DNA of 64,000 bases. It comes from an uncultured Lachnospiraceae bacterium. Its GTDB lineage: Bacteria; Bacillota; Clostridia; Lachnospirales; Lachnospiraceae. Shown piece after piece: positions 1 to 64,000 of the stretch (position 1 is the first letter of the stretch; each line of letters starts with the position of its first letter). The notes below the pieces were generated by a model. It saw nothing but the letters and a program-made list of their open reading frames with translations. It was not told where the DNA came from and did no database searches. Location of the stretch: the NCBI GenBank assembly GCA_947243855.1, contig CAMXIK010000022.1, positions 1 through 64,000 on the forward strand, read 5' to 3'. A program made the translations under genes and the position numbers.

Positions 1-7
1 GGAAATC

Positions 8-2212
8 ATGAAAAAACATCTCGGACAGGGGAAAAGGGCGGTCACATGCGCTTTGTGCACAGCGCTCTTGGTGAGTCTGGCGGGCTGTGGCCAGAACAGC
101 GGCGTACAGACGGACAATGCGTCAGGGCAGGAGGGGGCACAGACGGACGCGGCAAATCAGGCGGCGGGACAGAATGGTACGGAAGCAGACGGCAGTGCAT
201 CAGAGGACAGCAGTATACAGACAGATAATGCAGCGGAGGGAATCGTTTACCGGGTGAATACGGATATCAGCGGGTTGGATGACAGCCACAGGATTTCCGA
301 TACGCTGTTTGGTATTTTTTTGGAAGATATCAACTATGCGGTGGACGGCGGCATGTATGCGGAGCTTTTGAAGAACCGTTCTTTTGAGTACGGGATGGAA
401 GCGCGGGATGCACAGATGCACGGCTGGGAGGCCACCAGCGAGGCTGTGACTTTTTCTGTGCAGGACGGAAGCGGGGACGGGACGTCCCTCAATGAAAATA
501 ATCCCCAATATGTGGTGGTGGAGAACTCCGGCGCTTCTTCGGTCAGTCCGACGGAGGGAATCAACAACAAAGGATTTTTGGAGGGCATTGCCATTCAGGA
601 AGGCGCTTCTTACGGCGTTTCCTTTTACTGTAAATCGGAGGACGGCTCAGTAGATCAGGTCTGCGTGACGCTTTTTAACGAGGACGGCACGGTCTACGAT
701 GAAAAGACGGTGGAAGGGATCACAGATCAGTGGCAAAAGTATGAGGTGACATTGACGGCGAATGCGACGGCAAATAGAAAGGTGCGGCTCGCGGTGAAGA
801 TTCCGGCGGGAACGGCCTGTTTTGACATGATTTCCATGATGCCGCAGGACACTTATCAGGGGCTTCCGATCCGCAAAGATTTCGGGGAGTATCTGGAAGC
901 GCTTCATCCCGCGTTTATGCGGTTTCCCGGCGGATGTGTGGTAGAGGGCAGGGATGAGGAGAGTATCTACAGTTGGAAGGATTCTATCGGAGACGGTCTT
1001 TCCTTTGAGATAAACGGAGAGACCACGGTGGGCGACATTGCGGTGCGTCCGCAGGGAAAGAGCATTTGGCAGGGGTCGGCGGCGAATCCCTATTATACCA
1101 CTTACGGGCTGGGCTTTTATGAGTATTTCGAGTTTTGCGAGGCTCTTGGCTGTATGCCGGTGCCGGTCTTAAACGCCGGTATGACCTGTGAGATACAGAG
1201 TCCTTTTTACAAGGTGTATGATACGGCGAGCGGGGAATTTTCGCAGTATGTGCAGGATGCGCTGGATTTGGTGGAGTTCTGTAAGGGCGACGGCAGTACC
1301 GAATGGGGTGCGGTGCGGATTGCCATGGGGCACGAGGAGTCGTTTGAACTGAAATATATCGGAATCGGAAACGAACAGTGGCAGAGCGAGTACCATCAGC
1401 ATTACAAAGAGTTTGTAAAAGCCTTTGAGGACGCGGCAGCTTCCGATCCTGAACTGTACGGGGACGTGGAGCTGATTGTGGCCAACGGCACGGCTTTTGA
1501 CAGCACGGAGGGGTGGACTTATCTGTCGCAGAATCCGGACAAAATCACCACGCTGGTGGACGAGCATTACTATCAGACGCCGGAGTGGTTTCTGGCAAAT
1601 ACCCACAGATACGACGACTACGACAGGAACGCGCAGGCGAAAGTCTTTCTCGGCGAGTATGCGGCGAAGGCCAATACATTGGATGCGGCCCTTGCGGAGG
1701 CGGCTTATATGACGGGGCTTGAGAAAAACGGCGATGTGGTGGAAATGGCTTGCTATGCGCCCCTCTTTTCCCATGAGAAATTAAACCAGTGGGTGCCCGA
1801 TCTGATTTTCTATTCCAACGACGGGATATTCGGTTCGGCCAATTACTATGTGCAGCAGATGTATGGAAATAATGCGGGAGAGCACAGCCTTGATTCGACG
1901 CTTGCGGGCGCTCCGGAGCAGACGCTCTACGAGTCGGCGGCGGACGCTGGCGGGGATGTGATTTTGAAATTGGTCAATGTGTCCGACGAGAATATGGATG
2001 TGAACGTGGTTCTGGAGGGCAGGGAAATGGAGTGCTTTTTGCCAGAGGCGGAGGTGACGGTGTTGACGGGCGCAGACCAGAAGGCCATGAACAGTTTTAA
2101 GGAGATGGTCGTACAGCCGCAGGAAAGTAAGATGACAGTGAGTGAGGAATTTGTGTATACCGCGCCCGCACGGTCTTTGACGGTGATACGGATGACGGCG
2201 TTGAAAGACTAA
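8..2212 (+). CDS. Secreted alpha-L-arabinofuranosidase-like lipoprotein (GH51 type)
   Basis: Probably releases arabinose from plant polysaccharide side chains at the cell surface. The N-terminus is a lipoprotein signal: basic start, hydrophobic stretch, then lipobox LAGC at about residue 26, followed by a low-complexity Gly/Ala/Asp/Gln linker to about residue 75. A carbohydrate-binding-like beta region (about 150-280) precedes the catalytic barrel. GNEQW near residue 454 fits the family acid/base Glu and GEYAAK near 549 the nucleophile Glu; FPGGC near 306 is also typical. The 734-aa length suits a GH51 enzyme with an extra domain. Only 7 bases of upstream sequence are visible, so the ribosome site is partly cut off. 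The stop overlaps the convergent HD gene by 4 bp. Family is well supported; substrate is inferred. Confidence 0.85.
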   Translation: MKKHLGQGKRAVTCALCTALLVSLAGCGQNSGVQTDNASGQEGAQTDAANQAAGQNGTEADGSASEDSSIQTDNAAEGIVYRVNTDISGLDDSHRISDTLFGIFLEDINYAVDGGMYAELLKNRSFEYGMEARDAQMHGWEATSEAVTFSVQDGSGDGTSLNENNPQYVVVENSGASSVSPTEGINNKGFLEGIAIQEGASYGVSFYCKSEDGSVDQVCVTLFNEDGTVYDEKTVEGITDQWQKYEVTLTANATANRKVRLAVKIPAGTACFDMISMMPQDTYQGLPIRKDFGEYLEALHPAFMRFPGGCVVEGRDEESIYSWKDSIGDGLSFEINGETTVGDIAVRPQGKSIWQGSAANPYYTTYGLGFYEYFEFCEALGCMPVPVLNAGMTCEIQSPFYKVYDTASGEFSQYVQDALDLVEFCKGDGSTEWGAVRIAMGHEESFELKYIGIGNEQWQSEYHQHYKEFVKAFEDAAASDPELYGDVELIVANGTAFDSTEGWTYLSQNPDKITTLVDEHYYQTPEWFLANTHRYDDYDRNAQAKVFLGEYAAKANTLDAALAEAAYMTGLEKNGDVVEMACYAPLFSHEKLNQWVPDLIFYSNDGIFGSANYYVQQMYGNNAGEHSLDSTLAGAPEQTLYESAADAGGDVILKLVNVSDENMDVNVVLEGREMECFLPEAEVTVLTGADQKAMNSFKEMVVQPQESKMTVSEEFVYTAPARSLTVIRMTALKD

Positions 2213-2889
2213 GGGGTCAGAAGCTTATCGAGCGCTTCCCTGCCCTCCTCGTAAGCGGATGCCGCTTCCTGGTAGAGGCAGTTGTAATAATCCACGGCGG
2301 CCTGCCGTCTCTCTTTGGCAAGGGAGGCGGCTTTTTTTGTGTAAAAATGGTCGTAGATATGTTCCAGCTTGTATTTATATTCCTGAAAGAAAGAGGGCGT
2401 GTCGTCGCCTTCTCCATCTGAAACCGCGCCGTCCGGCAAAAGGGAATACAGCGGCTCGGAGACGATCCCTTTATAGATTAATGTCCGGGCAATGCCCATG
2501 GCGCCCGATACGTCTAGCTTGTCCGCGTCAAAAAGAATTTTGGCTTCAAGGCTTTTGGGCGGATTATTTTCCCGGTAGCGGTGGGTCAAAATACAGTCCC
2601 GGACCCGCTCGGCGTATGCAGTGTCAAACCCGTGCGTTGTCAGAAAGGCAAAGGCTTTTTTGCTTCCCACAGCCGCGTGGCAGAGGGCGGGGTTTTCAAA
2701 CTGCTCCTTGCGGCCGACGTCATGCAGAAGGCAGGCGGCGATCAGGACGTCGTAATCCACGCCGCTTTCTGATTCAGCAATCTCCAGCGCGTGATACAGG
2801 ACGCGGTAGACGTGTTCCCTGTCGTGTGCGCTGTCGTCCATGCAGGACAGCATATAATTTTCCAGTAAAGAATAGGTTTCCCGATTCAT
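2209..2889 (-). CDS. HD-domain phosphohydrolase
   Basis: Predicted metal-dependent phosphohydrolase of the HD superfamily, 226 aa. The signature is visible as an early His (HDREHVYRV, about residue 22), LLHDVGR (about 52-58) and a later ILTHRYRE, followed by FDADKLD, where the Asp would be the last ligand. This layout matches the small YedJ/YpgQ-like family of uncharacterised nucleotide or phosphate-ester hydrolases. GAGGGG lies about 8 nt before the ATG. It converges on the arabinofuranosidase gene with a 4-bp overlap and lies 24 bp from the next minus-strand gene, so it may share transcription with the GNAT gene upstream of it. The substrate cannot be read from the sequence. Confidence 0.85.
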   Translation of the reverse strand: MNRETYSLLENYMLSCMDDSAHDREHVYRVLYHALEIAESESGVDYDVLIAACLLHDVGRKEQFENPALCHAAVGSKKAFAFLTTHGFDTAYAERVRDCILTHRYRENNPPKSLEAKILFDADKLDVSGAMGIARTLIYKGIVSEPLYSLLPDGAVSDGEGDDTPSFFQEYKYKLEHIYDHFYTKKAASLAKERRQAAVDYYNCLYQEAASAYEEGREALDKLLTP

Positions 2890-2913
2890 GTTTTCCCCTC
2901 ATGTCTCGTATTT

Positions 2914-3477
2914 TTACGACTGTGTCATGACATAATAATCCGCATAATGCGTTCCGTCATCGCCAATCAGGTCTTCCGATGAAGCTGTGAATCCAAGTTT
3001 TTCCACAGCGGTTTTGCGTTCTGAGGCGAAAGGGGGTACTTTGGTGGCGATCATACGGCAGTCGAACATTTCATAAGTCTGCGGTACGATCAGTGATAAG
3101 ATTTCATGGATATCCTGCGAAGTTTCATGGTCGCTTCGCAGATCCAGCCGCAGGAGGCCGCAGTCGTTAAAATAGTCTTTGGCCTGTCGGTTGAACAATT
3201 CGATTGTCCCAACTGTTTCTGATTGTTTTTGATCGATAACCGCCCAGCGGACAAACCAGTTATTGCGGTAGGCTTCCAGCCAGAAATCCATGGCTTCCTG
3301 CATCCGTTTTAGAGTTGTGTAATGGAAGTCGTCGCCATGGCAGTTATCACTGTTAAAAAGGGGTACGGCCTTTTCGTCGGCGTACACGCGAAGCAGTTCG
3401 GGAACGTCGCTCGTTTCGACAAGACGCAGGAGATAATTGTTGTTTTCAAAGACAGGACATGCTGCGTAAGGGTTCAT
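2914..3477 (-). CDS. GNAT-family N-acetyltransferase (RimJ/RimL-like)
   Basis: A 187-aa acetyltransferase of the GNAT fold. The start YLLRLVETSDVPELLRVYAD is typical of RimJ/RimL-type enzymes that acetylate protein N-termini or small amines. The central strand with VGTIELF and the following LLRLDLRSDHE correspond to the acetyl-CoA-binding part, although the usual R/QxxGxG/A loop is poorly kept. The C-terminal piece ERKTAVEKLGFT matches the family's conserved end. AAGGAGG precedes the ATG with good spacing, and a TATAAT-like -10 (3523-3528, minus strand) lies upstream. The weak acetyl-CoA loop leaves activity uncertain. Confidence 0.8.
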   Translation of the reverse strand: MNPYAACPVFENNNYLLRLVETSDVPELLRVYADEKAVPLFNSDNCHGDDFHYTTLKRMQEAMDFWLEAYRNNWFVRWAVIDQKQSETVGTIELFNRQAKDYFNDCGLLRLDLRSDHETSQDIHEILSLIVPQTYEMFDCRMIATKVPPFASERKTAVEKLGFTASSEDLIGDDGTHYADYYVMTQS

Positions 3478-3574
3478 GGGTTTGGCCTCCTTGTGAGTTT
3501 CATGCGTTGTATTTGTTGCTTTATTATAGCAGACGCAGGTTTAAAAGTCATTAAAAATACAAGGCATAAATAGG

Positions 3575-3613
3575 GAAAAAAGAGTTTGCCTCACGGCAGA
3601 CTCTTTTTTTTCT
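3575..3613. terminator. Bidirectional intrinsic terminator
   Basis: AGAGTTTGCC-tcac-GGCAGACTCT forms a near-perfect 10-bp stem (3581-3604) flanked by an A-run on one side and a T-run on the other, so it can stop transcription in both directions. It lies 22 bp downstream of the SpoIID-like gene (minus strand) and separates it from the GNAT gene. Confidence 0.8.
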
Positions 3614-3626
3614 CTGGAAAGGCTTC

Positions 3627-4913
3627 TCACCCCGGCTCCGCAATCCTGCTCACGCCCACGTAAATTTCCGAAATCTTATACCAAGTCGGATAATCCACAA
3701 TACCCGACTGGGGCAGATTAAAGATCCGTTGGAAGGTGCGTACGGCGTTTGCGGTGTTGTTTCCGTAAATACCGTCTGCGGTAATTCTGGGGATGGCGGG
3801 ATAGTTCTGGGCAATGCGGTTTAGCTGCTGCTGAATCTGCAGTACCTTATCCCCGGAGGCGCCGATGTTTAAGTTGTAGCCGGGCCAGGAGGAGGGTACG
3901 CCGGAGACGGCCACAGCGGTGTTGATATACATATCGCTTCCATAGTAGTAGCGGATGATCTGGATGGGGGAGTAGCCTTCGTCCCCGAGATACTTGGAGC
4001 CCCACTGGCTTAAGCCGTTACAGGTCACGTTCCTGCCGTCGCAGTAGGAGGTGAAGATGGGCTGGCGCACGCCGGGGCGGGAGAGGTAGTTGGCGAAGAT
4101 GGAGTCCACTAACCTGTCGATGTTAGAATAGATATTCCGGCCCCGAATCCACTTCTGGTCGTAGGCAGTGGAGGAGGTGATGGTGAAGTTGTAGCCCTGA
4201 TTCCGATACCATTCGGTATAAACCCGGTTCAAGGTGAAGGACATAATCGCCAGCGTGTTCGCATAGATGGCGTTTTCCGGCCAAGTGGCGTAAATTTCTG
4301 AGGAAACCACATTTTTGATATAATCGCGGTAGCGGACATAGTAATTTGGCGCGGTGAAATCGGAGGGGACGCCGTCATGGACGACGATAAACTCCGGAAT
4401 GACCACACGGCTTAAGACAATCTCGCCGGATTCGTCCATGGGTTTGATCTCATCCTCGGGAATCTTGGGCGGATAGTCGCCGTAGAGGGTATGGTCGGGG
4501 ATTGCGATGATCTCTTCCGTGTCCTGCGTCATTTCCGTGGGCGTCATTTCGATGTTTTGGACTGCTGTTACATCCGGCAGCACCTCAACGCCGGACACAA
4601 TGACAGGTTCGTAGCCGGGGGCGGTGACAGAGACCGTGTACTCCGAGTAGGGCATGGGAGAGTTAGGGGTCAGGCTGTACTGCAGGGGAGGCGTCTTTAA
4701 GGTGACCGTGTCCGTCTGGCCCGAAGAATCAGTCTGCAAGGTTTCCACTGTGGAGTTCGGCTCTCCGGTGAAGGAAATGGTAATGGAGGCGTTTTCTATG
4801 GGAATCAGCCCCACATTGGCGGTTACATTGATCTGAAGCTGGCCGGCTGCCGCATTGTCGGTCTGCGCGTTTTGGGGAGCGGCCGTTTCGCTGTTTATGT
4901 TGATACTATCCAT
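3627..4913 (-). CDS. SpoIID-like domain protein with peptidoglycan-binding domain
   Basis: 428 aa from the chosen start (MDSININ), which has AGAGG 7 nt upstream; an upstream ATG adding 21 residues has no ribosome site. Domains in order: a Ser/Asn/Thr-rich start, a carboxypeptidase-regulatory/Ig-like beta region (about 30-130), a central SpoIID-like region (about 185-330, with ANTLAIMSFTLNRVYTEW and CNGLSQWGSKYLGDEGYSP), and a C-terminal PG_binding_1 domain (about 345-415, DGIYGNNTANAVRTFQ). SpoIID proteins cleave glycan strands stripped of stem peptides during engulfment. This one has no signal peptide, so it may act inside the spore or mother cell. Glycan cleavage is inferred and the catalytic Glu was not located. 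Confidence 0.7.
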   Translation of the reverse strand: MDSININSETAAPQNAQTDNAAAGQLQINVTANVGLIPIENASITISFTGEPNSTVETLQTDSSGQTDTVTLKTPPLQYSLTPNSPMPYSEYTVSVTAPGYEPVIVSGVEVLPDVTAVQNIEMTPTEMTQDTEEIIAIPDHTLYGDYPPKIPEDEIKPMDESGEIVLSRVVIPEFIVVHDGVPSDFTAPNYYVRYRDYIKNVVSSEIYATWPENAIYANTLAIMSFTLNRVYTEWYRNQGYNFTITSSTAYDQKWIRGRNIYSNIDRLVDSIFANYLSRPGVRQPIFTSYCDGRNVTCNGLSQWGSKYLGDEGYSPIQIIRYYYGSDMYINTAVAVSGVPSSWPGYNLNIGASGDKVLQIQQQLNRIAQNYPAIPRITADGIYGNNTANAVRTFQRIFNLPQSGIVDYPTWYKISEIYVGVSRIAEPG

Positions 4914-4970
4914 CCTGATACCTCTTTTTGGGGAAAGCATTTCTCTTAACCTTATGATATGCAATGAGGG

Positions 4971-5000
4971 TTGCACATGCTACCTCGAAAATGATATACT
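4971..5000 (+). promoter_or_regulatory. SigA-type promoter in front of the four-gene operon
   Basis: TTGCAC, an 18-bp spacer, then TATACT. The -10 ends only 6 bases before the ATG at 5007, so transcription should begin at or next to the start codon. That predicts a leaderless mRNA (see findings). Confidence 0.6.
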
Positions 5001-5006
5001 ATCCAT

Positions 5007-8000
5007 ATGATAGTGGACGAGATTTTAGACGGTAAATTTCATGCTGACGACGGCACTCTGGAGTTTTCCTGCCCGCGAGTTACGCTGTCCCTTCAGGCAG
5101 ACACGGCCTGCGAGGGGTCTTTTTTCGTGTACGGACCGGAAGGGGCTTTGACGGAGGGGAAAGTGTCTGCCTCAGACCTTCGCATGGAGTGCGTCTCGAC
5201 ACGCTTTGGCGGCAGTGAGGACGAAATCTTATACCGTTTTCACGCCGACGGCATGGAAGCGGGGGAGGAAGTGACCGGGGCTTTCCATATCATTTCAAAC
5301 AGGGGAGAATACTATCTGCCCTTTGAGGTGAAGGTGGTTTCGGATGAGATCGTTTCCAGCATGGGAGAGATCCGCAATCTGTTCCATTTTACGAATCTGG
5401 CAAGGGAATGTTGGGAAGAGGCGGTGAAGCTTTTTTATTCCCCCGGATTTAAAAAGGTGTTTACCGGCCATGACAGGCAGTATTATGCCGCTTATAAAGG
5501 TCTTTCCGCAGTACCGGGAAACGAGCATAATGTGGAAGAGTTCCTTTTGGAAATTCACAAGAAAAAGCCCGTGGAGTATATTCCGGAGGAACGTGCAGTC
5601 AAAATAGAAGACCCGGTGGAGTCCGTGCGCTATGCCCTTGTGATCAACCGCAACGGCTGGGGGTATACGGGGTTACGGCTGCGCGCGGAGGGAGACTTCA
5701 TCAAGCTGACCGAAGAGTGGGCAGGAGACGACGCCTTTCTGGGGAACCTGTACCGGCTCTATTATGACATAGACATAGAGAAGCTTCATAACGGCTATAA
5801 TTACGGCGCGATTGTGCTGGCGCGGGAGAGCGGGACGGTGAGAGTTCCCGTCACCGTGGTATGGCATGCGGCCGGGGGACTGCTCCTTGGCGCAAAGAGA
5901 GAAAAAAAGCAGCTCATGGTGCAGTTGATGGAATACTATCAGGCGCACCGGTTAAAAAAGATTGGAACGACGACTTGGCTTGCGGAGACGGAGAAACTCC
6001 TCTCCCGCATGGAACAGCTCGACGATCAGGATGTGGCGGTGAAGCTGTTTCGGGCCCAGCTCCTCCTGTCCCAAGAGCGGGGCAACGAGGCCAAGTGGCA
6101 GATTGAAAAACTGAGGGAACGGGTAGGCGCGGAGCGGGAGAAAAATCCGGCGATATGGTGTTATTATCTTTACCTGACCACGCTCATCAGCGAGGAAGAC
6201 TCCTATGTGGATGAGGTGGCGGAGATTGTGGGCAGGATTTACGAGAGGAGACGGGGAGACTGGCGGATCGCATGGCTCCTTTTATACCTTTCCGAGGAGT
6301 ATACGCAGAGCGCTTCCCGCAGATGGATGCTTTTGGAGGAGATGTTTGCCAGCCGCTGTACGTCGCCGATTCTTTATATTGAAGCGTGGAATATTCTCTG
6401 CATGAACCCGGCTATGCTTCGCAAACTGGATCTCTTTGAAGAACAGATATTGACTTTTGCGGTCAAAAACGGAGTGATGCAGGAGGAGGTTTTGTTGCAG
6501 CTCGTGTATCTTGCGGGGCAGAAGCGCGGATATTCCGAGAGTTTGTTCCGGATTTTGAAAGGCTGTTACGAGCAGACGAAGAACAAGGAAGTGCTGCATG
6601 AGATCTGCACGCTGCTGATTAAGGGAAACCGTTACGGAGAGGCGTTTTTTCCGTGGTATCGGGCCGGCGTGGAAGAGAATCTCCGGATCACAAGGCTCTA
6701 TGAATATTATATGATGTCGCTTCCGGCGGATTATGACGGCGAGCTGCCCCGGATTGTGCTTTTGTATTTCGCTTACAAGAGCGATCTGCACTATGCGGTT
6801 ACGGCTTATCTCTACGCCTATGTCCACAAACGCCGGGAGGAGCTGGAGGATATTTATGTAAACTACATGTCGGCCATGGAGCATTTTGTTTTGGAACAGA
6901 TCAAGCGGGGCAGGATTAACCGGGATTTGGCCTATCTTTACGATCATTTTGTGGAACTTGCCATGATTGATGAACAGACCGCAAGGTCTTTGGTGTCCCT
7001 GCTTTTTATGCGGGAAGTCCGGACGCAGAGCGAGGAGGCCAAGGAGGTTATCTTATCCTATTCCAGCCGAACGGATAGTAAGCGTTTCCCGATCACGGAG
7101 GGGCGGGCGTATGTGCCGGTTTATGAGAGCGGCTGTAAGGTGCTTCTGGGGGACGGAGAGGGAAACTGTTTTACACAGAGTATCGATTATACGGTGGAGG
7201 AGCTGATGAATCCGGTCAGGCTTTCTCTTATGATCGCGCCTTTTGTGAGAAATCATCTTGGCTATGCGGTCTATGCCTGTTACGAATACCAGCATACCTT
7301 TGCGGTGCAGGAGGACAATGCGGATCTCTTCGTGCTATTGTCGGCCTCGGAGAGAATCGAGGAGGAGGAAAAGCGAAAGATTCGTCCTATGGTGCTGGAT
7401 TTCTTCTATGAAAAGGACAGGATGCGGGAGCTGGACGAATATCTGTTGTCCCTGAAGCCGGAAAACGTGGGCCGTAAGGACAGAGGCAAGGTAGTGCGCC
7501 TGTTGGTGAACCGCGGCATGTACGAGGAAGCGCTGGAATGGGTTAGATTGTTCGGGCCTTACGATATCGACGCAAAGATATTATTGAAGCTGGGCAGCAG
7601 GCTTTTGGAATTGAAGGAGACAGAGGACGATCCTCTGATGACCGGGATGCTCTTTTATGTGGTGCAGAAAGGCAAATACGATGACAATGTGCTGCATTAT
7701 CTGATACAATGGTTTTCTGGAACCATCAAGGAAATGCGGGATGTGTGGCGTATCGCAGAGTCCTTCGGTGTGGACGCTTTTAAACTATGCGAGCGGATGC
7801 TTGTGCAGATGCTCTACACGGGAGCCCACGTGGGGGAGAAGCTGGAGATCCTTCGCTCCTACAGCAAAAGCGGGGGCAGCGAGAGAATCCGGGCGGCCTT
7901 TGTGTCCGCCTGTTGTTACGATTATGTGGTGAAGGAAGAAATCACGGATTCCTATGTGTTTGAGAGCGTAAGACAACTGTATCAGGAGGAGGCTCCCCTG

Positions 8001-8558
8001 CATCTTGTCTGCAAAATCGCTTATCTGCGCTATTATGCAGATAGGGAGAGGAGCGCGCAGGAGGAGAGCGTGTGCACAGCCTTCTTGGAATCACTGCTGG
8101 CGCAGGGAATCGTGATGCCTTTTTACAAAAGCTATTTTGGCTGTATGCCTCAGCTTAGCGCCTACTTGGATAAAACGATGGTAGAGTACAGGGCGAATCC
8201 CGGTTCGCGGGTCATGATCCATTATTTGATTCAGGATGAGGGAAAGGACGGGCTGGAGTACACCCATGAGGAAATGCGTAATATGTTCGGCGGCATCTGC
8301 GTGAAAGAGTTTATCCTTTTTTTCGGCGAGAAGCTTCAATATTATATTACGGAGGAATCGGCCGCCGGGGAGCAGTTGACGGAGAGCAACGTCATCAGCA
8401 GAAGCGATGCGGGAGAGGAAGGCTCTGAGGGGAGATTTGGCCTGTTGAACGATATTATGATCGGAAAGACCCTGCATGATTACGACACGGTGAGCGATCT
8501 GCTTTTGGAATACTTTAAGCAGGATCATATGGTGGAGCAGATTTTTATACCTAGGTGA
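5007..8558 (+). CDS. Large cytoplasmic protein of unknown function (DUF5717-like)
   Basis: 1183 aa; I recall this kind of protein from Lachnospiraceae as DUF5717. The first 300 residues are beta-rich (two Ig-like blocks beginning with conserved-looking DGKFHADDGTLEFSCP). From about residue 300 to the end it is a long helical-repeat solenoid (many ALxxLxxxG and YYxxxL helices resembling TPR/HEAT), with no signal peptide or membrane segment. It opens a four-gene operon; the next gene starts 7 bp after its stop. No Shine-Dalgarno sequence precedes the ATG and a promoter -10 ends 6 bases before it, so the message may be leaderless. The function is unknown; a scaffold role is suggested by the repeats and by the ATPase-fold partner next door. 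Confidence 0.8.
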   Translation: MIVDEILDGKFHADDGTLEFSCPRVTLSLQADTACEGSFFVYGPEGALTEGKVSASDLRMECVSTRFGGSEDEILYRFHADGMEAGEEVTGAFHIISNRGEYYLPFEVKVVSDEIVSSMGEIRNLFHFTNLARECWEEAVKLFYSPGFKKVFTGHDRQYYAAYKGLSAVPGNEHNVEEFLLEIHKKKPVEYIPEERAVKIEDPVESVRYALVINRNGWGYTGLRLRAEGDFIKLTEEWAGDDAFLGNLYRLYYDIDIEKLHNGYNYGAIVLARESGTVRVPVTVVWHAAGGLLLGAKREKKQLMVQLMEYYQAHRLKKIGTTTWLAETEKLLSRMEQLDDQDVAVKLFRAQLLLSQERGNEAKWQIEKLRERVGAEREKNPAIWCYYLYLTTLISEEDSYVDEVAEIVGRIYERRRGDWRIAWLLLYLSEEYTQSASRRWMLLEEMFASRCTSPILYIEAWNILCMNPAMLRKLDLFEEQILTFAVKNGVMQEEVLLQLVYLAGQKRGYSESLFRILKGCYEQTKNKEVLHEICTLLIKGNRYGEAFFPWYRAGVEENLRITRLYEYYMMSLPADYDGELPRIVLLYFAYKSDLHYAVTAYLYAYVHKRREELEDIYVNYMSAMEHFVLEQIKRGRINRDLAYLYDHFVELAMIDEQTARSLVSLLFMREVRTQSEEAKEVILSYSSRTDSKRFPITEGRAYVPVYESGCKVLLGDGEGNCFTQSIDYTVEELMNPVRLSLMIAPFVRNHLGYAVYACYEYQHTFAVQEDNADLFVLLSASERIEEEEKRKIRPMVLDFFYEKDRMRELDEYLLSLKPENVGRKDRGKVVRLLVNRGMYEEALEWVRLFGPYDIDAKILLKLGSRLLELKETEDDPLMTGMLFYVVQKGKYDDNVLHYLIQWFSGTIKEMRDVWRIAESFGVDAFKLCERMLVQMLYTGAHVGEKLEILRSYSKSGGSERIRAAFVSACCYDYVVKEEITDSYVFESVRQLYQEEAPLHLVCKIAYLRYYADRERSAQEESVCTAFLESLLAQGIVMPFYKSYFGCMPQLSAYLDKTMVEYRANPGSRVMIHYLIQDEGKDGLEYTHEEMRNMFGGICVKEFILFFGEKLQYYITEESAAGEQLTESNVISRSDAGEEGSEGRFGLLNDIMIGKTLHDYDTVSDLLLEYFKQDHMVEQIFIPR

Positions 8559-8565
8559 GGAAAAG

Positions 8566-9879
8566 ATGTTTCTGGAACGGAAAGAAGAGGAAAAACCGCA
8601 TAAAGGAAGTCTGCTTGCGGGCTACGATCTGGGAGAGCGGTATGCGCAGATCAGCTACTGTCTTTTCGGACAGGGCGATGTGGAGACGCTGGCGCCCGTG
8701 GTGGGGACGAAACAGTACAACATCCCTTTTATGTTATGTAAACGAAAGGGGACGAACCAATGGCTCTACGGAAAAGAGGCGGTGAAAGTCAGTGAAGAGG
8801 AAACGATGTTTCCGGTGGAAAATCTTCTGTCTCTTGTCAGAAAAGGGGAGAAGGTGGAGATCGACGGGGAATCCTACGAACCGGCGGCGCTATTAACGCT
8901 TTTTATGAAAAAAAGCCTCAGTCTTTTGAGCCTGATTTCCCCGTTAGATAACATAGCCGCCCTCATGTTTACGGTGGACGGTTTGGACGATCGTATGGTG
9001 GAGGCGCTGCTGCAGGTGGCGGCCAATCTGAATTTGCGGACGCAGCGCATTTACTTCCAGAGCCATACGGAGAGCCTTTACTCCTTTATGCTGTATCAAC
9101 CGACCCAGCTCTGGGCTTATCAGGTGGTGATCTGCGAGCATGACGGCAGATATTTAAAGACTTACCGTATGGAGTGCAATAAGAGAACCACACCTATTGT
9201 CGCCCTGATCGAGGAGGCGAAATACGAGACGCTGGTGGTTCCGTTAGAAGACGAGGAGGAAGACGTCAAGGAGGATGCTTTTCGTCTGGCGGACGAGAGG
9301 TTTTTGGCGATACTGGAAGAGATGTGCGAGGGACATATCGTCTCCTCGGCCTATCTTTTGGGGGACGGGTTCCGGGAGGAATGGCACAGAAAATCCTTAC
9401 AGTTTTTGTGCCGTAACAGACGGGTGTTTCAGGGAAACAATCTGTTCAGCAGAGGCGCAGTTTACAGTCTGTTAGAGAAGTTTGAGCCTAGCGAAGCGGG
9501 CCAGACCCATATCTTTTTGGGGGAGGATAAGCTAAAGGCCAATATTGGTATGCGCGTGCTGCGGCAGGGAAAGGAATCCTATTTCGCCCTTTTGGATGCG
9601 GGCGAGAGCTGGTACGAACTGCACAAATCCTGTGAGATCCTTCTGGGGGAGGAGAAAACCCTCTCTTTTGTGATCACGCCGCTTAACGGGAAGAATGCCG
9701 AGACGCGGACGATTCCCCTTGCGGGGGCCAGAGAGACGGGCGCGCCCTTTACCAGATATGCCTTGGATGTGTCGATGGCTTCTCCCGATACGGTGCGGGT
9801 TGCGGTGACGGATCTGGGGCTGGGAGAATTTTTCCCGTCGGTGGGACAGACGTGGGAGGAGTCTTTTTGCTTATCATGA
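8566..9879 (+). CDS. Actin/Hsp70-fold-like protein of unknown function (DUF5716-like)
   Basis: 437 aa. The opening LLAGYDLGERYAQISYCLFG resembles the phosphate-1 loop of the actin/Hsp70/sugar-kinase ATPase fold (D-x-G strand-turn-strand), and a later block around residues 130-200 (MVEALLQVAANLNL, QVVICEHDGRYL) follows a similar alternating layout. After about residue 330 the sequence becomes a beta-rich tail. It is probably DUF5716. TGAGG lies 8 nt before the ATG and overlaps the previous stop, suggesting translational coupling to the 1183-aa protein. Whether it binds ATP cannot be shown; the second phosphate loop is not obvious. Confidence 0.75.
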   Translation: MFLERKEEEKPHKGSLLAGYDLGERYAQISYCLFGQGDVETLAPVVGTKQYNIPFMLCKRKGTNQWLYGKEAVKVSEEETMFPVENLLSLVRKGEKVEIDGESYEPAALLTLFMKKSLSLLSLISPLDNIAALMFTVDGLDDRMVEALLQVAANLNLRTQRIYFQSHTESLYSFMLYQPTQLWAYQVVICEHDGRYLKTYRMECNKRTTPIVALIEEAKYETLVVPLEDEEEDVKEDAFRLADERFLAILEEMCEGHIVSSAYLLGDGFREEWHRKSLQFLCRNRRVFQGNNLFSRGAVYSLLEKFEPSEAGQTHIFLGEDKLKANIGMRVLRQGKESYFALLDAGESWYELHKSCEILLGEEKTLSFVITPLNGKNAETRTIPLAGARETGAPFTRYALDVSMASPDTVRVAVTDLGLGEFFPSVGQTWEESFCLS

Positions 9880-9899
9880 GCTGAGGTACGGAAGAGAAA

Positions 9900-10748
9900 A
9901 TGGACAGTCAGATGATTTTAGGAACCGGCCGGCGGGCCGAAAAACCCTACTATATGGAAAGGTTTTATGTAAACCTATATTCGGTGGAAGAATTGTGCTT
10001 TCTCTTTGTGGACCGGGCGGAACTGTTGGACGGGGATATCGTGCAGCGGGAAATGGTCCGGTGGCTGGACGAGGAGTGCGGCTTGGGGGAACTGGCCCAT
10101 GAGCTGGATGCGCTGCTAAACCGAAAGGGTTCTACGGCGGCCTATGTGGGCGCGGTTTTGGAATATGTGAATATTTATCCCGAGGACGTAATCCGAAGAA
10201 CGGAAGAGATTGTGCGGGGCAACGAAGGGTTAAGCCCCTATGAGAGACAGAAAGCGAAAGCGGATTACCTATTGGGAGAGAAACGCTACTTGGCGGCTTT
10301 ACAGCAATACCAAAGCCTTTCCCATACGGTGCCGGACAGTGAGAAGCTCCTTCTGGCAAAACTCTATCACAATATGGGAACAGCGTGCGCGGCTATGTTT
10401 CTTTACGGTCAGGCGGCCGAATGGTTCCGGAAAGCCTATGAGACGGACGGCAAGCGGGAAGGCCTTGTGATGTATTTGGCGGCGCTGCGTATGGGGCAGC
10501 AGGAGAACGCATATATTGATTATATCGCGAAACATCCAGAGTATCACGATCTGTCTTTGGAGGTGGAGCGGATGGTGAAGCGGGCGGAAGGTTCTTTTGA
10601 GGGAACGGACGAAAACAGGATGTTAGTGACCTATCAGGTGATGAAGGACGAGGGGGCGGGCGCGCTTGGCAGTTCGACTCCTTATTACGAGGAGATTGAG
10701 AAGCTGACTGCGGGGTTGAAGAGCAGTTACCGCAGAAGCATGAGTTAG
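9900..10748 (+). CDS. TPR-like protein of unknown function
   Basis: 282 aa, soluble and mostly helical. Residues about 125-215 read as two to three tetratricopeptide-like repeats (YLAALQQYQSLSH, AAMFLYGQAAEWFRKAYETD). The N-terminal 80 residues contain LYSVEELCFLFVDRAELLDG, a block conserved-looking but unassigned. It is the third gene of the operon, 20 bp after the actin-fold gene, with GGAAGAG before the ATG. The likely role is adapter or scaffold for its operon partners; this is inferred from fold and context only. A TTATGTAAAC motif lies inside it at 9965. Confidence 0.7.
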   Translation: MDSQMILGTGRRAEKPYYMERFYVNLYSVEELCFLFVDRAELLDGDIVQREMVRWLDEECGLGELAHELDALLNRKGSTAAYVGAVLEYVNIYPEDVIRRTEEIVRGNEGLSPYERQKAKADYLLGEKRYLAALQQYQSLSHTVPDSEKLLLAKLYHNMGTACAAMFLYGQAAEWFRKAYETDGKREGLVMYLAALRMGQQENAYIDYIAKHPEYHDLSLEVERMVKRAEGSFEGTDENRMLVTYQVMKDEGAGALGSSTPYYEEIEKLTAGLKSSYRRSMS

Positions 10749-10765
10749 AAAACGGGGAGGATAAA

Positions 10766-11950
10766 ATGGGTTTACTGAAAAGACTGCTTGACAGATTTCG
10801 CAAAGATTATGACGACTACGACGAGGAAGAGTGGGAAGAGGAAGAGTCTCCCCGCGAGATCGATTTTAACAATAGGGAACAGCGAAACGACTACGTGCGA
10901 AACTGTCTGGAAAAGATGGGGGAGGCCACGAAGGAGCTAGAGAACCTGAACTTTGAGTACAATATGGTCACTTCCTATTTGAAGGATATGGAGGAGATCG
11001 AGGCGCTGCCGCCGGAGGAGAGCGAACAGCTCAAGGATTGTGCGAAGCGGGTATCCCTGCTGCAGGAGAGAAAAACCGATTTCATGGGACGGCCCCACCG
11101 GATTACGGATGAAAAGTACCGCATGGTGGAGCGCATGGAAGACCAGATGGACGAGGCCTTTGAGAAAATCGCCGATGCGGAAAATTATCAGGAGCTGATC
11201 CGCAAGGATTTAAGCCGTCTGGAAGGGGAAAAACACGCCTATCTCTATCGTAAAAACGAGGTGATGCGGCTGATTTCCGATACCAAGGGCATGGCGATTA
11301 TCTGTGTGACGGCTCTCGGCCTGTGCGTGCTTTTGCTCTTGTTTTTACAATTCTTTTTGGAAATGGACACCCAGCTTGGTTATCTGCTCACGGCGGGGGT
11401 TGCGGCAGTGGTGATCACCATGATCTACGTCAAGCACATGGATGCGAGACGGGAGCTGAAACGGGTGGAGACGGGCATCAACAAGATTATTCTTTTGCAG
11501 AATAAAGTGAAGATCCGCTATGTGAACAACACCAATCTTCTCGAATACCTTTATATGAAGTACGGCGTGTCAAGCGGCAAAGAGCTGACCGAAATGTGGG
11601 AGAATTACAAGCTCGAGAAGGAGGAGCGGGAGAGATTCCGCCGGGCGGAGCTTGATCTGGATTACAACGAGCAGGAGCTTTTACAGATGCTGAAATGCTA
11701 TCAGATACAAGACCCCGCGATCTGGCTGCACCAGACGGAGGCCATTCTGGAGCCGAAGGAAATGGTGGAAATCAGGCATAACCTGATCATCCGCAGACAG
11801 TCCTTGCGGCGGCGGATGGATTATAATAAAGAAGTGGTGGCGGGTACTTCCCAGAAAGATATCAAGGCGCTTGTGGAAAAATACCCGAAGTATGCAAAAG
11901 AGATCATGCAAACGGTGGAAGAGTACGAAAAGAAATTCAATGCCAAATAG
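10766..11950 (+). CDS. Membrane-anchored coiled-coil protein of unknown function
   Basis: 394 aa. A very acidic start (residues about 12-30) leads into a long coiled coil (about 35-165). Two adjacent transmembrane helices follow (about 175-215: IICVTALGLCVLLLLFLQFF and LGYLLTAGVAAVVITMIYV), then a second, charged coiled coil to the end. This gives a hairpin anchored in the membrane with both coils in the cytoplasm. It is the last gene of the operon and could tether the solenoid, actin-fold and TPR proteins to the membrane; that is inference. GGGGAGG precedes the ATG. No family recognised. Confidence 0.75.
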   Translation: MGLLKRLLDRFRKDYDDYDEEEWEEEESPREIDFNNREQRNDYVRNCLEKMGEATKELENLNFEYNMVTSYLKDMEEIEALPPEESEQLKDCAKRVSLLQERKTDFMGRPHRITDEKYRMVERMEDQMDEAFEKIADAENYQELIRKDLSRLEGEKHAYLYRKNEVMRLISDTKGMAIICVTALGLCVLLLLFLQFFLEMDTQLGYLLTAGVAAVVITMIYVKHMDARRELKRVETGINKIILLQNKVKIRYVNNTNLLEYLYMKYGVSSGKELTEMWENYKLEKEERERFRRAELDLDYNEQELLQMLKCYQIQDPAIWLHQTEAILEPKEMVEIRHNLIIRRQSLRRRMDYNKEVVAGTSQKDIKALVEKYPKYAKEIMQTVEEYEKKFNAK

Positions 11951-11971
11951 AAAAGGCGGAAAGGAAGCAAT

Positions 11972-13423
11972 ATGAGTACAGACAGATATGTAAGTCCCTT
12001 ATCGGAGCGGTATGCGAGTAAGGAAATGCAGTATATTTTTTCTCCCGATATGAAATTCCGGACATGGCGGCGGCTGTGGATTGCGCTGGCGGAGACGGAA
12101 ATGGAGCTGGGCCTTTCCCAGAACGGAAAGCCGGTGATCACGCAGGAGCAGATCGACGAGTTAAAAAGCCATGCGGAGGATATCAACTACGACGTGGCAA
12201 AGGCAAGGGAAAAAGAAGTGCGCCACGACGTGATGAGCCATGTCTACGCTTACGGGCAGCAGTGCCCTAAAGCGGCGGGCATCATTCATCTGGGGGCGAC
12301 CTCCTGCTATGTGGGCGATAATACGGACATCATTGTGATGCGGGAAGCCCTTATGCTGGTGAAAAAGAAGCTGGTCAATGTGATCGCGGAGCTTGCGAAG
12401 TTTGCGGACGAATATAAGGCGCTCCCTACGCTGGCATTTACCCATTTCCAGCCGGCCCAGCCCACCACCGTAGGCAAGCGGGCCACCCTTTGGGCGCAGG
12501 AATTCTGCATGGATTTGGAGGATCTGGATTATGTGTTGGGGAGCCTCAAGCTGTTAGGCTCCAAGGGGACGACGGGAACACAGGCTTCCTTTTTAGAGCT
12601 TTTTGAGGGAGATCAGGAGACCATTGATCAGATCGACCCTATGATTGCGGGGAAGATGGGCTTTGAGAAATGCTATCCGGTTTCCGGGCAGACCTATTCC
12701 CGCAAGGTGGATACGAGGGTTTGCAACATACTGGCGGGCATCGCATCTTCCGCCCACAAAATGTCCAATGACATTCGTCTGTTACAGCATTTGAAGGAGG
12801 TGGAGGAGCCTTTCGAGAAGAGCCAGATCGGTTCCTCGGCCATGGCCTATAAGAGAAACCCCATGCGCAGCGAGCGTATCGCCTCTCTTGCGCGTTTCGT
12901 GATGGTGGACGCCTTAAACCCGGCGATCACCGCCTCCGTCCAGTGGTTTGAGCGGACGCTTGACGATTCCGCGAACAAGCGGCTCTCGATACCCGAAGCG
13001 TTTCTGGCAGTGGACGGGATTCTCGATCTTTGCCTGAACGTGGTGGACGGTCTTGTGGTATACGATAAGGTGATCACAAAACGGCTGATGAGCGAGCTGC
13101 CTTTCATGGCGACGGAAAATATTATGATGGATGCGGTCAAGATGGGCGGCAACAGGCAGGAGCTGCACGAGAAGATCAGGGAGCTTTCCATGATTGCCGG
13201 TGCAAACGTGAAGCGGGAAGGGAAGGAAAACAACCTCCTTTCGCTGATTGCGGCGGACCCGGCTTTCAATATGAGCGCGGAGGATCTGGAAAAAACCATG
13301 GACCCGTCAAAGTACGTGGGACGCGCGCCTTTGCAGGTAGAGAAGTTCTTGAAGGAAGTGGCAGAGCCGGTTTTGCGGGAAAACAAAGAGCTTTTGGGTG
13401 TGAAAGCGGAAATCACGGTGTAA
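11972..13423 (+). CDS. purB: Adenylosuccinate lyase
   Basis: Cleaves SAICAR and adenylosuccinate to release fumarate in purine synthesis; cytosolic. 483 aa, the usual length of the longer bacterial form. The fumarase-superfamily signature is complete: HLGATSCYVGDNTD (about 104-117), FTHFQPAQPT (about 157-166), and the mobile signature loop GSSAMAYKRNPMRSE (about 281-295). It follows the four-gene operon by 21 bp with GGAAAGGAAG before the ATG, so it may be cotranscribed. The partner enzyme purA is 11 kb downstream under its own promoter. Confidence 0.97.
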   Translation: MSTDRYVSPLSERYASKEMQYIFSPDMKFRTWRRLWIALAETEMELGLSQNGKPVITQEQIDELKSHAEDINYDVAKAREKEVRHDVMSHVYAYGQQCPKAAGIIHLGATSCYVGDNTDIIVMREALMLVKKKLVNVIAELAKFADEYKALPTLAFTHFQPAQPTTVGKRATLWAQEFCMDLEDLDYVLGSLKLLGSKGTTGTQASFLELFEGDQETIDQIDPMIAGKMGFEKCYPVSGQTYSRKVDTRVCNILAGIASSAHKMSNDIRLLQHLKEVEEPFEKSQIGSSAMAYKRNPMRSERIASLARFVMVDALNPAITASVQWFERTLDDSANKRLSIPEAFLAVDGILDLCLNVVDGLVVYDKVITKRLMSELPFMATENIMMDAVKMGGNRQELHEKIRELSMIAGANVKREGKENNLLSLIAADPAFNMSAEDLEKTMDPSKYVGRAPLQVEKFLKEVAEPVLRENKELLGVKAEITV

Positions 13424-13460
13424 GCGGAAAAAAGTAAATGATAATAAAGAAGGTTATTTT

Positions 13461-14357
13461 ATGGAAATAGAGCAGGACTTTGAAAAGACAGCGATGCAGG
13501 TGTCTACGGTCAGTATTGCGGCCAATTTCGTGCTGACGGTTTTTAAGCTGGCGGCGGGTATCCTAGCCCATTCGGGAGCGATGATTTCCGACGCGATTCA
13601 TTCGGCGTCGGATGTATTCAGCACTGTGGTGGTGATGATCGGCATTCGGATATCCAGAAAGGCTTCCGATAAAGACCATCCTTATGGACATGAACGGCTG
13701 GAGTGCGTGGCGGCTATTGTGCTGGCCACCATTCTTGCCTTTACCGGTCTGGGAATCGGCTATACGGCGCTCGGACAGATTGTGGGCGGCGGTTACGAAG
13801 GTTTGACGGTGCCGGGCCGGCTTGCCCTTGTGGCGGCGGTAGTTTCCATTCTGGTGAAGGAAGGGATGTACCAGTATACAAAAATATGCGCGAAGCGGAT
13901 CGATTCCAGCGCCTTGATGGCGGACGCATGGCATCACCGTTCGGACGCTTTGTCCTCCGTGGGCGCACTGATCGGTATCGGCGGCGCAAGGCTGGGCTTT
14001 CCGCTCTTAGATCCCATAGCCAGCGTGGTGATCTGTGTCTTTATTGAAAAGGCGGCCTACGATATTTTTATGGATGCGGTGGATAAGATGGTAGATAAAG
14101 CCTGCGACGAGGAGACGGAGCGGGAGCTTGCGCAGTGCGCCATGGAACAGGAGGGAGTGCTTGGCGTGGATCTCCTGCACACCCGCGTTTTTGGTAATAA
14201 AATCTATGTGGATATTGAAATCCGGGCCGACGGGGACGAGACGCTGCGCAAGGCCCACGCCATCGCGGAGCGGGTTCACGATTCTATCGAGAAAAACTTT
14301 CCGCGGGTAAAGCATATTATGGTGCACGTCAATCCGGGAAGTCCAAGAAAGCCTTGA
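13461..14357 (+). CDS. Cation diffusion facilitator (divalent metal exporter)
   Basis: Exports Zn, Cd, Fe or Mn by proton antiport at the cytoplasmic membrane. 298 aa with about six transmembrane helices and a C-terminal cytoplasmic domain. Metal-site motifs are intact: HSASDVF in helix 2 (HxxxD) and DAWHHRSDALSS in helix 5 (HxxxD). The C-terminal domain carries HxR and HVNP histidines (LLHTRVFGNK, HIMVHVNPG) typical of the regulatory metal site. It lies 37 bp after purB with GAAGG before the ATG. Metal choice cannot be read from the sequence. Confidence 0.93.
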   Translation: MEIEQDFEKTAMQVSTVSIAANFVLTVFKLAAGILAHSGAMISDAIHSASDVFSTVVVMIGIRISRKASDKDHPYGHERLECVAAIVLATILAFTGLGIGYTALGQIVGGGYEGLTVPGRLALVAAVVSILVKEGMYQYTKICAKRIDSSALMADAWHHRSDALSSVGALIGIGGARLGFPLLDPIASVVICVFIEKAAYDIFMDAVDKMVDKACDEETERELAQCAMEQEGVLGVDLLHTRVFGNKIYVDIEIRADGDETLRKAHAIAERVHDSIEKNFPRVKHIMVHVNPGSPRKP

Positions 14358-14403
14358 CAGGGGCGGCTAGTTTTCGGGAAAGGCGGGCGCGCTATGCAAT
14401 TTC

Positions 14404-14432
14404 TTGACACATTGGCAAAATTGTAATATTGT
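14404..14432 (+). promoter_or_regulatory. SigA-type promoter for the sensor kinase operon
   Basis: TTGACA, a 17-bp spacer, then TATTGT, 36 bp before the kinase start. A consensus -35 and correct spacing make this a likely start for the kinase-receiver-CheX-receiver operon. Confidence 0.7.
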
Positions 14433-14468
14433 ATCTTTAGTGCCACGCCGTATGGGAGGACGGGTAGT

Positions 14469-17321
14469 ATGGTAAATTTAGTCGTCATGTTAGAGGCGTT
14501 TGGAATATGCCTGACTATCATAGCCCTGCTCCTTCTGTTGAACGGGGATGGAGCCAAAGAGCAGAAGCTGCTGATTATTATTATGTGCGGCGCGTTGGTA
14601 CAGAATGTGGGTTATCTGCTGGAACTGGCTGCGCCCTCGCTGGATGCGGCCATGACCGCGTTGATTGTGGAAAATGTGGGCTATTCTTTTGTTCCGCTGT
14701 GTTATTGCTGGTTTATTTATATCTATTGCTATATCGCTCCGCCGAAAACATTCTTGAGGATTCTTGGCGTAATTAATTTTATTGCGGCGGTTTCGGCGTC
14801 TTTTAACTGGTATGGCCTTGTCTATCAGGAGGTCCGATGGGTGGCGGAACCGGATGGATTTTATCATATCAGCATTACTTATGGTCCATTGTATGCGGTT
14901 TTTCTGTTGAGCCGCATTCTCATTCCATATGCTCTTTGTATTTATACGCTAGGAAAAGCGATTCACGAACGGTCGGACCAGCAGGTCAACCGCCAGTATT
15001 GGATGATTCTTGGCATATCGACCCTGCCGGTTATGATTCTGATTGCTTATGTCTGTAAAATTGTGAATGTGATTGACCTTACGCCAGTGTCGTTAGCCAT
15101 ATCCATGTCTTTGGTGGTAATTATGATCTGGGGGCGGCGCAATTACGACTTTCGCCATCTGGCGGCGGAAAAGGTATTGGAAAGCATGGGCGACGGCGTG
15201 ATCGCGCTGGACGATCAGGACCGGATTGTCAGCTATAACAGGGCGGCCGCAGAGATTTTCACCCGTCTGCCGGCCCATAAACCGGGAGAGAATATTCATG
15301 TGGTTGAGGATTTTCGGGAGGAAATCCTTAACGAAAACATTCCCCAGAGTTTTTCGATCAATGGACAGCATTATGAGAGCCACAGCAAACATATCGTTGA
15401 TGAAAACGGCCGAAAACAAGGCAGCGTTATTCTGATTCTGGATATGACGGATATCAGGGCCTATATCGACGAGATTAAGCGCGTGCGGCAGCAGGCGGAG
15501 AAAGCCAGCATTGCAAAGAGCGAGTTCCTTGCCAACATGTCCCACGAGATACGCACGCCCATGAACGCCATTATCGGGTTGAACGATATTATTATGGAGG
15601 ACTGCGAGGACACGGAGATTTACGGTCATGCAAAGGATGTGCAGTCTGCGGCCAAAAATCTGCTGGCGATTATCAATGACATTTTGGATTTGTCTAAGGT
15701 TGAGGCGGGCAAAATGGAATTGGTGTACGGGAATTATTATTTGAAGACAGTGGCCGATGAGATCGTCGGCATGATGGATATGGCGGCTTCCCAGAAGGGG
15801 CTGATTCTCAAGTACGAGTGCGACGAGACAATTCCCTGCCGTTACAATGGCGACGACGGCAGAATCAAACAGATTTTGATCAATATTTTAAGCAATGCCA
15901 TTAAATTTACGTCGAAAGGGTATGTGCGCGTCTATATTATCGGAAAGCCGGGAAAGAGCGCGGACGAAGAACTGCTTACCTTTCATGTGGAGGATACCGG
16001 CTGCGGCATCCGGGAGGAAGACCTTGGCAAGATCTTTGAAGATTTCAGGCAGGTGGATTCCAAGAGAAACCGAAGCGCGGAGGGCACCGGGCTTGGACTT
16101 GCTATTGTGAAGCATCTGGTAGAATTGATGAAGGGCAGCATCGAGGTGGAGAGCGCCTACGGAAAGGGAACCACGGTTACGATCACGATTCCCCAGAAAA
16201 TTGTCGATCGACATTCGATTGCAGAAATGCCGGAGCGGCCGCAGTCGGAGCAGAGCGTTACGGATTTCTTTACCGCGCCTGGTATGAAAGTGCTCATTGT
16301 GGATGATAATGTGATTAACCGCAAGGTGGCCAGAAGCTTTTTGAAAAATTATGGTTTTGACTTGACCGAGGCGGAAAGCGGCGCGGAGGCGATTGAGTTG
16401 GTACGCGCCGAAAGATATGATATCATATTTATGGATCATATGATGCCCGGCATGGACGGAATCGAGGCGGCGGAGATTATCCGCAGGGACTGCGGCGAAA
16501 ACGGAGAGGCCCCGGTTATGGTCGCCTTGACAGCCAATGCGATGGAAGGGATGCGGGAGCATTTCCTTTCCCACGGTTTTCAGGATTTTATCGCCAAGCC
16601 TCTTGACAGAAGCGAGCTGAACCAGCTTTTGCTGCGCTGGGTGCCGGAAAAGTATAGGCAGTCCGAGAACAGGGAAGAGGAAGCGGAGCCTTTCGATCCG
16701 GTGGCGGTGCAGATCGAAGGGGTGGATATGGACGCCGCCATGGAGTATTTTTCCGGCGATGAGGAGACTTTTATCGATTTGCTGGAGATTTACTGTGTGG
16801 ACGGAAAGCATAAGATAAAACTTTTGAACGAGTTGGTGGAATCGGATATTCTACGCTATCAGATCGAGGTGCACGGCTTAAAAAGCGCGTCCGCCAATAT
16901 CGGGGCCATGAAAGTTTCCGCGATGGCCCGCGAGCATGAGAACGCAGCGGCGCAGGGGAACATGGAATTTATTTCGGAGCAGTTTCCGCTGCTCTTGGGA
17001 GAGTATGAAACGCTGTTGGAAAATATCGGACAGTTTCTGGAACGGCGAAAACAGGAAAGGGAGAATAAAGAAAAGCTCCCGGCCATGCCGATAGAAGAAT
17101 TAAGGGAACAGACTGCGCAGGCGTTGGAAAATTTGAGGCATTTCCAATCGCGGCAATGCGCGGAAAAAGTGGAAATGCTGTTACAGCATGAATTGCCGGA
17201 GAATGTGTGTGAGCGTCTTTTGCAGATTCGGGAACAATTGAAGTTATATGAGGATGACAATGCGGAGGAACTGCTTGGTCAGCTTCTGGGCATACTGAAA
17301 AAGGAGGAAGAAGGCAAATGA
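14469..17321 (+). CDS. Hybrid histidine kinase (7TM sensor, PAS, HisKA, HATPase, REC, Hpt)
   Basis: 950 aa membrane sensor kinase with an internal phosphorelay. Seven hydrophobic segments fill residues 1-225 (the 7TM sensor of histidine kinases), then a PAS-like domain (about 235-340), a HisKA box with SHEIRTPMNA (His about 359), and a HATPase with NAIKFT, DTGCGI and GTGLGLAIV. A receiver (about 610-735, phospho-Asp in FMDHMMPGMDG) and an Hpt domain (HGLKSASANIG, His about 802) follow, ending in about 100 helical residues. GGAGG precedes the ATG. The stop overlaps the next gene by 4 bp, so the lone receiver downstream is the natural phosphate acceptor. The signal is unknown. Confidence 0.93.
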   Translation: MVNLVVMLEAFGICLTIIALLLLLNGDGAKEQKLLIIIMCGALVQNVGYLLELAAPSLDAAMTALIVENVGYSFVPLCYCWFIYIYCYIAPPKTFLRILGVINFIAAVSASFNWYGLVYQEVRWVAEPDGFYHISITYGPLYAVFLLSRILIPYALCIYTLGKAIHERSDQQVNRQYWMILGISTLPVMILIAYVCKIVNVIDLTPVSLAISMSLVVIMIWGRRNYDFRHLAAEKVLESMGDGVIALDDQDRIVSYNRAAAEIFTRLPAHKPGENIHVVEDFREEILNENIPQSFSINGQHYESHSKHIVDENGRKQGSVILILDMTDIRAYIDEIKRVRQQAEKASIAKSEFLANMSHEIRTPMNAIIGLNDIIMEDCEDTEIYGHAKDVQSAAKNLLAIINDILDLSKVEAGKMELVYGNYYLKTVADEIVGMMDMAASQKGLILKYECDETIPCRYNGDDGRIKQILINILSNAIKFTSKGYVRVYIIGKPGKSADEELLTFHVEDTGCGIREEDLGKIFEDFRQVDSKRNRSAEGTGLGLAIVKHLVELMKGSIEVESAYGKGTTVTITIPQKIVDRHSIAEMPERPQSEQSVTDFFTAPGMKVLIVDDNVINRKVARSFLKNYGFDLTEAESGAEAIELVRAERYDIIFMDHMMPGMDGIEAAEIIRRDCGENGEAPVMVALTANAMEGMREHFLSHGFQDFIAKPLDRSELNQLLLRWVPEKYRQSENREEEAEPFDPVAVQIEGVDMDAAMEYFSGDEETFIDLLEIYCVDGKHKIKLLNELVESDILRYQIEVHGLKSASANIGAMKVSAMAREHENAAAQGNMEFISEQFPLLLGEYETLLENIGQFLERRKQERENKEKLPAMPIEELREQTAQALENLRHFQSRQCAEKVEMLLQHELPENVCERLLQIREQLKLYEDDNAEELLGQLLGILKKEEEGK

Positions 17322-17722
17322 GTCAAACGGAAGGTGGGAATGCCAAAAAGTGCATTTTAGCGGTGGACGACAATGCCATTGTTTTAACGCGGATATCGGA
17401 TACCCTCAGTAATGATTATGAGGTGGTTACCGTCAATTCGGGAATGCGGGCTTTGCGGTATCTGAAAGAGGAGAAGCCGGATTTGATTTTGATGGATATT
17501 AAGATGGCGCAGATGGACGGCATTGAGACGCTGCGGAAAATCCGTTCCATGGAAGACCGGGAGGACATACCGGTGATTATGCTGACCGGTGTGGAGGATA
17601 AGGACGTTGTTGTGGAGAGCGCGAAGCTGGGAATTGACGATTACATATTGAAGCCATTTTATTCGGATGAGCTGCTAAAAAGAATCCGCCGGGTGATCGA
17701 TCAGGAGGAAAAGGAACGCTGA
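17318..17722 (+). CDS. Single-domain response regulator (receiver only)
   Basis: 134 aa with a complete receiver and no output domain. AVDDNAIV gives the acidic pocket, DLILMDIKMAQMDG the phospho-Asp (about 61), MLTG the switch Thr, and LKPFYSDELL the conserved Lys. The start overlaps the kinase stop by 4 bp (ATGA), so the two are translationally coupled and it very likely takes phosphate from the kinase or its Hpt domain. Downstream are a CheX-like phosphatase and a second lone receiver. It probably acts by protein-protein contact, as CheY does. Confidence 0.93.
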   Translation: MSQTEGGNAKKCILAVDDNAIVLTRISDTLSNDYEVVTVNSGMRALRYLKEEKPDLILMDIKMAQMDGIETLRKIRSMEDREDIPVIMLTGVEDKDVVVESAKLGIDDYILKPFYSDELLKRIRRVIDQEEKER

Positions 17723-17752
17723 GGCTTATGATGAGGAGTGTGAATTGGTAGA

Positions 17753-18229
17753 ATGAATACGGCTATGACAAAGGAAGAGCTTGCTGGAATTCTGGATCAG
17801 GCTGTTCAGGATGTGACGGAGCGTACCGCCGGCGTGCGCCTGCAGCAGGGAAACCAGTCGCCGGGAGAGGATCTTTGTACGGTTCAGATTACCTTTGACA
17901 AGGGATTCCGCACCAGCCTTACCCTCTGTGCAGACACTGAATTGCTCTGCCGTATGGCCTGTAATTCCTTTCACGAGGAATCGGTTAGTCCCGAAGATCT
18001 GGAAGAGTTCAGCAAGGAATATTTTAACGTGCTCTGCGGGAGGATAGCGGGCGCTATGTATCAGGCGACGAAGATTCCGGCTCATTTCGACCCGCCGGAG
18101 TTTTATCACGGACGCTATGAACCGGAAGGGCGGGAAGTACAGTTTGTGCTTACCTATTCCGATGATTGCAGCGGGGGCGCGCAGCTCATTCACCATGTGC
18201 CCCGTTCTAATGAGGGTGGGGCTGATTGA
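17753..18229 (+). CDS. CheX/CheC-like phosphatase-domain protein
   Basis: 158 aa, probably a dephosphorylase of CheY-type receivers. The family's active helix is E-x-x-N; here FSKEYFNVLCGRIAGAM (about residues 85-101) contains EYFN followed by the usual small-residue helix, and IPAHFDPPEF matches the loop after it. The N-terminus is a helix followed by beta strands, as in CheX. An AGGAG lies about 14 nt before the ATG, rather far, and the frame is closed just upstream. Sitting between two lone receivers, it would reset one or both. No other chemotaxis or flagellar gene is visible. Confidence 0.75.
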   Translation: MNTAMTKEELAGILDQAVQDVTERTAGVRLQQGNQSPGEDLCTVQITFDKGFRTSLTLCADTELLCRMACNSFHEESVSPEDLEEFSKEYFNVLCGRIAGAMYQATKIPAHFDPPEFYHGRYEPEGREVQFVLTYSDDCSGGAQLIHHVPRSNEGGAD

Positions 18230-18258
18230 GTGAAGTCTAAGAGAAGGGAGCAAATATA

Positions 18259-18621
18259 ATGAGCAAACGAATTATGGTGGTGGACGATTCCCGGCTGGTC
18301 AGGGTTCAGTTGGGCGACGCCTTAGAGGGGACGGATTATGAGATCGCAGCATACTGCCGGAGTGGGGAGGATGCGATCGCGCAGTACGACGAAGTGAAGC
18401 CCGATCTGGTGACAATGGATATCATTATGCAGGGAATGGACGGATTGGACGCTACGGAACTGATTTTGAAGGAGCATCCGGACGCCAGAATCGTTATCGT
18501 TTCGTCCCTTGCCTATGACGATACGTTTGAGAGGGCGAAAGCCATTGGCGCGAAGGGGTTTGTCGATAAGCCGTTTCACCGGGAGAAGCTGGTCAAGGTG
18601 TTTGAGGAGGCGCTGGCTTAA
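18259..18621 (+). CDS. Single-domain response regulator (CheY-like)
   Basis: 120 aa, receiver only. Acidic pocket VVDDSRLV, phospho-Asp in LVTMDIIMQGMDG (about residue 53), switch Ser/Thr in IVSSLA, and Lys in VDKPF are all present. It resembles CheY and the receivers paired with CheX in Clostridia. GAAGGGAG lies before the ATG, 29 bp after the CheX-like gene, and a strong terminator follows, so it ends the operon. Together the module is kinase, receiver, phosphatase, receiver; the output partner is not in view. Confidence 0.92.
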   Translation: MSKRIMVVDDSRLVRVQLGDALEGTDYEIAAYCRSGEDAIAQYDEVKPDLVTMDIIMQGMDGLDATELILKEHPDARIVIVSSLAYDDTFERAKAIGAKGFVDKPFHREKLVKVFEEALA

Positions 18622-18661
18622 AGGTAAGCGGCCTTTGCTTGAGAATAGGAAGCGGATATTT

Positions 18662-18687
18662 GCCGGTGCTGTTGCGCCGGCTTTTTT
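18662..18687 (+). terminator. Intrinsic terminator of the kinase-CheX operon
   Basis: GCCGGTG-ctgttg-CGCCGGC forms a 7-bp stem with one G-T pair and is followed by six T's. Confidence 0.85.
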
Positions 18688-18707
18688 CGTGGGTTAAGAA
18701 AAAAGGA

Positions 18708-18736
18708 TTGACAAACGATTAAATAAGTGCTTAAAT
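18708..18736 (+). promoter_or_regulatory. Promoter with possible ArsR-type operator, upstream of the metal ATPase
   Basis: TTGACA, 17 bp, TTAAAT. The stretch from the spacer through the -10 (about 18717-18742) is AT-rich with an imperfect inverted repeat around AAGTGCTT, resembling sites of ArsR/SmtB metal repressors. No ArsR gene lies next to it, so the operator reading is tentative. Confidence 0.5.
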
Positions 18737-18775
18737 GTTCATATAAAGAAACGCAGAAGAAAGGGAGAAACACCC

Positions 18776-20668
18776 ATGACGAAAAAACAGAAAAAAGTCC
18801 TGAATAGAATTTTCATTTCAGCATTTTTGGTACTGATTTGCCAGTGCATTGGCATAAGCAATCCATATCTGCGGCTGGCGTTGTTTCTGATACCGTATTT
18901 GATTATCGGTTACGACATTTTGCGGAAAGCCTTTTTGGGCGTGATTCACGGAGAAGTTTTCGATGAAAACTTTTTAATGGCGGCAGCCACCGTGGGAGCG
19001 ATTCTGCTTGGCGAATATTTGGAAGGCGTGGCCGTTATGCTGTTTTATCAGATTGGTGAGCTGTTCCAGAGCTACGCTGTGGGGAAGAGCCGCGGGAATA
19101 TTGCCAAGCTGATGGATATCCGCCCAGACTATGCAAACGTGGAAGTGGACGGCCGTATCGAGCAGGTAGACCCTGACGAGGTGGAGATCGGTACGCTGAT
19201 CATGGTACAGCCCGGCGAGAAGATTCCCATTGACGGCGTGATCGAGGAGGGGGAGGCTTCGTTGAACACCAGCGCGCTGACAGGAGAAAGCCTTCCGAGG
19301 CAGGTATCGAAAGGCGATGCGGTGATCAGCGGAAGCGTAAATATGTCCGGGCTTTTGAAGATCCGCACGACCAAAGAGTTTGGCGAATCCACGGTTTCCA
19401 AAATTTTGGAACTGGTGGAAAATTCCAGTATGAAGAAATCCCGGTCTGAAAATTTTATCACCCGCTTTGCCAGATATTATACGCCGGCAGTTTGTTACGG
19501 CGCGCTGGCGCTGGCCATTCTGCCGCCGGTTCTTTGTCTGGTTTTTGGCTACGAACCGAATTGGCCGATGTGGCTGACAAGAGCATTGACTACTTTAGTC
19601 ATAAGTTGCCCCTGCGCCCTTGTGATTTCGATTCCCCTCAGTTTCTTTGGAGGAATCGGCGGCGCTTCCGCACAGGGCATTTTGGTAAAGGGTTCCAATT
19701 ATTTAGAGGCCCTTGCTGAGACGAAGTATGTGGTATGTGATAAGACGGGGACATTGACCAAGGGAGTTTTCGCGGTGACGCGTATGGAAGCGGAGGAAGG
19801 ATTCACACAGGAGGAGCTTCTTCGCTATGCGGCCTTTGCGGAGAGTTATTCGAGCCATCCGATCAGTAAGAGTTTGCGGGAAGCCTATGGACAGGAGATT
19901 GACACAGGCTGCGTGAAGGACGTGGAGGAGATCGGCGGCCACGGCGTCTGCGCGCACGTGGACGGGCGATTGGTGGCGGCCGGCAACCGCAGGCTGATGG
20001 AAAAATATCAGATTACGCCGAGAGAGAGGAAGGAAGCGGGTACACAGGTGCATGTGGCGGTGGACGGCGTTTATGCGGGATGTATTTTGATTTCCGATGT
20101 GGTGAAGCCCGGCGCGGGGGAAGCGCTGGCAGCCTTGAAGAGGGCCGGTGTACGGAAAATAGTTATGTTAACCGGAGATGCCGAGGCAGCGGCGCAGAGC
20201 GTAGCGGCGGAACTTGGCGTGGACGAGGTAAGGAGCGAACTTCTGCCGGCGGATAAGGTGGCGGAGGTGGAACGGCTTCTTTCTGAAAAAGGAAAGAAGG
20301 AGAAACTGGCCTTCGTGGGGGACGGCATCAACGATGCGCCGGTACTGTCCCGGGCTGATCTGGGGATCGCCATGGGCGCGCTTGGGTCCGACGCGGCCAT
20401 CGAGGCGGCGGATATCGTGCTGATGGACGACGATCCGTTAAAGATCGCGCTTGCCATGCAGATTTCGAGAAAAACCCTTAGGATTGTGCACCAGAATATT
20501 GTGTTTGCGCTGGCGGTGAAACTGGCCTGTCTGCTGTTTGGCGCGGTCGGACTGGTAGGCATGTGGTGGGCTATTTTTGCGGATGTGGGGGTTATGATAC
20601 TGGCTGTGTTGAACGCTGCGAGGGCGCTTGCGGTTAGGCGGATGGGGAAGTTGGGCGACGATTTGTAA
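18776..20668 (+). CDS. Zn/Cd/Pb-type P1B heavy-metal exporting ATPase
   Basis: 630 aa P-type ATPase that pumps soft divalent metals out of the cell. The TGES actuator motif lies in LTGESLPR (about 165). The membrane CPC motif is SCPCALVISIP (about 277), the phosphorylation site DKTGTLTKG (about 322), the P1B-specific HP pair SSHPIS (about 363), and the hinge GDGINDAP (about 514). The last membrane helix has WAIFADVGV, whose Asp is typical of the ZntA/CadA subgroup. It lacks the N-terminal HMA domain found in most homologues, starting directly at the first membrane helices. GGGAG precedes the ATG, and it has its own promoter. Confidence 0.93.
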   Translation: MTKKQKKVLNRIFISAFLVLICQCIGISNPYLRLALFLIPYLIIGYDILRKAFLGVIHGEVFDENFLMAAATVGAILLGEYLEGVAVMLFYQIGELFQSYAVGKSRGNIAKLMDIRPDYANVEVDGRIEQVDPDEVEIGTLIMVQPGEKIPIDGVIEEGEASLNTSALTGESLPRQVSKGDAVISGSVNMSGLLKIRTTKEFGESTVSKILELVENSSMKKSRSENFITRFARYYTPAVCYGALALAILPPVLCLVFGYEPNWPMWLTRALTTLVISCPCALVISIPLSFFGGIGGASAQGILVKGSNYLEALAETKYVVCDKTGTLTKGVFAVTRMEAEEGFTQEELLRYAAFAESYSSHPISKSLREAYGQEIDTGCVKDVEEIGGHGVCAHVDGRLVAAGNRRLMEKYQITPRERKEAGTQVHVAVDGVYAGCILISDVVKPGAGEALAALKRAGVRKIVMLTGDAEAAAQSVAAELGVDEVRSELLPADKVAEVERLLSEKGKKEKLAFVGDGINDAPVLSRADLGIAMGALGSDAAIEAADIVLMDDDPLKIALAMQISRKTLRIVHQNIVFALAVKLACLLFGAVGLVGMWWAIFADVGVMILAVLNAARALAVRRMGKLGDDL

Positions 20669-20756
20669 CAAAATTGTAATATTTATTAAAAAAGAGTATG
20701 TCTTTCTTGCGCAATATGTGATAGAATAGAAAAAGTGAGTGGAGGTGACCTTATTT

Positions 20757-21524
20757 ATGAGCACAGATTTGCGCAAGAGAAAGATCACTTATACGATAAT
20801 ACTGACTTCCGATTCTCCAAAAGCTGATGCACGGGGAATGCACATTAAGACGGGCGCGTTGGCGGCGGTCTCTTTTGTGTTGTTTGTGGCTATTATCTGT
20901 TACGCGGTGTACGTTACGATCACCATGGCCGGGTCTAGGGACCGAAACGCCAGACAGTTGGAACAGCTTGTCCAGATGAAAGAGGAAAACGAAACGCTGA
21001 CAACAGAAAAAGAGTCGCTTGAAAGCAAAGTGTCGTCGTTGGAGGAGACTCTTGCCCGGAAGGAAGAACAGGAACACGAACTGGTAGCAGCCCATGAGGA
21101 GAACTACATACCGAAGGGGTTCCCCATGAGCGGCGCGGCGCAGATTAAAGAGGAGGATGCGGCGGCGCAGGAAGGGGATGCACAGGAGCAGGATGACGGC
21201 GGCTTGAAGGTCGAGGCAAAGGCTGAGTGGAAGGAGCTGATTTTCACGTCCGCGGAAGGTACTAAGGTGGTGGCTACCGCCCCCGGCACGGTAAAGGAGG
21301 TCCGGGAAGCGGAGGGAGAAGTCAGTTACGTCATCATTGATCATGGAAACGGCTATATCACCACTTACCGCAATTTGGGCAGTCCCATTGTGGAGGAGGG
21401 CAGTCAGGTTGTGAAAGGCAGCGCGCTTTTCCTTGTGGGAGAAGGAAATACAGAGACTGGTTACAGCATCCGCAAGGATGACGAATATATGGACCCGCTC
21501 GAATTAATTGAGATCAAAGGATAG
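20757..21524 (+). CDS. Membrane-anchored coiled-coil protein with degenerate LytM/M23 domain
   Basis: 255 aa from the ATG that has GGAGGTG 9 nt upstream; an in-frame GTG 18 bases earlier overlaps that site and is rejected. One transmembrane helix (about 29-52), a coiled coil (about 60-110), an acidic linker, then a LytM-like fold (about 160-255) with VIIDHGNGYITTYRNL. Active M23 endopeptidases need HxxxD and HxH zinc ligands; here the H-L-H strand is replaced by GYSIRKDDEYMDP and the first His is missing, so zinc hydrolysis is unlikely. It is followed 10 bp later by a bactofilin, a pairing seen with M23 proteins in other bacteria. Confidence 0.8.
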   Translation: MSTDLRKRKITYTIILTSDSPKADARGMHIKTGALAAVSFVLFVAIICYAVYVTITMAGSRDRNARQLEQLVQMKEENETLTTEKESLESKVSSLEETLARKEEQEHELVAAHEENYIPKGFPMSGAAQIKEEDAAAQEGDAQEQDDGGLKVEAKAEWKELIFTSAEGTKVVATAPGTVKEVREAEGEVSYVIIDHGNGYITTYRNLGSPIVEEGSQVVKGSALFLVGEGNTETGYSIRKDDEYMDPLELIEIKG

Positions 21525-21534
21525 GGAGGATATT

Positions 21535-21996
21535 ATGTTGGGAAAAAAGACAGCAGAACAGATTAATGCAAAAATCAGCAGTATTATAGGCTCTGATATG
21601 GTAGTGGACGGCGATATCCGCGCCAAGGAGGCTGTGCGCGTAGAAGGCAGCGTGACTGGCGATGTGGAGACGGAGGGCGCCCTGATTATCAGCGCCAGCG
21701 GTAAGGTAAAAGGAAATGTGAAGGGCAGCAGCATTATCATCGGCGGTTCACTGGAGGGCGATCTGACTTCCGGCGGCAGAACCGAGGTGGTTTCCACTGG
21801 TAAGGTGATCGGCAACATCCGCACCAAGAGTCTGGTTGTGGATGAAAATGCAGTTTTCCAGGGACAGTGTACCATGAACGCGGAGGGGATTTCTTCAACT
21901 GCCCAGAATACGCCTGAAAAAACAGAAGAGACGAAGGAAGAGCAGGATTCCCAAAAGGACAACAATAACGGCAATAATAAATGGAATAAGAGATAG
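21535..21996 (+). CDS. Bactofilin family cytoskeletal protein
   Basis: 153 aa from the ATG with GGGAGG 7 nt upstream; an earlier in-frame ATG lies inside the previous gene. The beta-helical core (about 15-110) shows the repeating pattern VDGDIRAKEAVRVEGSVTGD, KVKGNVKGSSIIIGG and KVIGNIRTKSLVV typical of bactofilins, which self-assemble into filaments without nucleotide. The C-terminus is a charged, Asn-rich disordered tail. The degenerate LytM protein 10 bp upstream is its likely partner; in other bacteria such pairs direct cell-wall remodelling and shape. Confidence 0.9.
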   Translation: MLGKKTAEQINAKISSIIGSDMVVDGDIRAKEAVRVEGSVTGDVETEGALIISASGKVKGNVKGSSIIIGGSLEGDLTSGGRTEVVSTGKVIGNIRTKSLVVDENAVFQGQCTMNAEGISSTAQNTPEKTEETKEEQDSQKDNNNGNNKWNKR

Positions 21997-22002
21997 GGAA
22001 AA

Positions 22003-23340
22003 GTGGATCAGATATCTTTATTTGACAGGGAAATGCCACAGCCTCTGGCGGCCAAGCTGCGGCCTTCGACCCTTGAGGAATGCGTGGGACAGGGCCATCT
22101 GCTGGGACCGGGAAAGGTACTTCGGAGACTGATCGAACAGGATCAGATCTCTTCGATGATTTTCTGGGGGCCGCCCGGTGTGGGCAAGACGACTCTGGCA
22201 AGAATCATTGCCAATAAGACGAAATCGTCCTTTATTGATTTTTCCGCAGTGACAAGCGGTATCAAAGAAATACGCACGGTCATGGAACAGGCGGAAAAGA
22301 ACAGACAGTACGGCGTCAGGACGATTTTGTTTGTGGACGAGATCCATCGTTTTAATAAGGCGCAGCAGGATGCCTTTCTGCCTTACGTGGAGAAGGGCAG
22401 TATTATTTTGATCGGTGCAACGACTGAAAATCCGTCTTTTGAGATCAACAGCGCTCTTTTGTCCCGCTGTAAGGTGTTTGTCTTACAGGCCCTTACGACG
22501 CAGGAGATCAAGGAGCTGCTGGCTCATGCCCTGAAAGACCAGAGAGGGTTTGGCGCTCAGACAGTGCGGATCGACGACGAGCTTTTGGAAACCATAGCGG
22601 TCTTCGCCAACGGCGACGCTAGAAACGCCCTCTCTACGCTGGAGATGGTGGTGTTAAACGGCGAAATGGACGCAGAGGGCGCCGTCACGGTGACCAAAGA
22701 GACGCTGGAGCAGTGCACCATGCGCAAATCCCTTTTGTACGATAAGAAGGGGGAGGAGCACTATAACCTTATTTCCGCCCTGCATAAGTCCATGCGCAAT
22801 TCCGACCCGGATGCGGCGGTCTATTGGCTGGCCCGCATGTTGGAGGCGGGGGAAGATCCCCTCTATGTGGCCAGACGGGTGGTGCGGTTTGCCAGTGAGG
22901 ATGTGGGATTGGCTGATCCCCGGGCATTGCAGATTGCGGTGGCGGCTTATCAGGCCTGCCATTTTCTGGGGATGCCCGAGTGCAACGTGCATTTGACGCA
23001 GGCCGTGGTCTATGTGGCGCTTGCGCCCAAGTCGAACGCCATGGAGGTGTCCTACAATGAGGCGAAAGCGGACGCCGTAAACGATCTGGCGGAACCGGTG
23101 CCTCTTGTGATCCGGAACGGGGTTACGGGCCTGATGAGAGATTTGGAGTACGGAAAGGGTTACCAGTACGCCCATGATACGCAGGAGAAGCTGACCAATA
23201 TGCAGTGCCTGCCGGACGCTCTTTTGGGGCGGGAGTATTACCGGCCCGCAGGTATGGGCGAGGAGGCCGCTCTGAAAAAGAGGCTGGAAGAAATCAAGGC
23301 GTGGAAAAGAGCGCATGCTGTTGACGGGCAAAACCCGTGA
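22003..23340 (+). CDS. rarA: Replication-associated recombination protein A (AAA+ ATPase)
   Basis: 445-aa clamp-loader-like ATPase that acts at stalled replication forks. The start is GTG with AGATAGGG 4-5 nt upstream. Opening DREMPQPLAAKLRPSTLEE and GQGHLLGPGK are typical of MgsA/RarA. Walker A is GPPGVGKTT (about 53-61), Walker B FVDEIHRFNK (about 108-117), sensor-1 IGATTENPSFE and arginine finger SALLSRC. The C-terminal oligomerisation domain has LPDALLGREYY. It is only 6 bp after the bactofilin gene and may be cotranscribed with it. Confidence 0.96.
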   Translation: MDQISLFDREMPQPLAAKLRPSTLEECVGQGHLLGPGKVLRRLIEQDQISSMIFWGPPGVGKTTLARIIANKTKSSFIDFSAVTSGIKEIRTVMEQAEKNRQYGVRTILFVDEIHRFNKAQQDAFLPYVEKGSIILIGATTENPSFEINSALLSRCKVFVLQALTTQEIKELLAHALKDQRGFGAQTVRIDDELLETIAVFANGDARNALSTLEMVVLNGEMDAEGAVTVTKETLEQCTMRKSLLYDKKGEEHYNLISALHKSMRNSDPDAAVYWLARMLEAGEDPLYVARRVVRFASEDVGLADPRALQIAVAAYQACHFLGMPECNVHLTQAVVYVALAPKSNAMEVSYNEAKADAVNDLAEPVPLVIRNGVTGLMRDLEYGKGYQYAHDTQEKLTNMQCLPDALLGREYYRPAGMGEEAALKKRLEEIKAWKRAHAVDGQNP

Positions 23341-23350
23341 GGCTGAGTTG

Positions 23351-23379
23351 TTGACGCAGGGCGCGTTTTGCTTTATACT
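23351..23379 (+). promoter_or_regulatory. Strong SigA-type promoter for purA
   Basis: TTGACG, exactly 17 bp, TATACT, placed right after the rarA stop. Predicted start near 23386 gives a leader of about 74 nt. Confidence 0.75.
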
Positions 23380-23396
23380 TAGAAAGTAAGAAACAG

Positions 23397-23420
23397 GAGT
23401 CGGTTTTTTACAACCGGCTC
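23397..23420 (+). promoter_or_regulatory. Leader hairpin upstream of purA
   Basis: GAGTCGGTT and AACCGGCTC pair around a short loop and are followed by three T's, about 11 nt after the predicted transcription start. The leader is too short for a purine riboswitch aptamer. It could be a weak attenuator or an mRNA-stabilising 5' hairpin. Confidence 0.4.
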
Positions 23421-23459
23421 TTTGCATGTGCAGATTCACAGATCAAGGAGGAATCAATT

Positions 23460-24752
23460 ATGGTAAAGGCTGTAGTGGGCGCTAATTGGGGCGACGAGGG
23501 CAAGGGAAAGATCACAGATATGCTTGCTGAGAAAGCGGATATTATCGTGCGCTTTCAGGGAGGAGCGAACGCGGGTCACACGATTGTGAATAATTATGGG
23601 AAATTTGCCCTACATACGCTGCCGTCAGGTGTGTTTTACGGGCATACCACCAGCGTGATTGGCAATGGCGTTGCGCTTAATATTCCGATTTTGATCGACG
23701 AGATCAAATCCATTACGGACAGAAATGTGCCGATGCCCAAAATTCTGGTGTCGGAGCGCTGCCAAATTGTAATGCCTTATCATATTTTATTTGATCAGTA
23801 CGAGGAAGAGAGACTTGGAGGCAAGTCCTTCGGTTCTACGAAGTCGGGGATCGCCCCCTTTTATTCTGACAAGTATGCTAAGATCGGTTTTCAGGTCAGC
23901 GAGCTTTTCGACGAGGAGAGTCTGAAAGAAAAGCTGGGCAGGGTCTGCGAGACGAAGAATGTTCTTTTGGAGCATTTATATCAGAAACCGAAGCTGAATC
24001 CGGATGAACTGTTTGCAACTATGATGGATTACAGGGAAAAGATCGCTCCCTATGTGTGCGATGTATCCGCTTATCTGGATCAGGCTTTAAAGGACGGCAA
24101 GACCGTTCTTTTGGAGGGACAGCTTGGAACCTTGAAAGACCCTGATCACGGTATTTATCCGATGGTGACCTCTTCTTCCACACTGGCGGCCTACGGCGCC
24201 ATCGGCGCGGGGATTCCGCCTTATGAGATCAAACAGGTGATCACGGTCTGTAAGGCGTATTCGTCTTCCGTGGGCGCAGGCGCGTTTGTGTCGGAGCTTT
24301 TCGGGGATGAGGCGGATGAATTGAGAAGGCGCGGCGGCGACGGCGGCGAGTTCGGCGCGACCACGGGGCGGCCCAGAAGGGTAGGCTGGTTTGACTGCGT
24401 GGCTTCCAAATACGGATGCCGTCTGCAGGGAACCACCGATGTAGCGTTCACGGTGCTGGACGTACTGGGATATTTGGATGAGATTCCCGTCTGTGTGGGT
24501 TATGAAATAGACGGTGAAGTGACTACGGATTTCCCTGTGACTTATAAGTTGGAGAAGGCGAAGCCGGTACTCAAAAAGCTTCCCGGCTGGAAGTGCGAGA
24601 CACGCGGTATCAGAAAGTATGAGGAGCTTCCGGAAAACTGCCGCAAGTATGTGGAGTTTATTGAGGAGCAGATTGGGTATCCTATTACTATGGTGTCAAA
24701 CGGCCCCGGTAGAGAAGATATTATTTACAGAGAAAGCCCGTTGAAAAAGTAA
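23460..24752 (+). CDS. purA: Adenylosuccinate synthetase
   Basis: Joins IMP and aspartate using GTP, the first step from IMP to AMP; cytosolic. 430 aa, the standard length. GANWGDEGKGK (about 7-17) is the GTP P-loop with catalytic Asp and His nearby in GGANAGHTI (about 37-45). QLGTLKDPDHGIYP (about 220-233), GAGAFVSEL and TGRPRRVGWFD match the conserved IMP- and aspartate-binding loops. AAGGAGG precedes the ATG. It has its own promoter and leader hairpin. Confidence 0.97.
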   Translation: MVKAVVGANWGDEGKGKITDMLAEKADIIVRFQGGANAGHTIVNNYGKFALHTLPSGVFYGHTTSVIGNGVALNIPILIDEIKSITDRNVPMPKILVSERCQIVMPYHILFDQYEEERLGGKSFGSTKSGIAPFYSDKYAKIGFQVSELFDEESLKEKLGRVCETKNVLLEHLYQKPKLNPDELFATMMDYREKIAPYVCDVSAYLDQALKDGKTVLLEGQLGTLKDPDHGIYPMVTSSSTLAAYGAIGAGIPPYEIKQVITVCKAYSSSVGAGAFVSELFGDEADELRRRGGDGGEFGATTGRPRRVGWFDCVASKYGCRLQGTTDVAFTVLDVLGYLDEIPVCVGYEIDGEVTTDFPVTYKLEKAKPVLKKLPGWKCETRGIRKYEELPENCRKYVEFIEEQIGYPITMVSNGPGREDIIYRESPLKK

Positions 24753-24769
24753 GATGGGTGCAGAGAAAG

Positions 24770-24793
24770 GGCAGCGGGGTAATTTCCGCTGCC
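24770..24793 (+). terminator. Hairpin after purA
   Basis: GGCAGCGG and CCGCTGCC form a perfect 8-bp stem with an 8-nt loop, 18 bp after the purA stop. The T-tail is poor (TTATCTG), so termination may be partial. Confidence 0.6.
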
Positions 24794-24845
24794 TTATCTG
24801 ACTGGCAGCAAACAATGAGACGTTTCGGAATGGAGGGATGCTTTT

Positions 24846-25592
24846 ATGTTACTGGAAAATAAGGTTGCGGTTGTGACAGGCGGAAGCAGGGGAATCGGTT
24901 ATGCGACCGTGGAGGCGTTTTTGCAGGAGGGCGCGAAAGTTGTGCTCTGCGCAAGCCGCAAGGAAACGGCGGATCAGGCGGTGGCAAAATTGAAGGAGGA
25001 GTATCCGAATGCAGAGGTAGAGGGAATTTTCCCGAATCTGTCCGATTATGCGGCGGTGAAGGAAGCTTTCGACGGCATTGCGAAAAAGTATGGGAGAATA
25101 GATATTCTGGTCAACAATGCAGGCGTGTCGGAGAGTACGCCCTTTACCGATTACACGGATGAGACGTTTGACAAGGTGATGGACTTAAATATCAAGGGTG
25201 TGTTCAATTGTTCCAAGGCGGCGAGCGGGTATATGATGGCGGCGGGCAGCGGCGTGATCTTAAACACCTCCTCTATGGTGAGCGTGTACGGGCAGCCAGC
25301 GGGCATCGCGTATCCCACATCCAAGTTTGCAGTGAACGGCTTTACTTTGTCTCTGGCGAGAGAGCTTGGGCCGAAGGGAATCCGGGTCAACGCGGTGGCT
25401 CCGGGGATCACTTACACGGATATGATGCGCAAGGTGCCCAAAGAAGTGATCGATCCCATGATCGCGCAGATCCCGCTTCGGAGGATGGGACAGCCGGAGG
25501 ATATCGCCAACGCCTTTGTCTTTCTGGCGTCAGACAGGGCTTCCTATATCAGCGGCGAGGTGCTGCATGTGGATGGGCTGGCAAGGTGCTGA
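24846..25592 (+). CDS. Short-chain dehydrogenase/reductase (FabG-like)
   Basis: 248 aa classical SDR that oxidises or reduces alcohol/ketone groups with NAD(P). The cofactor loop is TGGSRGIG (about 10-17), the structural motif NNAG (about 89-92), the catalytic Ser is in LNTSSMVSVYG and the Tyr-Lys pair in AYPTSKFAV. The basic residues after the first strand (ASRKE) favour NADP. The end has YISGEVLHVDGL, close to FabG and to glucose or sugar-alcohol dehydrogenases. GGAGGG precedes the ATG. It stands alone, far from fatty-acid genes, so the substrate is open. Confidence 0.9.
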   Translation: MLLENKVAVVTGGSRGIGYATVEAFLQEGAKVVLCASRKETADQAVAKLKEEYPNAEVEGIFPNLSDYAAVKEAFDGIAKKYGRIDILVNNAGVSESTPFTDYTDETFDKVMDLNIKGVFNCSKAASGYMMAAGSGVILNTSSMVSVYGQPAGIAYPTSKFAVNGFTLSLARELGPKGIRVNAVAPGITYTDMMRKVPKEVIDPMIAQIPLRRMGQPEDIANAFVFLASDRASYISGEVLHVDGLARC

Positions 25593-25702
25593 GTGGTTTG
25601 ATTTATGTAAACCTAATGAGAGGGAACGGCTTGCTGGCTGGAATAAATGAAATGAGTTATGTAAACTAATGAGAGAGCATGATGATATAGAATGGAGGCA
25701 AT

Positions 25703-26308
25703 ATGATTACCACACTGATTTTTGATATCGGAAATGTACTTGCGGACTTCGTTTGGGAGGATCATTTTCGGAGTTTTGGATTTTCAGACGAGATTTTTGA
25801 GCGTCTTGCAAAGGCTACCGTAAAAAATGATCTGTGGAATGAGTTTGACAGAGGCGTCATGAGCGACGAGGAGCTTTTACAGGGTTTTATTGACAACGAT
25901 CCCGAAATCGAGAAGGAGATCAGGATGGCTTTGGCGGATAAGGGTCCGATGGTCAGAAAAAACGACTATGCGATTCCTTGGATTGAAGGCTTGAAGAGCA
26001 AGGGCTACCGCTGCCTGTACTTGTCGAATTTTTCTGGAAAGGCGCACAGGGAATGTGCGCCAGCCCTTGATTTTCTTCCCCATATGGACGGCGGCATCCT
26101 CTCCTATCAGGATAAGATCATCAAGCCTATGCCGGAGATTTACCAGCTTCTGATCGACCGGTATCAGTTAAAGCCGGAAGAATGCGTTTTCTTGGACGAT
26201 ACGCCGAGAAATCTTGAGGGCGCGGAGAAGTTCGGCATACATACGATTCATTTTCAGAATCAGGCGCAGGCTATTGAGGAGCTTAAGAAGCTGGGGGTGG
26301 AAGCGTAA
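25703..26308 (+). CDS. HAD-superfamily hydrolase
   Basis: 201 aa haloacid-dehalogenase-like phosphatase. Motif I is LIFDIGNVL (about 5-13): the nucleophile Asp is present, but the usual second Asp is Asn, as in the YihX/epoxide-hydrolase-N group. Motif II is LSNFS, the Lys is in KPMPEIY, and motif III is FLDDTPRNLEGA. YihX-type enzymes hydrolyse alpha-glucose-1-phosphate; substrate here is inferred only. GGAGG precedes the ATG. Confidence 0.88.
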   Translation: MITTLIFDIGNVLADFVWEDHFRSFGFSDEIFERLAKATVKNDLWNEFDRGVMSDEELLQGFIDNDPEIEKEIRMALADKGPMVRKNDYAIPWIEGLKSKGYRCLYLSNFSGKAHRECAPALDFLPHMDGGILSYQDKIIKPMPEIYQLLIDRYQLKPEECVFLDDTPRNLEGAEKFGIHTIHFQNQAQAIEELKKLGVEA

Positions 26309-26397
26309 GACGGGATATGACCCTTACGTCAATACCTTAAATTATTTTGTGGATATTTATGTGCCGGAGGACATACGGGATTTATTTTAGGCGCCTT

Positions 26398-26867
26398 TTA
26401 TTTTGAAACAATTATAGTATCCTGTCCTGTCTGTAAATTATGCTTTATATGTTTCAGGAGTGTATGCTGTATTTGTCCCTTTGTGTAATCCGTTCGGTCT
26501 ATCGGGAAAAAACTGCGGCAGAAATATGTCCCGTTTTTAGATTGATCTAAGAATAGAAGAGAGAGGCTAAGAAGCTTTCAAGATAAGGCAGTGTATTGAC
26601 TCGCTCTTGTATTTGGGGGAAAAACTGGCTTTTTGTAAGTGTGTTGTATGTAATTTTGCCATGGAGAGTTTGATGAAAAACGGTGTTTCGATTTGCTCTG
26701 GCAATATGAAGGTCTTTTAATTTGTGCAATCCGGCAAGATGATGGAAGTCTGTTTTGGAAAAACCTAAAACAATTTTATGTAGTTTTCCCTTTCGGCCAA
26801 GAGTGAAATGATATTCATAGTTTATGAGCGCTTGATAATTGACAGCACATTTCATTAGTAAGTCCAT
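26398..26867 (-). pseudogene. Frameshifted PBECR4-like (phage barnase-EndoU-colicin-like nuclease) gene
   Basis: An opening frame of 106 codons (26867 down to 26547) has the typical start ...YEYHFTLGRKGKLHKIVLGF, then SKTDFHHLAGLHKLKDL. It ends early in ESFLASLFYS. The other frame, beginning around 26570, continues with the expected C-terminus FLDQSKNGTYFCRSFFP, then DYTKGQ and TGQDTIIVSK, stopping at 26398-26400. Part of the middle seems lost together with the frame. I recognise both halves as the PBECR4 domain, proposed as a toxin nuclease in phage and mobile-element proteins. GGACACC precedes the ATG weakly. The gene looks inactivated. Confidence 0.65.
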
Positions 26868-26920
26868 AATAGAGGTGTCCTTTAGAAAATCAGAATAGTA
26901 GTGACAGATATACAGATTTG

Positions 26921-26948
26921 AGAAACCCCGCCGCGTGGCGGGGTTTCT
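26921..26948 (-). terminator. GC-rich 12-bp hairpin
   Basis: AGAAACCCCGCC pairs perfectly with GGCGGGGTTTCT around a 4-nt loop. The U-tract is short and internal (GUUUCU). It lies at the end of the proposed small RNA and about 55 bp upstream of the PBECR4-like remnant. Confidence 0.55.
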
Positions 26949-27092
26949 GTGAGCATTTTCTTTCAGCCTGTTAGCCTGAGCCGGTTTGGGGTTTCATTGC
27001 ACAACCCCTCTCGCAAACTCCATAAGGCAATGCTTTCCGGCGCACTCCCTTACTTCAACGTTTTGACAGACATACATTGCTGCCTGTCTTGT
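26921..27092 (-). ncRNA. Candidate structured small RNA (about 170 nt)
   Basis: A perfect consensus promoter on the minus strand (27099-27127) points into 170 bp with no convincing reading frame, ending at a 12-bp hairpin. The RNA would contain several stems: AGACA/TGTCT near its 5' end, GCCGG/CCGGC enclosing a GGGGTT/AACCCC hairpin, and CATTGC/GCAATG as an alternative pair. It does not match SRP RNA, tmRNA or RNase P, and I could not fold it convincingly as 6S RNA. It could also be a leader of the broken PBECR4-like gene. Confidence 0.4.
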
Positions 27093-27098
27093 AATAGT

Positions 27099-27127
27099 AT
27101 TATATGCAAGGCTTAAAAAAATGTCAA
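27099..27127 (-). promoter_or_regulatory. Perfect consensus SigA promoter (minus strand)
   Basis: TTGACA, 17 bp, TATAAT on the minus strand, just past the fprA stop codon. It reads away from fprA into the candidate small RNA. Confidence 0.8.
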
Positions 27128-27162
27128 TTAAAAAACGTAATTTTCTGACCGAATTTTATAGA

Positions 27163-28320
27163 TTATTTTGCCAGTAATTCCTCCGCCAGCGCCTCGATCT
27201 GCGCAATGTTTTCTTCATTCAAGGCGGAGCGGATCTGCACAGTGTTTTCTGCAAAGGTAATATCTTTGCAAGCTTCCAGCTTTGCCCGCATGGCCTTTGC
27301 CGCCATGGGCGCCCAAGAACCGTTTTCCATTAAGGCAACGGTGCGCTTCTGGTAGTTGCGCTCCGCCAGTTCATGGATAAACTCCCGCATAAATGGAAAC
27401 ATATCCGTATTGTAGGTGGTGGTGGCGAGAACTAATTTGCCGTAGCGGAAAGCGTCCTCTACGCATTCCGCCATATCCTCCCGGGCAAGGTCTGCAACAA
27501 CCACTTTCGGACAGCCCTTGGCGGTCAGTTTTTCCGCGAGAAGTTCGGCGGCCGCCTTGGTGTGGCCGTAGACGGACGTGTAGGCGATCATAACGCCCTC
27601 CGACTCTACGCCGTAGGACGACCAAGTCTGGTATAAGTTTACATAATATTCCAAATTCTCTTTTAAAATCGGGCCGTGCAGAGGGCAGATCGTTTGAATA
27701 TCGAGAGCAGCCGCTTTTTTAAGGAGGTTCTGTACCTGCATTCCATATTTCCCGACAATACCGAAGTAATAGCGGCGCGCTTCGCATGCCCAATCTTCCT
27801 CGGCATCCAAAGCGCCAAATTTGCCGAAGCCGTCTGCGGAGAAGAGCACCTTGTCTTTTGTGTCATAGGTCACCATGACTTCGGGCCAATGTACCATCGG
27901 TGCGGCTACAAACTGTAAGGTGTGCGCGCCGAGATTTAAGGTTTCGCCTTCCTTAATGATCTGCCGCCTGTCGGCGTAGTCCGTTCCGAAAAACTGTTTC
28001 ATCATGGTGAAGGCGGGAGCGGAAGCGACGATCACCGCGTTTGGATAAGTTTTAATAAACGCCTCAATGCTGGCGGAGTGATCTGGTTCCATATGCTGAA
28101 CAATGAGGTAATCCGGGGTGCGCTCACCCAGTACGCCTTTTAGGTTTTCCAACCATTCTTCTTCAAAATGGGTATCTACTGTGTCCATCACGGCGGTTTT
28201 GTCGTCGATGATGACATAGGAATTGTACGCCATACCGTTTTCCACGATGTACTGGCCTTCAAAAAGATCAATGTCGTGATCGTTCACGCCTATGTATTTG
28301 ATGTCGTCTGTGATTTGCAT
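27163..28320 (-). CDS. fprA: FprA-family A-type flavoprotein (flavodiiron protein)
   Basis: 385 aa; reduces oxygen to water, or nitric oxide to nitrous oxide, protecting anaerobes. The N-terminal metallo-beta-lactamase-like domain holds the di-iron site: HMEPDHSASIEAF (about 82-94, HxExDH), a later His in PMVHWPEVMV, Asp in FSADGFGKFG and His in CPLHGPIL. The C-terminal flavodoxin domain starts at about 255 (IAYTSVYGHTKAAAE) and binds FMN. There is no extra rubredoxin domain. AAAAGGAG precedes the ATG and a TATAAT -10 (28358-28363, minus strand) lies upstream, overlapping the divergent gene's promoter. Confidence 0.95.
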   Translation of the reverse strand: MQITDDIKYIGVNDHDIDLFEGQYIVENGMAYNSYVIIDDKTAVMDTVDTHFEEEWLENLKGVLGERTPDYLIVQHMEPDHSASIEAFIKTYPNAVIVASAPAFTMMKQFFGTDYADRRQIIKEGETLNLGAHTLQFVAAPMVHWPEVMVTYDTKDKVLFSADGFGKFGALDAEEDWACEARRYYFGIVGKYGMQVQNLLKKAAALDIQTICPLHGPILKENLEYYVNLYQTWSSYGVESEGVMIAYTSVYGHTKAAAELLAEKLTAKGCPKVVVADLAREDMAECVEDAFRYGKLVLATTTYNTDMFPFMREFIHELAERNYQKRTVALMENGSWAPMAAKAMRAKLEACKDITFAENTVQIRSALNEENIAQIEALAEELLAK

Positions 28321-28338
28321 TGTTTGTCTCCTTTTCGT

Positions 28339-28367
28339 TTGATTTTCTTTCCAAAAGATTATATCAT
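28339..28367 (+). promoter_or_regulatory. Promoter very close to the start codon of the next gene
   Basis: TTGATT, 17 bp, TATCAT; the -10 ends 7 bases before the ATG at 28375. It overlaps the divergent fprA -10. The geometry predicts another leaderless transcript. Confidence 0.5.
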
Positions 28368-28374
28368 AAATTGT

Positions 28375-29886
28375 ATGATAAAGCGAAACGTATTAAAAAA
28401 AGAATACTGTCCGAAACAGATTCCTCAAAAAATAAAAAATCTTTTGTTGTTCGCAGCAGGCGTGGGTGTCGGCGCCCTTTTGCTGTGCGGAATATCTGCA
28501 TGGCGGAATCAGGCAGATACGGCGCAGGAGGAAGATACGGAAATCGCGGTGGACTATCCCTTTTCTCACAGCGAGGAGGGATGGTCGCTGGTTTTGCGGG
28601 AGAGCGGAGGGGAAGACGCGCAGGCCGGGGATTCTGTAAGACGGCGCTTTTGTCTGTATGATGAGAAAGGGGAGCTTTTGCAGGAGTTTCCTTGCGGCGT
28701 TGCGGCGGAAGATTTGATTTTTCGGTTTGACGTTTTGTTTGATTATAATAAGGATTTGGCAGTCTTTCCGTCGGACGCGCCGGAGACGGGAGCGGAGGGG
28801 CTTTGTTTTCAGTGGGAACGTGAGAAGCAGAGATTTGTTGAGGAACCCGTGGCGATCCCGTGGTATCAGGAAGGCTCTGTCTGGGACGGGGCGTTTTTGG
28901 TATGTAGTGTGAGGGAGGACGGCGAAGAAGAAAATGGGGAGACCAAGGCGATCTGCAGAATCCATGAGGGACTTCGGCGCGTGGTGGAGCTTCGCAGATG
29001 GACAGTGCGCAGGGATGCGGCGACGGGAGAAGAAAGCCTTTGTATCAGGGACTGTCTGGAAGGACAGGATATCTACACGGGGAAAGTGATCAGATATGAT
29101 ACCGGCGGTCTAAAGAATGAGAAATATTATCAATATTTGTTTTGGGAAGGACTTGAAAAATTTTGGGATGATGAGAATGACAGTCCGATTCGGATTCAAA
29201 ATGAACATTTGGAGCAGATAGAGTATGAGGATAAAAAGACGTTTCTTGCAGCTTACGGTTTTGCGGCGGCAGAACCGTTTTACGAATACTATGACCGGTT
29301 TCAAAATCTGATCATGGAGTTATATTTTGATCCGCAGACAGGACGGGGCTGCGGCATCTGCTATTATTATCATTTTAATGACAAGCTTGAGAAAAGAGCC
29401 ACCCGTGATGGATTTGCATTTGAGGAAGTGGAAATCGGCGTATGGGAACCGCAGGATGGGTTTTCAAAGCGGACTGTTATCGGAGATGATGTCAGTAAAT
29501 CGGCGTCGGGTTACAGAGAAATTTATGAGTATACGGATGACGGCAAGATATCTTCCTTTGAAGCGAGGGGAATGGATTTAGTTGATAGGGTACCGATGGA
29601 AGTAAGTCTGCTTTCTTTGGATTATAGTTACCGCGATGACGGGACGCTGTATCATAGAGAATACCATCATTATGCCAAATTCTTTGGCAGCAACAGTCAA
29701 TCGGAGGACGGCGATTATGATGAACAGGGCAGACTTGTCTATCAATACAGTTATATCACGCATGGTGCGATAGACGAATATTACATATATAAAGGAAATC
29801 GTATGGAGCCGCAATACCGCCTGCTTTTGGATTGGGGCGGTGGCGGCGTCTATGTGCAGATGATAGTGTATGACAGCGATGATTGA
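28375..29886 (+). CDS. Membrane-anchored extracellular protein of unknown function
   Basis: 503 aa from MIKRNVLKK. The open frame continues 207 bases further upstream, but there it runs antisense through fprA and its codons do not look coding, so I place the start here. No Shine-Dalgarno sequence is visible. One transmembrane helix (about 23-42, NLLLFAAGVGVGALLLCGI) leaves the rest outside the cell. The body is acidic and beta-rich, with repeated YxxDGxLxxxE-type lines such as YDEKGELLQEF, YTDDGKISSFEA, YRDDGTLYHREY and YDEQGRLVYQY, reminiscent of RHS/YD-type repeats. MATE follows 19 bp later. Function unknown. Confidence 0.75.
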   Translation: MIKRNVLKKEYCPKQIPQKIKNLLLFAAGVGVGALLLCGISAWRNQADTAQEEDTEIAVDYPFSHSEEGWSLVLRESGGEDAQAGDSVRRRFCLYDEKGELLQEFPCGVAAEDLIFRFDVLFDYNKDLAVFPSDAPETGAEGLCFQWEREKQRFVEEPVAIPWYQEGSVWDGAFLVCSVREDGEEENGETKAICRIHEGLRRVVELRRWTVRRDAATGEESLCIRDCLEGQDIYTGKVIRYDTGGLKNEKYYQYLFWEGLEKFWDDENDSPIRIQNEHLEQIEYEDKKTFLAAYGFAAAEPFYEYYDRFQNLIMELYFDPQTGRGCGICYYYHFNDKLEKRATRDGFAFEEVEIGVWEPQDGFSKRTVIGDDVSKSASGYREIYEYTDDGKISSFEARGMDLVDRVPMEVSLLSLDYSYRDDGTLYHREYHHYAKFFGSNSQSEDGDYDEQGRLVYQYSYITHGAIDEYYIYKGNRMEPQYRLLLDWGGGGVYVQMIVYDSDD

Positions 29887-29905
29887 TTAGAAAAAGAGGA
29901 GTTAC

Positions 29906-31264
29906 ATGATACAGTCCACGGATTTTTCTCAAGGAAAGGTCTGGCGCAGCATTGTCGCACAGTCCATTCCGCTGATTCTGGCACAGCTTGTACAGCTTTT
30001 ATATAATGTGGTAGACCGCATCTATATCGGACATCTGCCGGGCGCGGACAGCATGGCGCTGACCGGCATCGGTCTGGCGTTTCCATTGACGACGCTGATC
30101 GCGGCGCTTACGTTTCTGTTCGGGACGGGCGGCACGCCGCTTTTTTCGATTGCCAGAGGGGCGGGACTGGAAGAGCGGGCTGGAAAAATTTTGGGGAATA
30201 CCTTTTCCCTTCTGCTTGGCACGTCGGTGGTAATGTTTTTACTCTGTTATCTGTTCCGCAGACCGATCCTCTATCTATTTGGCGCAAGCGACGCCTCCTA
30301 CCTGTATGCCGACGCGTACCTGAGAATTTATCTGTGGGGAACAACCTTTACCATGCTGTCAACGGGACTGAACGGGTTTATCAATGCGCAGGGATTTCCA
30401 CGCACGGGAATGATGACCACGCTTTTGGGCGCGCTGCTCAATCTGGCGCTCGATCCTGTTTTTATTTTCGGGTTGGATATGGGCGTCGGCGGCGCGGCGC
30501 TTGCCACAGTGATCAGTCAGGCGGTTTCCTGTATTTGGGTGCTGCGGTTTTTGACCGGGAAAAGGGCGCTGCTTCCGATAAAGAAGGAAAATCTACAGAT
30601 AGAAGGAAAACTGGCGCGGGAAATTATGACGCTGGGAATGTCGGGATTTATTATGCAGGGAACAAACTGTCTGGTGCAGGTGGTCTGTAACGCCACTTTG
30701 AAGATTTATGGCGGCGATCTCTATGTGGGCGTGATGACGGTAATCAATTCCGCCAGAGAAATATTGGCTTTGCCGGTACAGGGCATTACCAGCGGCGCGC
30801 AGCCGGTGCTTGGATATAATTACGGCGCGAAGGCGTATGAGAGAGTGCGGCAGGGAATCCGTTTTACCGCTGCGCTGGGAATCCTGTATACGCTGTTGGC
30901 GTGGCTGTTGGTGTTTTTAAGTCCGCATTTGCTGTTGTCTATCTTTACGGAGGACGCGGCCATGATCGAAGCGGGAGTGGGCGCAATGCGGCTGTACTTT
31001 TTCGGCTTTTTCTTCATGGCCTTTCAGTTTACGGGGCAGTCTTCCTTTACGGCATTGGGAGACTCCCGCCATGCGATTTTTTTCTCCCTGCTTCGCAAGG
31101 CGGTGATTGTCGCGCCGCTGACTGTGCTTCTGCCGAAGATCGGGTTTGGCGTGGACGGGGTGTTTCTGGCGGAGCCGATTTCCAATGCCATCGGCGGGCT
31201 GGCTTGTTTCGTGACCATGTATGTTACGTTGTACCGGAAGCTGAAGGAGAAAGAAAAAGTCTGA
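29906..31264 (+). CDS. MATE-family multidrug efflux transporter
   Basis: 452 aa with twelve predicted membrane helices. It exports organic cations or drugs driven by Na+ or H+. The start KVWRSIVAQSIPLILAQLVQ and the early LYNVVDRIYIGHLPG are the standard MATE opening, and the second half repeats it (MSGFIMQGTNCLVQVVCNAT, GAQPVLGYNYGAKAYERV). AGAGGAG precedes the ATG; the previous gene ends 19 bp upstream, suggesting one operon. Drug specificity cannot be told. Confidence 0.94.
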   Translation: MIQSTDFSQGKVWRSIVAQSIPLILAQLVQLLYNVVDRIYIGHLPGADSMALTGIGLAFPLTTLIAALTFLFGTGGTPLFSIARGAGLEERAGKILGNTFSLLLGTSVVMFLLCYLFRRPILYLFGASDASYLYADAYLRIYLWGTTFTMLSTGLNGFINAQGFPRTGMMTTLLGALLNLALDPVFIFGLDMGVGGAALATVISQAVSCIWVLRFLTGKRALLPIKKENLQIEGKLAREIMTLGMSGFIMQGTNCLVQVVCNATLKIYGGDLYVGVMTVINSAREILALPVQGITSGAQPVLGYNYGAKAYERVRQGIRFTAALGILYTLLAWLLVFLSPHLLLSIFTEDAAMIEAGVGAMRLYFFGFFFMAFQFTGQSSFTALGDSRHAIFFSLLRKAVIVAPLTVLLPKIGFGVDGVFLAEPISNAIGGLACFVTMYVTLYRKLKEKEKV

Positions 31265-31299
31265 CATAATGGAAGAGTTTTGCAAGAAAGGAAGAAAAT

Positions 31300-32040
31300 A
31301 TGCGGGAAGAATTTAGCAGAACGGAAATGCTTTTGGGCGGGGAGGCTATGGACAAGCTTTCCCGTTCCCGCGTGGCCGTGTTCGGAATCGGCGGCGTGGG
31401 CGGTTATGTGTGCGAGGCGTTAGCGAGAAGCGGCGTGGGAGCGCTTGATTTGATCGACAAAGATAAAGTGGCGATCTCCAATCTCAACCGCCAGATTATC
31501 GCTACGCAGGAAACGGTGGGAAGAGAAAAAACCGACGTGATGCGGGAACGGATTCTTTCTATTAATCCGCAGGCTGTAGTGCGGGTTTCTCCCTTTTTTT
31601 TTCTGCCTGAAAATGCGGACAGCTTTCCTTTTTCCGAATACGATTATGTGGTGGACGCGGTGGACACGGTAACCGCGAAGATCGAGCTGGTGCTTCGGGC
31701 GCAGGCGGCGGGCGTGCCGGTGATCAGCAGTATGGGCGCGGGCAATAAGCTGGATGCCACGGCTTTTCGGGTGGCGGATCTTTATGAGACAAAAGTTTGT
31801 CCTCTTGCAAGGGTGATGCGCAGGGAATTGAAAAAGAGAAATGTGGCGCATTTGAAAGTGGTGTATTCCGAGGAAGAGCCGATTGTTTTGGCGGGGGATC
31901 AGCCTGAATGCGGGGTAGGGGAGGAGCCGCGCCGCCAGACGCCGGGAAGCGTGGCCTTCGTTCCTTCTGTGGCGGGCTTGATCATTGCTGGGGAGGTCGT
32001 AAAGGATTTGACATGTTGTGGTAAAGGAAGCAGGGGGTAA
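31300..32040 (+). CDS. tcdA: tRNA threonylcarbamoyladenosine dehydratase (ThiF/MoeB family)
   Basis: 246 aa; ATP-dependent cyclisation of t6A to ct6A at tRNA position 37. The E1-like core is clear: AVFGIGGVGGYVCEALARSG (about 28-47) binds ATP, DLIDKDKVAISNLNRQI (about 50-66) carries the catalytic Asp and Arg, and DYVVDAVDTVTAKIEL follows. The C-terminus has the TcdA pattern SVAFVPSVAGLIIAGEVVKDL. GAAAGGAAG precedes the ATG. It is 35 bp after the MATE gene. Confidence 0.92.
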   Translation: MREEFSRTEMLLGGEAMDKLSRSRVAVFGIGGVGGYVCEALARSGVGALDLIDKDKVAISNLNRQIIATQETVGREKTDVMRERILSINPQAVVRVSPFFFLPENADSFPFSEYDYVVDAVDTVTAKIELVLRAQAAGVPVISSMGAGNKLDATAFRVADLYETKVCPLARVMRRELKKRNVAHLKVVYSEEEPIVLAGDQPECGVGEEPRRQTPGSVAFVPSVAGLIIAGEVVKDLTCCGKGSRG

Positions 32041-32045
32041 ACGAT

Positions 32046-32144
32046 ATGGCAGGTGTGATCTCAGAAAGGGTGCAATTCATTGATGATGAAAACGCACCAA
32101 ATTCCCATTTGCCGGATATAAAGTGGCAAAATGTGTGGCGATGA
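32046..32144 (+). CDS. Tiny ORF (32 aa), doubtful
   Basis: An ATG with CAGGGGG about 8 nt upstream, starting 5 bp after the tcdA stop, encodes MAGVISERVQFIDDENAP and 14 more residues. No family recognised. It could be a remnant, because the next 700 bp contain another gene scrap. Confidence 0.25.
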   Translation: MAGVISERVQFIDDENAPNSHLPDIKWQNVWR

Positions 32145-32162
32145 AGAAAAGGAAACTGCCTA

Positions 32163-32645
32163 TCACACTTTCTGCTTATTCCCGGTCTGACTCCAGATAT
32201 TTTTTACGGAAGACCAGCTTGCCCAGATGGAGAGAATATATCCTACAGCCAGATCCTTTACCACAGCTCCGATCAGCTCCGGCTCCTCTAACATTGCCGG
32301 AATCAGTGAAAATGCCTGTCCCAGCGTAATGGAGTATTCATGCAGTTCTCTGTACGCCGTGATTCCCAGAGATATAAACTCTGCACCGATGATTGCCAGA
32401 AAAGAAAGGATGATACAAATCACGATCCCCGTTTTCGACAGCTTCCCTCCCAGTATCCCGTAGCCTTTCATGCCGCAGAATACGATAGCATAGCCTGCAA
32501 TTCCGGCGATAAATCCGATCTGGCCGATGACCACCCACAAAATCGTCCCAATTAAAATTCCAATCACTGCACCGATAATGCCCAAGGGCAGATTTTCTTT
32601 CCTCTCCCAATCGCCCGATCCCATGTTTTCCATTTGTGTACTCAT
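32163..32645 (-). CDS. Small integral membrane protein, unknown
   Basis: 160 aa with four likely membrane helices (about 20-45, 46-62, 72-95 and 128-146) after a short polar start. Gly-rich helix packing (GIIGAVIGILIGTILW) is seen near the start. AAGGAG lies 8 nt before the ATG. No family assigned. Just upstream on the same strand is a C-terminal scrap of another protein, so the locus may have been rearranged. Confidence 0.7.
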   Translation of the reverse strand: MSTQMENMGSGDWERKENLPLGIIGAVIGILIGTILWVVIGQIGFIAGIAGYAIVFCGMKGYGILGGKLSKTGIVICIILSFLAIIGAEFISLGITAYRELHEYSITLGQAFSLIPAMLEEPELIGAVVKDLAVGYILSIWASWSSVKNIWSQTGNKQKV

Positions 32646-32665
32646 GATTTTTCTCCTTGTAGTAT

Positions 32666-32788
32666 TTACTCGCTATCCCTATTATATCCGCCGAACCAGC
32701 CCTTGGCAAGTCTAAGAATCCCAACTACATCCGCAAGTTCCCATCCAATGGGTATCGCTGCCCACCCGAAAAAGTATGTGGATATTGT
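32666..32788 (-). pseudogene. C-terminal remnant of a small membrane/zinc-ribbon-type protein
   Basis: A minus-strand frame without a start reads TYFFGWAAIPIGWELADVV, then GILRLAKGWFGGYNRDSE and stop. It reads like genuine protein, in frame with an upstream stop at 32789-32791. It looks like the end of a small Lachnospiraceae membrane protein whose first part is lost. Identification is by feel only. Confidence 0.4.
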
Positions 32789-32851
32789 TCACCTTTAGAA
32801 AAAAGCTGGAATGGTGAAAATAAGACGACCTCATCCTTCGTGGGAAACGAT

Positions 32852-33124
32852 TTACGGAGAATGCGAATCATTCACTGAATCGTTGCTGTCTTGTGATGAC
32901 TTTTTCATCAGAGTAAACGACCAGAGTAAAAGCCAGAGCAGAATCGGCAGACCGATGGTGGCGACAAGGCATCCGGCAAAGAGCCGTCCGGAGTCTCCGA
33001 GGTCTAAGCAGGCGACCACAAAGGCACCTATATACATGCCGGCCAGAAGGACGACGCAGACGAGCGCCGCGATCCGTTTCGGCGTTATTTTTTTATTTTC
33101 CTGTTTATCGTTTGGCTGAGACAT
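32852..33124 (-). CDS. Small two-helix membrane protein, unknown
   Basis: 90 aa from MSQPNDKQ, chosen because AAAGGAG lies 9 nt upstream; an in-frame ATG 14 codons earlier lacks a good site. Two membrane helices (about 19-42 and 53-75) are joined by a short loop containing DLGDSGR, with a charged Ser/Asp-rich tail. It is divergent from the GGDEF gene. No function can be assigned. Confidence 0.65.
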   Translation of the reverse strand: MSQPNDKQENKKITPKRIAALVCVVLLAGMYIGAFVVACLDLGDSGRLFAGCLVATIGLPILLWLLLWSFTLMKKSSQDSNDSVNDSHSP

Positions 33125-33300
33125 TTGCGTCCGCTCCTTTTTCAGATATTTCTTGTAATTTACCATATTTTTCCCCAAAAAGAAAGCGGCGGAGGAAAGA
33201 AAGTCCTCTGATTGTATTTCCCGCATTTATATGGTAGAATAAGAACCGCTATACAACAGAAAAAACCGGGAATCGCAGTCGGAAATATGGAGAGTGTACG

Positions 33301-35061
33301 ATGGACAGATCTGGGATGGAAAACGGTAAAAAAAGAAAAAAGAATCAAATTTATCACGCAGCCTACGCGCTTATGGCGGCTGTATTTTTGTTTATGATTA
33401 TCTGGGCGGCAGTCTGCAATAGAGGGCAGTCGCCGACGGCGTTATTATCAGAAGGGAACGTGCCCTTTGACGAAGGCTGGCGGATGGAAGACGGCGTGGC
33501 GGCAGACATGGAGCATCTGCATGAAATGCCGTCTGTGGAGCCTTATCGGGAGCAGAGCGTATATCACAGTCTGCCTGATGATCTGGGAGAGGGAAAGTCC
33601 CTGTGTTTCCGCAGTAAAAATATCAGCTATCAGGTATATGTGGACGGTGAGCTTCGTTATGAACCGACGATCAGTGAGAGCCGTGTCTACAACCGCTCCC
33701 TCGGTACAAGGTGGAGTTATGTTCCTCTCTACAGGGAGGATGCGGGCGAATTGGTTGAGATACGTTTTCAGACCGTATACAAAGATGCGAGGGCATGTAT
33801 CGATCATCTTGTGCTGGGGTCGGCTGCTGGGGAAATCACCGGCATTTTCACGGGAAAGGCAGTGGCTTTTTCTACTTGTCTATTGCTGCTGTTTGCGGGA
33901 CTTTTATTGATCATTGCAGATATTCCGGCCAATCTGCAAATGGATAAGAACCATGAATTGTTGTATTTGGGACTGTTTGCCATCAGCATAGCCGTCTGGT
34001 GTCTGGCGGAGACGAACTTGCTGCAGTTTTATACGAATGACAGCAGGCTTTTGCAGATTGTGTCCTGCTGTTCGTTGATGATGATTCCCATTCCGCTTGT
34101 GCTTTATCTGGACGCGGCCTTCGGCTTTCAAAAGAAGTGGGTGGTTCCGATTGTCTGCGGGCTGTCCGTGGCGGAGTTTGCCATCTGCACGGTTCTTCAT
34201 TTTACGGGAGGAAAGGATTATCATGAGACATTAACGCTTACTCATGTGATGCTGGCGATTTCGGCGGCGCTTCTGCTGTATGCGATTTTCAAGAATGCGC
34301 TTTCTACAAGGGAAAGCAAAGTGAGAAATGTCTATAAGGCGATACGGACCGTGGGTCTTATGGGGATTAGTTTTGCCACGGTGATAGATATTGTGAGATA
34401 TTATCATGGACATAACAGCGATAGCGCCATGTTTGTGCGCATCGGTCTGCTGATTTTTATTTTGTGCTATGGAAGCGCCAGTCTGGAAAAAATGGTAAAT
34501 GCGGTAAAGCTCGGCACAAAAGCGGAGTTTGTCAGCCAGCTTGCTTATCATGACGGTTTGACTGGCGTGGGAAACCGGACGGCTTTTCAGGAGCGGCTGG
34601 AAGAGCTGGAAGGGCAAAAGAAGGAGCTTGCAGGAATTGCTATCGTTATGTTTGACGTCAACGATTTAAAGTATGTGAACGACAATCTGGGACACCAGCG
34701 AGGGGACGAACTGATTGTAGGCAGCGCCAATATCGTGAAAAATGCGGTGGAATCGGAGGAGGGCTCTGTTTTCCGCATTGGCGGGGACGAGTTTGCAGGT
34801 ATCCTTGTCGGCGAGGATGTGGAAGGACGCTGCGCGAGCGCGCTTTCCCGTTTTAAACAGTTGATGGACGGTCATAACGCTGTGAAGAAGCAGTTCCTCC
34901 GGATCAGCATTGCCAGCGGCTATGCGGTTTATGATAAGAGTGCGGATGATGAGAAACTGATGGACGTTTATCAGCAGGCGGACGTCCGCATGTATGAAAA
35001 TAAAAAGCAGATCAAGAGCGAGCAGGTAAAACCGGCGGAATACTATGCACGAAAGCAATGA
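33301..35061 (+). CDS. Membrane diguanylate cyclase with extracellular sensor
   Basis: 586 aa; predicted to make cyclic di-GMP. After one membrane helix (about 17-38) comes an extracellular beta-sandwich region (about 45-175, with a 7TMR-DISM-like SYQVYVDGELRYE). Seven membrane helices (about 185-400) follow, then a GGDEF domain (about 420-580). The active-site signature is intact: RIGGDEFAG (about 490), DVNDLKYVND and LGHQRGDELI. No RxxD inhibitory site is obvious. GGAGAG precedes the ATG. An EAL protein with the opposite activity lies at 53.4 kb. Confidence 0.92.
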   Translation: MDRSGMENGKKRKKNQIYHAAYALMAAVFLFMIIWAAVCNRGQSPTALLSEGNVPFDEGWRMEDGVAADMEHLHEMPSVEPYREQSVYHSLPDDLGEGKSLCFRSKNISYQVYVDGELRYEPTISESRVYNRSLGTRWSYVPLYREDAGELVEIRFQTVYKDARACIDHLVLGSAAGEITGIFTGKAVAFSTCLLLLFAGLLLIIADIPANLQMDKNHELLYLGLFAISIAVWCLAETNLLQFYTNDSRLLQIVSCCSLMMIPIPLVLYLDAAFGFQKKWVVPIVCGLSVAEFAICTVLHFTGGKDYHETLTLTHVMLAISAALLLYAIFKNALSTRESKVRNVYKAIRTVGLMGISFATVIDIVRYYHGHNSDSAMFVRIGLLIFILCYGSASLEKMVNAVKLGTKAEFVSQLAYHDGLTGVGNRTAFQERLEELEGQKKELAGIAIVMFDVNDLKYVNDNLGHQRGDELIVGSANIVKNAVESEEGSVFRIGGDEFAGILVGEDVEGRCASALSRFKQLMDGHNAVKKQFLRISIASGYAVYDKSADDEKLMDVYQQADVRMYENKKQIKSEQVKPAEYYARKQ

Positions 35062-35128
35062 GCAGTGCGCAGACAGAGGATAAGCGGAGCGGAATCGAGC
35101 TGCACTGCGGGGAAGAAGGAGACAATAC

Positions 35129-37606
35129 ATGAACAAAATGACTTTAAACGGCGATAACTGGCAGATGAGAATAGAAGGGGAGCAGGATATTTACGGCGTA
35201 AACGGTCGGGACATTCCAGCCGTAATTCCCGGCTCTGTCTATGGAAATCTGCTTCGGCAGGGAATGATGCCAGATCCTTATGAGAGGATGAACGAACTGG
35301 ATGCGTTGAAGCTGATGGAGAATGATTTCCGTTTTCAGACTGTTTTTTCGCTTACAAGGGAACAACTGGACGGCCACTATCTGCTGCTTCGCTTCGACGG
35401 CATTGACACGCTGGCGGAGATTTATCTGAATGACATGCTCCTTGGACATGCGGAAAACATGCACCGCGTCTGGGAATTTGATATCAGGGAAACGGCGAAA
35501 GAGGGCGAAAACACACTTCGGGTCGAGATTTTCTCCCCTACCCGCTATCTGGAAGAGGAAAACAAAAAGGTTTTTACAGGCGGTTCGTGGGACGCCATGC
35601 TGGGTTTTCCCCATCTGAGAAAAGCGCACTGTATGTTCGGCTGGGACTGGGGGCCGAGGCTGCCGGACGCTGGACTGTTTCGAGAGGTATCTGTTCTGTC
35701 TGGAAAAAAGGCAAGGATCGAGCAGGTTTACATAACACAAAACTGGCGTGATTCGGTTGACATAACATATAACGTTTCCATTGAGGATTTTACTGAGGAG
35801 GAAGCGTATGAAATCCACATCGCTCTTTATGATCCAGACAGCGCGCTGGTGGAGGAGAAGTCTTCCGGAAGCGGGACTGCGGAGGGCTGGGACACCATCA
35901 CCGTACATAAGCCGAAGCGCTGGTGGCCTCACGGTTATGGGGAGCAGCCTCTTTACAGGGCGGAAGTGACCCTTTTGGATGAAGCTGGAGAGCCGCTCGA
36001 CACGTGGAGCCGCAGGATCGGCCTTCGCACCATGACGGTGAACAGGGAGAAGGATGAGTGGGGAGAGTGCTTTGCCCATGAGGTCAACGGGGTGAAGATT
36101 TTCGCCATGGGCGCGGATTACATACCAGAAGACAATATCTTATCTCGTGTGACGCCGGAACGGACAAGGCGTCTTCTGGAGGATGCCGTGGCGGTGAACC
36201 ACAACTGCATCCGCGTCTGGGGCGGCGGCTATTATCCGGACGATTGGTTTTTTGATAGCTGCGACGAGTTGGGATTGATCGTGTGGCAGGATTTCATGTT
36301 TGCCTGCGCTTCCTACGAGCTGGATGGGGATTTTGCGCGCAATATCAGCGCGGAGATCCGTGACAATGTGCGCAGAATCCGCCATCATGCCTGCCTCGGG
36401 CTGTGGTGCGGCAACAATGAGATGGAGACTCAGACCTTAGACGGTGCGTGGAAACCGTCCATCAAACAGAAATGCGACTATATTAAAATTTTTGAATATT
36501 TGATTCCGCAGGTTTTGGAGGAGGAAGATCCGTCTACCTTCTATTGGCCGTCTTCGCCCTCTTCCGGCGGCAATTATGACAATCCATGGGACGAGAACAG
36601 GGGCGATACGCATTATTGGGCGGTGTGGCACGGGAATAAGCCTTTTACGGATTACAGGAATTATTATTTCCGTTATATGTCCGAGTTCGGCTTCCAGTCT
36701 TTCCCCTGTCTAAAAACGGTGGAATCGTTTACAGCGCCGGAGGACCGCAATATTTTTTCCCGTGTGATGGAAATGCACCAGAGAAACACGGCGGCCAACG
36801 GTAAGATCCTGTCTTACCTTTCGGCGACGTATCTCTATCCTACGGATTTTGAGATTCTATTGTACGCGTCCCAGCTTTTGCAGGCGGAGGCGATCCGCTA
36901 TGGCATCGAGCATTTCAGGAGAAACAGAGGCAGATGTATGGGCACGGTAGTGTGGCAGTTAAATGATATCTGGCCGGTAGCTTCATGGGCGAGCATTGAT
37001 TATTTCGGAAGATGGAAGGCGCTGCACTATGCGGAGAAGAGAGCTTTTGCACCGGTGATGATTTCCTGTGAGGAGGTAGGCGAACTTTCTGAGAGACCCT
37101 TCTGTGTGGCACAGCCGGCACCGATTGAGAAGTCGGCCAGACTGCATGTGGCGAATGAGACGATGGAGAATGTGCGCGGCGTAGTGAGATGGGCGCTTCG
37201 CCTAGCGTCGGGAGAAGCAGTTCTGGACGGCGAGGAGGAAGCGCGTGTGGAAGCGTTGTCCGGATTGTGGCTTCCCAAGATGGACTTCTCATCCTACGAC
37301 GAGCTAGAGGTTTACATAAGTTATTCCTTTGAGCAGGACGGCACGGTGGTTTCAGAGGGAACAAGCCTGTTTACGGCTCCGAAGCATTTCCACTTTCAGG
37401 ACCCTAAGCTTTGTGTGCGCAGGGAGGGCAGCGAGCTGGTGATCACGGCGCAGGCCTACGCAAAACAGGTGGCAGTCGAGGGCGTGGACGGGGATGTGAA
37501 GTTCTCCGATAATTTCTTTGACATGAATCCGGGAGAGCACAGAATTCAGATTCTGGAGGGAGAAGCTTCGGAATTTACGGTAAAATCAGTGTATCAGATT
37601 CGGTAG
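35129..37606 (+). CDS. Beta-mannosidase (glycoside hydrolase family 2)
   Basis: 825 aa cytoplasmic enzyme (no signal peptide) that removes terminal beta-mannose from manno-oligosaccharides. The order is a jelly-roll (about 1-185), an Ig-like domain (about 190-300), a barrel (about 300-630) and C-terminal beta domains. The acid/base Glu is in WCGNNEMET (about 425-433) and the nucleophile Glu in MSEFGFQSFP (about 516-525), both in the beta-mannosidase form. GKVFT-like and HCMFGWDWGPRL residues also fit the subfamily. GAAGAAGG precedes the ATG. Two TTATGTAAAC motifs lie in it, both inverted. Confidence 0.94.
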   Translation: MNKMTLNGDNWQMRIEGEQDIYGVNGRDIPAVIPGSVYGNLLRQGMMPDPYERMNELDALKLMENDFRFQTVFSLTREQLDGHYLLLRFDGIDTLAEIYLNDMLLGHAENMHRVWEFDIRETAKEGENTLRVEIFSPTRYLEEENKKVFTGGSWDAMLGFPHLRKAHCMFGWDWGPRLPDAGLFREVSVLSGKKARIEQVYITQNWRDSVDITYNVSIEDFTEEEAYEIHIALYDPDSALVEEKSSGSGTAEGWDTITVHKPKRWWPHGYGEQPLYRAEVTLLDEAGEPLDTWSRRIGLRTMTVNREKDEWGECFAHEVNGVKIFAMGADYIPEDNILSRVTPERTRRLLEDAVAVNHNCIRVWGGGYYPDDWFFDSCDELGLIVWQDFMFACASYELDGDFARNISAEIRDNVRRIRHHACLGLWCGNNEMETQTLDGAWKPSIKQKCDYIKIFEYLIPQVLEEEDPSTFYWPSSPSSGGNYDNPWDENRGDTHYWAVWHGNKPFTDYRNYYFRYMSEFGFQSFPCLKTVESFTAPEDRNIFSRVMEMHQRNTAANGKILSYLSATYLYPTDFEILLYASQLLQAEAIRYGIEHFRRNRGRCMGTVVWQLNDIWPVASWASIDYFGRWKALHYAEKRAFAPVMISCEEVGELSERPFCVAQPAPIEKSARLHVANETMENVRGVVRWALRLASGEAVLDGEEEARVEALSGLWLPKMDFSSYDELEVYISYSFEQDGTVVSEGTSLFTAPKHFHFQDPKLCVRREGSELVITAQAYAKQVAVEGVDGDVKFSDNFFDMNPGEHRIQILEGEASEFTVKSVYQIR

Positions 37607-37644
37607 CTTGGGCTGGACGGAAATTTTTAAGTGGATGGTGATAG

Positions 37645-39051
37645 ATGGTGGAGACAATGACTTTGGATATTTTTACGGTCAATGAGAAGAAGGCCAACCG
37701 GTATACGGCTTTGTGTACGCTGATTGCGGCGGGAGTGGCCGTGTTAATGTGGTTGCTCAATGTGTGCGGGTTTTTTATTGTGGATCAGCAGTTGATGAAT
37801 GTGGCGATGCCTTTTGGCGTGGCGCTGTTTTTACTGCCCTATCTGTTGGTGCGGATATGGAAATGGGATGAGCGGCTGTTGAAATATGCCATCATGGGCT
37901 GTTTTCTTGTGGGAATCGGCATTTTAAATTCCGCTTTGACCATTCAGCTGATTATGGCGTGGGCTTGTCCCATTATTCTGTCCTGTCACTATTATTCCCC
38001 AAGATTTACCCATTTTACATTGGGCGGGGTGCTTTTGTGCATGTTATGCGCCACCTATGTGGGGTTGTATTGCGGCGTGTGGGACGCCAATATGATGCGG
38101 TGTGTGGATATGCCGGGAGACGCGGCGTTTCGCGCAGAGTTTATCAGGGAAGCCACGGCGGCGGGGGATAATCTTTTACTGCGGGTGTTCAACTTTTATT
38201 ACATCCCCCGCGCGGCGATCGCCATTGTGGTTTACCTGATCGGCGTGACGCTTTCAAGGCGTACCCACGGCCTGCTGAAGCAGCAGGAGGAAGATAACCG
38301 GGAAAAGGAGAGGATCGGGGCGGAACTCAATGTGGCGACCCAGATTCAGTCTTCCATGCTGCCCTGTACGTTTCCGGCGTTTCCAGAGTATGAGGAGTTT
38401 GAGATTTATGCGTCCATGAATCCGGCTAAAGAGGTAGGCGGGGATTTTTATGATTTCTTTCTTGTGGATAAGGATCATCTGGCGCTGGCCATTGCGGACG
38501 TGTCGGGAAAAGGCGTGCCAGCGGCGCTGTTTATGATGATCACGAAAACACTGTTAAAAAATGAGGCCCAGTCGGGAATTTCGCCAAAGAAAGTCATGGA
38601 AACCGTGAATAACCAGCTTTTGGAAAATAACGAGGCGGGAATGTTTGTCACGGTATGGTTTGGCATTTACGAGATCTCTACGGGAAAACTGACGGCGGCA
38701 AACGCCGGACACGAGTACCCGGCGCTGAAACGCGCGGGCGGCAGTTTTGAGCTTTACAAGGATAAACACGGATTTGTGATGGCTGGGATGGAAGACGTGG
38801 TTTACCGGGAGTATACTTTGGAACTCCATGCAGGAGATATGCTGTTTGTCTATACGGACGGCGTGTCGGAAGCCACGGACGGAAATGACGAATTGTACGG
38901 CACCGAGCGGATGGTGGCAGCTTTGAATCAAAGGAAGGATGCGGACGCCCGGACGCTATGCGAGACGGTGCGGGAGGATATCGACCGCTTCGTGGGGGAG
39001 GCGGAGCAGTTTGACGATATCACGATGCTGGCGTTGCGGGTTAGGAAATAA
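37645..39051 (+). CDS. Membrane PP2C/SpoIIE-type serine phosphatase (RsbU-like)
   Basis: 468 aa. Five to six membrane helices fill residues about 20-210, a short coiled coil (about 212-240) follows, and a SpoIIE/RsbU phosphatase domain takes the rest. Metal-binding signatures are present: KEVGGDFYDFF (about 262), IADVSGKGVPAALFM (about 282), ANAGHEYP and FVYTDGVSEATD with a final DDITMLALR. Such enzymes dephosphorylate anti-sigma-factor antagonists. No STAS or RsbW-type partner is adjacent, so the target is unknown. No strong Shine-Dalgarno site is seen before the ATG. Confidence 0.9.
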   Translation: MVETMTLDIFTVNEKKANRYTALCTLIAAGVAVLMWLLNVCGFFIVDQQLMNVAMPFGVALFLLPYLLVRIWKWDERLLKYAIMGCFLVGIGILNSALTIQLIMAWACPIILSCHYYSPRFTHFTLGGVLLCMLCATYVGLYCGVWDANMMRCVDMPGDAAFRAEFIREATAAGDNLLLRVFNFYYIPRAAIAIVVYLIGVTLSRRTHGLLKQQEEDNREKERIGAELNVATQIQSSMLPCTFPAFPEYEEFEIYASMNPAKEVGGDFYDFFLVDKDHLALAIADVSGKGVPAALFMMITKTLLKNEAQSGISPKKVMETVNNQLLENNEAGMFVTVWFGIYEISTGKLTAANAGHEYPALKRAGGSFELYKDKHGFVMAGMEDVVYREYTLELHAGDMLFVYTDGVSEATDGNDELYGTERMVAALNQRKDADARTLCETVREDIDRFVGEAEQFDDITMLALRVRK

Positions 39052-39072
39052 AGGCGGTCGGTGCGCCTTGCT

Positions 39073-40269
39073 TTAATTTTCGGGAATGGCGAGATTTTCC
39101 ATCAGCAGAAAATCTTTTAGCTGTATATGACGCACTGTACTTGTGGAGTAGTCGATGTCATCGTTGGTTATCAGGATCTTTTGGGACAGATTGTCAATGT
39201 TCTTAAAGGCTTCAAATTCTCTTGTGTACGCCTTATCGTCCGCAACGCTGTATGCGACCTGAATAAAATATTTTTTGCTGCCGTATATAGCTAAAAAGTC
39301 AATTTCTTTTCCGCCATTGTTATATACCTGAACCTCATAGCCCATATAGATTAACTCAAGATAGACAATGTTTTCCAAATTGTGTGTTAGGTCAAAATGG
39401 TTGTCCAGACAGCGGAGCGAATTGAAGGACACGTCTGCGTCATATATTTTTGTATAGTAGCTCAGCGTTTTTTTTGCCTTGGCGGAATACTGACTGACTG
39501 ATTCAATGATGTAGGCTTCCTCAAGGTAATCGAGATATTTCATAACGGTATTGACAGAGCAGGGCTCATGTTCTTTTTTGATATAAGTGTGAATAGATTT
39601 TGCGGAAAAAATTCTGCTGTTGGAACGAAGCACGTAGTTTACTAGCTTTTTGAACAGATTTTCCTTGCGGATTTTGTAACGATGAATCAGATCGTTGATG
39701 ATGATGGTATCGTCTAAATCGTTAAGATATCTTTGCTGCGCCTCAGAACTGTTAAACTCAAAGCGTTTGGGAAAACCGCCCCAAATCAGATAATCTGTAA
39801 TAGAAACCTCTTTTCCGAGCTTGGCGGCATATTCTGCGATTTCTTTATAAACGAATGGACGAATGCGGAATGCGACGTATCTGCCGCTGAGTTCTTTCGT
39901 AAATTCACCTGAAAGAAGTTTAGAATTGGAGCCAGTAATAAACAGGGAATAGTCGTAAAGCCGCAGAGTCTTACATGCATTCTGCCAACCGTCAAGTACC
40001 TGTACTTCGTCAAAAAACAAATAGCATTTTCCAGGTTTGCGATGATTTTCCACATAGGAAAGCAGAGAGTTTTCATCGGTTATATTGGCAGATATGCGTC
40101 TGTCTTCAAAATTCAAATAAATAATGTTATCGGACTTTTCTTTGATTTCCTGCATGATCTGCTCTAAAATAACAGATTTACCACATCGCCGGATGCCGGT
40201 GATAATTTTAATCAAATCTGATTCATAAAATTCCCGAACATGCTTAATATAATGTTCCCTGTAGACCAT
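39073..40269 (-). CDS. AAA-type ATPase with DUF4143 C-terminus
   Basis: 398 aa from MVYREHY, which has AAGAGGG 5 nt upstream; an in-frame ATG 29 codons earlier lies beyond that site. The N-terminal ATPase has Walker A GIRRCGKSV (about 20-28) and Walker B YLFFDEVQ (about 85), followed by LFITGSNSKLLSGE. The C-terminal DUF4143 part (about 200-345) includes the PD-(D/E)XK-like strand GKEIDFLAIYG. Members of this common family are unassigned, though often near mobile or toxin genes. Upstream is a consensus promoter embedded in paired palindromes, suggesting self-regulation. Confidence 0.88.
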   Translation of the reverse strand: MVYREHYIKHVREFYESDLIKIITGIRRCGKSVILEQIMQEIKEKSDNIIYLNFEDRRISANITDENSLLSYVENHRKPGKCYLFFDEVQVLDGWQNACKTLRLYDYSLFITGSNSKLLSGEFTKELSGRYVAFRIRPFVYKEIAEYAAKLGKEVSITDYLIWGGFPKRFEFNSSEAQQRYLNDLDDTIIINDLIHRYKIRKENLFKKLVNYVLRSNSRIFSAKSIHTYIKKEHEPCSVNTVMKYLDYLEEAYIIESVSQYSAKAKKTLSYYTKIYDADVSFNSLRCLDNHFDLTHNLENIVYLELIYMGYEVQVYNNGGKEIDFLAIYGSKKYFIQVAYSVADDKAYTREFEAFKNIDNLSQKILITNDDIDYSTSTVRHIQLKDFLLMENLAIPEN

Positions 40270-40323
40270 AGCGTCCCTCTTTTTTCTCATTTCAGAAATG
40301 ATGCTGCCCCTATTTGTGAATTT

Positions 40324-40352
40324 ATTATACTGAAAAGTTTTTGACATGTCAA
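40324..40352 (-). promoter_or_regulatory. Perfect consensus SigA promoter for the DUF4143 ATPase
   Basis: TTGACA, 17 bp, TATAAT on the minus strand, 55 bp before the chosen start. The -35 is half of the palindrome TTTGACATGTCAAA and the -10 abuts an ACTGAAAA arm. Confidence 0.85.
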
Positions 40353-40407
40353 ACAAAGTTTTCAGTTATACTGAAAAGTTTTACAATTATATGAAAAAGT
40401 TTTCAGT
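40326..40407. repeat. Two 41-bp palindromic units (likely operator)
   Basis: TATACTGAAAAGTTT occurs at 40326 and again at 40367, and AAGTTTTCAGT near 40356 and again 41 bp later. Each 41-bp unit is therefore bounded by inverted ACTGAAAA/TTTTCAGT arms, and the first contains the perfect 14-bp palindrome TTTGACATGTCAAA. The units cover the promoter of the ATPase gene. Confidence 0.75.
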
Positions 40408-40478
40408 AGTAAAAAGAATTTTGAAGTGTTGACGGTGTAGTATTTTTGTCATAGGCTTATTATATGAGAGGACACGGG

Positions 40479-42026
40479 ATGAAAAGAAAGAATCTATTTT
40501 TATCGGTTTTAATAGGGGCTGTATTCTTGTTCCAGACTGGCTGTGGAAATGGTTCTGAAGAAAGTTCTGCCGAAAATCTGGCGGGAGATGCCGCTGTGTT
40601 TGATACGGAAGAAGAGGATATCGTCATGACGGAGGCGGAGAAAGAAAATTCTGCGCTGGAAGGTGACAGGCAGGATCAGGAGAAAGAAGCCGGAGAGGAA
40701 GAGGAAGCCGGAGAAGCAAAAGAAGAGATACAGGGAGAAAGCGGAAAGGAAGCAGGGAGTGAAATAGACGAAAGTACACCTAAGGAGGTGCCGCAGTTAC
40801 CCGAAACAGGCGCAAAGCTTGCAGACTTCGTGCCGGAGGGCTGGGAGCTTTTAGACAGCGTGGAGTTGGATTTCAACGAAGATGATATAAAGGATTATGT
40901 AGGCGTCTTACAGTGGGCCCAGATTGATAGGGACAGATCATGGTGGACGAATCAAGACTATCCGCGTCAAAAATATCCGCGCATTCTGTTTGCCATAAGG
41001 AGTGATGGAGTAGAAAAATACCGTCTGGATTTTCAGGATATCAATCTTATTTACGCATGGGATGAAGGGGGCGTTTTCGGAGACCCCTATCTGCCATTGA
41101 CTGCGGAAGGCGCGTCTTTTACGACACATACCTACGGAGGCAGCGCATGGAGGTGGTCAGAAGACTGTACCTATGTTTACCGTGAGGAAACGTGGTGGCT
41201 TGCCTTATCGGAAAAGACATACGGATATTATGAATATACAACGGACCACGAGAAAAATGACTGGGAAAGCGGCGTCGGCATCCGAAAAAAGAGAAGTTCG
41301 GAACCCGGCGATATTGGGAGTTATGAGTCGGCGAACGGTGAAGAATTGGAACCGGTAGAATGCGATGTGGAGTACAAAGTGTCTCTGGATGAACCGATGA
41401 CGCTGGAACAGGCGGGAAAGCGCGGGCCGATCGCAGGTGAACGCGTGTCGGATTGGGAGGTGGAGAAAATTGTATTGGCGGAGGGCGTGGAGCTTTCGGA
41501 AGATAGGATAGAGCTTCCCGGCGAGGCGTTTATCAGGTATTGCGATGAAAATTGTGCGCTTTACACATTCGGTTTTGATACGGATACGGGCAGGAGAGAG
41601 GATTATCTTGCCATGTATTGTTGGCAGGATAAGTCGTTGTTTGTGCTGGCAGGAGGGGAAACGGCAATTGAGGTTCCAAAGATTTATGATGGGAAAATTT
41701 ACTATACCTCCGATATTGTGGAGCACGTCAAATATAAAACCATGGAGGACGGAACCGAACAGATCGCAGAAGAGGAGGCTGTCGTCGGCGTTAAGCTGAA
41801 CAGAATGGATTTGGACGGAAGCGGAAAAGAAACGATTTTTGAATACCGCTATCAGGAAGCGGCGCAGGAAATTATGGAAAGCAGGATGCCGCATCTGGGA
41901 TTGTCTTATGAAATCAGCGGAGGCGAGATTGTGGCACAGGTGCGTTTGGGAAATGAGCCTCATCCTTTTTACCGCATGAAGACGGATGGCAGCAGGCAGG
42001 AGAAGATCGGGCAGATGCCGAAGTGA
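40479..42026 (+). CDS. Acidic lipoprotein of unknown function
   Basis: 515 aa from MKRKNLFL, with GAGAGG 7 nt upstream; an ATG 15 bases earlier overlaps this site. The signal ends at lipobox FQTGC (Cys about 21). A Glu/Ala-rich linker to about residue 110 leads to a region resembling DUF-type surface domains (PEGWELLDSVELDFNEDD, a calcium/integrin-like DxNxDxxxD pattern). The C-terminus has KIYYTSD and MKTDGSRQEKIGQMPK, as in DUF5050-type beta-propeller proteins. The last 72 bp are duplicated at 42817-42888 beyond a toxin-antitoxin pair. Confidence 0.8.
   Translation: MKRKNLFLSVLIGAVFLFQTGCGNGSEESSAENLAGDAAVFDTEEEDIVMTEAEKENSALEGDRQDQEKEAGEEEEAGEAKEEIQGESGKEAGSEIDESTPKEVPQLPETGAKLADFVPEGWELLDSVELDFNEDDIKDYVGVLQWAQIDRDRSWWTNQDYPRQKYPRILFAIRSDGVEKYRLDFQDINLIYAWDEGGVFGDPYLPLTAEGASFTTHTYGGSAWRWSEDCTYVYREETWWLALSEKTYGYYEYTTDHEKNDWESGVGIRKKRSSEPGDIGSYESANGEELEPVECDVEYKVSLDEPMTLEQAGKRGPIAGERVSDWEVEKIVLAEGVELSEDRIELPGEAFIRYCDENCALYTFGFDTDTGRREDYLAMYCWQDKSLFVLAGGETAIEVPKIYDGKIYYTSDIVEHVKYKTMEDGTEQIAEEEAVVGVKLNRMDLDGSGKETIFEYRYQEAAQEIMESRMPHLGLSYEISGGEIVAQVRLGNEPHPFYRMKTDGSRQEKIGQMPK
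41955..42026 (+). repeat. 72-bp direct repeat, copy 1 (3' end of the lipoprotein gene)
   Basis: Covers the last 23 codons and stop of the lipoprotein gene. 71 of 72 bases match copy 2 at 42817-42888 (GACGGATGG against GACTGATGG). Confidence 0.92.
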
Positions 42027-42091
42027 GAGTTGATCCCAAGACAGAAGGGAGCACAGAATGGAAGTATGAATGGTAGGCGGCGTGGTCTTGA

Positions 42092-42120
42092 TTGTATTTT
42101 ACAGAAGTATTTTGTATAAT
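42092..42120 (+). promoter_or_regulatory. Promoter of the first PIN toxin-antitoxin pair
   Basis: TTGTAT, 17 bp, TATAAT, 47 bp before the antitoxin start. Confidence 0.6.
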
Positions 42121-42167
42121 ATAAATAGGAAACGGACAGATAGCAAATGTGATGGGAGGTTTTTAGT

Positions 42168-42407
42168 ATGTCATCGAATGCTATATTAGTGAATGATTTG
42201 TTGGAAAATTTGGATGAAGAGGATTATAAGGTTGCCCTGACTTTTTTACAGTATCTATCAGATTCAAGAAAGAAGAAACGAGCGCAGGAAAGTAAAGAAT
42301 TATTGACGCAGGTTCAGGAGATATTCAAAGAGGATAAAGGATGGGATAGCGAGGAAAGTATGATTGCTGATATGGCGGTTTTTAGAAGGGAACGTATGGG
42401 TTTATGA
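42168..42407 (+). CDS. Putative antitoxin of a PIN toxin-antitoxin pair
   Basis: 79 aa, acidic to neutral and helical (VNDLLENLDEEDYKVALTFL, then FLQYLSDSRKKK). This helical pattern is common to small antitoxins partnered with PIN ribonucleases. GGGAGG precedes the ATG, and its stop overlaps the toxin start by 4 bp (ATGA), the usual coupled layout. It would neutralise the toxin and possibly repress the promoter. No DNA-binding motif is clear. Confidence 0.7.
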   Translation: MSSNAILVNDLLENLDEEDYKVALTFLQYLSDSRKKKRAQESKELLTQVQEIFKEDKGWDSEESMIADMAVFRRERMGL

Positions 42408-42796
42408 AAATTTTGCTTGATACGAATGTTCTGATATCTGCATTTATATTCGGAGGTCAGGCGGGCTGTCTTTTAAGCATGCTTTTTGAGTCAGAGCATC
42501 AGTTATATGTGTCGGATTATATTGATCAGGAGTTTAAGGAAAAATTGGAGGATAAATGGCCCGAAAAAGCAGACAGAGTGTATGATCTTTACCGCCGAAT
42601 GGATTTCATTTTTTGCGAGAGTGCAGAAGAACTGCAAGGACAGTTGCGCGATGAGAAAGATATTCCTGTATTGAGTGATGCCATGTATCACCATATAGAT
42701 GTAATTTTAACAGGAGATAAAGATTTTTTAGAAGCAGAGTTGGAGTCCCCACTGATTTATTCACCCAAAATGCTGTTGGAATATTTGAGACTGTAG
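42404..42796 (+). CDS. PIN-domain toxin (putative RNase)
   Basis: 130 aa; PIN toxins cleave tRNA or mRNA. The acidic site is intact: ILLDTNVLISAFI (first Asp about 6), an Asp/Glu in the middle (VSDYIDQEFKEKL), and the C-terminal pair in DAMYHHIDVILTGDKDFL. The length matches the 'putative toxin component, PIN family' group. It is translationally coupled to the antitoxin. The pair lies between a lipoprotein gene and a duplicate of that gene's last 72 bp. Confidence 0.85.
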   Translation: MKILLDTNVLISAFIFGGQAGCLLSMLFESEHQLYVSDYIDQEFKEKLEDKWPEKADRVYDLYRRMDFIFCESAEELQGQLRDEKDIPVLSDAMYHHIDVILTGDKDFLEAELESPLIYSPKMLLEYLRL

Positions 42797-42816
42797 TGGG
42801 ATGTATATTACGGGAC

Positions 42817-42888
42817 GAGCCTCATCCTTTTTACCGCATGAAGACTGATGGCAGCAGGCAGGAGAAGATCGGGCAGATGCCGAAGTGA
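42817..42888 (+). repeat. 72-bp direct repeat, copy 2
   Basis: Repeats the end of the lipoprotein gene including its TGA. It is followed at once by the terminator hairpin, which would have been the gene's own terminator before the toxin-antitoxin segment arrived. Confidence 0.92.
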
Positions 42889-42898
42889 AATGTTTGTA

Positions 42899-42953
42899 TA
42901 ACAGAAAACCCCTCAGTCATGCGCTTGCAGTTCTGAGAGGTTTTCCTGTTATT
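42899..42953 (+). terminator. Long terminator hairpin
   Basis: AACAGAAAACC-c-CTCAG and CTGAG-a-GGTTTTCCTGTT pair with a single internal mismatch around a 16-nt loop. The T-tail is short. After it, 42954-43150 holds no gene; it contains only a 17-bp perfect palindrome, GATAAGT-att-ACTTATC (42961-42977), and AT-rich DNA. Confidence 0.65.
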
Positions 42954-43150
42954 AGGGGAGGATAAGTATTACTTATCTTTAGCATACTATCATTGTTGCC
43001 CGTATTTTTGGGTTTATACATGAATGAAAAAAATTTTTTGGAACGAGTTTTTTGAATGCTAACAAAAAGGCCTTTTCTTTACGGGATTCTTTTTCTGTGT
43101 TAAACTATAAATGTATTTAGGGTAGGGCGGCCGCTTTCGGAGGAAAAGGA

Positions 43151-43546
43151 ATGCGATTGAGAATACATTTGGATACGGAAGCGAAGCTGCATATTCAGGG
43201 CATGATAAAAAGCGGAGAATTGGAATTGGTGACATCCTTCATGCTTGAATACGAGAATAGTAAAAATAGATTTTCACATAAAAGACAGGCAATAGCTGAT
43301 TTTATGGAGGCTAATGAATCATATTATGTAGGAATAGAAAAAGAAACGGAAGCGAAAACATTAGCAAGACATATTATGGAGCATGGAATTAAAAGTGCGG
43401 ATGCGTTACATGTGGCTTGTGCTGCTTTAGCAGGAAGCGATTATTTTATAACTACGGATGATCGTTTGCTCAAGTATCAGTCAAAAGATGTGCAGATTGT
43501 TACACCGGGGGAGTTTATCAGAAGATGGGAGGCGGCGGATGAATGA
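43151..43546 (+). CDS. PIN-domain protein lacking its N-terminal strand
   Basis: 131 aa. The C-terminal half is a standard PIN domain (HGIKSADALHVACAALAGSD, YFITTDDRLL). Homologues I recall begin with a strand carrying the first catalytic Asp (like YIDNCCFNRP) about 20 residues before LDTEAKL. Here the reading begins at MRLRIHLDTEAKLHIQG, so that strand and Asp are missing. GGAGG lies 8 nt upstream, and the upstream frame does not encode the missing part. Probably an inactive toxin. The partner follows by a 4-bp overlap, the reverse of the common order. Confidence 0.75.
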   Translation: MRLRIHLDTEAKLHIQGMIKSGELELVTSFMLEYENSKNRFSHKRQAIADFMEANESYYVGIEKETEAKTLARHIMEHGIKSADALHVACAALAGSDYFITTDDRLLKYQSKDVQIVTPGEFIRRWEAADE

Positions 43547-43767
43547 ATAGTGCGGTAGAGATTATGGATGCCGGTTTTGCGTGTTTGGTGGAAAAGTTAG
43601 GTATTGTAGACGCAGAGCGGTTTATTTCTATGATAAAGAGAGACAGTTTTGATTATACAATTTGGAGAAGAGAGTATTTTGACGGAATGGATTTAGAACA
43701 GATTAGCGAAGAGGCGGCTTCTTATGCACAGAGTTATCCTCATAGAGGAAAGGGGATTCGGATTTAA
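43543..43767 (+). CDS. Small partner protein of the PIN gene (putative antitoxin)
   Basis: 74 aa: VEIMDAGFACLVEKLGIVDAERFISMI, given here in two parts, VEIMDAGFACLVEKLG and VDAERFISMI, then FDYTIWRREYFDGM. I recognise this as the short protein found beside PIN genes of this type. Its start overlaps the PIN stop (ATGA). It presumably acts as antitoxin; with a crippled PIN partner it may be a leftover. No DNA-binding motif is plain. Confidence 0.65.
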   Translation: MNSAVEIMDAGFACLVEKLGIVDAERFISMIKRDSFDYTIWRREYFDGMDLEQISEEAASYAQSYPHRGKGIRI

Positions 43768-43777
43768 GAATTATAAA

Positions 43778-43806
43778 TTTACTTTTTTTCTAAAATGGTA
43801 TATACT
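43778..43806 (+). promoter_or_regulatory. Promoter for the SEC-C gene
   Basis: TTTACT, 17 bp, TATACT. The leader then contains the hairpin TCAGCCAT/ATGGCTGA (about 43837-43865). Confidence 0.6.
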
Positions 43807-43901
43807 TAGTGCAAATGCGGCGACGCATCAACCGCTCAGCCATCGTCCTAGCAGGCCATGGCTGACAGCAAAAGATTACAGGACAAAGGTGGTACAGTAC
43901 A

Positions 43902-44408
43902 ATGGCTTTATTACAACAGTGGCGCGACATGGCGTACTCGGAGACAGCGAATAAGGGTGATTTACAGAGACTCTGGTCCGCTTATTTTCAGAAGGAAAAG
44001 GAAATTTACGCCCAGATTTTAAAGACTCCCGACAAGGCGGTGAAAGGCACAGTCAAGGAGCTGGCGGATAAATACGAAGTGGATCTGATGACGATGGTGG
44101 GCTTTCTGGACGGCATTAACGACAGCCTGAAGAAAGCAAATCCCATCGAGGAGATGGAAGAAGACACTAAGGTAAGCCTCGGTTTTGACAAGGAACTGCT
44201 CTATAAGAATATGGTGGCGGCCGGCGCGGACTGGCTTTATAATCTGGAAGAGTGGAACGAAATCTTTGACGAAGATAAGAGAAAGGCTCTTTACAGGGAG
44301 CAGAAGCAGTCCACGACCATTCACAAAGATAAGAAGATTTATCCCAACGATCCCTGTCCCTGCGGCAGCGGTAAGAAGTACAAAAAGTGCTGCGGGAAGA
44401 ATGCGTAG
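43902..44408 (+). CDS. SEC-C motif zinc-binding protein
   Basis: 168 aa. The body is helical ([20 protein letters not shown]) and the C-terminus is a perfect SEC-C zinc motif, [16 protein letters not shown], as at the end of SecA. Such stand-alone proteins in Clostridia may bind ribosomes or SecY-related partners, but no role is established. GGTGG lies about 9 nt before the ATG. The following T-box leader begins a separate unit. Confidence 0.85.
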
Positions 44409-44487
44409 GCAGTTGAAAGTTAGAATATTATGTAAACCTATTGCTGGAGTCTTTTTTGGTAAAAGATGAAAAAAACAAAATTAACGC

Positions 44488-44516
44488 TTTACTTTTAAAA
44501 TTGTCTGGCATAAAAT
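44488..44516 (+). promoter_or_regulatory. Promoter of the thrS T-box transcript
   Basis: TTTACT, 17 bp, TAAAAT, about 7 nt before the start of the T-box leader. Confidence 0.6.
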
Positions 44517-44522
44517 AAGGAT

Positions 44523-44803
44523 AAGTTTTGGGAAACAGGAATAGAGAGCAACACGTTGACGAGAAGAGTAGAATGCGAAAGGTATCAGAGAGAAACGCCG
44601 CGAGCTGAAAGCGTTTTTGCCGGAAGTATTTGAAAACCAACTCCGAGTGGCCTTAATACGGCCCGTTGACTCACGTTACAGTCGAATGAGTGGTTCTGGT
44701 AAGCCGTTCTTAATTGATAAAAAGAGCGCACGGAACAAGAGAGGTGGAACCGCGTAAACATACGTCCTCTGCACAGTCTGATTGACCGTGCAGGGGATTT
44801 TTT
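44523..44803 (+). promoter_or_regulatory. T-box riboswitch controlling thrS
   Basis: The conserved T-box AGAGGTGGAACCGCG lies at 44740-44754. The stem I landmark GACGAGAAGAGTAG lies near 44559-44572. The terminator CCTCTGCAC/GTGCAGGGG with six T's lies at 44766-44803. An ACC at 44636-44638, just before AACTCCGAGT, is the likely threonine specifier codon. Uncharged tRNA-Thr would stabilise the antiterminator and allow transcription into the small ORF and thrS. Confidence 0.92.
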
Positions 44804-44870
44804 GCGCGTATGGAAGCACTGAGCAACGCGAACGAGAAATGCGAAGCATTTCGAATCTGCTTATACGCGC
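44804..44870 (+). other. Compound hairpin between the T-box and the first ORF
   Basis: GCGCGTAT and ATACGCGC close a 67-nt element; inside are AGCA/TGCT and a second hairpin GAAATGC-gaa-GCATTTC. It starts at the last T's of the T-box terminator. Its role is unknown; it may protect the processed mRNA. Confidence 0.6.
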
Positions 44871-44898
44871 TAAGCAAAAATAAAAGGAGGACAGCAAC

Positions 44899-45144
44899 AT
44901 GACACCTACAGAATGGAAAGAAAAAGCGATCGACGCCGTAAGCGGTGATTTCACCCTTACAAAACTGGATTTCTGCCTGATCGGGGCGATCTGCTTTCTG
45001 GCGGGAATCTGTATCGGGATGATCGCAGCGCCGTTTACACATGGAATCAAAATCGGAATCGGCAGCTATAACGGCAGTAATAATACGGGAAACGGCTGTC
45101 ATAACGGCAGTGAGAACGGAAATAATGATAGTCACAATTGTTGA
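44899..45144 (+). CDS. Small membrane protein in the thrS transcript
   Basis: 81 aa with an excellent AAAGGAGG 9 nt before the ATG. One or two membrane helices (about 24-45, FCLIGAICFLAGICIGMIAA) are followed by an unusual Gly/Asn/Ser/His-rich tail (SYNGSNNTGNGCHNG, NGNNDSHNC). It lies between the T-box and thrS, so threonine starvation should induce it. The tail could bind metal through its His and Cys residues; this is a guess. No family recognised. Confidence 0.6.
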   Translation: MTPTEWKEKAIDAVSGDFTLTKLDFCLIGAICFLAGICIGMIAAPFTHGIKIGIGSYNGSNNTGNGCHNGSENGNNDSHNC

Positions 45145-45212
45145 TTGTATTTTAAGAAATTTTGGCAAGGAGGCGTTCCTCAACATAAAACGCTTCGGAA
45201 TGGAGGAAAATC

Positions 45213-47180
45213 ATGAAAATTACATTGAAAGACGGCTCCTCAAAGGAGTATGCACAGGCTATGAGCATTTACGATATCGCGCTTGATATCTCCGAGGGAC
45301 TTGCCCGCGCGGCATGTGCAGGCGAGGTGGACGGAGAGGTGAAGGATCTGCGGACGGTGATCGACGCGGACTGTACCCTCAATATTTTGACGGCAAATGA
45401 TCCAGAGGGACTGCGGGTTGTCAGACACACGGCTTCCCATGTGCTGGCGGAGGCGGTGAAACGTCTTTTCCCGGAGGCCAAGGTGACCATTGGCCCGGCT
45501 ATCGACGAGGGCTTTTACTATGATTTCGACGCAGCGCCGTTTTCCAGAGAGGATCTGGATAAGCTGGAAGCGGAGATGAAGAAGATTATCAAGGAAGGGC
45601 ATAAGCTGGAACGGTTTACCCTATCAAGACTGGAAGCCATCAAATATATGGAGGAGAGAAACGAGCCGTACAAGGTGGAGCTGATTCAGGATCTGCCGGA
45701 GGACGCGGAGATTTCCTTCTACGATCAGGGCGGTTTTGTAGATTTGTGCGCAGGCCCTCATTTGATGAGCACGAAAAATATCAAGGCGTATAAGCTGATT
45801 TCGTCCTCTATGGCCTATTGGCGGGGCGATTCCAACAAGGCGCAGTTACAGCGTATTTACGGTACTGCTTTTGCAAAAAAGGAGGAGCTTGAGGCATATT
45901 TGGAGCATTTGGAGGATATCAAGCGCCGGGATCACAATAAACTGGGCCGTGAAATGGAATTGTTTACCACGGTTGATGTGATTGGGCAGGGATTGCCGCT
46001 GCTGCTTCCCAAGGGAACGAAGATGGTAATGAAGATGCAGCGTTGGATCGAGGATCTGGAGGATAAGGAGTGGGGCTATGTGAGAACCAAAACCCCGCTC
46101 ATGGCAAAGAGCGATCTTTATAAAATGTCCGGCCACTGGGATCATTACAAGGAAGGTATGTTTGTGCTGGGAGACGAGGAAAAGGACAAAGAAGTATTTG
46201 CCCTGCGTCCCATGACCTGTCCCTTCCAATACTACTGTTATAAGAATACCCAGCATTCCTACCGCGATCTGCCGATCCGCTACGGCGAGACGTCCACCCT
46301 TTTCCGTAACGAGGACTCCGGCGAGATGCACGGATTGACCCGTGTGCGCCAGTTCACGATTTCTGAGGGGCACTTGATCGTCCGTCCGGATCAGATGGTG
46401 GAGGAGTTTAAGGGTTGTATCGCGTTAGCAAAATATGTTATGTCAACCTTGGGGCTGTTGGACGATATTACATGGCATTTGTCTAAATGGGACCCGGAGA
46501 ACCCGGAGAAATATATTGGTGAGCCGGAGGTCTGGAACGAGACGGAGGCGCACATCAGAAATATTTTGACAGAGCTTGATCTTCCTTTTACGGAGGAAGT
46601 GGGAGAGGCCGCTTTCTATGGTCCAAAGGTAGACATTAACGCGAAAAACGTGTACGGTAAAGAAGACACTATGATTACGATTCAGTGGGACGCTCTGCTG
46701 GCGGAGCAGTTTGATATGTATTATATCGACGCAAACGGCGACCGCATCCGCCCATATATTATCCACAGAACTTCGCTGGGATGCTATGAGCGGACCTTGG
46801 CGTGGCTGATTGAGAAATATGCGGGTAAATTCCCTACTTGGCTGTGTCCGGAGCAGGTGCGCGTGCTTACAATTTCTGAAAAGTACGATGAGTATGCGGA
46901 GGAGATCCGAAAGGAGCTTGCGCGAAACGATATTGACGTGACCGTGGACAATCGCTCCGAGAAGATCGGCTTTAAGATTCGTGAGGCGAGACTTGCGAAA
47001 GTGCCTTATATGCTTGTGGTAGGCGCGCAGGAGGCCGAGGATAAAACGGTGTCCGTCAGAAGCCGATTCGCCGGGGACGAGGGCGTGAAGCCGCTTGCAG
47101 ATTTTATCGACCAGATCTGTAAGGAAATTCGCACGAAGGAGATCCGCAAGGAAGAGGTTCCCGAGGAGAAGAAAGCGTAA
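45213..47180 (+). CDS. thrS: Threonine--tRNA ligase
   Basis: 655 aa; charges tRNA-Thr. Domains in order: TGS (about 1-62, MKITLKDGSSKEYAQAMSIY), the editing domain with HTASHVLAEAVKRLFP (about 72) and the Cys-His pair in DLCAGPHLMST, the class II core with motif 2 RNEDSGEMHGLTRVRQF and motif 3 SLGCYERTLAWLIE, and the C-terminal anticodon domain (about 540-640). The zinc ligands Cys (MTCPF) and His are present. GGAGG precedes the ATG. Expression is governed by the T-box leader 400 bp upstream. Confidence 0.97.
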   Translation: MKITLKDGSSKEYAQAMSIYDIALDISEGLARAACAGEVDGEVKDLRTVIDADCTLNILTANDPEGLRVVRHTASHVLAEAVKRLFPEAKVTIGPAIDEGFYYDFDAAPFSREDLDKLEAEMKKIIKEGHKLERFTLSRLEAIKYMEERNEPYKVELIQDLPEDAEISFYDQGGFVDLCAGPHLMSTKNIKAYKLISSSMAYWRGDSNKAQLQRIYGTAFAKKEELEAYLEHLEDIKRRDHNKLGREMELFTTVDVIGQGLPLLLPKGTKMVMKMQRWIEDLEDKEWGYVRTKTPLMAKSDLYKMSGHWDHYKEGMFVLGDEEKDKEVFALRPMTCPFQYYCYKNTQHSYRDLPIRYGETSTLFRNEDSGEMHGLTRVRQFTISEGHLIVRPDQMVEEFKGCIALAKYVMSTLGLLDDITWHLSKWDPENPEKYIGEPEVWNETEAHIRNILTELDLPFTEEVGEAAFYGPKVDINAKNVYGKEDTMITIQWDALLAEQFDMYYIDANGDRIRPYIIHRTSLGCYERTLAWLIEKYAGKFPTWLCPEQVRVLTISEKYDEYAEEIRKELARNDIDVTVDNRSEKIGFKIREARLAKVPYMLVVGAQEAEDKTVSVRSRFAGDEGVKPLADFIDQICKEIRTKEIRKEEVPEEKKA

Positions 47181-47233
47181 AGAGGCGGCGCGCAGGAAGC
47201 GTTTTTCGATGGAGCTATGGAGTAAGCACAGCT

Positions 47234-48976
47234 ATGATTTTACGTAAAAAAGTGTCTGGCAGAGATGTGTTGGGATACCTTCTGCTTGCAATCAGCGCAG
47301 ACATGCTTTTTAAAAGCGCGGCGCTGTGTTTCAGTAATGACATTTGGTACGACGAGCTTTTCACTGTGGGAATGGCGGAACATTCCTACGGTGAGCTGGT
47401 TCGTTTTACAGCGGCAGACGTACATCCGCCGCTGTATTATTGTATTGTTAAGTTTTTTACAGACTTATGTAAACTGATTCTGCCGTCGGTGGGAACGGTG
47501 ATACCAGCGAAACTGGTTTCCGTTCTGCCCTATTTTATGCTGCTGCTCTATGCAGTGACATGGATTCGCAGAAGATGGGGCGTTTTTACGGGAGGGCTGT
47601 TTTTATTTTGTGTAACGGCTATGCCCCAGCTTTCGGCTTATATGGTGGAGGCGCGGATGTACGGCTGGGCGCTTCTGTTTGTGACGGCGGCTTTTCTGCA
47701 CGCGGATGCGCTTACGGTGATAGACAGCGGCGGGAATGCACAGGATGCGGGCATAACCCGACGGAAAACGACATCTGCCGAAAATCGACAGAGCAGGTTA
47801 CGGTTTGTGCATGGGGCGGCGCTCGTATTCTATGGCCTTGCCGCTGCCTATACCCAGTATTTTGCCTGTGTGGCGGTGGTAATGGTCTATCTGTATCTGC
47901 TGTTCCGGTTATGGAGACAAGACCGGGGAAGGATCAAGGAGTGGCTGTTTTGTGCGGCGGCGTCCGCGCTCGGCTATGTGCCGTGGCTTTTTGCTTTGGC
48001 GGGGCAGATCAGCGCGGTGCGGGAGAATTACTGGATTCTGCCGCTGACGTGGCGGTCTCTCGGAGGATGCGTCAAATTTATTATGAAGCCCGCATTTCGT
48101 AATGATATGGTAAATACCGTGCTTGCGGTAGTTTTGACGGCTGGCTTTGGAGTGGCGTTTTTGTGGTGTGGATGGCAGCATAAACTCGGACATAAGGGGA
48201 GAGTTTTTGACGAAAATGTAAAAGAACGGCGTTTTATTACGGCTGCTGCGGGGATATGGGTGCTGGCCGGCGTGGTTGGCTTCGGCTTTGCGGCCTCCCT
48301 GCTGATTCGGCCAATCTTTGTTTACCGCTATATGATTCCAGCGCTTGGGTGTTTTTGGCTGAGTTTTGCGCTCTGTATGGATGAAATATTATGTAAACCA
48401 AAAGGCGATCAGCCGGAACAGGAGCAGACACGGGAGAAGGAAACAGATCAAGAGCGCCGTTTCTGGATGTCGAAAGACAGATGGTTTTTCGGGGGATGTC
48501 TTGCGTTCATCGGACTCGTTGTGGCAGTCGGCCTGCGCGATTACCGTGCTTTTATGGGCGAGGAGGAATATAAGATTGTTATGATGCGGGAGACGGAGAC
48601 GGCGCTTTCGCTGATTGGCCCGGAAGATACGGTTCTCTATAACTTTGATCAGGTGCAGGCAGTGACGGGTTACTATCTGCCGGAAACGGTAGAACGGCTG
48701 TTGTGGCGGACGGAAGGAGAGAAGCTGATTCAGGAGATTACCTCGCCCTGCGGACAAGCGGAGGATGTGGAGGAGATCCGGCGGATACTCAGACAGGCGC
48801 AGAGCGGAATGCATCAAAAAAATTTGTGGTTCATCGGCAGCTTTAACAGTCGTGACGGGATTGTGGAGGAATGGCGCGAAGACGGACTTTATGTGGAAGA
48901 GATGGGCAGTTTTTTGTTGGAGCGTTATTGGTTTAACTTGTATAGAATTTCAGATTCTGACCATACTACCTTTTAG
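47234..48976 (+). CDS. GT39/GT83-type membrane glycosyltransferase
   Basis: 580 aa with about ten membrane helices. The first loop has the family signature DIWYDELFTVGMAEHS and ADVHPPLYYCIVKFF, matching the DE and HPP motifs of lipid-linked-sugar transferases (PMT_2 type). The C-terminal third is soluble and probably extracellular (ETALSLIGPEDTVLYNFD). Such enzymes move mannose, arabinose or another sugar from polyprenyl phosphate to protein or cell wall; the acceptor is unknown. The ribosome site is weak. Two TTATGTAAAC motifs lie inside it. Confidence 0.85.
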   Translation: MILRKKVSGRDVLGYLLLAISADMLFKSAALCFSNDIWYDELFTVGMAEHSYGELVRFTAADVHPPLYYCIVKFFTDLCKLILPSVGTVIPAKLVSVLPYFMLLLYAVTWIRRRWGVFTGGLFLFCVTAMPQLSAYMVEARMYGWALLFVTAAFLHADALTVIDSGGNAQDAGITRRKTTSAENRQSRLRFVHGAALVFYGLAAAYTQYFACVAVVMVYLYLLFRLWRQDRGRIKEWLFCAAASALGYVPWLFALAGQISAVRENYWILPLTWRSLGGCVKFIMKPAFRNDMVNTVLAVVLTAGFGVAFLWCGWQHKLGHKGRVFDENVKERRFITAAAGIWVLAGVVGFGFAASLLIRPIFVYRYMIPALGCFWLSFALCMDEILCKPKGDQPEQEQTREKETDQERRFWMSKDRWFFGGCLAFIGLVVAVGLRDYRAFMGEEEYKIVMMRETETALSLIGPEDTVLYNFDQVQAVTGYYLPETVERLLWRTEGEKLIQEITSPCGQAEDVEEIRRILRQAQSGMHQKNLWFIGSFNSRDGIVEEWREDGLYVEEMGSFLLERYWFNLYRISDSDHTTF

Positions 48977-49008
48977 AGATCATTTTTGGAGATTGGAAGG
49001 AGGTAACT

Positions 49009-49323
49009 ATGGCGGAATTAAAATGTGGCGTATTAAATTGCAGCTATAATCAGGAGGAATACTGCTGTAAGGGGGATATCATGGTGGGCGGCAGCCATGC
49101 CTGTGACTGCGACGGAACTTGCTGCGAGAGCTTTTCCCAGAGACGGGGAGATTCCTATATCAGCTCTCTGGAGCATCCGTGCAGGACGATCAGTATTGAC
49201 TGTGAGGCGGCAAAATGCGTATACAATTCGAATTACAAATGTCATGCGGAGCATGTGGACATCAAAGGCGGCGGCGCCTGCGACTGTAGGGAGACGTCCT
49301 GCGCAACGTTTCGGGAAGCGTGA
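49009..49323 (+). CDS. DUF1540 double-repeat cysteine-rich protein
   Basis: 104 aa made of two similar Cys-rich units: CGVLNCSYNQEEYCCKG with ACDCDGTCCESF, and CEAAKCVYNSNYKCHA with ACDCRETSCATF. This is the DUF1540 motif, which probably binds a metal ion through its Cys and His residues and is widespread in spore-forming Clostridia. GGAAGGAGG precedes the ATG, the strongest ribosome site in this area, suggesting high expression. The role is unknown. Confidence 0.9.
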   Translation: MAELKCGVLNCSYNQEEYCCKGDIMVGGSHACDCDGTCCESFSQRRGDSYISSLEHPCRTISIDCEAAKCVYNSNYKCHAEHVDIKGGGACDCRETSCATFREA

Positions 49324-49385
49324 GGGAGCTTGTTTAGAGTCAGTTCAGCTCACGCCCATTCGCAAAATGTACCACAGTAAATAGG

Positions 49386-49414
49386 TTGCGAGTTTTGTGT
49401 TTTTATATTACAAT
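49386..49414 (+). promoter_or_regulatory. Promoter of the repeat-containing lipoprotein
   Basis: TTGCGA, 17 bp, TACAAT. Predicted start near 49421, a few bases before a perfect hairpin. Confidence 0.55.
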
Positions 49415-49424
49415 AGTCATGTTG

Positions 49425-49448
49425 GACGCAAGCCGTTTGGCTTGCGTC
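49425..49448 (+). promoter_or_regulatory. Perfect 10-bp hairpin in the leader
   Basis: GACGCAAGCC-gttt-GGCTTGCGTC. With the promoter above it would form the extreme 5' end of the mRNA, a typical stabilising hairpin; it may also serve as a weak terminator for the DUF1540 gene. Confidence 0.55.
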
Positions 49449-49477
49449 TTAATATAGGGAAAGGCAAGCGGTTATTT

Positions 49478-50260
49478 ATGAATAGAAGAAAAGCAAATCT
49501 CCTCCTGTCTTTGGGATGCGCCTTGATGCTGGCGGCCTGTGGAGACGGGGAGGCTGTACATACGAACGCTGATATGCCGGCGGAGGAGACAATTTCAGAG
49601 GAAGCGGAGCCGTCTGAGGAAGGCGGAGAGACGGCGGTCGAAGAAGCGGAACCGTCTGGGGACGCCGAAGAAACGGCAGCCGAAGAAGGAGAACCGTCTG
49701 GGGATGCCGGAGAGGCAGCGGCGGACGCTGATTTGACACCGCCGATCGAGATGGATGAAACGCTGAGAAACGAGCTGGCGGAGGAAATGCTGCAGGAAAA
49801 CGAGATGGACACCTTCGTGGTGGAGAGCGCCCCTGTCACAAAAGGGTGCAGTTTTACCCTGCCGGAAGATTTTTCAGAGTCGGAGGACATAGAGGGGATG
49901 TATGTGACCAAGCGGTATCCCATCGATGCTTCCACAATTTATCATGTGGCGCTGGGGAGGGATGTGGCGCTGCAGTTGATGACGGAAGAGACTTTCAAGG
50001 CGCAGGCGGAAGAAAACTTCCGCAAGGAGTATGGAGAGGACATAGAGGTACATATAGACAGCTTTGAACGGATTCATATCGACGGCTGTCCTGCTTTCCG
50101 CATTCTTTGCCACTATCAGGTGGGCGATACCCAGATGTCGCAGTTGGAGTATGCGATCAATGCAGATAAGAGCTATGTGATTACTTATTCGCAGACGGAC
50201 GATTATGACCGTATGGAGGAATACGAGGCCAGCGCGGAGACGATTCATCTGGAATTTTAG
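49478..50260 (+). CDS. Lipoprotein with acidic tandem repeats
   Basis: 260 aa from MNRRKANLLL; the open frame extends upstream but only through the leader hairpin. The lipobox LAAC (Cys about 23) ends the signal. An acidic linker (about 30-90) contains three 14-residue repeats of the form EEAEPSGDAEETAA. The C-terminal domain (about 105-258) is a mixed alpha/beta fold with SFTLPEDFSESEDIEGMYV, much like a DcrB/PsbP-type domain. Function unknown; it is probably displayed on the outer face of the membrane. Confidence 0.8.
   Translation: MNRRKANLLLSLGCALMLAACGDGEAVHTNADMPAEETISEEAEPSEEGGETAVEEAEPSGDAEETAAEEGEPSGDAGEAAADADLTPPIEMDETLRNELAEEMLQENEMDTFVVESAPVTKGCSFTLPEDFSESEDIEGMYVTKRYPIDASTIYHVALGRDVALQLMTEETFKAQAEENFRKEYGEDIEVHIDSFERIHIDGCPAFRILCHYQVGDTQMSQLEYAINADKSYVITYSQTDDYDRMEEYEASAETIHLEF
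49598..49723 (+). repeat. Three 42-bp in-frame tandem repeats
   Basis: Units at 49598, 49640 and 49682 encode 14-residue acidic Glu/Ala/Pro/Ser repeats in the lipoprotein linker. The first differs most from the other two. Confidence 0.85.
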
Positions 50261-50343
50261 CGGCGTAAGCGGTGGGAAAGCGCCTTTGCGAATCGCGCGG
50301 GCTGAACGGCTACATTTTTTGCTTAAAATATGTATTTGCAGTA

Positions 50344-50373
50344 TTGACATGAGCCAGAGGCCTATGGTATAGT
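50344..50373 (+). promoter_or_regulatory. Promoter of the infC-rpmI-rplT operon
   Basis: TTGACA, 18 bp, TATAGT, with a 215-nt leader before infC. Confidence 0.75.
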
Positions 50374-50379
50374 AACACA

Positions 50380-50537
50380 TGTGCAAAAGCACAGACAATC
50401 AAGCAGAGTATCCACTCTCACCTTGCAACGATTAGGTTCGCAAGCGTTCATAGCCTTTTGATAGACCGTTGGGAAACGGGAGATTTTTGCGGGCGTTTAT
50501 GATCGGGTGGATAGTTGTGTTGTCCGCTCGTTTTTTT
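50380..50537 (+). promoter_or_regulatory. Structured leader with attenuator (L20-leader type)
   Basis: The leader contains CACCTTGCAACG and GGTTCGCAAGCG segments able to pair. It ends in an intrinsic terminator (stem CGGGTGGATA with TTGTCCGCTCG, 50504-50530, then seven T's). In Firmicutes, free L20 binds such leaders and terminates the operon. The pairing of L20 leader parts was not fully checked. Confidence 0.7.
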
Positions 50538-50594
50538 GCGCACAGAGATAGGATGTATGCGATAGTTTTCTTATGGATATGGGAGGGTAAAAAG

Positions 50595-51101
50595 ATTAGC
50601 GACTTATTTATTAATGAGCAGATCAGGGACAGAGAAGTACGTGTGATCGGGGCAGACGGGGAACAGTTGGGCGTCATGCCGACGAAGGAAGCGATGAAGC
50701 TTGCAGAGGAGGCAGGCGTGGATCTGGTTAAGATTGCGCCCACGGCGAAGCCGCCGGTCTGCAAGATTGTGGACTACGGCAAGTTCAAATACGAACAGGC
50801 CAGAAAAGATAAGGAAGCAAAGAAGAAGCAGAAGATTGTGGAGATTAAGGAAATCCGCCTGTCTCCCAACATTGACACAAACGATTTGAACACAAAGGTA
50901 AACGCTGCCAGAAAGTTTATCAGCAAAGGCGACAGAGTGAAGGTTACGCTGCGTTTCCGCGGTCGTGAGATGGCGCATATGAATACCAGCAAGCATATTC
51001 TGGACGATTTTGCGGAGGCTCTTTCCGATATTGCGGTGATGGATAAGGCGCCCAAGGTGGAAGGCAGAAGCATGACCATGTTTTTAGCTGAGAAGCGTTA
51101 G
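50595..51101 (+). CDS. infC: Translation initiation factor IF-3, with ATT start codon
   Basis: 168 aa; binds the 30S subunit and checks start-codon pairing. The start is the rare codon ATT (ISDLFINEQIRDREVRV), with GGGAGGG 7 nt upstream. The nearest in-frame ATG is 21 codons earlier and yields a non-homologous leader peptide, so it is rejected. An unusual start codon is the known self-limiting device of infC. N- and C-terminal halves are both present (GEQLGVMPTKEAMKLAEEAG; KVTLRFRGREMAH). Confidence 0.95.
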   Translation: MSDLFINEQIRDREVRVIGADGEQLGVMPTKEAMKLAEEAGVDLVKIAPTAKPPVCKIVDYGKFKYEQARKDKEAKKKQKIVEIKEIRLSPNIDTNDLNTKVNAARKFISKGDRVKVTLRFRGREMAHMNTSKHILDDFAEALSDIAVMDKAPKVEGRSMTMFLAEKR

Positions 51102-51175
51102 TTTCCCGGTTGAAATAAATGATATCTTGGATTGATATCTTGTAACAGGAATAAAAATACAGGAGGAACAGTAAA

Positions 51176-51373
51176 ATGCCGAAAATGAAAACCAGCAGAG
51201 CTGCTGCAAAACGTTTCAAGGTGACCGGAACGGGTAAGTTAAAGAGAAATAAAGCGTACAAACGCCATATCTTAACCAAAAAGACAACGAAGAATAAGAG
51301 AAATCTCAGAAAGCCTGCGATGACGGACAAGACAAATGTAAAGAATATGAAGAAGATCTTACCGTATCTGTAA
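51176..51373 (+). CDS. rpmI: 50S ribosomal protein L35
   Basis: 65 aa, highly basic. [20 protein letters not shown] and [15 protein letters not shown] are the standard L35 sequence. AGGAGG precedes the ATG. Second gene of the infC operon, 74 bp after infC. Confidence 0.98.
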
Positions 51374-51436
51374 GCGTCTTATTTCATATGACGGCAGAGC
51401 AGATTGAGGGATTGGTAAATTTAGGAGGAAAAAGAC

Positions 51437-51793
51437 ATGGCAAGAATAAAAGGCGGCATGAACGCCAAAAAGAAACATAACAGAGTGTTAAAGCTTGCGA
51501 AAGGCTACAGAGGCGCAAGATCGAAACAGTATAGAGTGGCAAAGCAGTCCGTAATGAGAGCGCTGGCGTCATCCTATGCCGGCAGAAAAGAGAGAAAGCG
51601 TCAGTTTAGACAGCTTTGGATCGCACGTATCAATGCGGCGGCTAGAATGAACGGTCTTTCTTACAGCAAATTTATGTACGGCCTCAAGAACGCGGGCGTG
51701 GACATGAACAGAAAGATGCTTGCTGAGATGGCAGTCAATGACGCGGCAGGCTTTACAACCCTTGCGGAGCTTGCAAAGGCAAACTTGAAATAA
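51437..51793 (+). CDS. rplT: 50S ribosomal protein L20
   Basis: 118 aa; early 23S-rRNA assembly protein and likely the repressor that binds the operon leader. [20 protein letters not shown] and [17 protein letters not shown] are canonical. AGGAGG precedes the ATG; it is 63 bp after rpmI and ends the operon. Confidence 0.98.
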
Positions 51794-51850
51794 TGTTGAA
51801 AATCGAAGGACATGGCGCTTAAGCCGTGTCTTTCTTTATAGGAGGTTTTT

Positions 51851-53317
51851 ATGGGAGCATTGGACGGATTACAGCCAGAGAGCGTATTTCATTTTTTTGA
51901 GGAGATCAGCCAGATACCGCACGGTTCTGGTAATGTGGGGCAGATCAGCGATTATCTGAAAGACTTTGCCGAAAAAAGGGGGCTTTTTTGCATACAAGAT
52001 TCTGTAGGAAATATTGTGATGGTCAAGGAGCCGGCGGCCGGCTATGAGGATGTGCCGCCCTATATCCTGCAGGCCCACATGGATATGGTGGCGGTGGCGG
52101 CGCCGGAATATCAGATTGATATGAGAAAAGAACCTCTCAGGCTTAAGAGGGAGGACGGGATGATCTATGCCGAGGGGACAAGCCTTGGCGGCGACGACGG
52201 AGTCGGTATGGCGTATTGTCTGGCGCTTCTGGACGCCAAGGATCTTTCCATGCCGCGGCTGGAAGTGATTTTGACCGTGGACGAGGAGACCGGTATGGAG
52301 GGAGCCAAAGCGCTCGATCTTTCCATGCTGCGTGGAAACCGTATGATTAATCTCGATCAGGAGGAAGAAGGCATTTTCATCACAAGCTGCGCCGGCGGCG
52401 CCAGAGTGGAGGTGGAAATTCCCCTGATTGCTGAAAAAGCGGAGCCGGGAATGACGAAGCTTACCCTTAAAGTCTGCGGCCTTCTGGGCGGCCATTCCGG
52501 CATAGAGATTGATAAGGGAAGGGGCAACGCTAACTGGCTTTTGAGTATGTTTCTCGGCGGCCTGTCCTTGCGCTATGACGTCAGACTGCTTCGTATGAAG
52601 GGCGGCCTTGCGGACAATGCGATTCCCAAGGAAGCCGAGGCTGATATTTTGATACGGGAAACGGACAAAGAGGGGGTTATGGCGTATCTGGAAGAGGAAG
52701 AAAAGAAAATGGCGGACTCCTTGAATCTGAAGGAGACTGATCCCGGATTTACGCTGGAAAAACTCTTCCATAATGGTACAGTTTTGGAGAATTGTTATAC
52801 AAGAGAATCCACAGCCAATGCCCTCGCCTGCATTGCCCAGCTTCCGAATGGAGTGATTGATATGAGTAAGGATGTGGAAGGATTAGTGGAGACCTCCCTT
52901 AATCTCGGAGTGCTGTCCTTGCATGACGAAAAGCTGTGCCTGCAATATGCGGTTAGGAGCAGTGTCGATCAGTCAAAGGAAAACCTTTGCAGGCATATGC
53001 AGGAGATCCCTGAGAGAAGGGGGGCTTCGGTGACAGTCAAAAACGCGTACCCCGGCTGGGCTTACCGCAAGGATTCCCCCCTGCGGGAGAAGATGGTGCA
53101 GGTTTTTGAACGGATGTATGGGAAAAAGCCGGTGTTGGAAGCGATTCACGCGGGTCTGGAATGCGGCATTCTGGCTGGAAAGATTGCTGATCTGGACTGT
53201 GTCAGCATCGGCCCTGATCTGGAAAACGTGCATACGGCTCAGGAGCGCATGAGCATTGCGTCTGTGGAACGTGTCTGGGCATTTCTGGTGGAGGTCTTGA
53301 CAATCGGGGATAAATGA
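51851..53317 (+). CDS. pepD: Aminoacyl-histidine dipeptidase (M20 family)
   Basis: 488 aa cytosolic zinc peptidase cleaving Xaa-His and other dipeptides. The M20C metal site is clear: LQAHMDMVAV (about 76, first His and catalytic Asp), GGDDGVGMAYCLALL (about 113), VDEETGMEGA (about 138, general base Glu and ligand Glu) and NLDQEEEG (about 164). A later GGHSGIEIDKGRGNAN marks the dimerisation lid, and the last ligand His is in NVHTAQERM. AGGAGG precedes the ATG. It sits 57 bp after rplT. Confidence 0.95.
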   Translation: MGALDGLQPESVFHFFEEISQIPHGSGNVGQISDYLKDFAEKRGLFCIQDSVGNIVMVKEPAAGYEDVPPYILQAHMDMVAVAAPEYQIDMRKEPLRLKREDGMIYAEGTSLGGDDGVGMAYCLALLDAKDLSMPRLEVILTVDEETGMEGAKALDLSMLRGNRMINLDQEEEGIFITSCAGGARVEVEIPLIAEKAEPGMTKLTLKVCGLLGGHSGIEIDKGRGNANWLLSMFLGGLSLRYDVRLLRMKGGLADNAIPKEAEADILIRETDKEGVMAYLEEEEKKMADSLNLKETDPGFTLEKLFHNGTVLENCYTRESTANALACIAQLPNGVIDMSKDVEGLVETSLNLGVLSLHDEKLCLQYAVRSSVDQSKENLCRHMQEIPERRGASVTVKNAYPGWAYRKDSPLREKMVQVFERMYGKKPVLEAIHAGLECGILAGKIADLDCVSIGPDLENVHTAQERMSIASVERVWAFLVEVLTIGDK

Positions 53318-53341
53318 CATAGATATATTTTCCAACAGATG

Positions 53342-53371
53342 TTGACAGACATCGGGAAAATATCGTAGAGT
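53342..53371 (+). promoter_or_regulatory. Promoter of the EAL gene
   Basis: TTGACA, 18 bp, TAGAGT, 39 bp before the start codon. Confidence 0.6.
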
Positions 53372-53410
53372 ATAGTTAAGTGGTAAGTAGAGGCCGCTCC
53401 GGGGAGAAGT

Positions 53411-54727
53411 ATGGTTATGATAAAAACGGATATGAAAGATATACTGACGGGATTGGATCGATATGAAGTTTTTCTGGAAAAGCTGGAAAAAGAGATTGAA
53501 AATGTCGGCGACGACCGCATTGTGATTATCTATACGGATATTAAGCATTTTAAATATATCAATGACACCTATGGTTATAAGGTGGGAGATTCTCTTCTGA
53601 GAGACTTTGTCAATGAATTTATGAAGCAGGAAGCGGTTATTCTCTGCGCCGCAAGGGTGTATTCCGATAATTTTGTCACAGCCGGCAGACTTCCGGGGAA
53701 TGGCCTGAGCAATGAAGAGTTTCGTGATCTCATTTACCAGTTGAATCTGGAGCGTGAGATGAAGTTTCGGGAGAAATATTTAAACAGCAGGCTGCAGTTT
53801 TGTACCGGAATCAGCGTGATTGATAAGAACAGCAGAAGTCTTGATGCGGAGACAGCGGTTTCAAACGCGAATCTGGCAAGGAAAGTGGCCAAGGAGATGG
53901 AAGAAGACTGCTGCGTCCTGTTTGACCAGAGTATGATGGAGGGAATCAGGCGGGAGGTTGAAATCACGTCCAGTATTCCCAAGGCGCTTTCCCAGAGGGA
54001 GTTTCAGGTTTATTTCCAGCCGAAGATCGACACCGATACGCTTGCGTTGATCGGTGCGGAGGCTTTGGTTCGCTGGCAGAAAACTGACGGCACTTTTGTA
54101 TATCCAGACGAGTTTATTCCCTTGATCGAGCGCAGCGGACAGATTGTGGAGGTAGACTACTATGTGTACCGGGAAGTGTTCCGTTTCTTGGCGGAGCGTT
54201 TGAGAGAGGGCAAACGGGTGGTGCCCGTTTCCGTAAACGTGTCCCGGGTGCATTTAAACAGAATGCACATTTTAGAGTACGTGAAAGGATTAATGGAAGA
54301 GTTTCAGGTGCCCTGTTCCCTTGTGGAATTTGAGCTGACGGAAAGCATTTATCTGGAAAATACGGAACGCGCGTTGGAATTGATAAAAGGTTTACATAAA
54401 ATGGGATTTAAGATTTCGATGGACGATTTTGGTTCCGGTTATTCTTCCCTGAATTTGCTCAGTAAGCTGCCCATTGATATCATTAAGCTGGACAGGGTTT
54501 TTTTGAAAGAGGGAGAGATGCAGGAGAATGACAGAATTATTATTTCCTGTGTCGTGGATATGGCGAAGAGATTGAAAATTACTTCTCTGTGCGAGGGTGT
54601 GGAAACGCTGGAACAGTGTAATTACCTGAAAGAAGTGGGCTGCCAGATGCAGCAGGGTTTTTATTTTTCAAGGCCCATTCCGCAGGAGGTTTTTGAAAAA
54701 CTTCTGGAGGAAGACGCGGAAGGATAA
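53411..54727 (+). CDS. Cyclic di-GMP phosphodiesterase (degenerate GGDEF plus EAL)
   Basis: 438 aa, no membrane segment. The first domain (about 10-165) is a GGDEF fold in which the catalytic GG(D/E)EF is replaced by VYSDNF, so it cannot make c-di-GMP but may bind GTP. The EAL domain (about 185-435) looks active: GAEALVRW (about 215), the metal-ligand Asn in SVNVSRVHL, Glu in FELTESI, the Asp pair in MDDFGSGYSSL, Lys in IDIIKLDRVFL and Glu in CEGVETLEQ. It hydrolyses c-di-GMP made by enzymes such as the 33.3-kb GGDEF protein. GGGGAG precedes the ATG. Confidence 0.93.
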   Translation: MVMIKTDMKDILTGLDRYEVFLEKLEKEIENVGDDRIVIIYTDIKHFKYINDTYGYKVGDSLLRDFVNEFMKQEAVILCAARVYSDNFVTAGRLPGNGLSNEEFRDLIYQLNLEREMKFREKYLNSRLQFCTGISVIDKNSRSLDAETAVSNANLARKVAKEMEEDCCVLFDQSMMEGIRREVEITSSIPKALSQREFQVYFQPKIDTDTLALIGAEALVRWQKTDGTFVYPDEFIPLIERSGQIVEVDYYVYREVFRFLAERLREGKRVVPVSVNVSRVHLNRMHILEYVKGLMEEFQVPCSLVEFELTESIYLENTERALELIKGLHKMGFKISMDDFGSGYSSLNLLSKLPIDIIKLDRVFLKEGEMQENDRIIISCVVDMAKRLKITSLCEGVETLEQCNYLKEVGCQMQQGFYFSRPIPQEVFEKLLEEDAEG

Positions 54728-54765
54728 ATCACATTGAAATGACCGAAAAAGTTTTGAGATAAGGC

Positions 54766-54794
54766 TTGCATTTCCCGAGTGAATTCGTTATAAT
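54766..54794 (+). promoter_or_regulatory. Promoter of tRNA-Pro
   Basis: TTGCAT, 17 bp, TATAAT, 13 bp before the tRNA. Confidence 0.8.
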
Positions 54795-54807
54795 AGTATT
54801 TGTTTTT

Positions 54808-54880
54808 CGGGGTGTGGCTCAGGTGGTAGAGCGCTACTTTAGGGAAGTAGAGGCCGCAAGTTCAAGTCTTGTCACTCCGA
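54808..54880 (+). tRNA. tRNA-Pro(AGG)
   Basis: A full cloverleaf: acceptor CGGGGTG/CACTCCG (one G-T pair), D arm GCTC/GAGC, anticodon stem CTACT/AGTAG with loop TTAGGGA, and T arm GCAAG/CTTGT with TTCAAGT. The anticodon at 54841-54843 is AGG, reading CCU. C1-G72 and A73 are the bacterial proline identity bases. The CCA end is not encoded (TCG follows). A34 is unusual for a bacterial tRNA-Pro, where GGG, TGG and CGG are normal. The 3' end is duplicated downstream. Confidence 0.9.
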
Positions 54881-54882
54881 TC
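54869..54882 (+). repeat. Attachment-like repeat in the tRNA 3' end (copy 1)
   Basis: TTGTCACTCCGATC, covering part of the T arm and the whole 3' acceptor strand. Exact copy at 55648-55661. Confidence 0.75.
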
Positions 54883-54891
54883 GGGAAAATA

Positions 54892-54931
54892 CCTGATAAT
54901 CGCAGAGTTTTGTGGTTATCAGGGTTTTTTT
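54892..54931 (+). terminator. Terminator after tRNA-Pro
   Basis: CCTGATAA and TTATCAGG form an 8-bp stem, followed by seven T's. Confidence 0.8.
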
Positions 54932-54994
54932 AGATATACTATAAATAATATGGGTAAAAATTTTTGTATAACATAAAACCATAAGGAGGTCTAA

Positions 54995-55216
54995 ATGTTA
55001 GCGACAGTAAAAGGCTATTATAATGGAAATCATATTGTAATCAGTGAAAATGTGAATTTGAATATTGGGCAGGAAGTGATGATAACAATACTTGATACGG
55101 AAAGTGTTCCTAAAAAGAAAATTGATTTGAAGAAATACATGGGCAAAGGTGAGAAAATGTTTCAGACTGACGCACAGGATTATATTAAGGAGATGAGAAG
55201 CGATGAGCGGATATAA
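54995..55216 (+). CDS. Putative antitoxin of the second PIN pair
   Basis: 73 aa. The start MLATVKGYYNGNHIVISENV followed by GQEVMITILD is the short beta-barrel-like head seen in antitoxins paired with PIN proteins. The C-terminal half (KKKIDLKKYMGKGEKMF) would wrap the toxin. AAGGAGG precedes the ATG; it overlaps the toxin by 14 bp. It lies between the two copies of the tRNA end. Confidence 0.75.
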   Translation: MLATVKGYYNGNHIVISENVNLNIGQEVMITILDTESVPKKKIDLKKYMGKGEKMFQTDAQDYIKEMRSDERI

Positions 55217-55640
55217 ACGGATTTTTTTAGATACTGCACCGCTGATTTATTTCCTTGATGAAGATATAAACTATGCGGAAAGAATGGAACAGATTTTTCA
55301 AAAAATCCTTGAAAAAAAGAGATTGTTATTGACATCAGCGATTACTTGTACAGAATATCTCACGGTTCCATACAGAACCCAAAATACAGAAAAGGCTGAT
55401 ATATTTTTTGAGTTTTTGTCAGATTGCAATGTGCAAATTCATGCAATTGATGTGAATATAGCTAAAAAGGCGGCTAAAATTCGAGCCAGATATAAAGACT
55501 TTAAGACAATGGATTGTTTACAGTTGGCAACCGCCTGTTTCGCGGAATGCGATTTGTTCCTTACCAATGACAGACAGTTGCGTCAGTTTGATGAAATGAA
55601 ATGTTCTACGGTTGAAGAAATAGTGATAGAAGATATTTAG
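55203..55640 (+). CDS. PIN-domain toxin (putative RNase)
   Basis: 145 aa. The four acidic positions are present: IFLDTAPLIYFLD (first Asp about 9), Glu in TCTEYLTVPY, Asp in FKTMDCLQLATA and Asp in FLTNDRQLRQF. It is translationally coupled to the antitoxin just upstream. The stop is 8 bp before the duplicated tRNA end. VapC-like toxins of this group often cut tRNA or rRNA; the target here is unknown. Confidence 0.9.
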   Translation: MSGYKRIFLDTAPLIYFLDEDINYAERMEQIFQKILEKKRLLLTSAITCTEYLTVPYRTQNTEKADIFFEFLSDCNVQIHAIDVNIAKKAAKIRARYKDFKTMDCLQLATACFAECDLFLTNDRQLRQFDEMKCSTVEEIVIEDI

Positions 55641-55647
55641 AGAAACG

Positions 55648-55661
55648 TTGTCACTCCGATC
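55648..55661 (+). repeat. Attachment-like repeat (copy 2)
   Basis: TTGTCACTCCGATC, identical to the tRNA-Pro 3' end 779 bp upstream; 35 bp before the 3' end of the integrase gene. Confidence 0.75.
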
Positions 55662-55667
55662 AGAAAC

Positions 55668-55690
55668 TGGGCAGTCCATTGGACTGCCCA
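55668..55690 (+). terminator. Terminator between the PIN toxin and the integrase
   Basis: TGGGCAGTCC-att-GGACTGCCCA, a perfect 10-bp stem followed by TTCGTTTTA. It separates the two convergent genes. Confidence 0.75.
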
Positions 55691-55696
55691 TTCGTT

Positions 55697-56617
55697 TTAT
55701 ATCAGAAAATCTTTTCGGGGATGCTTCGTGGCAAGGATGTTTCGCTGCTTCGCCACAGTGACATGGGTATAGATTTCCGTAATGTTGATAGAACTGTGTC
55801 CCAACATTTCCTGAATATAGCGGATATCCACATCCGCCTCCAAAAGACTTGTCGCAAAGGTATGGCGGAACATATGCGGCGTTATGTGCTGGTCTATGGA
55901 GGCAAGCGCGGTATATTTGTTGATCATCCTGCGCACCGATTGGTCAGACAGCGCTTTTCCCGATTGGTTCACGAAAAAATGATTGCTGGATCGTATTTCC
56001 GCATGAAAGGCGGATTTGTATTTGGCAAGAATCTGGAGCACGGATTCGGTGCCGATTTGAATGCGGCGTTCCTTGCTGCCTTTTCCATAGATAAGGATTG
56101 TGCCGTCGTATAAATTCACGTCGCCAATTTTCAGAGAGCAGAGTTCCGATATTCTCATGCCAGTGGCAAATAATAATTCGGATACGGCGGCGTCTCTCAA
56201 GGCGTTTCGTTTTTGATAAGCGGTTCCGGCGCTTTTTTCTTGATCGTATATGGTAGACAAAAATAATTCGATCGTAGGAAGAGGGATGGTTTTGGGTAGG
56301 ATAACAGGTTCACGGAAGCGAATCAGAATTTTGTTAAAGGGATTCTGTTCAATGATTTCCCTGTATTCGAGATAATGGAAGAAGGCTTTGACAGAGGCTA
56401 TTTTGCGCTTCACGGTTTTAGGCTTATACTGCTCATGCAGCCGAACGATATACTGTTCCAATGAGGCGGAGGTTACGGCAGCGATATCGATATCCGGATT
56501 CTGCCCGGCAAACTGCCGTAGGTCGATCCGGTATGCCTTGAGCGTTTTTTCGTCGAGGCATTTTTGAAAGCGGCAGTATTCTAGATAGTTTTTGGTGCAT
56601 TCGTTTACTGTGTCCAT
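55697..56617 (-). CDS. Tyrosine recombinase/integrase
   Basis: 306 aa XerC/D-like site-specific recombinase. A SAM-like core-binding domain (about 1-95) is followed by the catalytic domain. Catalytic residues are all visible: Arg in ATGMRISELCSL (about 154), Lys in YGKGSKERRI, His-x-x-Arg in HMFRHTFATS (about 249), His in LGHSSINIT and the nucleophile Tyr in EIYTHV (about 289). AAAGGAGA precedes the ATG. Its 3' end faces the duplicated tRNA-Pro end, the classic integrase-beside-att layout. It could equally be a housekeeping Xer-type protein, but the tRNA repeat favours an island integrase. Confidence 0.9.
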   Translation of the reverse strand: MDTVNECTKNYLEYCRFQKCLDEKTLKAYRIDLRQFAGQNPDIDIAAVTSASLEQYIVRLHEQYKPKTVKRKIASVKAFFHYLEYREIIEQNPFNKILIRFREPVILPKTIPLPTIELFLSTIYDQEKSAGTAYQKRNALRDAAVSELLFATGMRISELCSLKIGDVNLYDGTILIYGKGSKERRIQIGTESVLQILAKYKSAFHAEIRSSNHFFVNQSGKALSDQSVRRMINKYTALASIDQHITPHMFRHTFATSLLEADVDIRYIQEMLGHSSINITEIYTHVTVAKQRNILATKHPRKDFLI

Positions 56618-56738
56618 GGTCTGAATCTCCTTTGTGTTTTTACATATCGTATCTCAATTTTGCAAAAAAGGGAAAAGTATATTTTTTAGGGATAAGCTTT
56701 GTTTTGGTAAATTCATCAGCAGATACTGAATATTTTCA

Positions 56739-56767
56739 TTGACACTGGGGTATCCTTTGAATATAAT
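56739..56767 (+). promoter_or_regulatory. Perfect consensus promoter of the YefM-YoeB pair
   Basis: TTGACA, 17 bp, TATAAT. An imperfect palindrome beginning GTACAGAAATA and ending AATATGTAC (about 56772-56799) right after it is a plausible antitoxin operator. Confidence 0.8.
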
Positions 56768-56828
56768 ACAAGTACAGAAATAAATACACAAATATGTACG
56801 TTTTTAGAAAAAGGGAGGGACATAAGCC

Positions 56829-57086
56829 ATGTTAGCGGTAAAATCTGTAAATGTTCGGGATAATTTCAAAGAATGGTGTGATAAAATCAGCATGGGCGAA
56901 ACCGTTGTTATTTCAAGACCAAGAAATGAAAATATCTACATGATAAATGAAGCCGAATATAACGCCTTGCAGAAAGCAAAGCGAAACGCTGAATATCGTG
57001 CTATGCTGGATAAATCGGATGAAGAATTGAAAGCCGGAAAAGTAGTAATTAAGACTATGGAAGAATTGGAAGCTATGGAGAATTGA
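56829..57086 (+). CDS. yefM: YefM/Phd-family antitoxin
   Basis: 85 aa. MLAVKSVNVRDNFKEWCDKI and the following GETVVISRPRNENIYMINEA are the standard Phd/YefM N-terminal DNA-binding fold; the helical tail (about 55-85) wraps the toxin. AGGGAGG precedes the ATG. It lies 4 bp before the YoeB-like toxin and would repress the shared promoter. Confidence 0.92.
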   Translation: MLAVKSVNVRDNFKEWCDKISMGETVVISRPRNENIYMINEAEYNALQKAKRNAEYRAMLDKSDEELKAGKVVIKTMEELEAMEN

Positions 57087-57090
57087 AATT

Positions 57091-57354
57091 ATGAATGTCT
57101 TATTTACTGATACCGGTTGGAATCAATACACAGAATGGCAGGGGCAAGATAAAAAGATTGTAAAACGAATAAATCAGCTGCTAAAGAGCATAGACCGAGA
57201 CGGAGCAATGGAGGGTATAGGAAAGCCGGAACGATTAAAGTATGATAAATTAGGGCTATATAGCAGACGGATAGACGAAGCAAACCGCCTTGTATATGAA
57301 ATGTCCGATAATCAAATAATTGTGAAATCCTGCAAAGGGCATTATGAAGATTAA
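57091..57354 (+). CDS. yoeB: YoeB-like ribosome-dependent mRNA endonuclease toxin
   Basis: 87 aa of the RelE/YoeB fold. GIGKPERLKY (about 46-55) holds the family Glu, YSRRIDEANRLVYEM the active Arg, and CKGHYED the C-terminal His and Tyr. The usual HRLVY is NRLVY here, a change next to the active site. It is coupled to the antitoxin. It cuts mRNA at the ribosomal A site during translation when freed. Confidence 0.92.
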   Translation: MNVLFTDTGWNQYTEWQGQDKKIVKRINQLLKSIDRDGAMEGIGKPERLKYDKLGLYSRRIDEANRLVYEMSDNQIIVKSCKGHYED

Positions 57355-57381
57355 AGAATGGGAAGTTGACAAAGGGTACTT

Positions 57382-57415
57382 GACTGAAGGCTAGTGAAAG
57401 CTTTCAGTCTTTTGT
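57382..57415 (+). terminator. Terminator after yoeB
   Basis: GACTGAAGGCT and AGCTTTCAGTC form an 11-bp stem with one G-T pair; TTTTG follows. Confidence 0.75.
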
Positions 57416-57473
57416 TTGTGGGATAACAAGAATAGATTTTATTCCTATTGATAAAGGAGATTTCGTTGGAGGA

Positions 57474-57707
57474 ATGCCCGATGATGAAACGAAAGAACTT
57501 TACGATTTCAGGATAAGGCTTTTAGATGAGCATGTGATTGTGATAAGTCATGGTGCTTTTATGCAGTTGATGAAAAATATTAAGACAATTTATGAAGGGA
57601 AGTTTGAGACATTGATCATAGATAAACAGTTAGTAATTAAAGTTTTTGACGGTGATATTATAGAAATTGATGGAGAGGTTGATGGGGTAGATATTTATGG
57701 AAAATAG
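57474..57707 (+). CDS. Small protein of unknown function, possibly 5'-truncated
   Basis: 77 aa with a hydrophobic beta pattern (HVIVISHGAFMQLM, TLIIDKQLVIKVFDGDIIEI), faintly like the YabP/YqfC fold. GGAGGA abuts the ATG with no spacing, while the frame stays open upstream and reads like protein (FIPIDKGDFVGG) until a stop near 57380. Either translation starts at an unusual codon or the gene has lost its start. Confidence 0.4.
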   Translation: MPDDETKELYDFRIRLLDEHVIVISHGAFMQLMKNIKTIYEGKFETLIIDKQLVIKVFDGDIIEIDGEVDGVDIYGK

Positions 57708-57712
57708 CAGGG

Positions 57713-57862
57713 CTTTTGTACAACAAAGGGATCATCAAGGACAGATCAAGCATTGAAGAATCAAACAACACGATGGCGCTGCATAAGAAATTTGACTCCG
57801 AGGATAGGGAAGAACGAAAAAAGATTCTGAGAAGATTTGAAAGAGGAGAATTGACGGAGTAG
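57713..57862 (+). pseudogene. C-terminal gene fragment
   Basis: A frame with no plausible start reads LLYNKGIIKDRSSIEESNN, then FDSEDREERKKILRRFERG and a stop at 57860-57862. It has protein-like composition and ends just before a terminator, so it is probably the tail of a lost gene. No family recognised. The remaining 57910-58076 stretch holds no gene; a TATGAT box near 57981 may be the operon's -10. Confidence 0.35.
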
Positions 57863-57874
57863 AATCATGACAGG

Positions 57875-57909
57875 GCGGAAAGCGAATGAAAGCTTTCCGT
57901 TCTTTTTTT
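57875..57909 (+). terminator. Intrinsic terminator
   Basis: GCGGAAAGC and GCTTTCCGT pair over 9 bp (one G-T) and are followed by seven T's. Confidence 0.85.
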
Positions 57910-58076
57910 ACGCCGGAAAGGAAATTTTTACATTGAATTTAGGAAAAATTACAAGTTGCGTATAGGGAGCCTTTTTTGTTGTATGATGTCATAAAAGGTC
58001 AAATAGGAAATAGAAATGAGCAGGATGCGGGATAGATAATTTTGCTGTAATTGTTTATAGGGGAAGGAAAAGAAAT

Positions 58077-59753
58077 ATGGATGAGCGTATAGGTGATTTT
58101 ATCAAAGTCGGAGAGATACAAGTATCCTGTAATGTTCCGCTTGGAGAACTGAAAGAACTTTCTATCAGGGAGCGGATCGGCGCGCACACGGCTGTGGAAG
58201 TTGTGGCCGGTATTGAGCCCGGAAGCGTTAATGTTGCAAGCCTGCAGGCGGCCGGACAACCGTTAAAAATTACGGCGTATCAGACAGATCGGAAAATACT
58301 GCTTTTTTATGGAGTGATAGGACAGCTTTTTATAGAACAAGAAGCGGCCTATGAAAAGATACGGATCAAGGCGTATTCCCTGTCATGGCTTTTGGATCTT
58401 GAAAAGAAGAGCCGGTCATTTCAGGGACAAACGTCTATTGCAGGGCTTATCCGTAAAATCAGCAAGGAACAGTCGTTTTCTCTTTTAGATGCGGCGCAGG
58501 ACAAAGCGACGGAAGCCCCCTTTATTCAGTACAAAGAAACAGATTGGGAATTTATGAAAAGACTTTCCACGCATCTGGGGGTTATGCTTTATGCGGCAAA
58601 TGACTACGAGGGACAAGGACTGTATGTGGGACTTCAGGAGCAGGAGACGCATTTAAAGGCGGAACCGTTATACGAAAAATGGTGTATGAATGAAGAGCGC
58701 CTTAAGCTGGTAAATTTTGATATAAAAAAAGCGGCTTATTATGAAATTTTGACAGGGCAGGTTTTCCATATCGGACAGGGTATTGGGTATAGAAACGGAA
58801 TCGCATGGCCTTTTTCAGTAGATATTGTCTTACGGGAAGGTGTGTTACACTGTGTCTCAAAATTGGCGGGGAAGGAGTATCATATACCGGACATAGCGTA
58901 CAATCCGCATGTGAAGGGCGTATCTTTGACAGGCAGGGTACTTAAACGGGAAGCGGAATTGATCAAGGTTCATCTGGATATCGATGAAGAACAGGAAATC
59001 GGGAGCGCGTATTACTATCCATGGATGCCGGAACATGGAAACATGGTTTATTGTATGCCAGAAGAAGGAAACGTAATAAGACTGGCCATATCAGGAATCG
59101 ACGAGAGAGGGGCTATCGGCGTTGATTGTATCAGGACAAACGGCAGCTCTTGCGGGGAGACGCAGACACCTCAAAACCGTTGGTTTTCCACGGCACATGA
59201 TAAAAAAATGACACTACAGCCGTCTATGATGGAATTAACCGGTAAGGAGGCTGGCTCCAAGATTTCGTTGATGGACAGTACAGGAGAAAGCATGATAAGC
59301 GATGGGAATATTGTGATTCAAGCCGGAGGAACGGTTGTTATTCAGGCGGCAAAAATGAATCTGAGTGCACCCGGAGAGATTACGGCAATCAAAAGAGAAT
59401 TGGGAGAACCAGCGGTAATCAATCTCTGCTATAATCTGGACGCCATGGGAAAACAGACCGTATTTCATAATTTGGAAAAATTATCATTAAAGAGCGTTCC
59501 CAAAGGCGGGAGCACAGGAGAAAATGGTTCGGGCTCCTCCGTTGAGGAGACAGAGGGACAAAAGGAGAAAAGAGAGAAACTGCTCTTTAAAATGCAGGAG
59601 CTTTTGGAGCAGGAGAAGGAGAAAAACAGCTATCAGTTGGGAAGACATATTGTAAATGTGATTTCTTCTATCCCGCAATGTGCAGAACAGGAAGAACTGG
59701 CCCGTGCTGTTATGGGGATGCGGCCGATTTTTGGAAGAATGAAGGGAGAATGA
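58077..59753 (+). CDS. VgrG-like spike protein 1 (phage gpD / gp27-gp5 type)
   Basis: 558 aa. Residues about 20-330 resemble the gp27-like ring of phage late-control D and VgrG proteins; YKETDWEFMKRLSTHLGVML (about 152-171) is the hallmark block. A gp5-type OB fold follows (about 300-370, HGNMVYCMPEEGNVIRLAIS), then a beta-helical needle (about 385-445, DGNIVIQAGGTVVIQAAKMN). A helical extension (about 475-558) with a long coiled coil is absent from the second copy and could recruit cargo. GGAAGG precedes the ATG. It opens a tight eight-gene operon. In Gram-negative bacteria such trimers tip secretion and phage needles. Confidence 0.85.
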   Translation: MDERIGDFIKVGEIQVSCNVPLGELKELSIRERIGAHTAVEVVAGIEPGSVNVASLQAAGQPLKITAYQTDRKILLFYGVIGQLFIEQEAAYEKIRIKAYSLSWLLDLEKKSRSFQGQTSIAGLIRKISKEQSFSLLDAAQDKATEAPFIQYKETDWEFMKRLSTHLGVMLYAANDYEGQGLYVGLQEQETHLKAEPLYEKWCMNEERLKLVNFDIKKAAYYEILTGQVFHIGQGIGYRNGIAWPFSVDIVLREGVLHCVSKLAGKEYHIPDIAYNPHVKGVSLTGRVLKREAELIKVHLDIDEEQEIGSAYYYPWMPEHGNMVYCMPEEGNVIRLAISGIDERGAIGVDCIRTNGSSCGETQTPQNRWFSTAHDKKMTLQPSMMELTGKEAGSKISLMDSTGESMISDGNIVIQAGGTVVIQAAKMNLSAPGEITAIKRELGEPAVINLCYNLDAMGKQTVFHNLEKLSLKSVPKGGSTGENGSGSSVEETEGQKEKREKLLFKMQELLEQEKEKNSYQLGRHIVNVISSIPQCAEQEELARAVMGMRPIFGRMKGE

Positions 59754-59754
59754 A

Positions 59755-59994
59755 ATGGCGGATTCAGTTATAAATGGGGCGATAGGAAAGAGTCCGGTCA
59801 TTGATAAAATGAATCAATTGTCTGCCAATGAAGCAAAAAATAAGGCAGCAGACCAGATGGCGCAGCATGTATGCAGCCATGGAGGAGTCAGGTATCCTTC
59901 TACCCCAATCTCCTTTCAGTGGTGTGGAAAGGAGATAGAAGCGTTGATGGCGGAACGAAAGAAAGGAAGAAAGAGAGAAGATGTTTCTGTTTGA
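59755..59994 (+). CDS. Small protein of the spike operon, unknown
   Basis: 79 aa: an N-terminal helix (INGAIGKSPVIDKMNQLSAN), then VCSHGGVRYPSTPISFQWCG with a Cys-x-His and a later Cys, and a basic tail. It starts 2 bp after the VgrG-like stop and overlaps the next gene by 14 bp. No family recognised; the Cys/His pattern could bind metal. Confidence 0.65.
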   Translation: MADSVINGAIGKSPVIDKMNQLSANEAKNKAADQMAQHVCSHGGVRYPSTPISFQWCGKEIEALMAERKKGRKREDVSV

Positions 59995-60481
59995 CGAACA
60001 GTTGTATGTGGATATGCCTGAATCCTATCAGGAGATGAGTCAAGCTAGGATAGACGAGATATATCCCTATGAGGTGAGACAAGAGATTATATTGGAAAAT
60101 GCGCAGACAGGCAGTTTTTGTACCTTTTCCCTGTTTGAGGATCAGGGAATCATGGGCAGTCAGGTAGAATATGCGATCCATTCTGTTTCTAAGATCGTAA
60201 CAAGACTGTATCCGTCCTGTATCGTGGACAAGGAACAGATCATGAACTGTTCGGAATCCTTCTGCGGTTGGTTTTCCTTTGAGACAAGGACATCAGATGG
60301 AAAGCTATATAATGTGATGTACATTTTTCCGGTAAATGGGCACATGATGTTTGGTACGATGGGCTGCAGGATGGAAGAGGAACGGGAAAAAGAGCTGCTG
60401 ATGGGCATTATGAAATCCCTAAAGGCGCAGAAAAAGAAAAGAAGATTGCAGGAAGGGTATGAAACGAGAAGACTTTGTTGA
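59981..60481 (+). CDS. DcrB/EagR-like protein 1 (putative spike-cargo chaperone)
   Basis: 166 aa, alpha/beta. Alternating strands (VRQEIILENAQTGSFCTFSL, LYNVMYIFPVNGHMMFGTMG) with a final helix (EKELLMGIMKSLKA) fit the DcrB/DUF1795 fold, whose EagR members load effectors onto VgrG spikes in type VI systems. No signal peptide, so cytoplasmic. It overlaps both neighbours (14 and 23 bp). Assignment is by fold pattern and context; sequence identity looks low. Confidence 0.6.
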   Translation: MFLFDEQLYVDMPESYQEMSQARIDEIYPYEVRQEIILENAQTGSFCTFSLFEDQGIMGSQVEYAIHSVSKIVTRLYPSCIVDKEQIMNCSESFCGWFSFETRTSDGKLYNVMYIFPVNGHMMFGTMGCRMEEEREKELLMGIMKSLKAQKKKRRLQEGYETRRLC

Positions 60482-61064
60482 TGTAAAAATAATACAACTA
60501 CAGGAAATCTATCAGAATATGGCGGCAGAGTACGATCTGCTTGTGGACGAAATACCGATTCATAGACAAAAAGTACGTTTTCGGTATCTGCCTTTGTTTG
60601 ATGAAACATTTTGTATGTTAATACCGGAGAATTTTGCGTCGATGCCGGAGGAGGCTGCCAAGGCCAGATATATCAGCCGCTATCGGCCGCCTGTTATTTT
60701 GACCGGGCCGGGGTATGATGAAAATTTTGGTTTTCATCTGTTGGAAAACGAGAAGGGGGAATTAAGCCGTCTGATCGGACAAATGAAAGAAACGGTCAAA
60801 CGCCATGCGCCGGAAACCATATTTTATGAGGAAGGAATGGTTATGTCGGCTGATATGGAAGGCTGCTGGTTTGATTATAAGAATTTCACATTGGATGAGG
60901 AAACCTATAATATGCAGTTTCTCGTGCGGTCGGACAGTAAATTGTTGGCTGGTACGTTTAATTGCAGGATGCGTTTTTATGATATGTGGAAACCGTTAGT
61001 TCTGCAATCACTTAGTTTCGTGAAATCAGGAAAAAAGGGGAGGACATCAGATGAAGGCGAATAA
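60459..61064 (+). CDS. DcrB/EagR-like protein 2 (putative spike-cargo chaperone)
   Basis: 201 aa; longer relative of the preceding protein, with FCMLIPENFASMPEEAAKAR, then YRPPVILTGPGYDENFGFHL (the RP-x-x-I-L pattern common in DcrB-like folds) and a closing strand-helix WKPLVLQSLSFVKSG. It lies immediately before the second VgrG-like gene, overlapping it by 14 bp. A chaperone role is inferred. Confidence 0.6.
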   Translation: MKREDFVDVKIIQLQEIYQNMAAEYDLLVDEIPIHRQKVRFRYLPLFDETFCMLIPENFASMPEEAAKARYISRYRPPVILTGPGYDENFGFHLLENEKGELSRLIGQMKETVKRHAPETIFYEEGMVMSADMEGCWFDYKNFTLDEETYNMQFLVRSDSKLLAGTFNCRMRFYDMWKPLVLQSLSFVKSGKKGRTSDEGE

Positions 61065-62445
61065 AATTCAGGTATCTTATTTTCATTATGTGGCAATCAC
61101 AGAATTGACGATAGACCAGAAGATCGGAGAACATGCCGAGGCACGGGTCCGGGGGAGTATTCAGGATAAAGATGTCGAGGAATACAAAAGGCTGTTGACA
61201 GAAAAAATCTGGGTTACCATCAGCGGACAGGACGAAAACGGTGAGAACAGGATATTAATGACAGGTGTGATCGCGGGTTTTTCATTGGAGTGTCTTCAAC
61301 ATATCTACACATTGGAATTGCGGATCAAGAGCGGCACTTACCTGATGGACGGCAGGAGACATTTTCGCTCTTTCCAGAATCAGTCCGCCACTTATCTTGA
61401 CGTGATGGAGCTGATTAATCAGACCTATGGGGAGGCGGGCGTTATGGCGCAGGACAATGTGAGCGCCTCGGTGGACTTTTTGTTACAGTACCGGGAAACA
61501 GACTGGGAATTTATCAAGCGCGTGGCCAGCCGGTTTGGGTTAGCGGTGACGCCGGAATCAGCAAGGGAGGGCGTATTTTATTATGTAGGCAATTTACAGT
61601 ATGCCTCTTATGAGACAGAGGAAATACTGGACTGCCAAAGCGGTAAATTGGTGGATGCTTTTATGCAGAATGGGGCAAACGGGACTGGCTCCCTGAAAGA
61701 ACTTGATTATATAGAATATAGATTGTCTACAAGAGAAGTTTACCGTCTGTGGGATTTTTTGACAGCAAAGGGACAGAGCGGCCACATATACCGTATCCAT
61801 AGCGAATTGAAACAGGGAGAGATGATACATACTTACTGGCTGCGTTCGGCGGGCGGGCTCAGAGTGCTGCAAAGCTTCGATGAATGCCGGCAGGGATGTT
61901 CCTTTGAGGCGGAGATCAAGGCGGTCGCGCAGGATAAAGTGCAGATTGCGCTGATCGGGGATGAAAACGCCGGACAGCATATCACCAGATGGTTTCCTTA
62001 TTCCACGGGTTATTCTTCTCCTGATGGCGCCGGATGGTACTGTATGCCGGAAGTAGGGGACAGGGTGCGCCTACAGATCCCAGATGCGGCGGAAGAAAGC
62101 GGCTATGTGATCAGCGCGGTACATATGGATACGGATAATGGCCGTAAAATACCGGATCACAAATCTTTTAAGACCCAATATGGAAAGGAACTTCTCTTTA
62201 CGCCGGACAGTCTGGAGCTTACTAACAATAAGGGAATGTCGGTCAAGATTGTGGACGGGGACGGAATACAGATTGTAAGTGATAAGAATATCACCATTGT
62301 GGCAGGAGGCAGCATGACTATTTCCAGTCTGGAAGATTCCCTGATTGTGGCGGGGACAGAGAATGTGGATATCAGACAGAGCGGCGCTGGGCTGCATATG
62401 GCGGAGGACATTGTGTTTACCGGAGGAAAATTCAGAATTCAATGA
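61051..62445 (+). CDS. VgrG-like spike protein 2
   Basis: 464 aa, same order as copy 1: gp27-like part (about 1-290) with YRETDWEFIKRVASRFGLAV (about 150), an OB fold (DGAGWYCMPEVGDRVRLQIP, about 327) and a short beta-needle (DKNITIVAGGSMTISSLEDS) ending at FRIQ with no C-terminal extension. The two copies are clearly diverged, so this is not a recent duplication. Stop and next start overlap by 4 bp. Confidence 0.87.
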   Translation: MKANKIQVSYFHYVAITELTIDQKIGEHAEARVRGSIQDKDVEEYKRLLTEKIWVTISGQDENGENRILMTGVIAGFSLECLQHIYTLELRIKSGTYLMDGRRHFRSFQNQSATYLDVMELINQTYGEAGVMAQDNVSASVDFLLQYRETDWEFIKRVASRFGLAVTPESAREGVFYYVGNLQYASYETEEILDCQSGKLVDAFMQNGANGTGSLKELDYIEYRLSTREVYRLWDFLTAKGQSGHIYRIHSELKQGEMIHTYWLRSAGGLRVLQSFDECRQGCSFEAEIKAVAQDKVQIALIGDENAGQHITRWFPYSTGYSSPDGAGWYCMPEVGDRVRLQIPDAAEESGYVISAVHMDTDNGRKIPDHKSFKTQYGKELLFTPDSLELTNNKGMSVKIVDGDGIQIVSDKNITIVAGGSMTISSLEDSLIVAGTENVDIRQSGAGLHMAEDIVFTGGKFRIQ

Positions 62446-63071
62446 GCGACCGTGAAGAAAAGTTGATCAAGACCGTGGAACACCTGATTCCAGAAATATG
62501 GCAAAAAAGCAGTTTGGAAACCGAAAGATTCTGTAAGGAAAGAAGCAGGGAACTAGCGGAAAGCTTTCTTACGGCGATAGAGCAGGGACTTCAGCAGATA
62601 ATTCACAATGCCGGGCCGGAGGGTTTGGGACAGATCAAGTATCTTCTCTTTTCCAGTCTGCACAGCAGTATTTTCTTAAAAAAATATCTTGTGCAGATTG
62701 CGTTTATGGAACAGGAATTATATTTGAAAGAGCCGTTAGCGGAAGTATATTGGGACGCTGGGGATATCTACCGATTGTTTGAGCGGGATGTCGAAAGTAT
62801 TCAGAGGGGAATGGCGTTCAAAATTCCAAGGATAAGAAGCTATGAGACGGATGAGATTCGCTATCTCTATGCGCCTTATTATCATGGCATGGTAAAGGCG
62901 TTCATCGAGGAAATGACAGCAGGGATAGTGGGAAACCCTGAAATATCAACAGATAAGGAAGAAAAGGAGCAGGTTATGATCCTGTTTGGGGAATATATGG
63001 GAGAAGCGGATATTTTATGTCGGGTAGAGAGGGACAAGATGAATGAGATATTTCAGGATATATGCGGATGA
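62442..63071 (+). CDS. Unknown protein of the spike operon
   Basis: 209 aa, soluble, largely helical. Conserved-looking blocks are LFSSLHSSIFLKKYLVQIAF, YWDAGDIYRLFERDVESIQ and RYLYAPYYHGMVKAFIEEM. No family recognised. It sits between the second VgrG-like gene and the imm11-like gene and overlaps both (4 and 29 bp). It may be an adaptor or cofactor of the spike; this is context only. Confidence 0.65.
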   Translation: MSDREEKLIKTVEHLIPEIWQKSSLETERFCKERSRELAESFLTAIEQGLQQIIHNAGPEGLGQIKYLLFSSLHSSIFLKKYLVQIAFMEQELYLKEPLAEVYWDAGDIYRLFERDVESIQRGMAFKIPRIRSYETDEIRYLYAPYYHGMVKAFIEEMTAGIVGNPEISTDKEEKEQVMILFGEYMGEADILCRVERDKMNEIFQDICG

Positions 63072-63567
63072 ACGGCATTTACAGCCCCGTATTTTGAAGC
63101 GTGAGACCTTGATAAGACCACATATTCAGGAACAGGGATTCATCTATGAGGAACTGGAGCAGAGAAACTACCTGAAAGTCGAACTGGATCGTGAGATTGC
63201 ATTTTTGGATATCATGAACAGCCCGATTTTTATGGTGACGAAAGAGTTTGCCAATCTGATTAGAGTCTACTGTCCGGCGGTTAAATTCAAATATATGATT
63301 CTCTTTGATGAGGCAAATCGAAGAGCAGTATCCTATCAGATACCAGCGCTTCCGGAAATCGACTGCCTGCATAGTGACAGCGAATTGAGCAGGGACGGAA
63401 ATACGATAACGAGAGGAATCCTCTGCGGGGATAAAATAGGAAACACCCCCATATTCAGACTGAAAGGCGCAAAGGGACGTTACATTATGGCAAACCTTGC
63501 TTTTGTGGAGAGCGTATACCGGCGGGAGGTCAGGGGTATGGGGATAGAGGAATTTGTGGTACAATAG
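63043..63567 (+). CDS. imm11/DUF1629-like protein
   Basis: 174 aa. AFLDIMNSPIFMVTKEFANL, YQIPALPEIDCLHSDSEL, IGNTPIFRLKGAKGRYIMAN and a final RREVRGMGIEEF match the imm11-like pattern I recall, a family often beside polymorphic toxins and VgrG/DUF4280 genes in Firmicutes. It might be an immunity protein or a delivery cofactor. The start at 63043 lies inside the previous gene (29-bp overlap). Confidence 0.6.
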   Translation: MRYFRIYADERHLQPRILKRETLIRPHIQEQGFIYEELEQRNYLKVELDREIAFLDIMNSPIFMVTKEFANLIRVYCPAVKFKYMILFDEANRRAVSYQIPALPEIDCLHSDSELSRDGNTITRGILCGDKIGNTPIFRLKGAKGRYIMANLAFVESVYRREVRGMGIEEFVVQ

Positions 63568-63578
63568 GAGGTGCTGGT

Positions 63579-64000
63579 ATGGATCTTTGGTCAGATTTTA
63601 TAGGTTGGATTACAGGGGAAGCGGAAAAACCGGCGGAGCCCTTGGTATTAGGCGCAGAACTTAAGTGCCCGTGGGGAACAGCACACAGTTACTTATATGT
63701 GGATTCAGATGATATTGATATCAATAACTTGCCGCAGGCGCATGTGGAAGACTGTATGGCGAATTATAACATCTACCCTTTTGGTAAGTGTATATATCGG
63801 ATGGGACAACCGTGTGAATTGTTTTTTTGTTTGGCAGACCGCTGGGAAAATTCAGAACCGCAGAATGTGATTGTGAATGGAAGGGAGATTATCACTACAA
63901 AATCTACACTCATATGTCAAACAAGTGGCACAGAAATAAGAGCAGTGACAACAGGGCAGGATGCATTATATGCAAAAGAATTGATGTTATATAAAGACAT
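63579..64000 (+). CDS. DUF4280 (PAAR-like) protein, cut by the window end
   Basis: The first 140 codons only. After a short start (MDLWSDFIGWITGEAEKP) comes VLGAELKCPWGTAHSYL, then CMANYNIYPFGKCIYRMG, INGREIITTKSTLIC-like strands and CQTSGTEIRAVTTGQ; this is the DUF4280 fold, a PAAR-like cone that caps VgrG spikes. It often carries a toxin after the cone, so the missing C-terminus matters. AGGAGG lies 8 nt before the ATG, which follows the imm11-like stop by 12 bp. Confidence 0.85.
   Translation, partial: MDLWSDFIGWITGEAEKPAEPLVLGAELKCPWGTAHSYLYVDSDDIDINNLPQAHVEDCMANYNIYPFGKCIYRMGQPCELFFCLADRWENSEPQNVIVNGREIITTKSTLICQTSGTEIRAVTTGQDALYAKELMLYKD

What the first reader, a model, noticed from the sequence alone, without database searches (positions are those of the whole stretch)
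58077..64000. Spike-and-chaperone operon resembling a contractile-injection tip in a Gram-positive genome
Eight overlapping genes encode two diverged VgrG-like spikes, two DcrB/EagR-like proteins, a DUF4280 PAAR-like cap, an imm11-like protein and two proteins I cannot place. Seen: gp27 hallmark blocks, OB folds and beta-needles in both spikes, and tight overlaps. Known: VgrG, EagR and PAAR parts work together in type VI systems. Inference: a Firmicute delivers cargo with a needle tip. No sheath, tube, baseplate or ClpV-type gene is visible, so it is either the edge of a larger locus or an orphan tip using another machine.
Basis: partly seen in the sequence, partly recalled or inferred. Interest (0 to 1): 0.8.

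Follow-up and report, generated by a model that had tools for sequence, protein, structure and literature searches.

The report
Detached tip of Gram-positive injection machine
This bacterium carries a set of genes for the spike tip and toxic cargo of a syringe-like machine whose probable body is encoded elsewhere in the same genome, which may explain how Gram-positive bacteria use spike genes that had no known machine.

Summary
Two labels (DcrB/EagR, Imm11) are not supported by profile searches of the window proteins.

A candidate machine exists. Two other contigs of the same genome encode a conserved cluster: a 720-aa probable sheath, Hcp-like tubes, a baseplate-fold protein, an Hsp70/actin-like ATPase, DnaJ, FHA and PP2C proteins, and spikes. 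Relatives of the 720-aa protein occur in Lachnospiraceae, Clostridium, Paenibacillus and others; none was found in phage or viral collections. In two relatives, orthologues of the window operon sit 27-29 bp downstream of this cluster; here the operon lies on another contig.

Best reading: a detached, cargo-swapping tip module of a T6SS-like contractile system of Bacillota. TssM, Phage_sheath_1 and Pvc16 were not found, so I file it neither as T6SS nor as eCIS. Sheath identity rests on weak structural evidence; firing is untested. A 2021 paper only speculated about such a machine; ten searches of an open library, several narrow, listed no description.

The parts
58077..59753 (+). VgrG1, 558 aa: gp27-type spike with a C-terminal extension
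   Evidence: Phage_GPD 4.8e-8; VI_Rhs_Vgr 2.8e-8, under its cut-off; 52-85% identical to orthologues in five relatives
59755..59994 (+). 79-aa protein of unknown role, conserved in place
   Evidence: 45-74% identical in five relatives; 37-aa match to a C3 protein, 1.9e-4
59981..60481 (+).
   Evidence: family A9; 46-89% identical in five relatives; DcrB not supported
60459..61064 (+). 201-aa paralogue of the preceding protein
   Evidence: family A9; 27-31% identical to three C3 proteins; 56-89% in five relatives
61051..62445 (+). VgrG2, 464 aa: second gp27-type spike with weak OB domain match
   Evidence: Phage_GPD 1.2e-11; 63-92% identical in five relatives; Ka/Ks 0.06-0.08
62442..63071 (+). 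p209, adaptor candidate; aligns with the N-terminal part of the pentapeptide protein beside the C45 spikes
   Evidence: 45-83% identical in five relatives
63043..63567 (+). 174-aa 'Imm11-like' protein next to the cap gene; more likely an adaptor than immunity (inference from its place)
   Evidence: family A10; 59-89% identical in five relatives, one of them cut
63579..64000 (+). DUF4280 (PAAR-like) cap fused to a variable C-terminal cargo, 434 aa; cut by the window, ends at contig position 64883
   Evidence: DUF4280 1.1e-14; C-terminal part differs between relatives
57872..57903 (+). terminator-like hairpin upstream of the operon
   Evidence: 12-pair stem, then T run
58011..58040 (+). weak sigma-70-like site before VgrG1
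   Evidence: 9 of 12 matches; 2 sites found against 1.1 expected in shuffles, so not significant

Best explanation
The operon is a detached tip-and-cargo module of a T6SS-like contractile injection machine of Bacillota. Shown here: the spikes and cap; a conserved machine cluster elsewhere in the genome; the orthologous tip module directly behind that cluster in two relatives; an exchangeable cargo end. Inferred: VgrG1 and VgrG2 form the spike; the two A9-family proteins, p209 and the Imm11-like protein load cargo; the DUF4280 cap carries the toxin; the set replaces or joins the tip of the machine encoded on C3 or C45, which is held at the membrane through membrane FHA, PP2C and vWA proteins; sheath contraction drives tube and tip into a neighbouring cell; genes after the effector protect the producer. 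The Hsp70/actin-like ATPase, with DnaJ, may do the recycling job of ClpV.
Confidence: 0.75

Rival explanations
1. Same parts, but the machine is a released, lysis-dependent particle (eCIS-like) instead of a membrane-held one.
For: The same family does carry eCIS: Pvc16_N in 14 of 150. No TssM in this genome.
Against: No Phage_sheath_1 or Pvc16_N match in this genome. The cluster encodes proteins with membrane-like helices and FHA or PP2C domains.
Confidence: 0.2
2. The 720-aa protein is not a contractile sheath; tube and spike work without contraction.
For: No sequence-level sheath match; low-confidence model.
Confidence: 0.12
3. The window operon is a degenerate leftover that no machine uses.
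For: It lies on a separate contig from both machine clusters; the contig ends soon after it.
Against: The eight reading frames are intact; Ka/Ks 0.06-0.23 in 13 of 15 comparisons; conserved as a module in five relatives.
Confidence: 0.08
4. It is part of a prophage tail or tailocin.
For: gp27-type spikes are shared with phages; weak PHROG tail hits of the spikes, 3.7e-5 and 0.034.
Against: Sheath and VgrG2 have no match in 50,697 phage records at E<=0.01; a pattern-led scan of viral contigs confirmed 0 relatives of the sheath; sheath, tube, p428, p250, p209, Imm11-like and effector have no PHROG hit at E<=0.1.
Confidence: 0.03

Closest known systems
Type VI secretion system (subtypes i-iii)
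   Same: VgrG-type spikes, PAAR-like cap, probable Hcp tube and TssC-like sheath, baseplate-fold protein, FHA/PP2C proteins as in some T6SS (recalled), detached spike-effector modules (recalled)
   Different: Bacillota host; no TssM match in the genome; no ClpV among 19 C45 proteins; probable sheath is one 720-aa protein without Pfam match; adds Hsp70/actin-like ATPase and DnaJ
Extracellular contractile injection system (Afp/PVC type)
   Same: VgrG/Pvc8-like spike, DUF4280 cap; marker co-resident in 4 of the 10 genomes of the family sample that have the 720-aa gene
   Different: No Phage_sheath_1 and no Pvc16_N match in this genome
PAAR_H2 (DUF4280) spikes of Gram-positive Firmicutes (PMC8651086)
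   Same: Phage_GPD spikes next to DUF4280 genes without eCIS/T6SS genes nearby; very likely the same kind of object (that the window cap is of subtype H2 was not tested)
   Different: [quoted passage not shown] here a candidate machine is named and linked
Francisella IglG (DUF4280 cap of an atypical T6SS)
   Same: PAAR-like DUF4280 cap; weak IglG match of the window protein, 0.0061, far under cut-off
   Different: No fused C-terminal toxin (recalled); different machine and host

Membership tests
Type VI secretion system | VgrG spike | tested here: met
   Phage_GPD above cut-off in both spikes; solved VgrG 1.3e-17 by profile; NCBIfam VgrG models under cut-off
Type VI secretion system | PAAR or PAAR-like cap | tested here: met
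   DUF4280 1.1e-14
Type VI secretion system | Hcp tube | tested here: inconclusive
   25 of 29 hit TssD at E<=1, best 9.9e-5, the two C45 copies under cut-off; PDB profile 0.92; hhalign 0.28
Type VI secretion system | TssB/TssC sheath | tested here: inconclusive
   [not shown]
Type VI secretion system | baseplate subunit of the TssK/F/G complex | tested here: met
   [not shown]
Type VI secretion system | TssM (IcmF) membrane complex | tested here: not met
   PF06761: no match at E<=10 in the own genome, 98.5% complete
Type VI secretion system | ClpV recycling ATPase in the cluster | tested here: not met
   19 C45 proteins scanned at E<=1, no ClpV; C3 and the rest of the genome were not tested for it
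Extracellular contractile injection system | Phage_sheath_1 sheath | tested here: not met
   PF04984: no match at E<=10 in the own genome
Extracellular contractile injection system | Pvc16/Afp16 (DUF4255) protein | tested here: not met
   PF14065: no match in G000 at E<=0.001
Prophage tail or tailocin | relatives of its structural proteins in phages | tested here: not met
   PHROGs only weak hits of the spikes
Prophage tail or tailocin | capsid and terminase genes nearby | not tested
   no capsid family was searched
Detached spike-effector module | tip genes without machine genes beside them, and a related machine elsewhere in the genome | tested here: met
   no machine-profile match among 64 window ORFs outside the operon; 720-aa gene only on C3 and C45; draft assembly, contig end 2.3 kb after the effector

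The most novel reading that the evidence does not exclude
A distinct class of contractile injection machine, mostly of single-membrane Bacillota, defined by a single-chain 720-aa sheath, a two-VgrG tip, phospho-signalling parts (FHA, PP2C) and an Hsp70/actin-like ATPase with DnaJ in place of ClpV and TssM. It fires from inside the cell through a Gram-positive wall and uses detached, cargo-swapping tip modules such as the window operon.
Probability: 0.58. Interest if true: 0.93.

Novelty: new variant of a known kind. Interest (0 to 1): 0.85.

Why it matters
In a 2021 survey DUF4280-type PAAR_H2 proteins made up over 10% of PAAR homologues, and no machine could be assigned to them (PMC8651086, passages). 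Here every DUF4280 genome of the family sample (19 of 19) and 18 of 19 of the phylum sample carries the 720-aa gene, an eCIS marker, or both. That turns an open question into a testable one: do ordinary Gram-positives such as Lachnospiraceae and Paenibacillus fire a T6SS-like weapon at neighbours, and how would it cross their thick wall?

Tried and rejected
Prophage or tailocin: rejected. eCIS in the same genome: rejected. DcrB/EagR label: not supported. Naming p250 and p257 by PDB profile or Pfam: failed (the p250 hits, 4.8e-9 and 2.5e-8, are to pentatricopeptide repeat proteins over about 37 residues, taken as spurious). Naming the C-terminal cargo of the window effector: no convincing match (best 0.0093 to a viral capsid chain, taken as chance). 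TssB/TssC/Hcp profile comparison: nothing significant in 21 pairs; the best was sheath set A1 against TssB, E 0.021, and a 131-column collinear stretch with TssC had E 0.72. Foldseek with the sheath model: 0 hits at E<=0.001. For p428 the viral library gave 0 hits at E<=0.001. PADLOC: one weak hit of the ATPase, 6.9e-4. Paper searches. Searches asked for all terms and returned none, one search was about TssK, and one search matched 11,577 papers of which 15 were listed, so this is thin evidence of absence. The library holds no preprints and few subscription papers.

Rows dropped or capped: sheath alignment A2 holds 63 of 77 usable rows of 80 loci; A3 29 rows thinned from 111; A8 42 rows of 50 thinned from 61. 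Only the best 80 of 340 stretches were returned. In one search TssB could be taken from 10 of 12 loci; the Hcp set leaves out two rows, one annotated tssE and one judged so by eye. In one search 30 of 80 loci were given, and the output was cut at 150 listed places. Spikes away from any sheath gene were listed in 17 of 30 genomes, but only 4 of these (G551, G558, G575, G576) show them on the same contig; for the other 13 they lie on other contigs, where an assembly break is possible. Of the twelve regions, ten are the family's DUF4280-only genomes; 6 of those 10 show a sheath-like PGVY motif (the motif is recalled), while all 10 have Pvc16_N. 7 of the 14 Pvc16_N genomes of the phylum sample have no DUF4280 match. 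The Fisher tests take no account of shared ancestry.
Full report
What is there. A named relative whose 720-aa protein is identical is an uncultured Lachnospiraceae bacterium (L066), so I take the family to be Lachnospiraceae. From 58077 eight + strand genes follow each other with spacings of -29 to +11 bp, each with a Shine-Dalgarno-like sequence by a loose pattern. Both spikes match Phage_GPD above its curated cut-off (4.8e-8, 1.2e-11) and the last gene matches DUF4280 at 1.1e-14. A profile of nine own-genome VgrGs finds solved VgrG (1.3e-17), Pvc8 and Afp8. Past the window the effector ends at contig position 64883, followed by a 124-aa gene, a 190-aa fragment with a TNT domain at 3.3e-19 and a 146-aa gene. 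A 140-bp stretch of the effector is repeated in the fragment at 93% identity, as in orphan toxin cassettes of other polymorphic toxins (recalled). Outside the operon none of the 64 window ORFs taken matches the machine or tip profiles.

Where the machine is. DUF4280 rings in three contigs of the genome: C22, C3 and C45. C45 encodes in order, read on its - strand: a 720-aa protein, two tube candidates, DnaJ, a membrane FHA protein, a zinc-type FHA protein, PP2C, membrane PP2C-TPR, an 832-aa protein, p428, p250, p257, an A9-family protein, two VgrGs, a pentapeptide protein, an Imm11-like protein, DUF4280 and a VgrG-Rhs-like protein cut by the contig end. C3 holds a second cluster with one tube gene, four VgrGs and several DUF4280 genes; p257 was not found there. 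In a search limited to the fetched C3 and C45 proteins, seven of the eight window proteins have their best relative in C3; the effector gave no hit at 1e-3.

How common it is. A scan of the collection of 84,980 species genomes confirmed 340 stretches encoding relatives of the 720-aa protein; the best 80 lie in Lachnospiraceae, Clostridium, Paenibacillus, Brevibacillus, Pelosinus, Propionispira and others, at 63% identity or more. Gene clusters recur in these 80 loci, as lower bounds because flanks are cut: 720-aa 80, PP2C 79, tube 75, ATPase 74, zinc FHA 72, p428 69, vWA 66, membrane FHA 64, p250 63, DnaJ 50, p257 26. A distant member (G068) shows the 720-aa protein, tube, VgrG, p428, p250, ATPase and p257 but no FHA, PP2C or DnaJ in the 20 kb seen, which suggests a minimal core. 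No relative of the 720-aa protein was confirmed in viral contigs or found in phages or plasmids.

The window operon belongs to this machine. A search with the operon DNA over 19 machine genomes found matches at E<=0.001 in 15, five of them long: G577 (87% over 5.5 kb), G579, G585, G581, G582; the rest are short. In G585 (contig CAMXBD010000028.1) the whole set VgrG1, p79, both A9-family proteins, VgrG2, p209, Imm11-like and DUF4280-effector follows p257 at 29 bp. In G579 (contig DLAF01000033.1) the set from VgrG1 follows a 504-aa frame matched by p257 at 27 bp, and the contig ends inside the Imm11-like gene. VgrG2 is 69% and 79% identical to the window copy. In G581 and G582 the about 2 kb in view upstream of VgrG1 hold no machine gene; in G577 the contig ends 116 bases upstream of it, so its setting is unknown. 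Ka/Ks is 0.06-0.23 in 13 of 15 comparisons with G577, G579 and G585; two were saturated.

The cargo is exchangeable. The 86.6% DNA match with G577 runs from base 11 to base 5519 of the operon and stops 17 bases into the effector gene. Protein identity of four relatives' effectors falls from 0.44-0.62 in the first 150 residues to 0.09-0.24 in the last 84. The G585 effector ends in a ribonuclease domain (PF00545, 9.3e-12). The window effector's own end has no convincing match.

Co-occurrence. In 150 family genomes the 720-aa protein occurs in 10 and DUF4280 in 19, both in 9. All 10 DUF4280-only genomes carry the eCIS marker Pvc16_N; of the other 9, four carry both and five (this genome included) only the 720-aa gene, so 19 of 19 are accounted for. 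In 398 phylum genomes the numbers are 13, 19 and 12; six of the seven others carry Pvc16_N and one (G267, 81% complete) carries neither. Against the reading: G084 and G529 have the 720-aa protein without a DUF4280 match. Fisher p is 1e-8 and 2e-17, without correction for shared ancestry. In 30 of 30 machine genomes tested a spike lies within 50 kb of the 720-aa gene (median 15.2 kb); 17 have listed spikes away from it, 4 of them on the same contig and 13 only on other contigs. A Paenibacillus polymyxa plasmid carries a spike module without listed machine genes beside it.

Mechanism. By a simple hydropathy scan none of the eight proteins of the window operon shows a membrane helix, while membrane FHA, PP2C, PP2C-TPR and vWA proteins of the machine do. 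The simplest reading is a tip built in the cytoplasm and mounted on a membrane-held contractile tube. How it would cross a Gram-positive wall is unknown; no step of assembly or firing has been tested.

What is known. [quoted passage not shown] A 2012 survey lists Firmicutes in its T6SS row of toxin carriers (PMC3482391, passages only). PMC10215855 was used only to find a T6SS locus (passages). The ten paper searches (limits under Tried and rejected) listed no description of the machine; papers seen only in listings are not relied on. Because TssM and the eCIS markers were tested and not met, I do not file it as T6SS or eCIS; it probably works like one of them.

Noticed in passing
window 54000-64000: G+C drops from about 0.50 to 0.39-0.45 from tRNA-Pro (54807-54882) to the operon, with a tyrosine-recombinase-like gene (55697-56617, family recalled) and two toxin-antitoxin-like pairs (54995-55640, recalled; 56829-57354, antitoxin PhdYeFM 3e-6, under cut-off): looks like an acquired island.
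   Followed up: partly
L007:8378-8950 (contig C22 65377-65949): TNT-domain fragment after the effector, sharing a 140-bp, 93% identical stretch with it: an orphan toxin cassette.
   Followed up: partly
L203:1669-3183: In G579 a single 504-aa open frame, matched by p257, stands where p250 and p257 are expected: a fusion, or a sequence error.
   Followed up: no
L143 (Lacrimispora xylanisolvens, G575): The 720-aa gene matches in two overlapping pieces in different open frames in this record.
   Followed up: no
L010:4601-6925: The vWA gene beside the C3 cluster is fused to an AgrB-type membrane domain (3.4e-36), hinting at peptide signalling in control of the machine.
   Followed up: no
L170:11220-20159: Paenibacillus polymyxa plasmid p-YT9A carries a spike module with pentapeptide, spike, DUF4280 and a long spike-type gene next to a nuclease fragment.
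   Followed up: no
G016, G022, G054, G149: Four family genomes carry both the 720-aa gene and the eCIS marker Pvc16_N.
   Followed up: no
L009:14234-16146 and L011:15937-17844: Paired FHA proteins (one membrane, one zinc-type) beside PP2C; no kinase among the 19 C45 proteins scanned, so the partner kinase is unknown.
   Followed up: no
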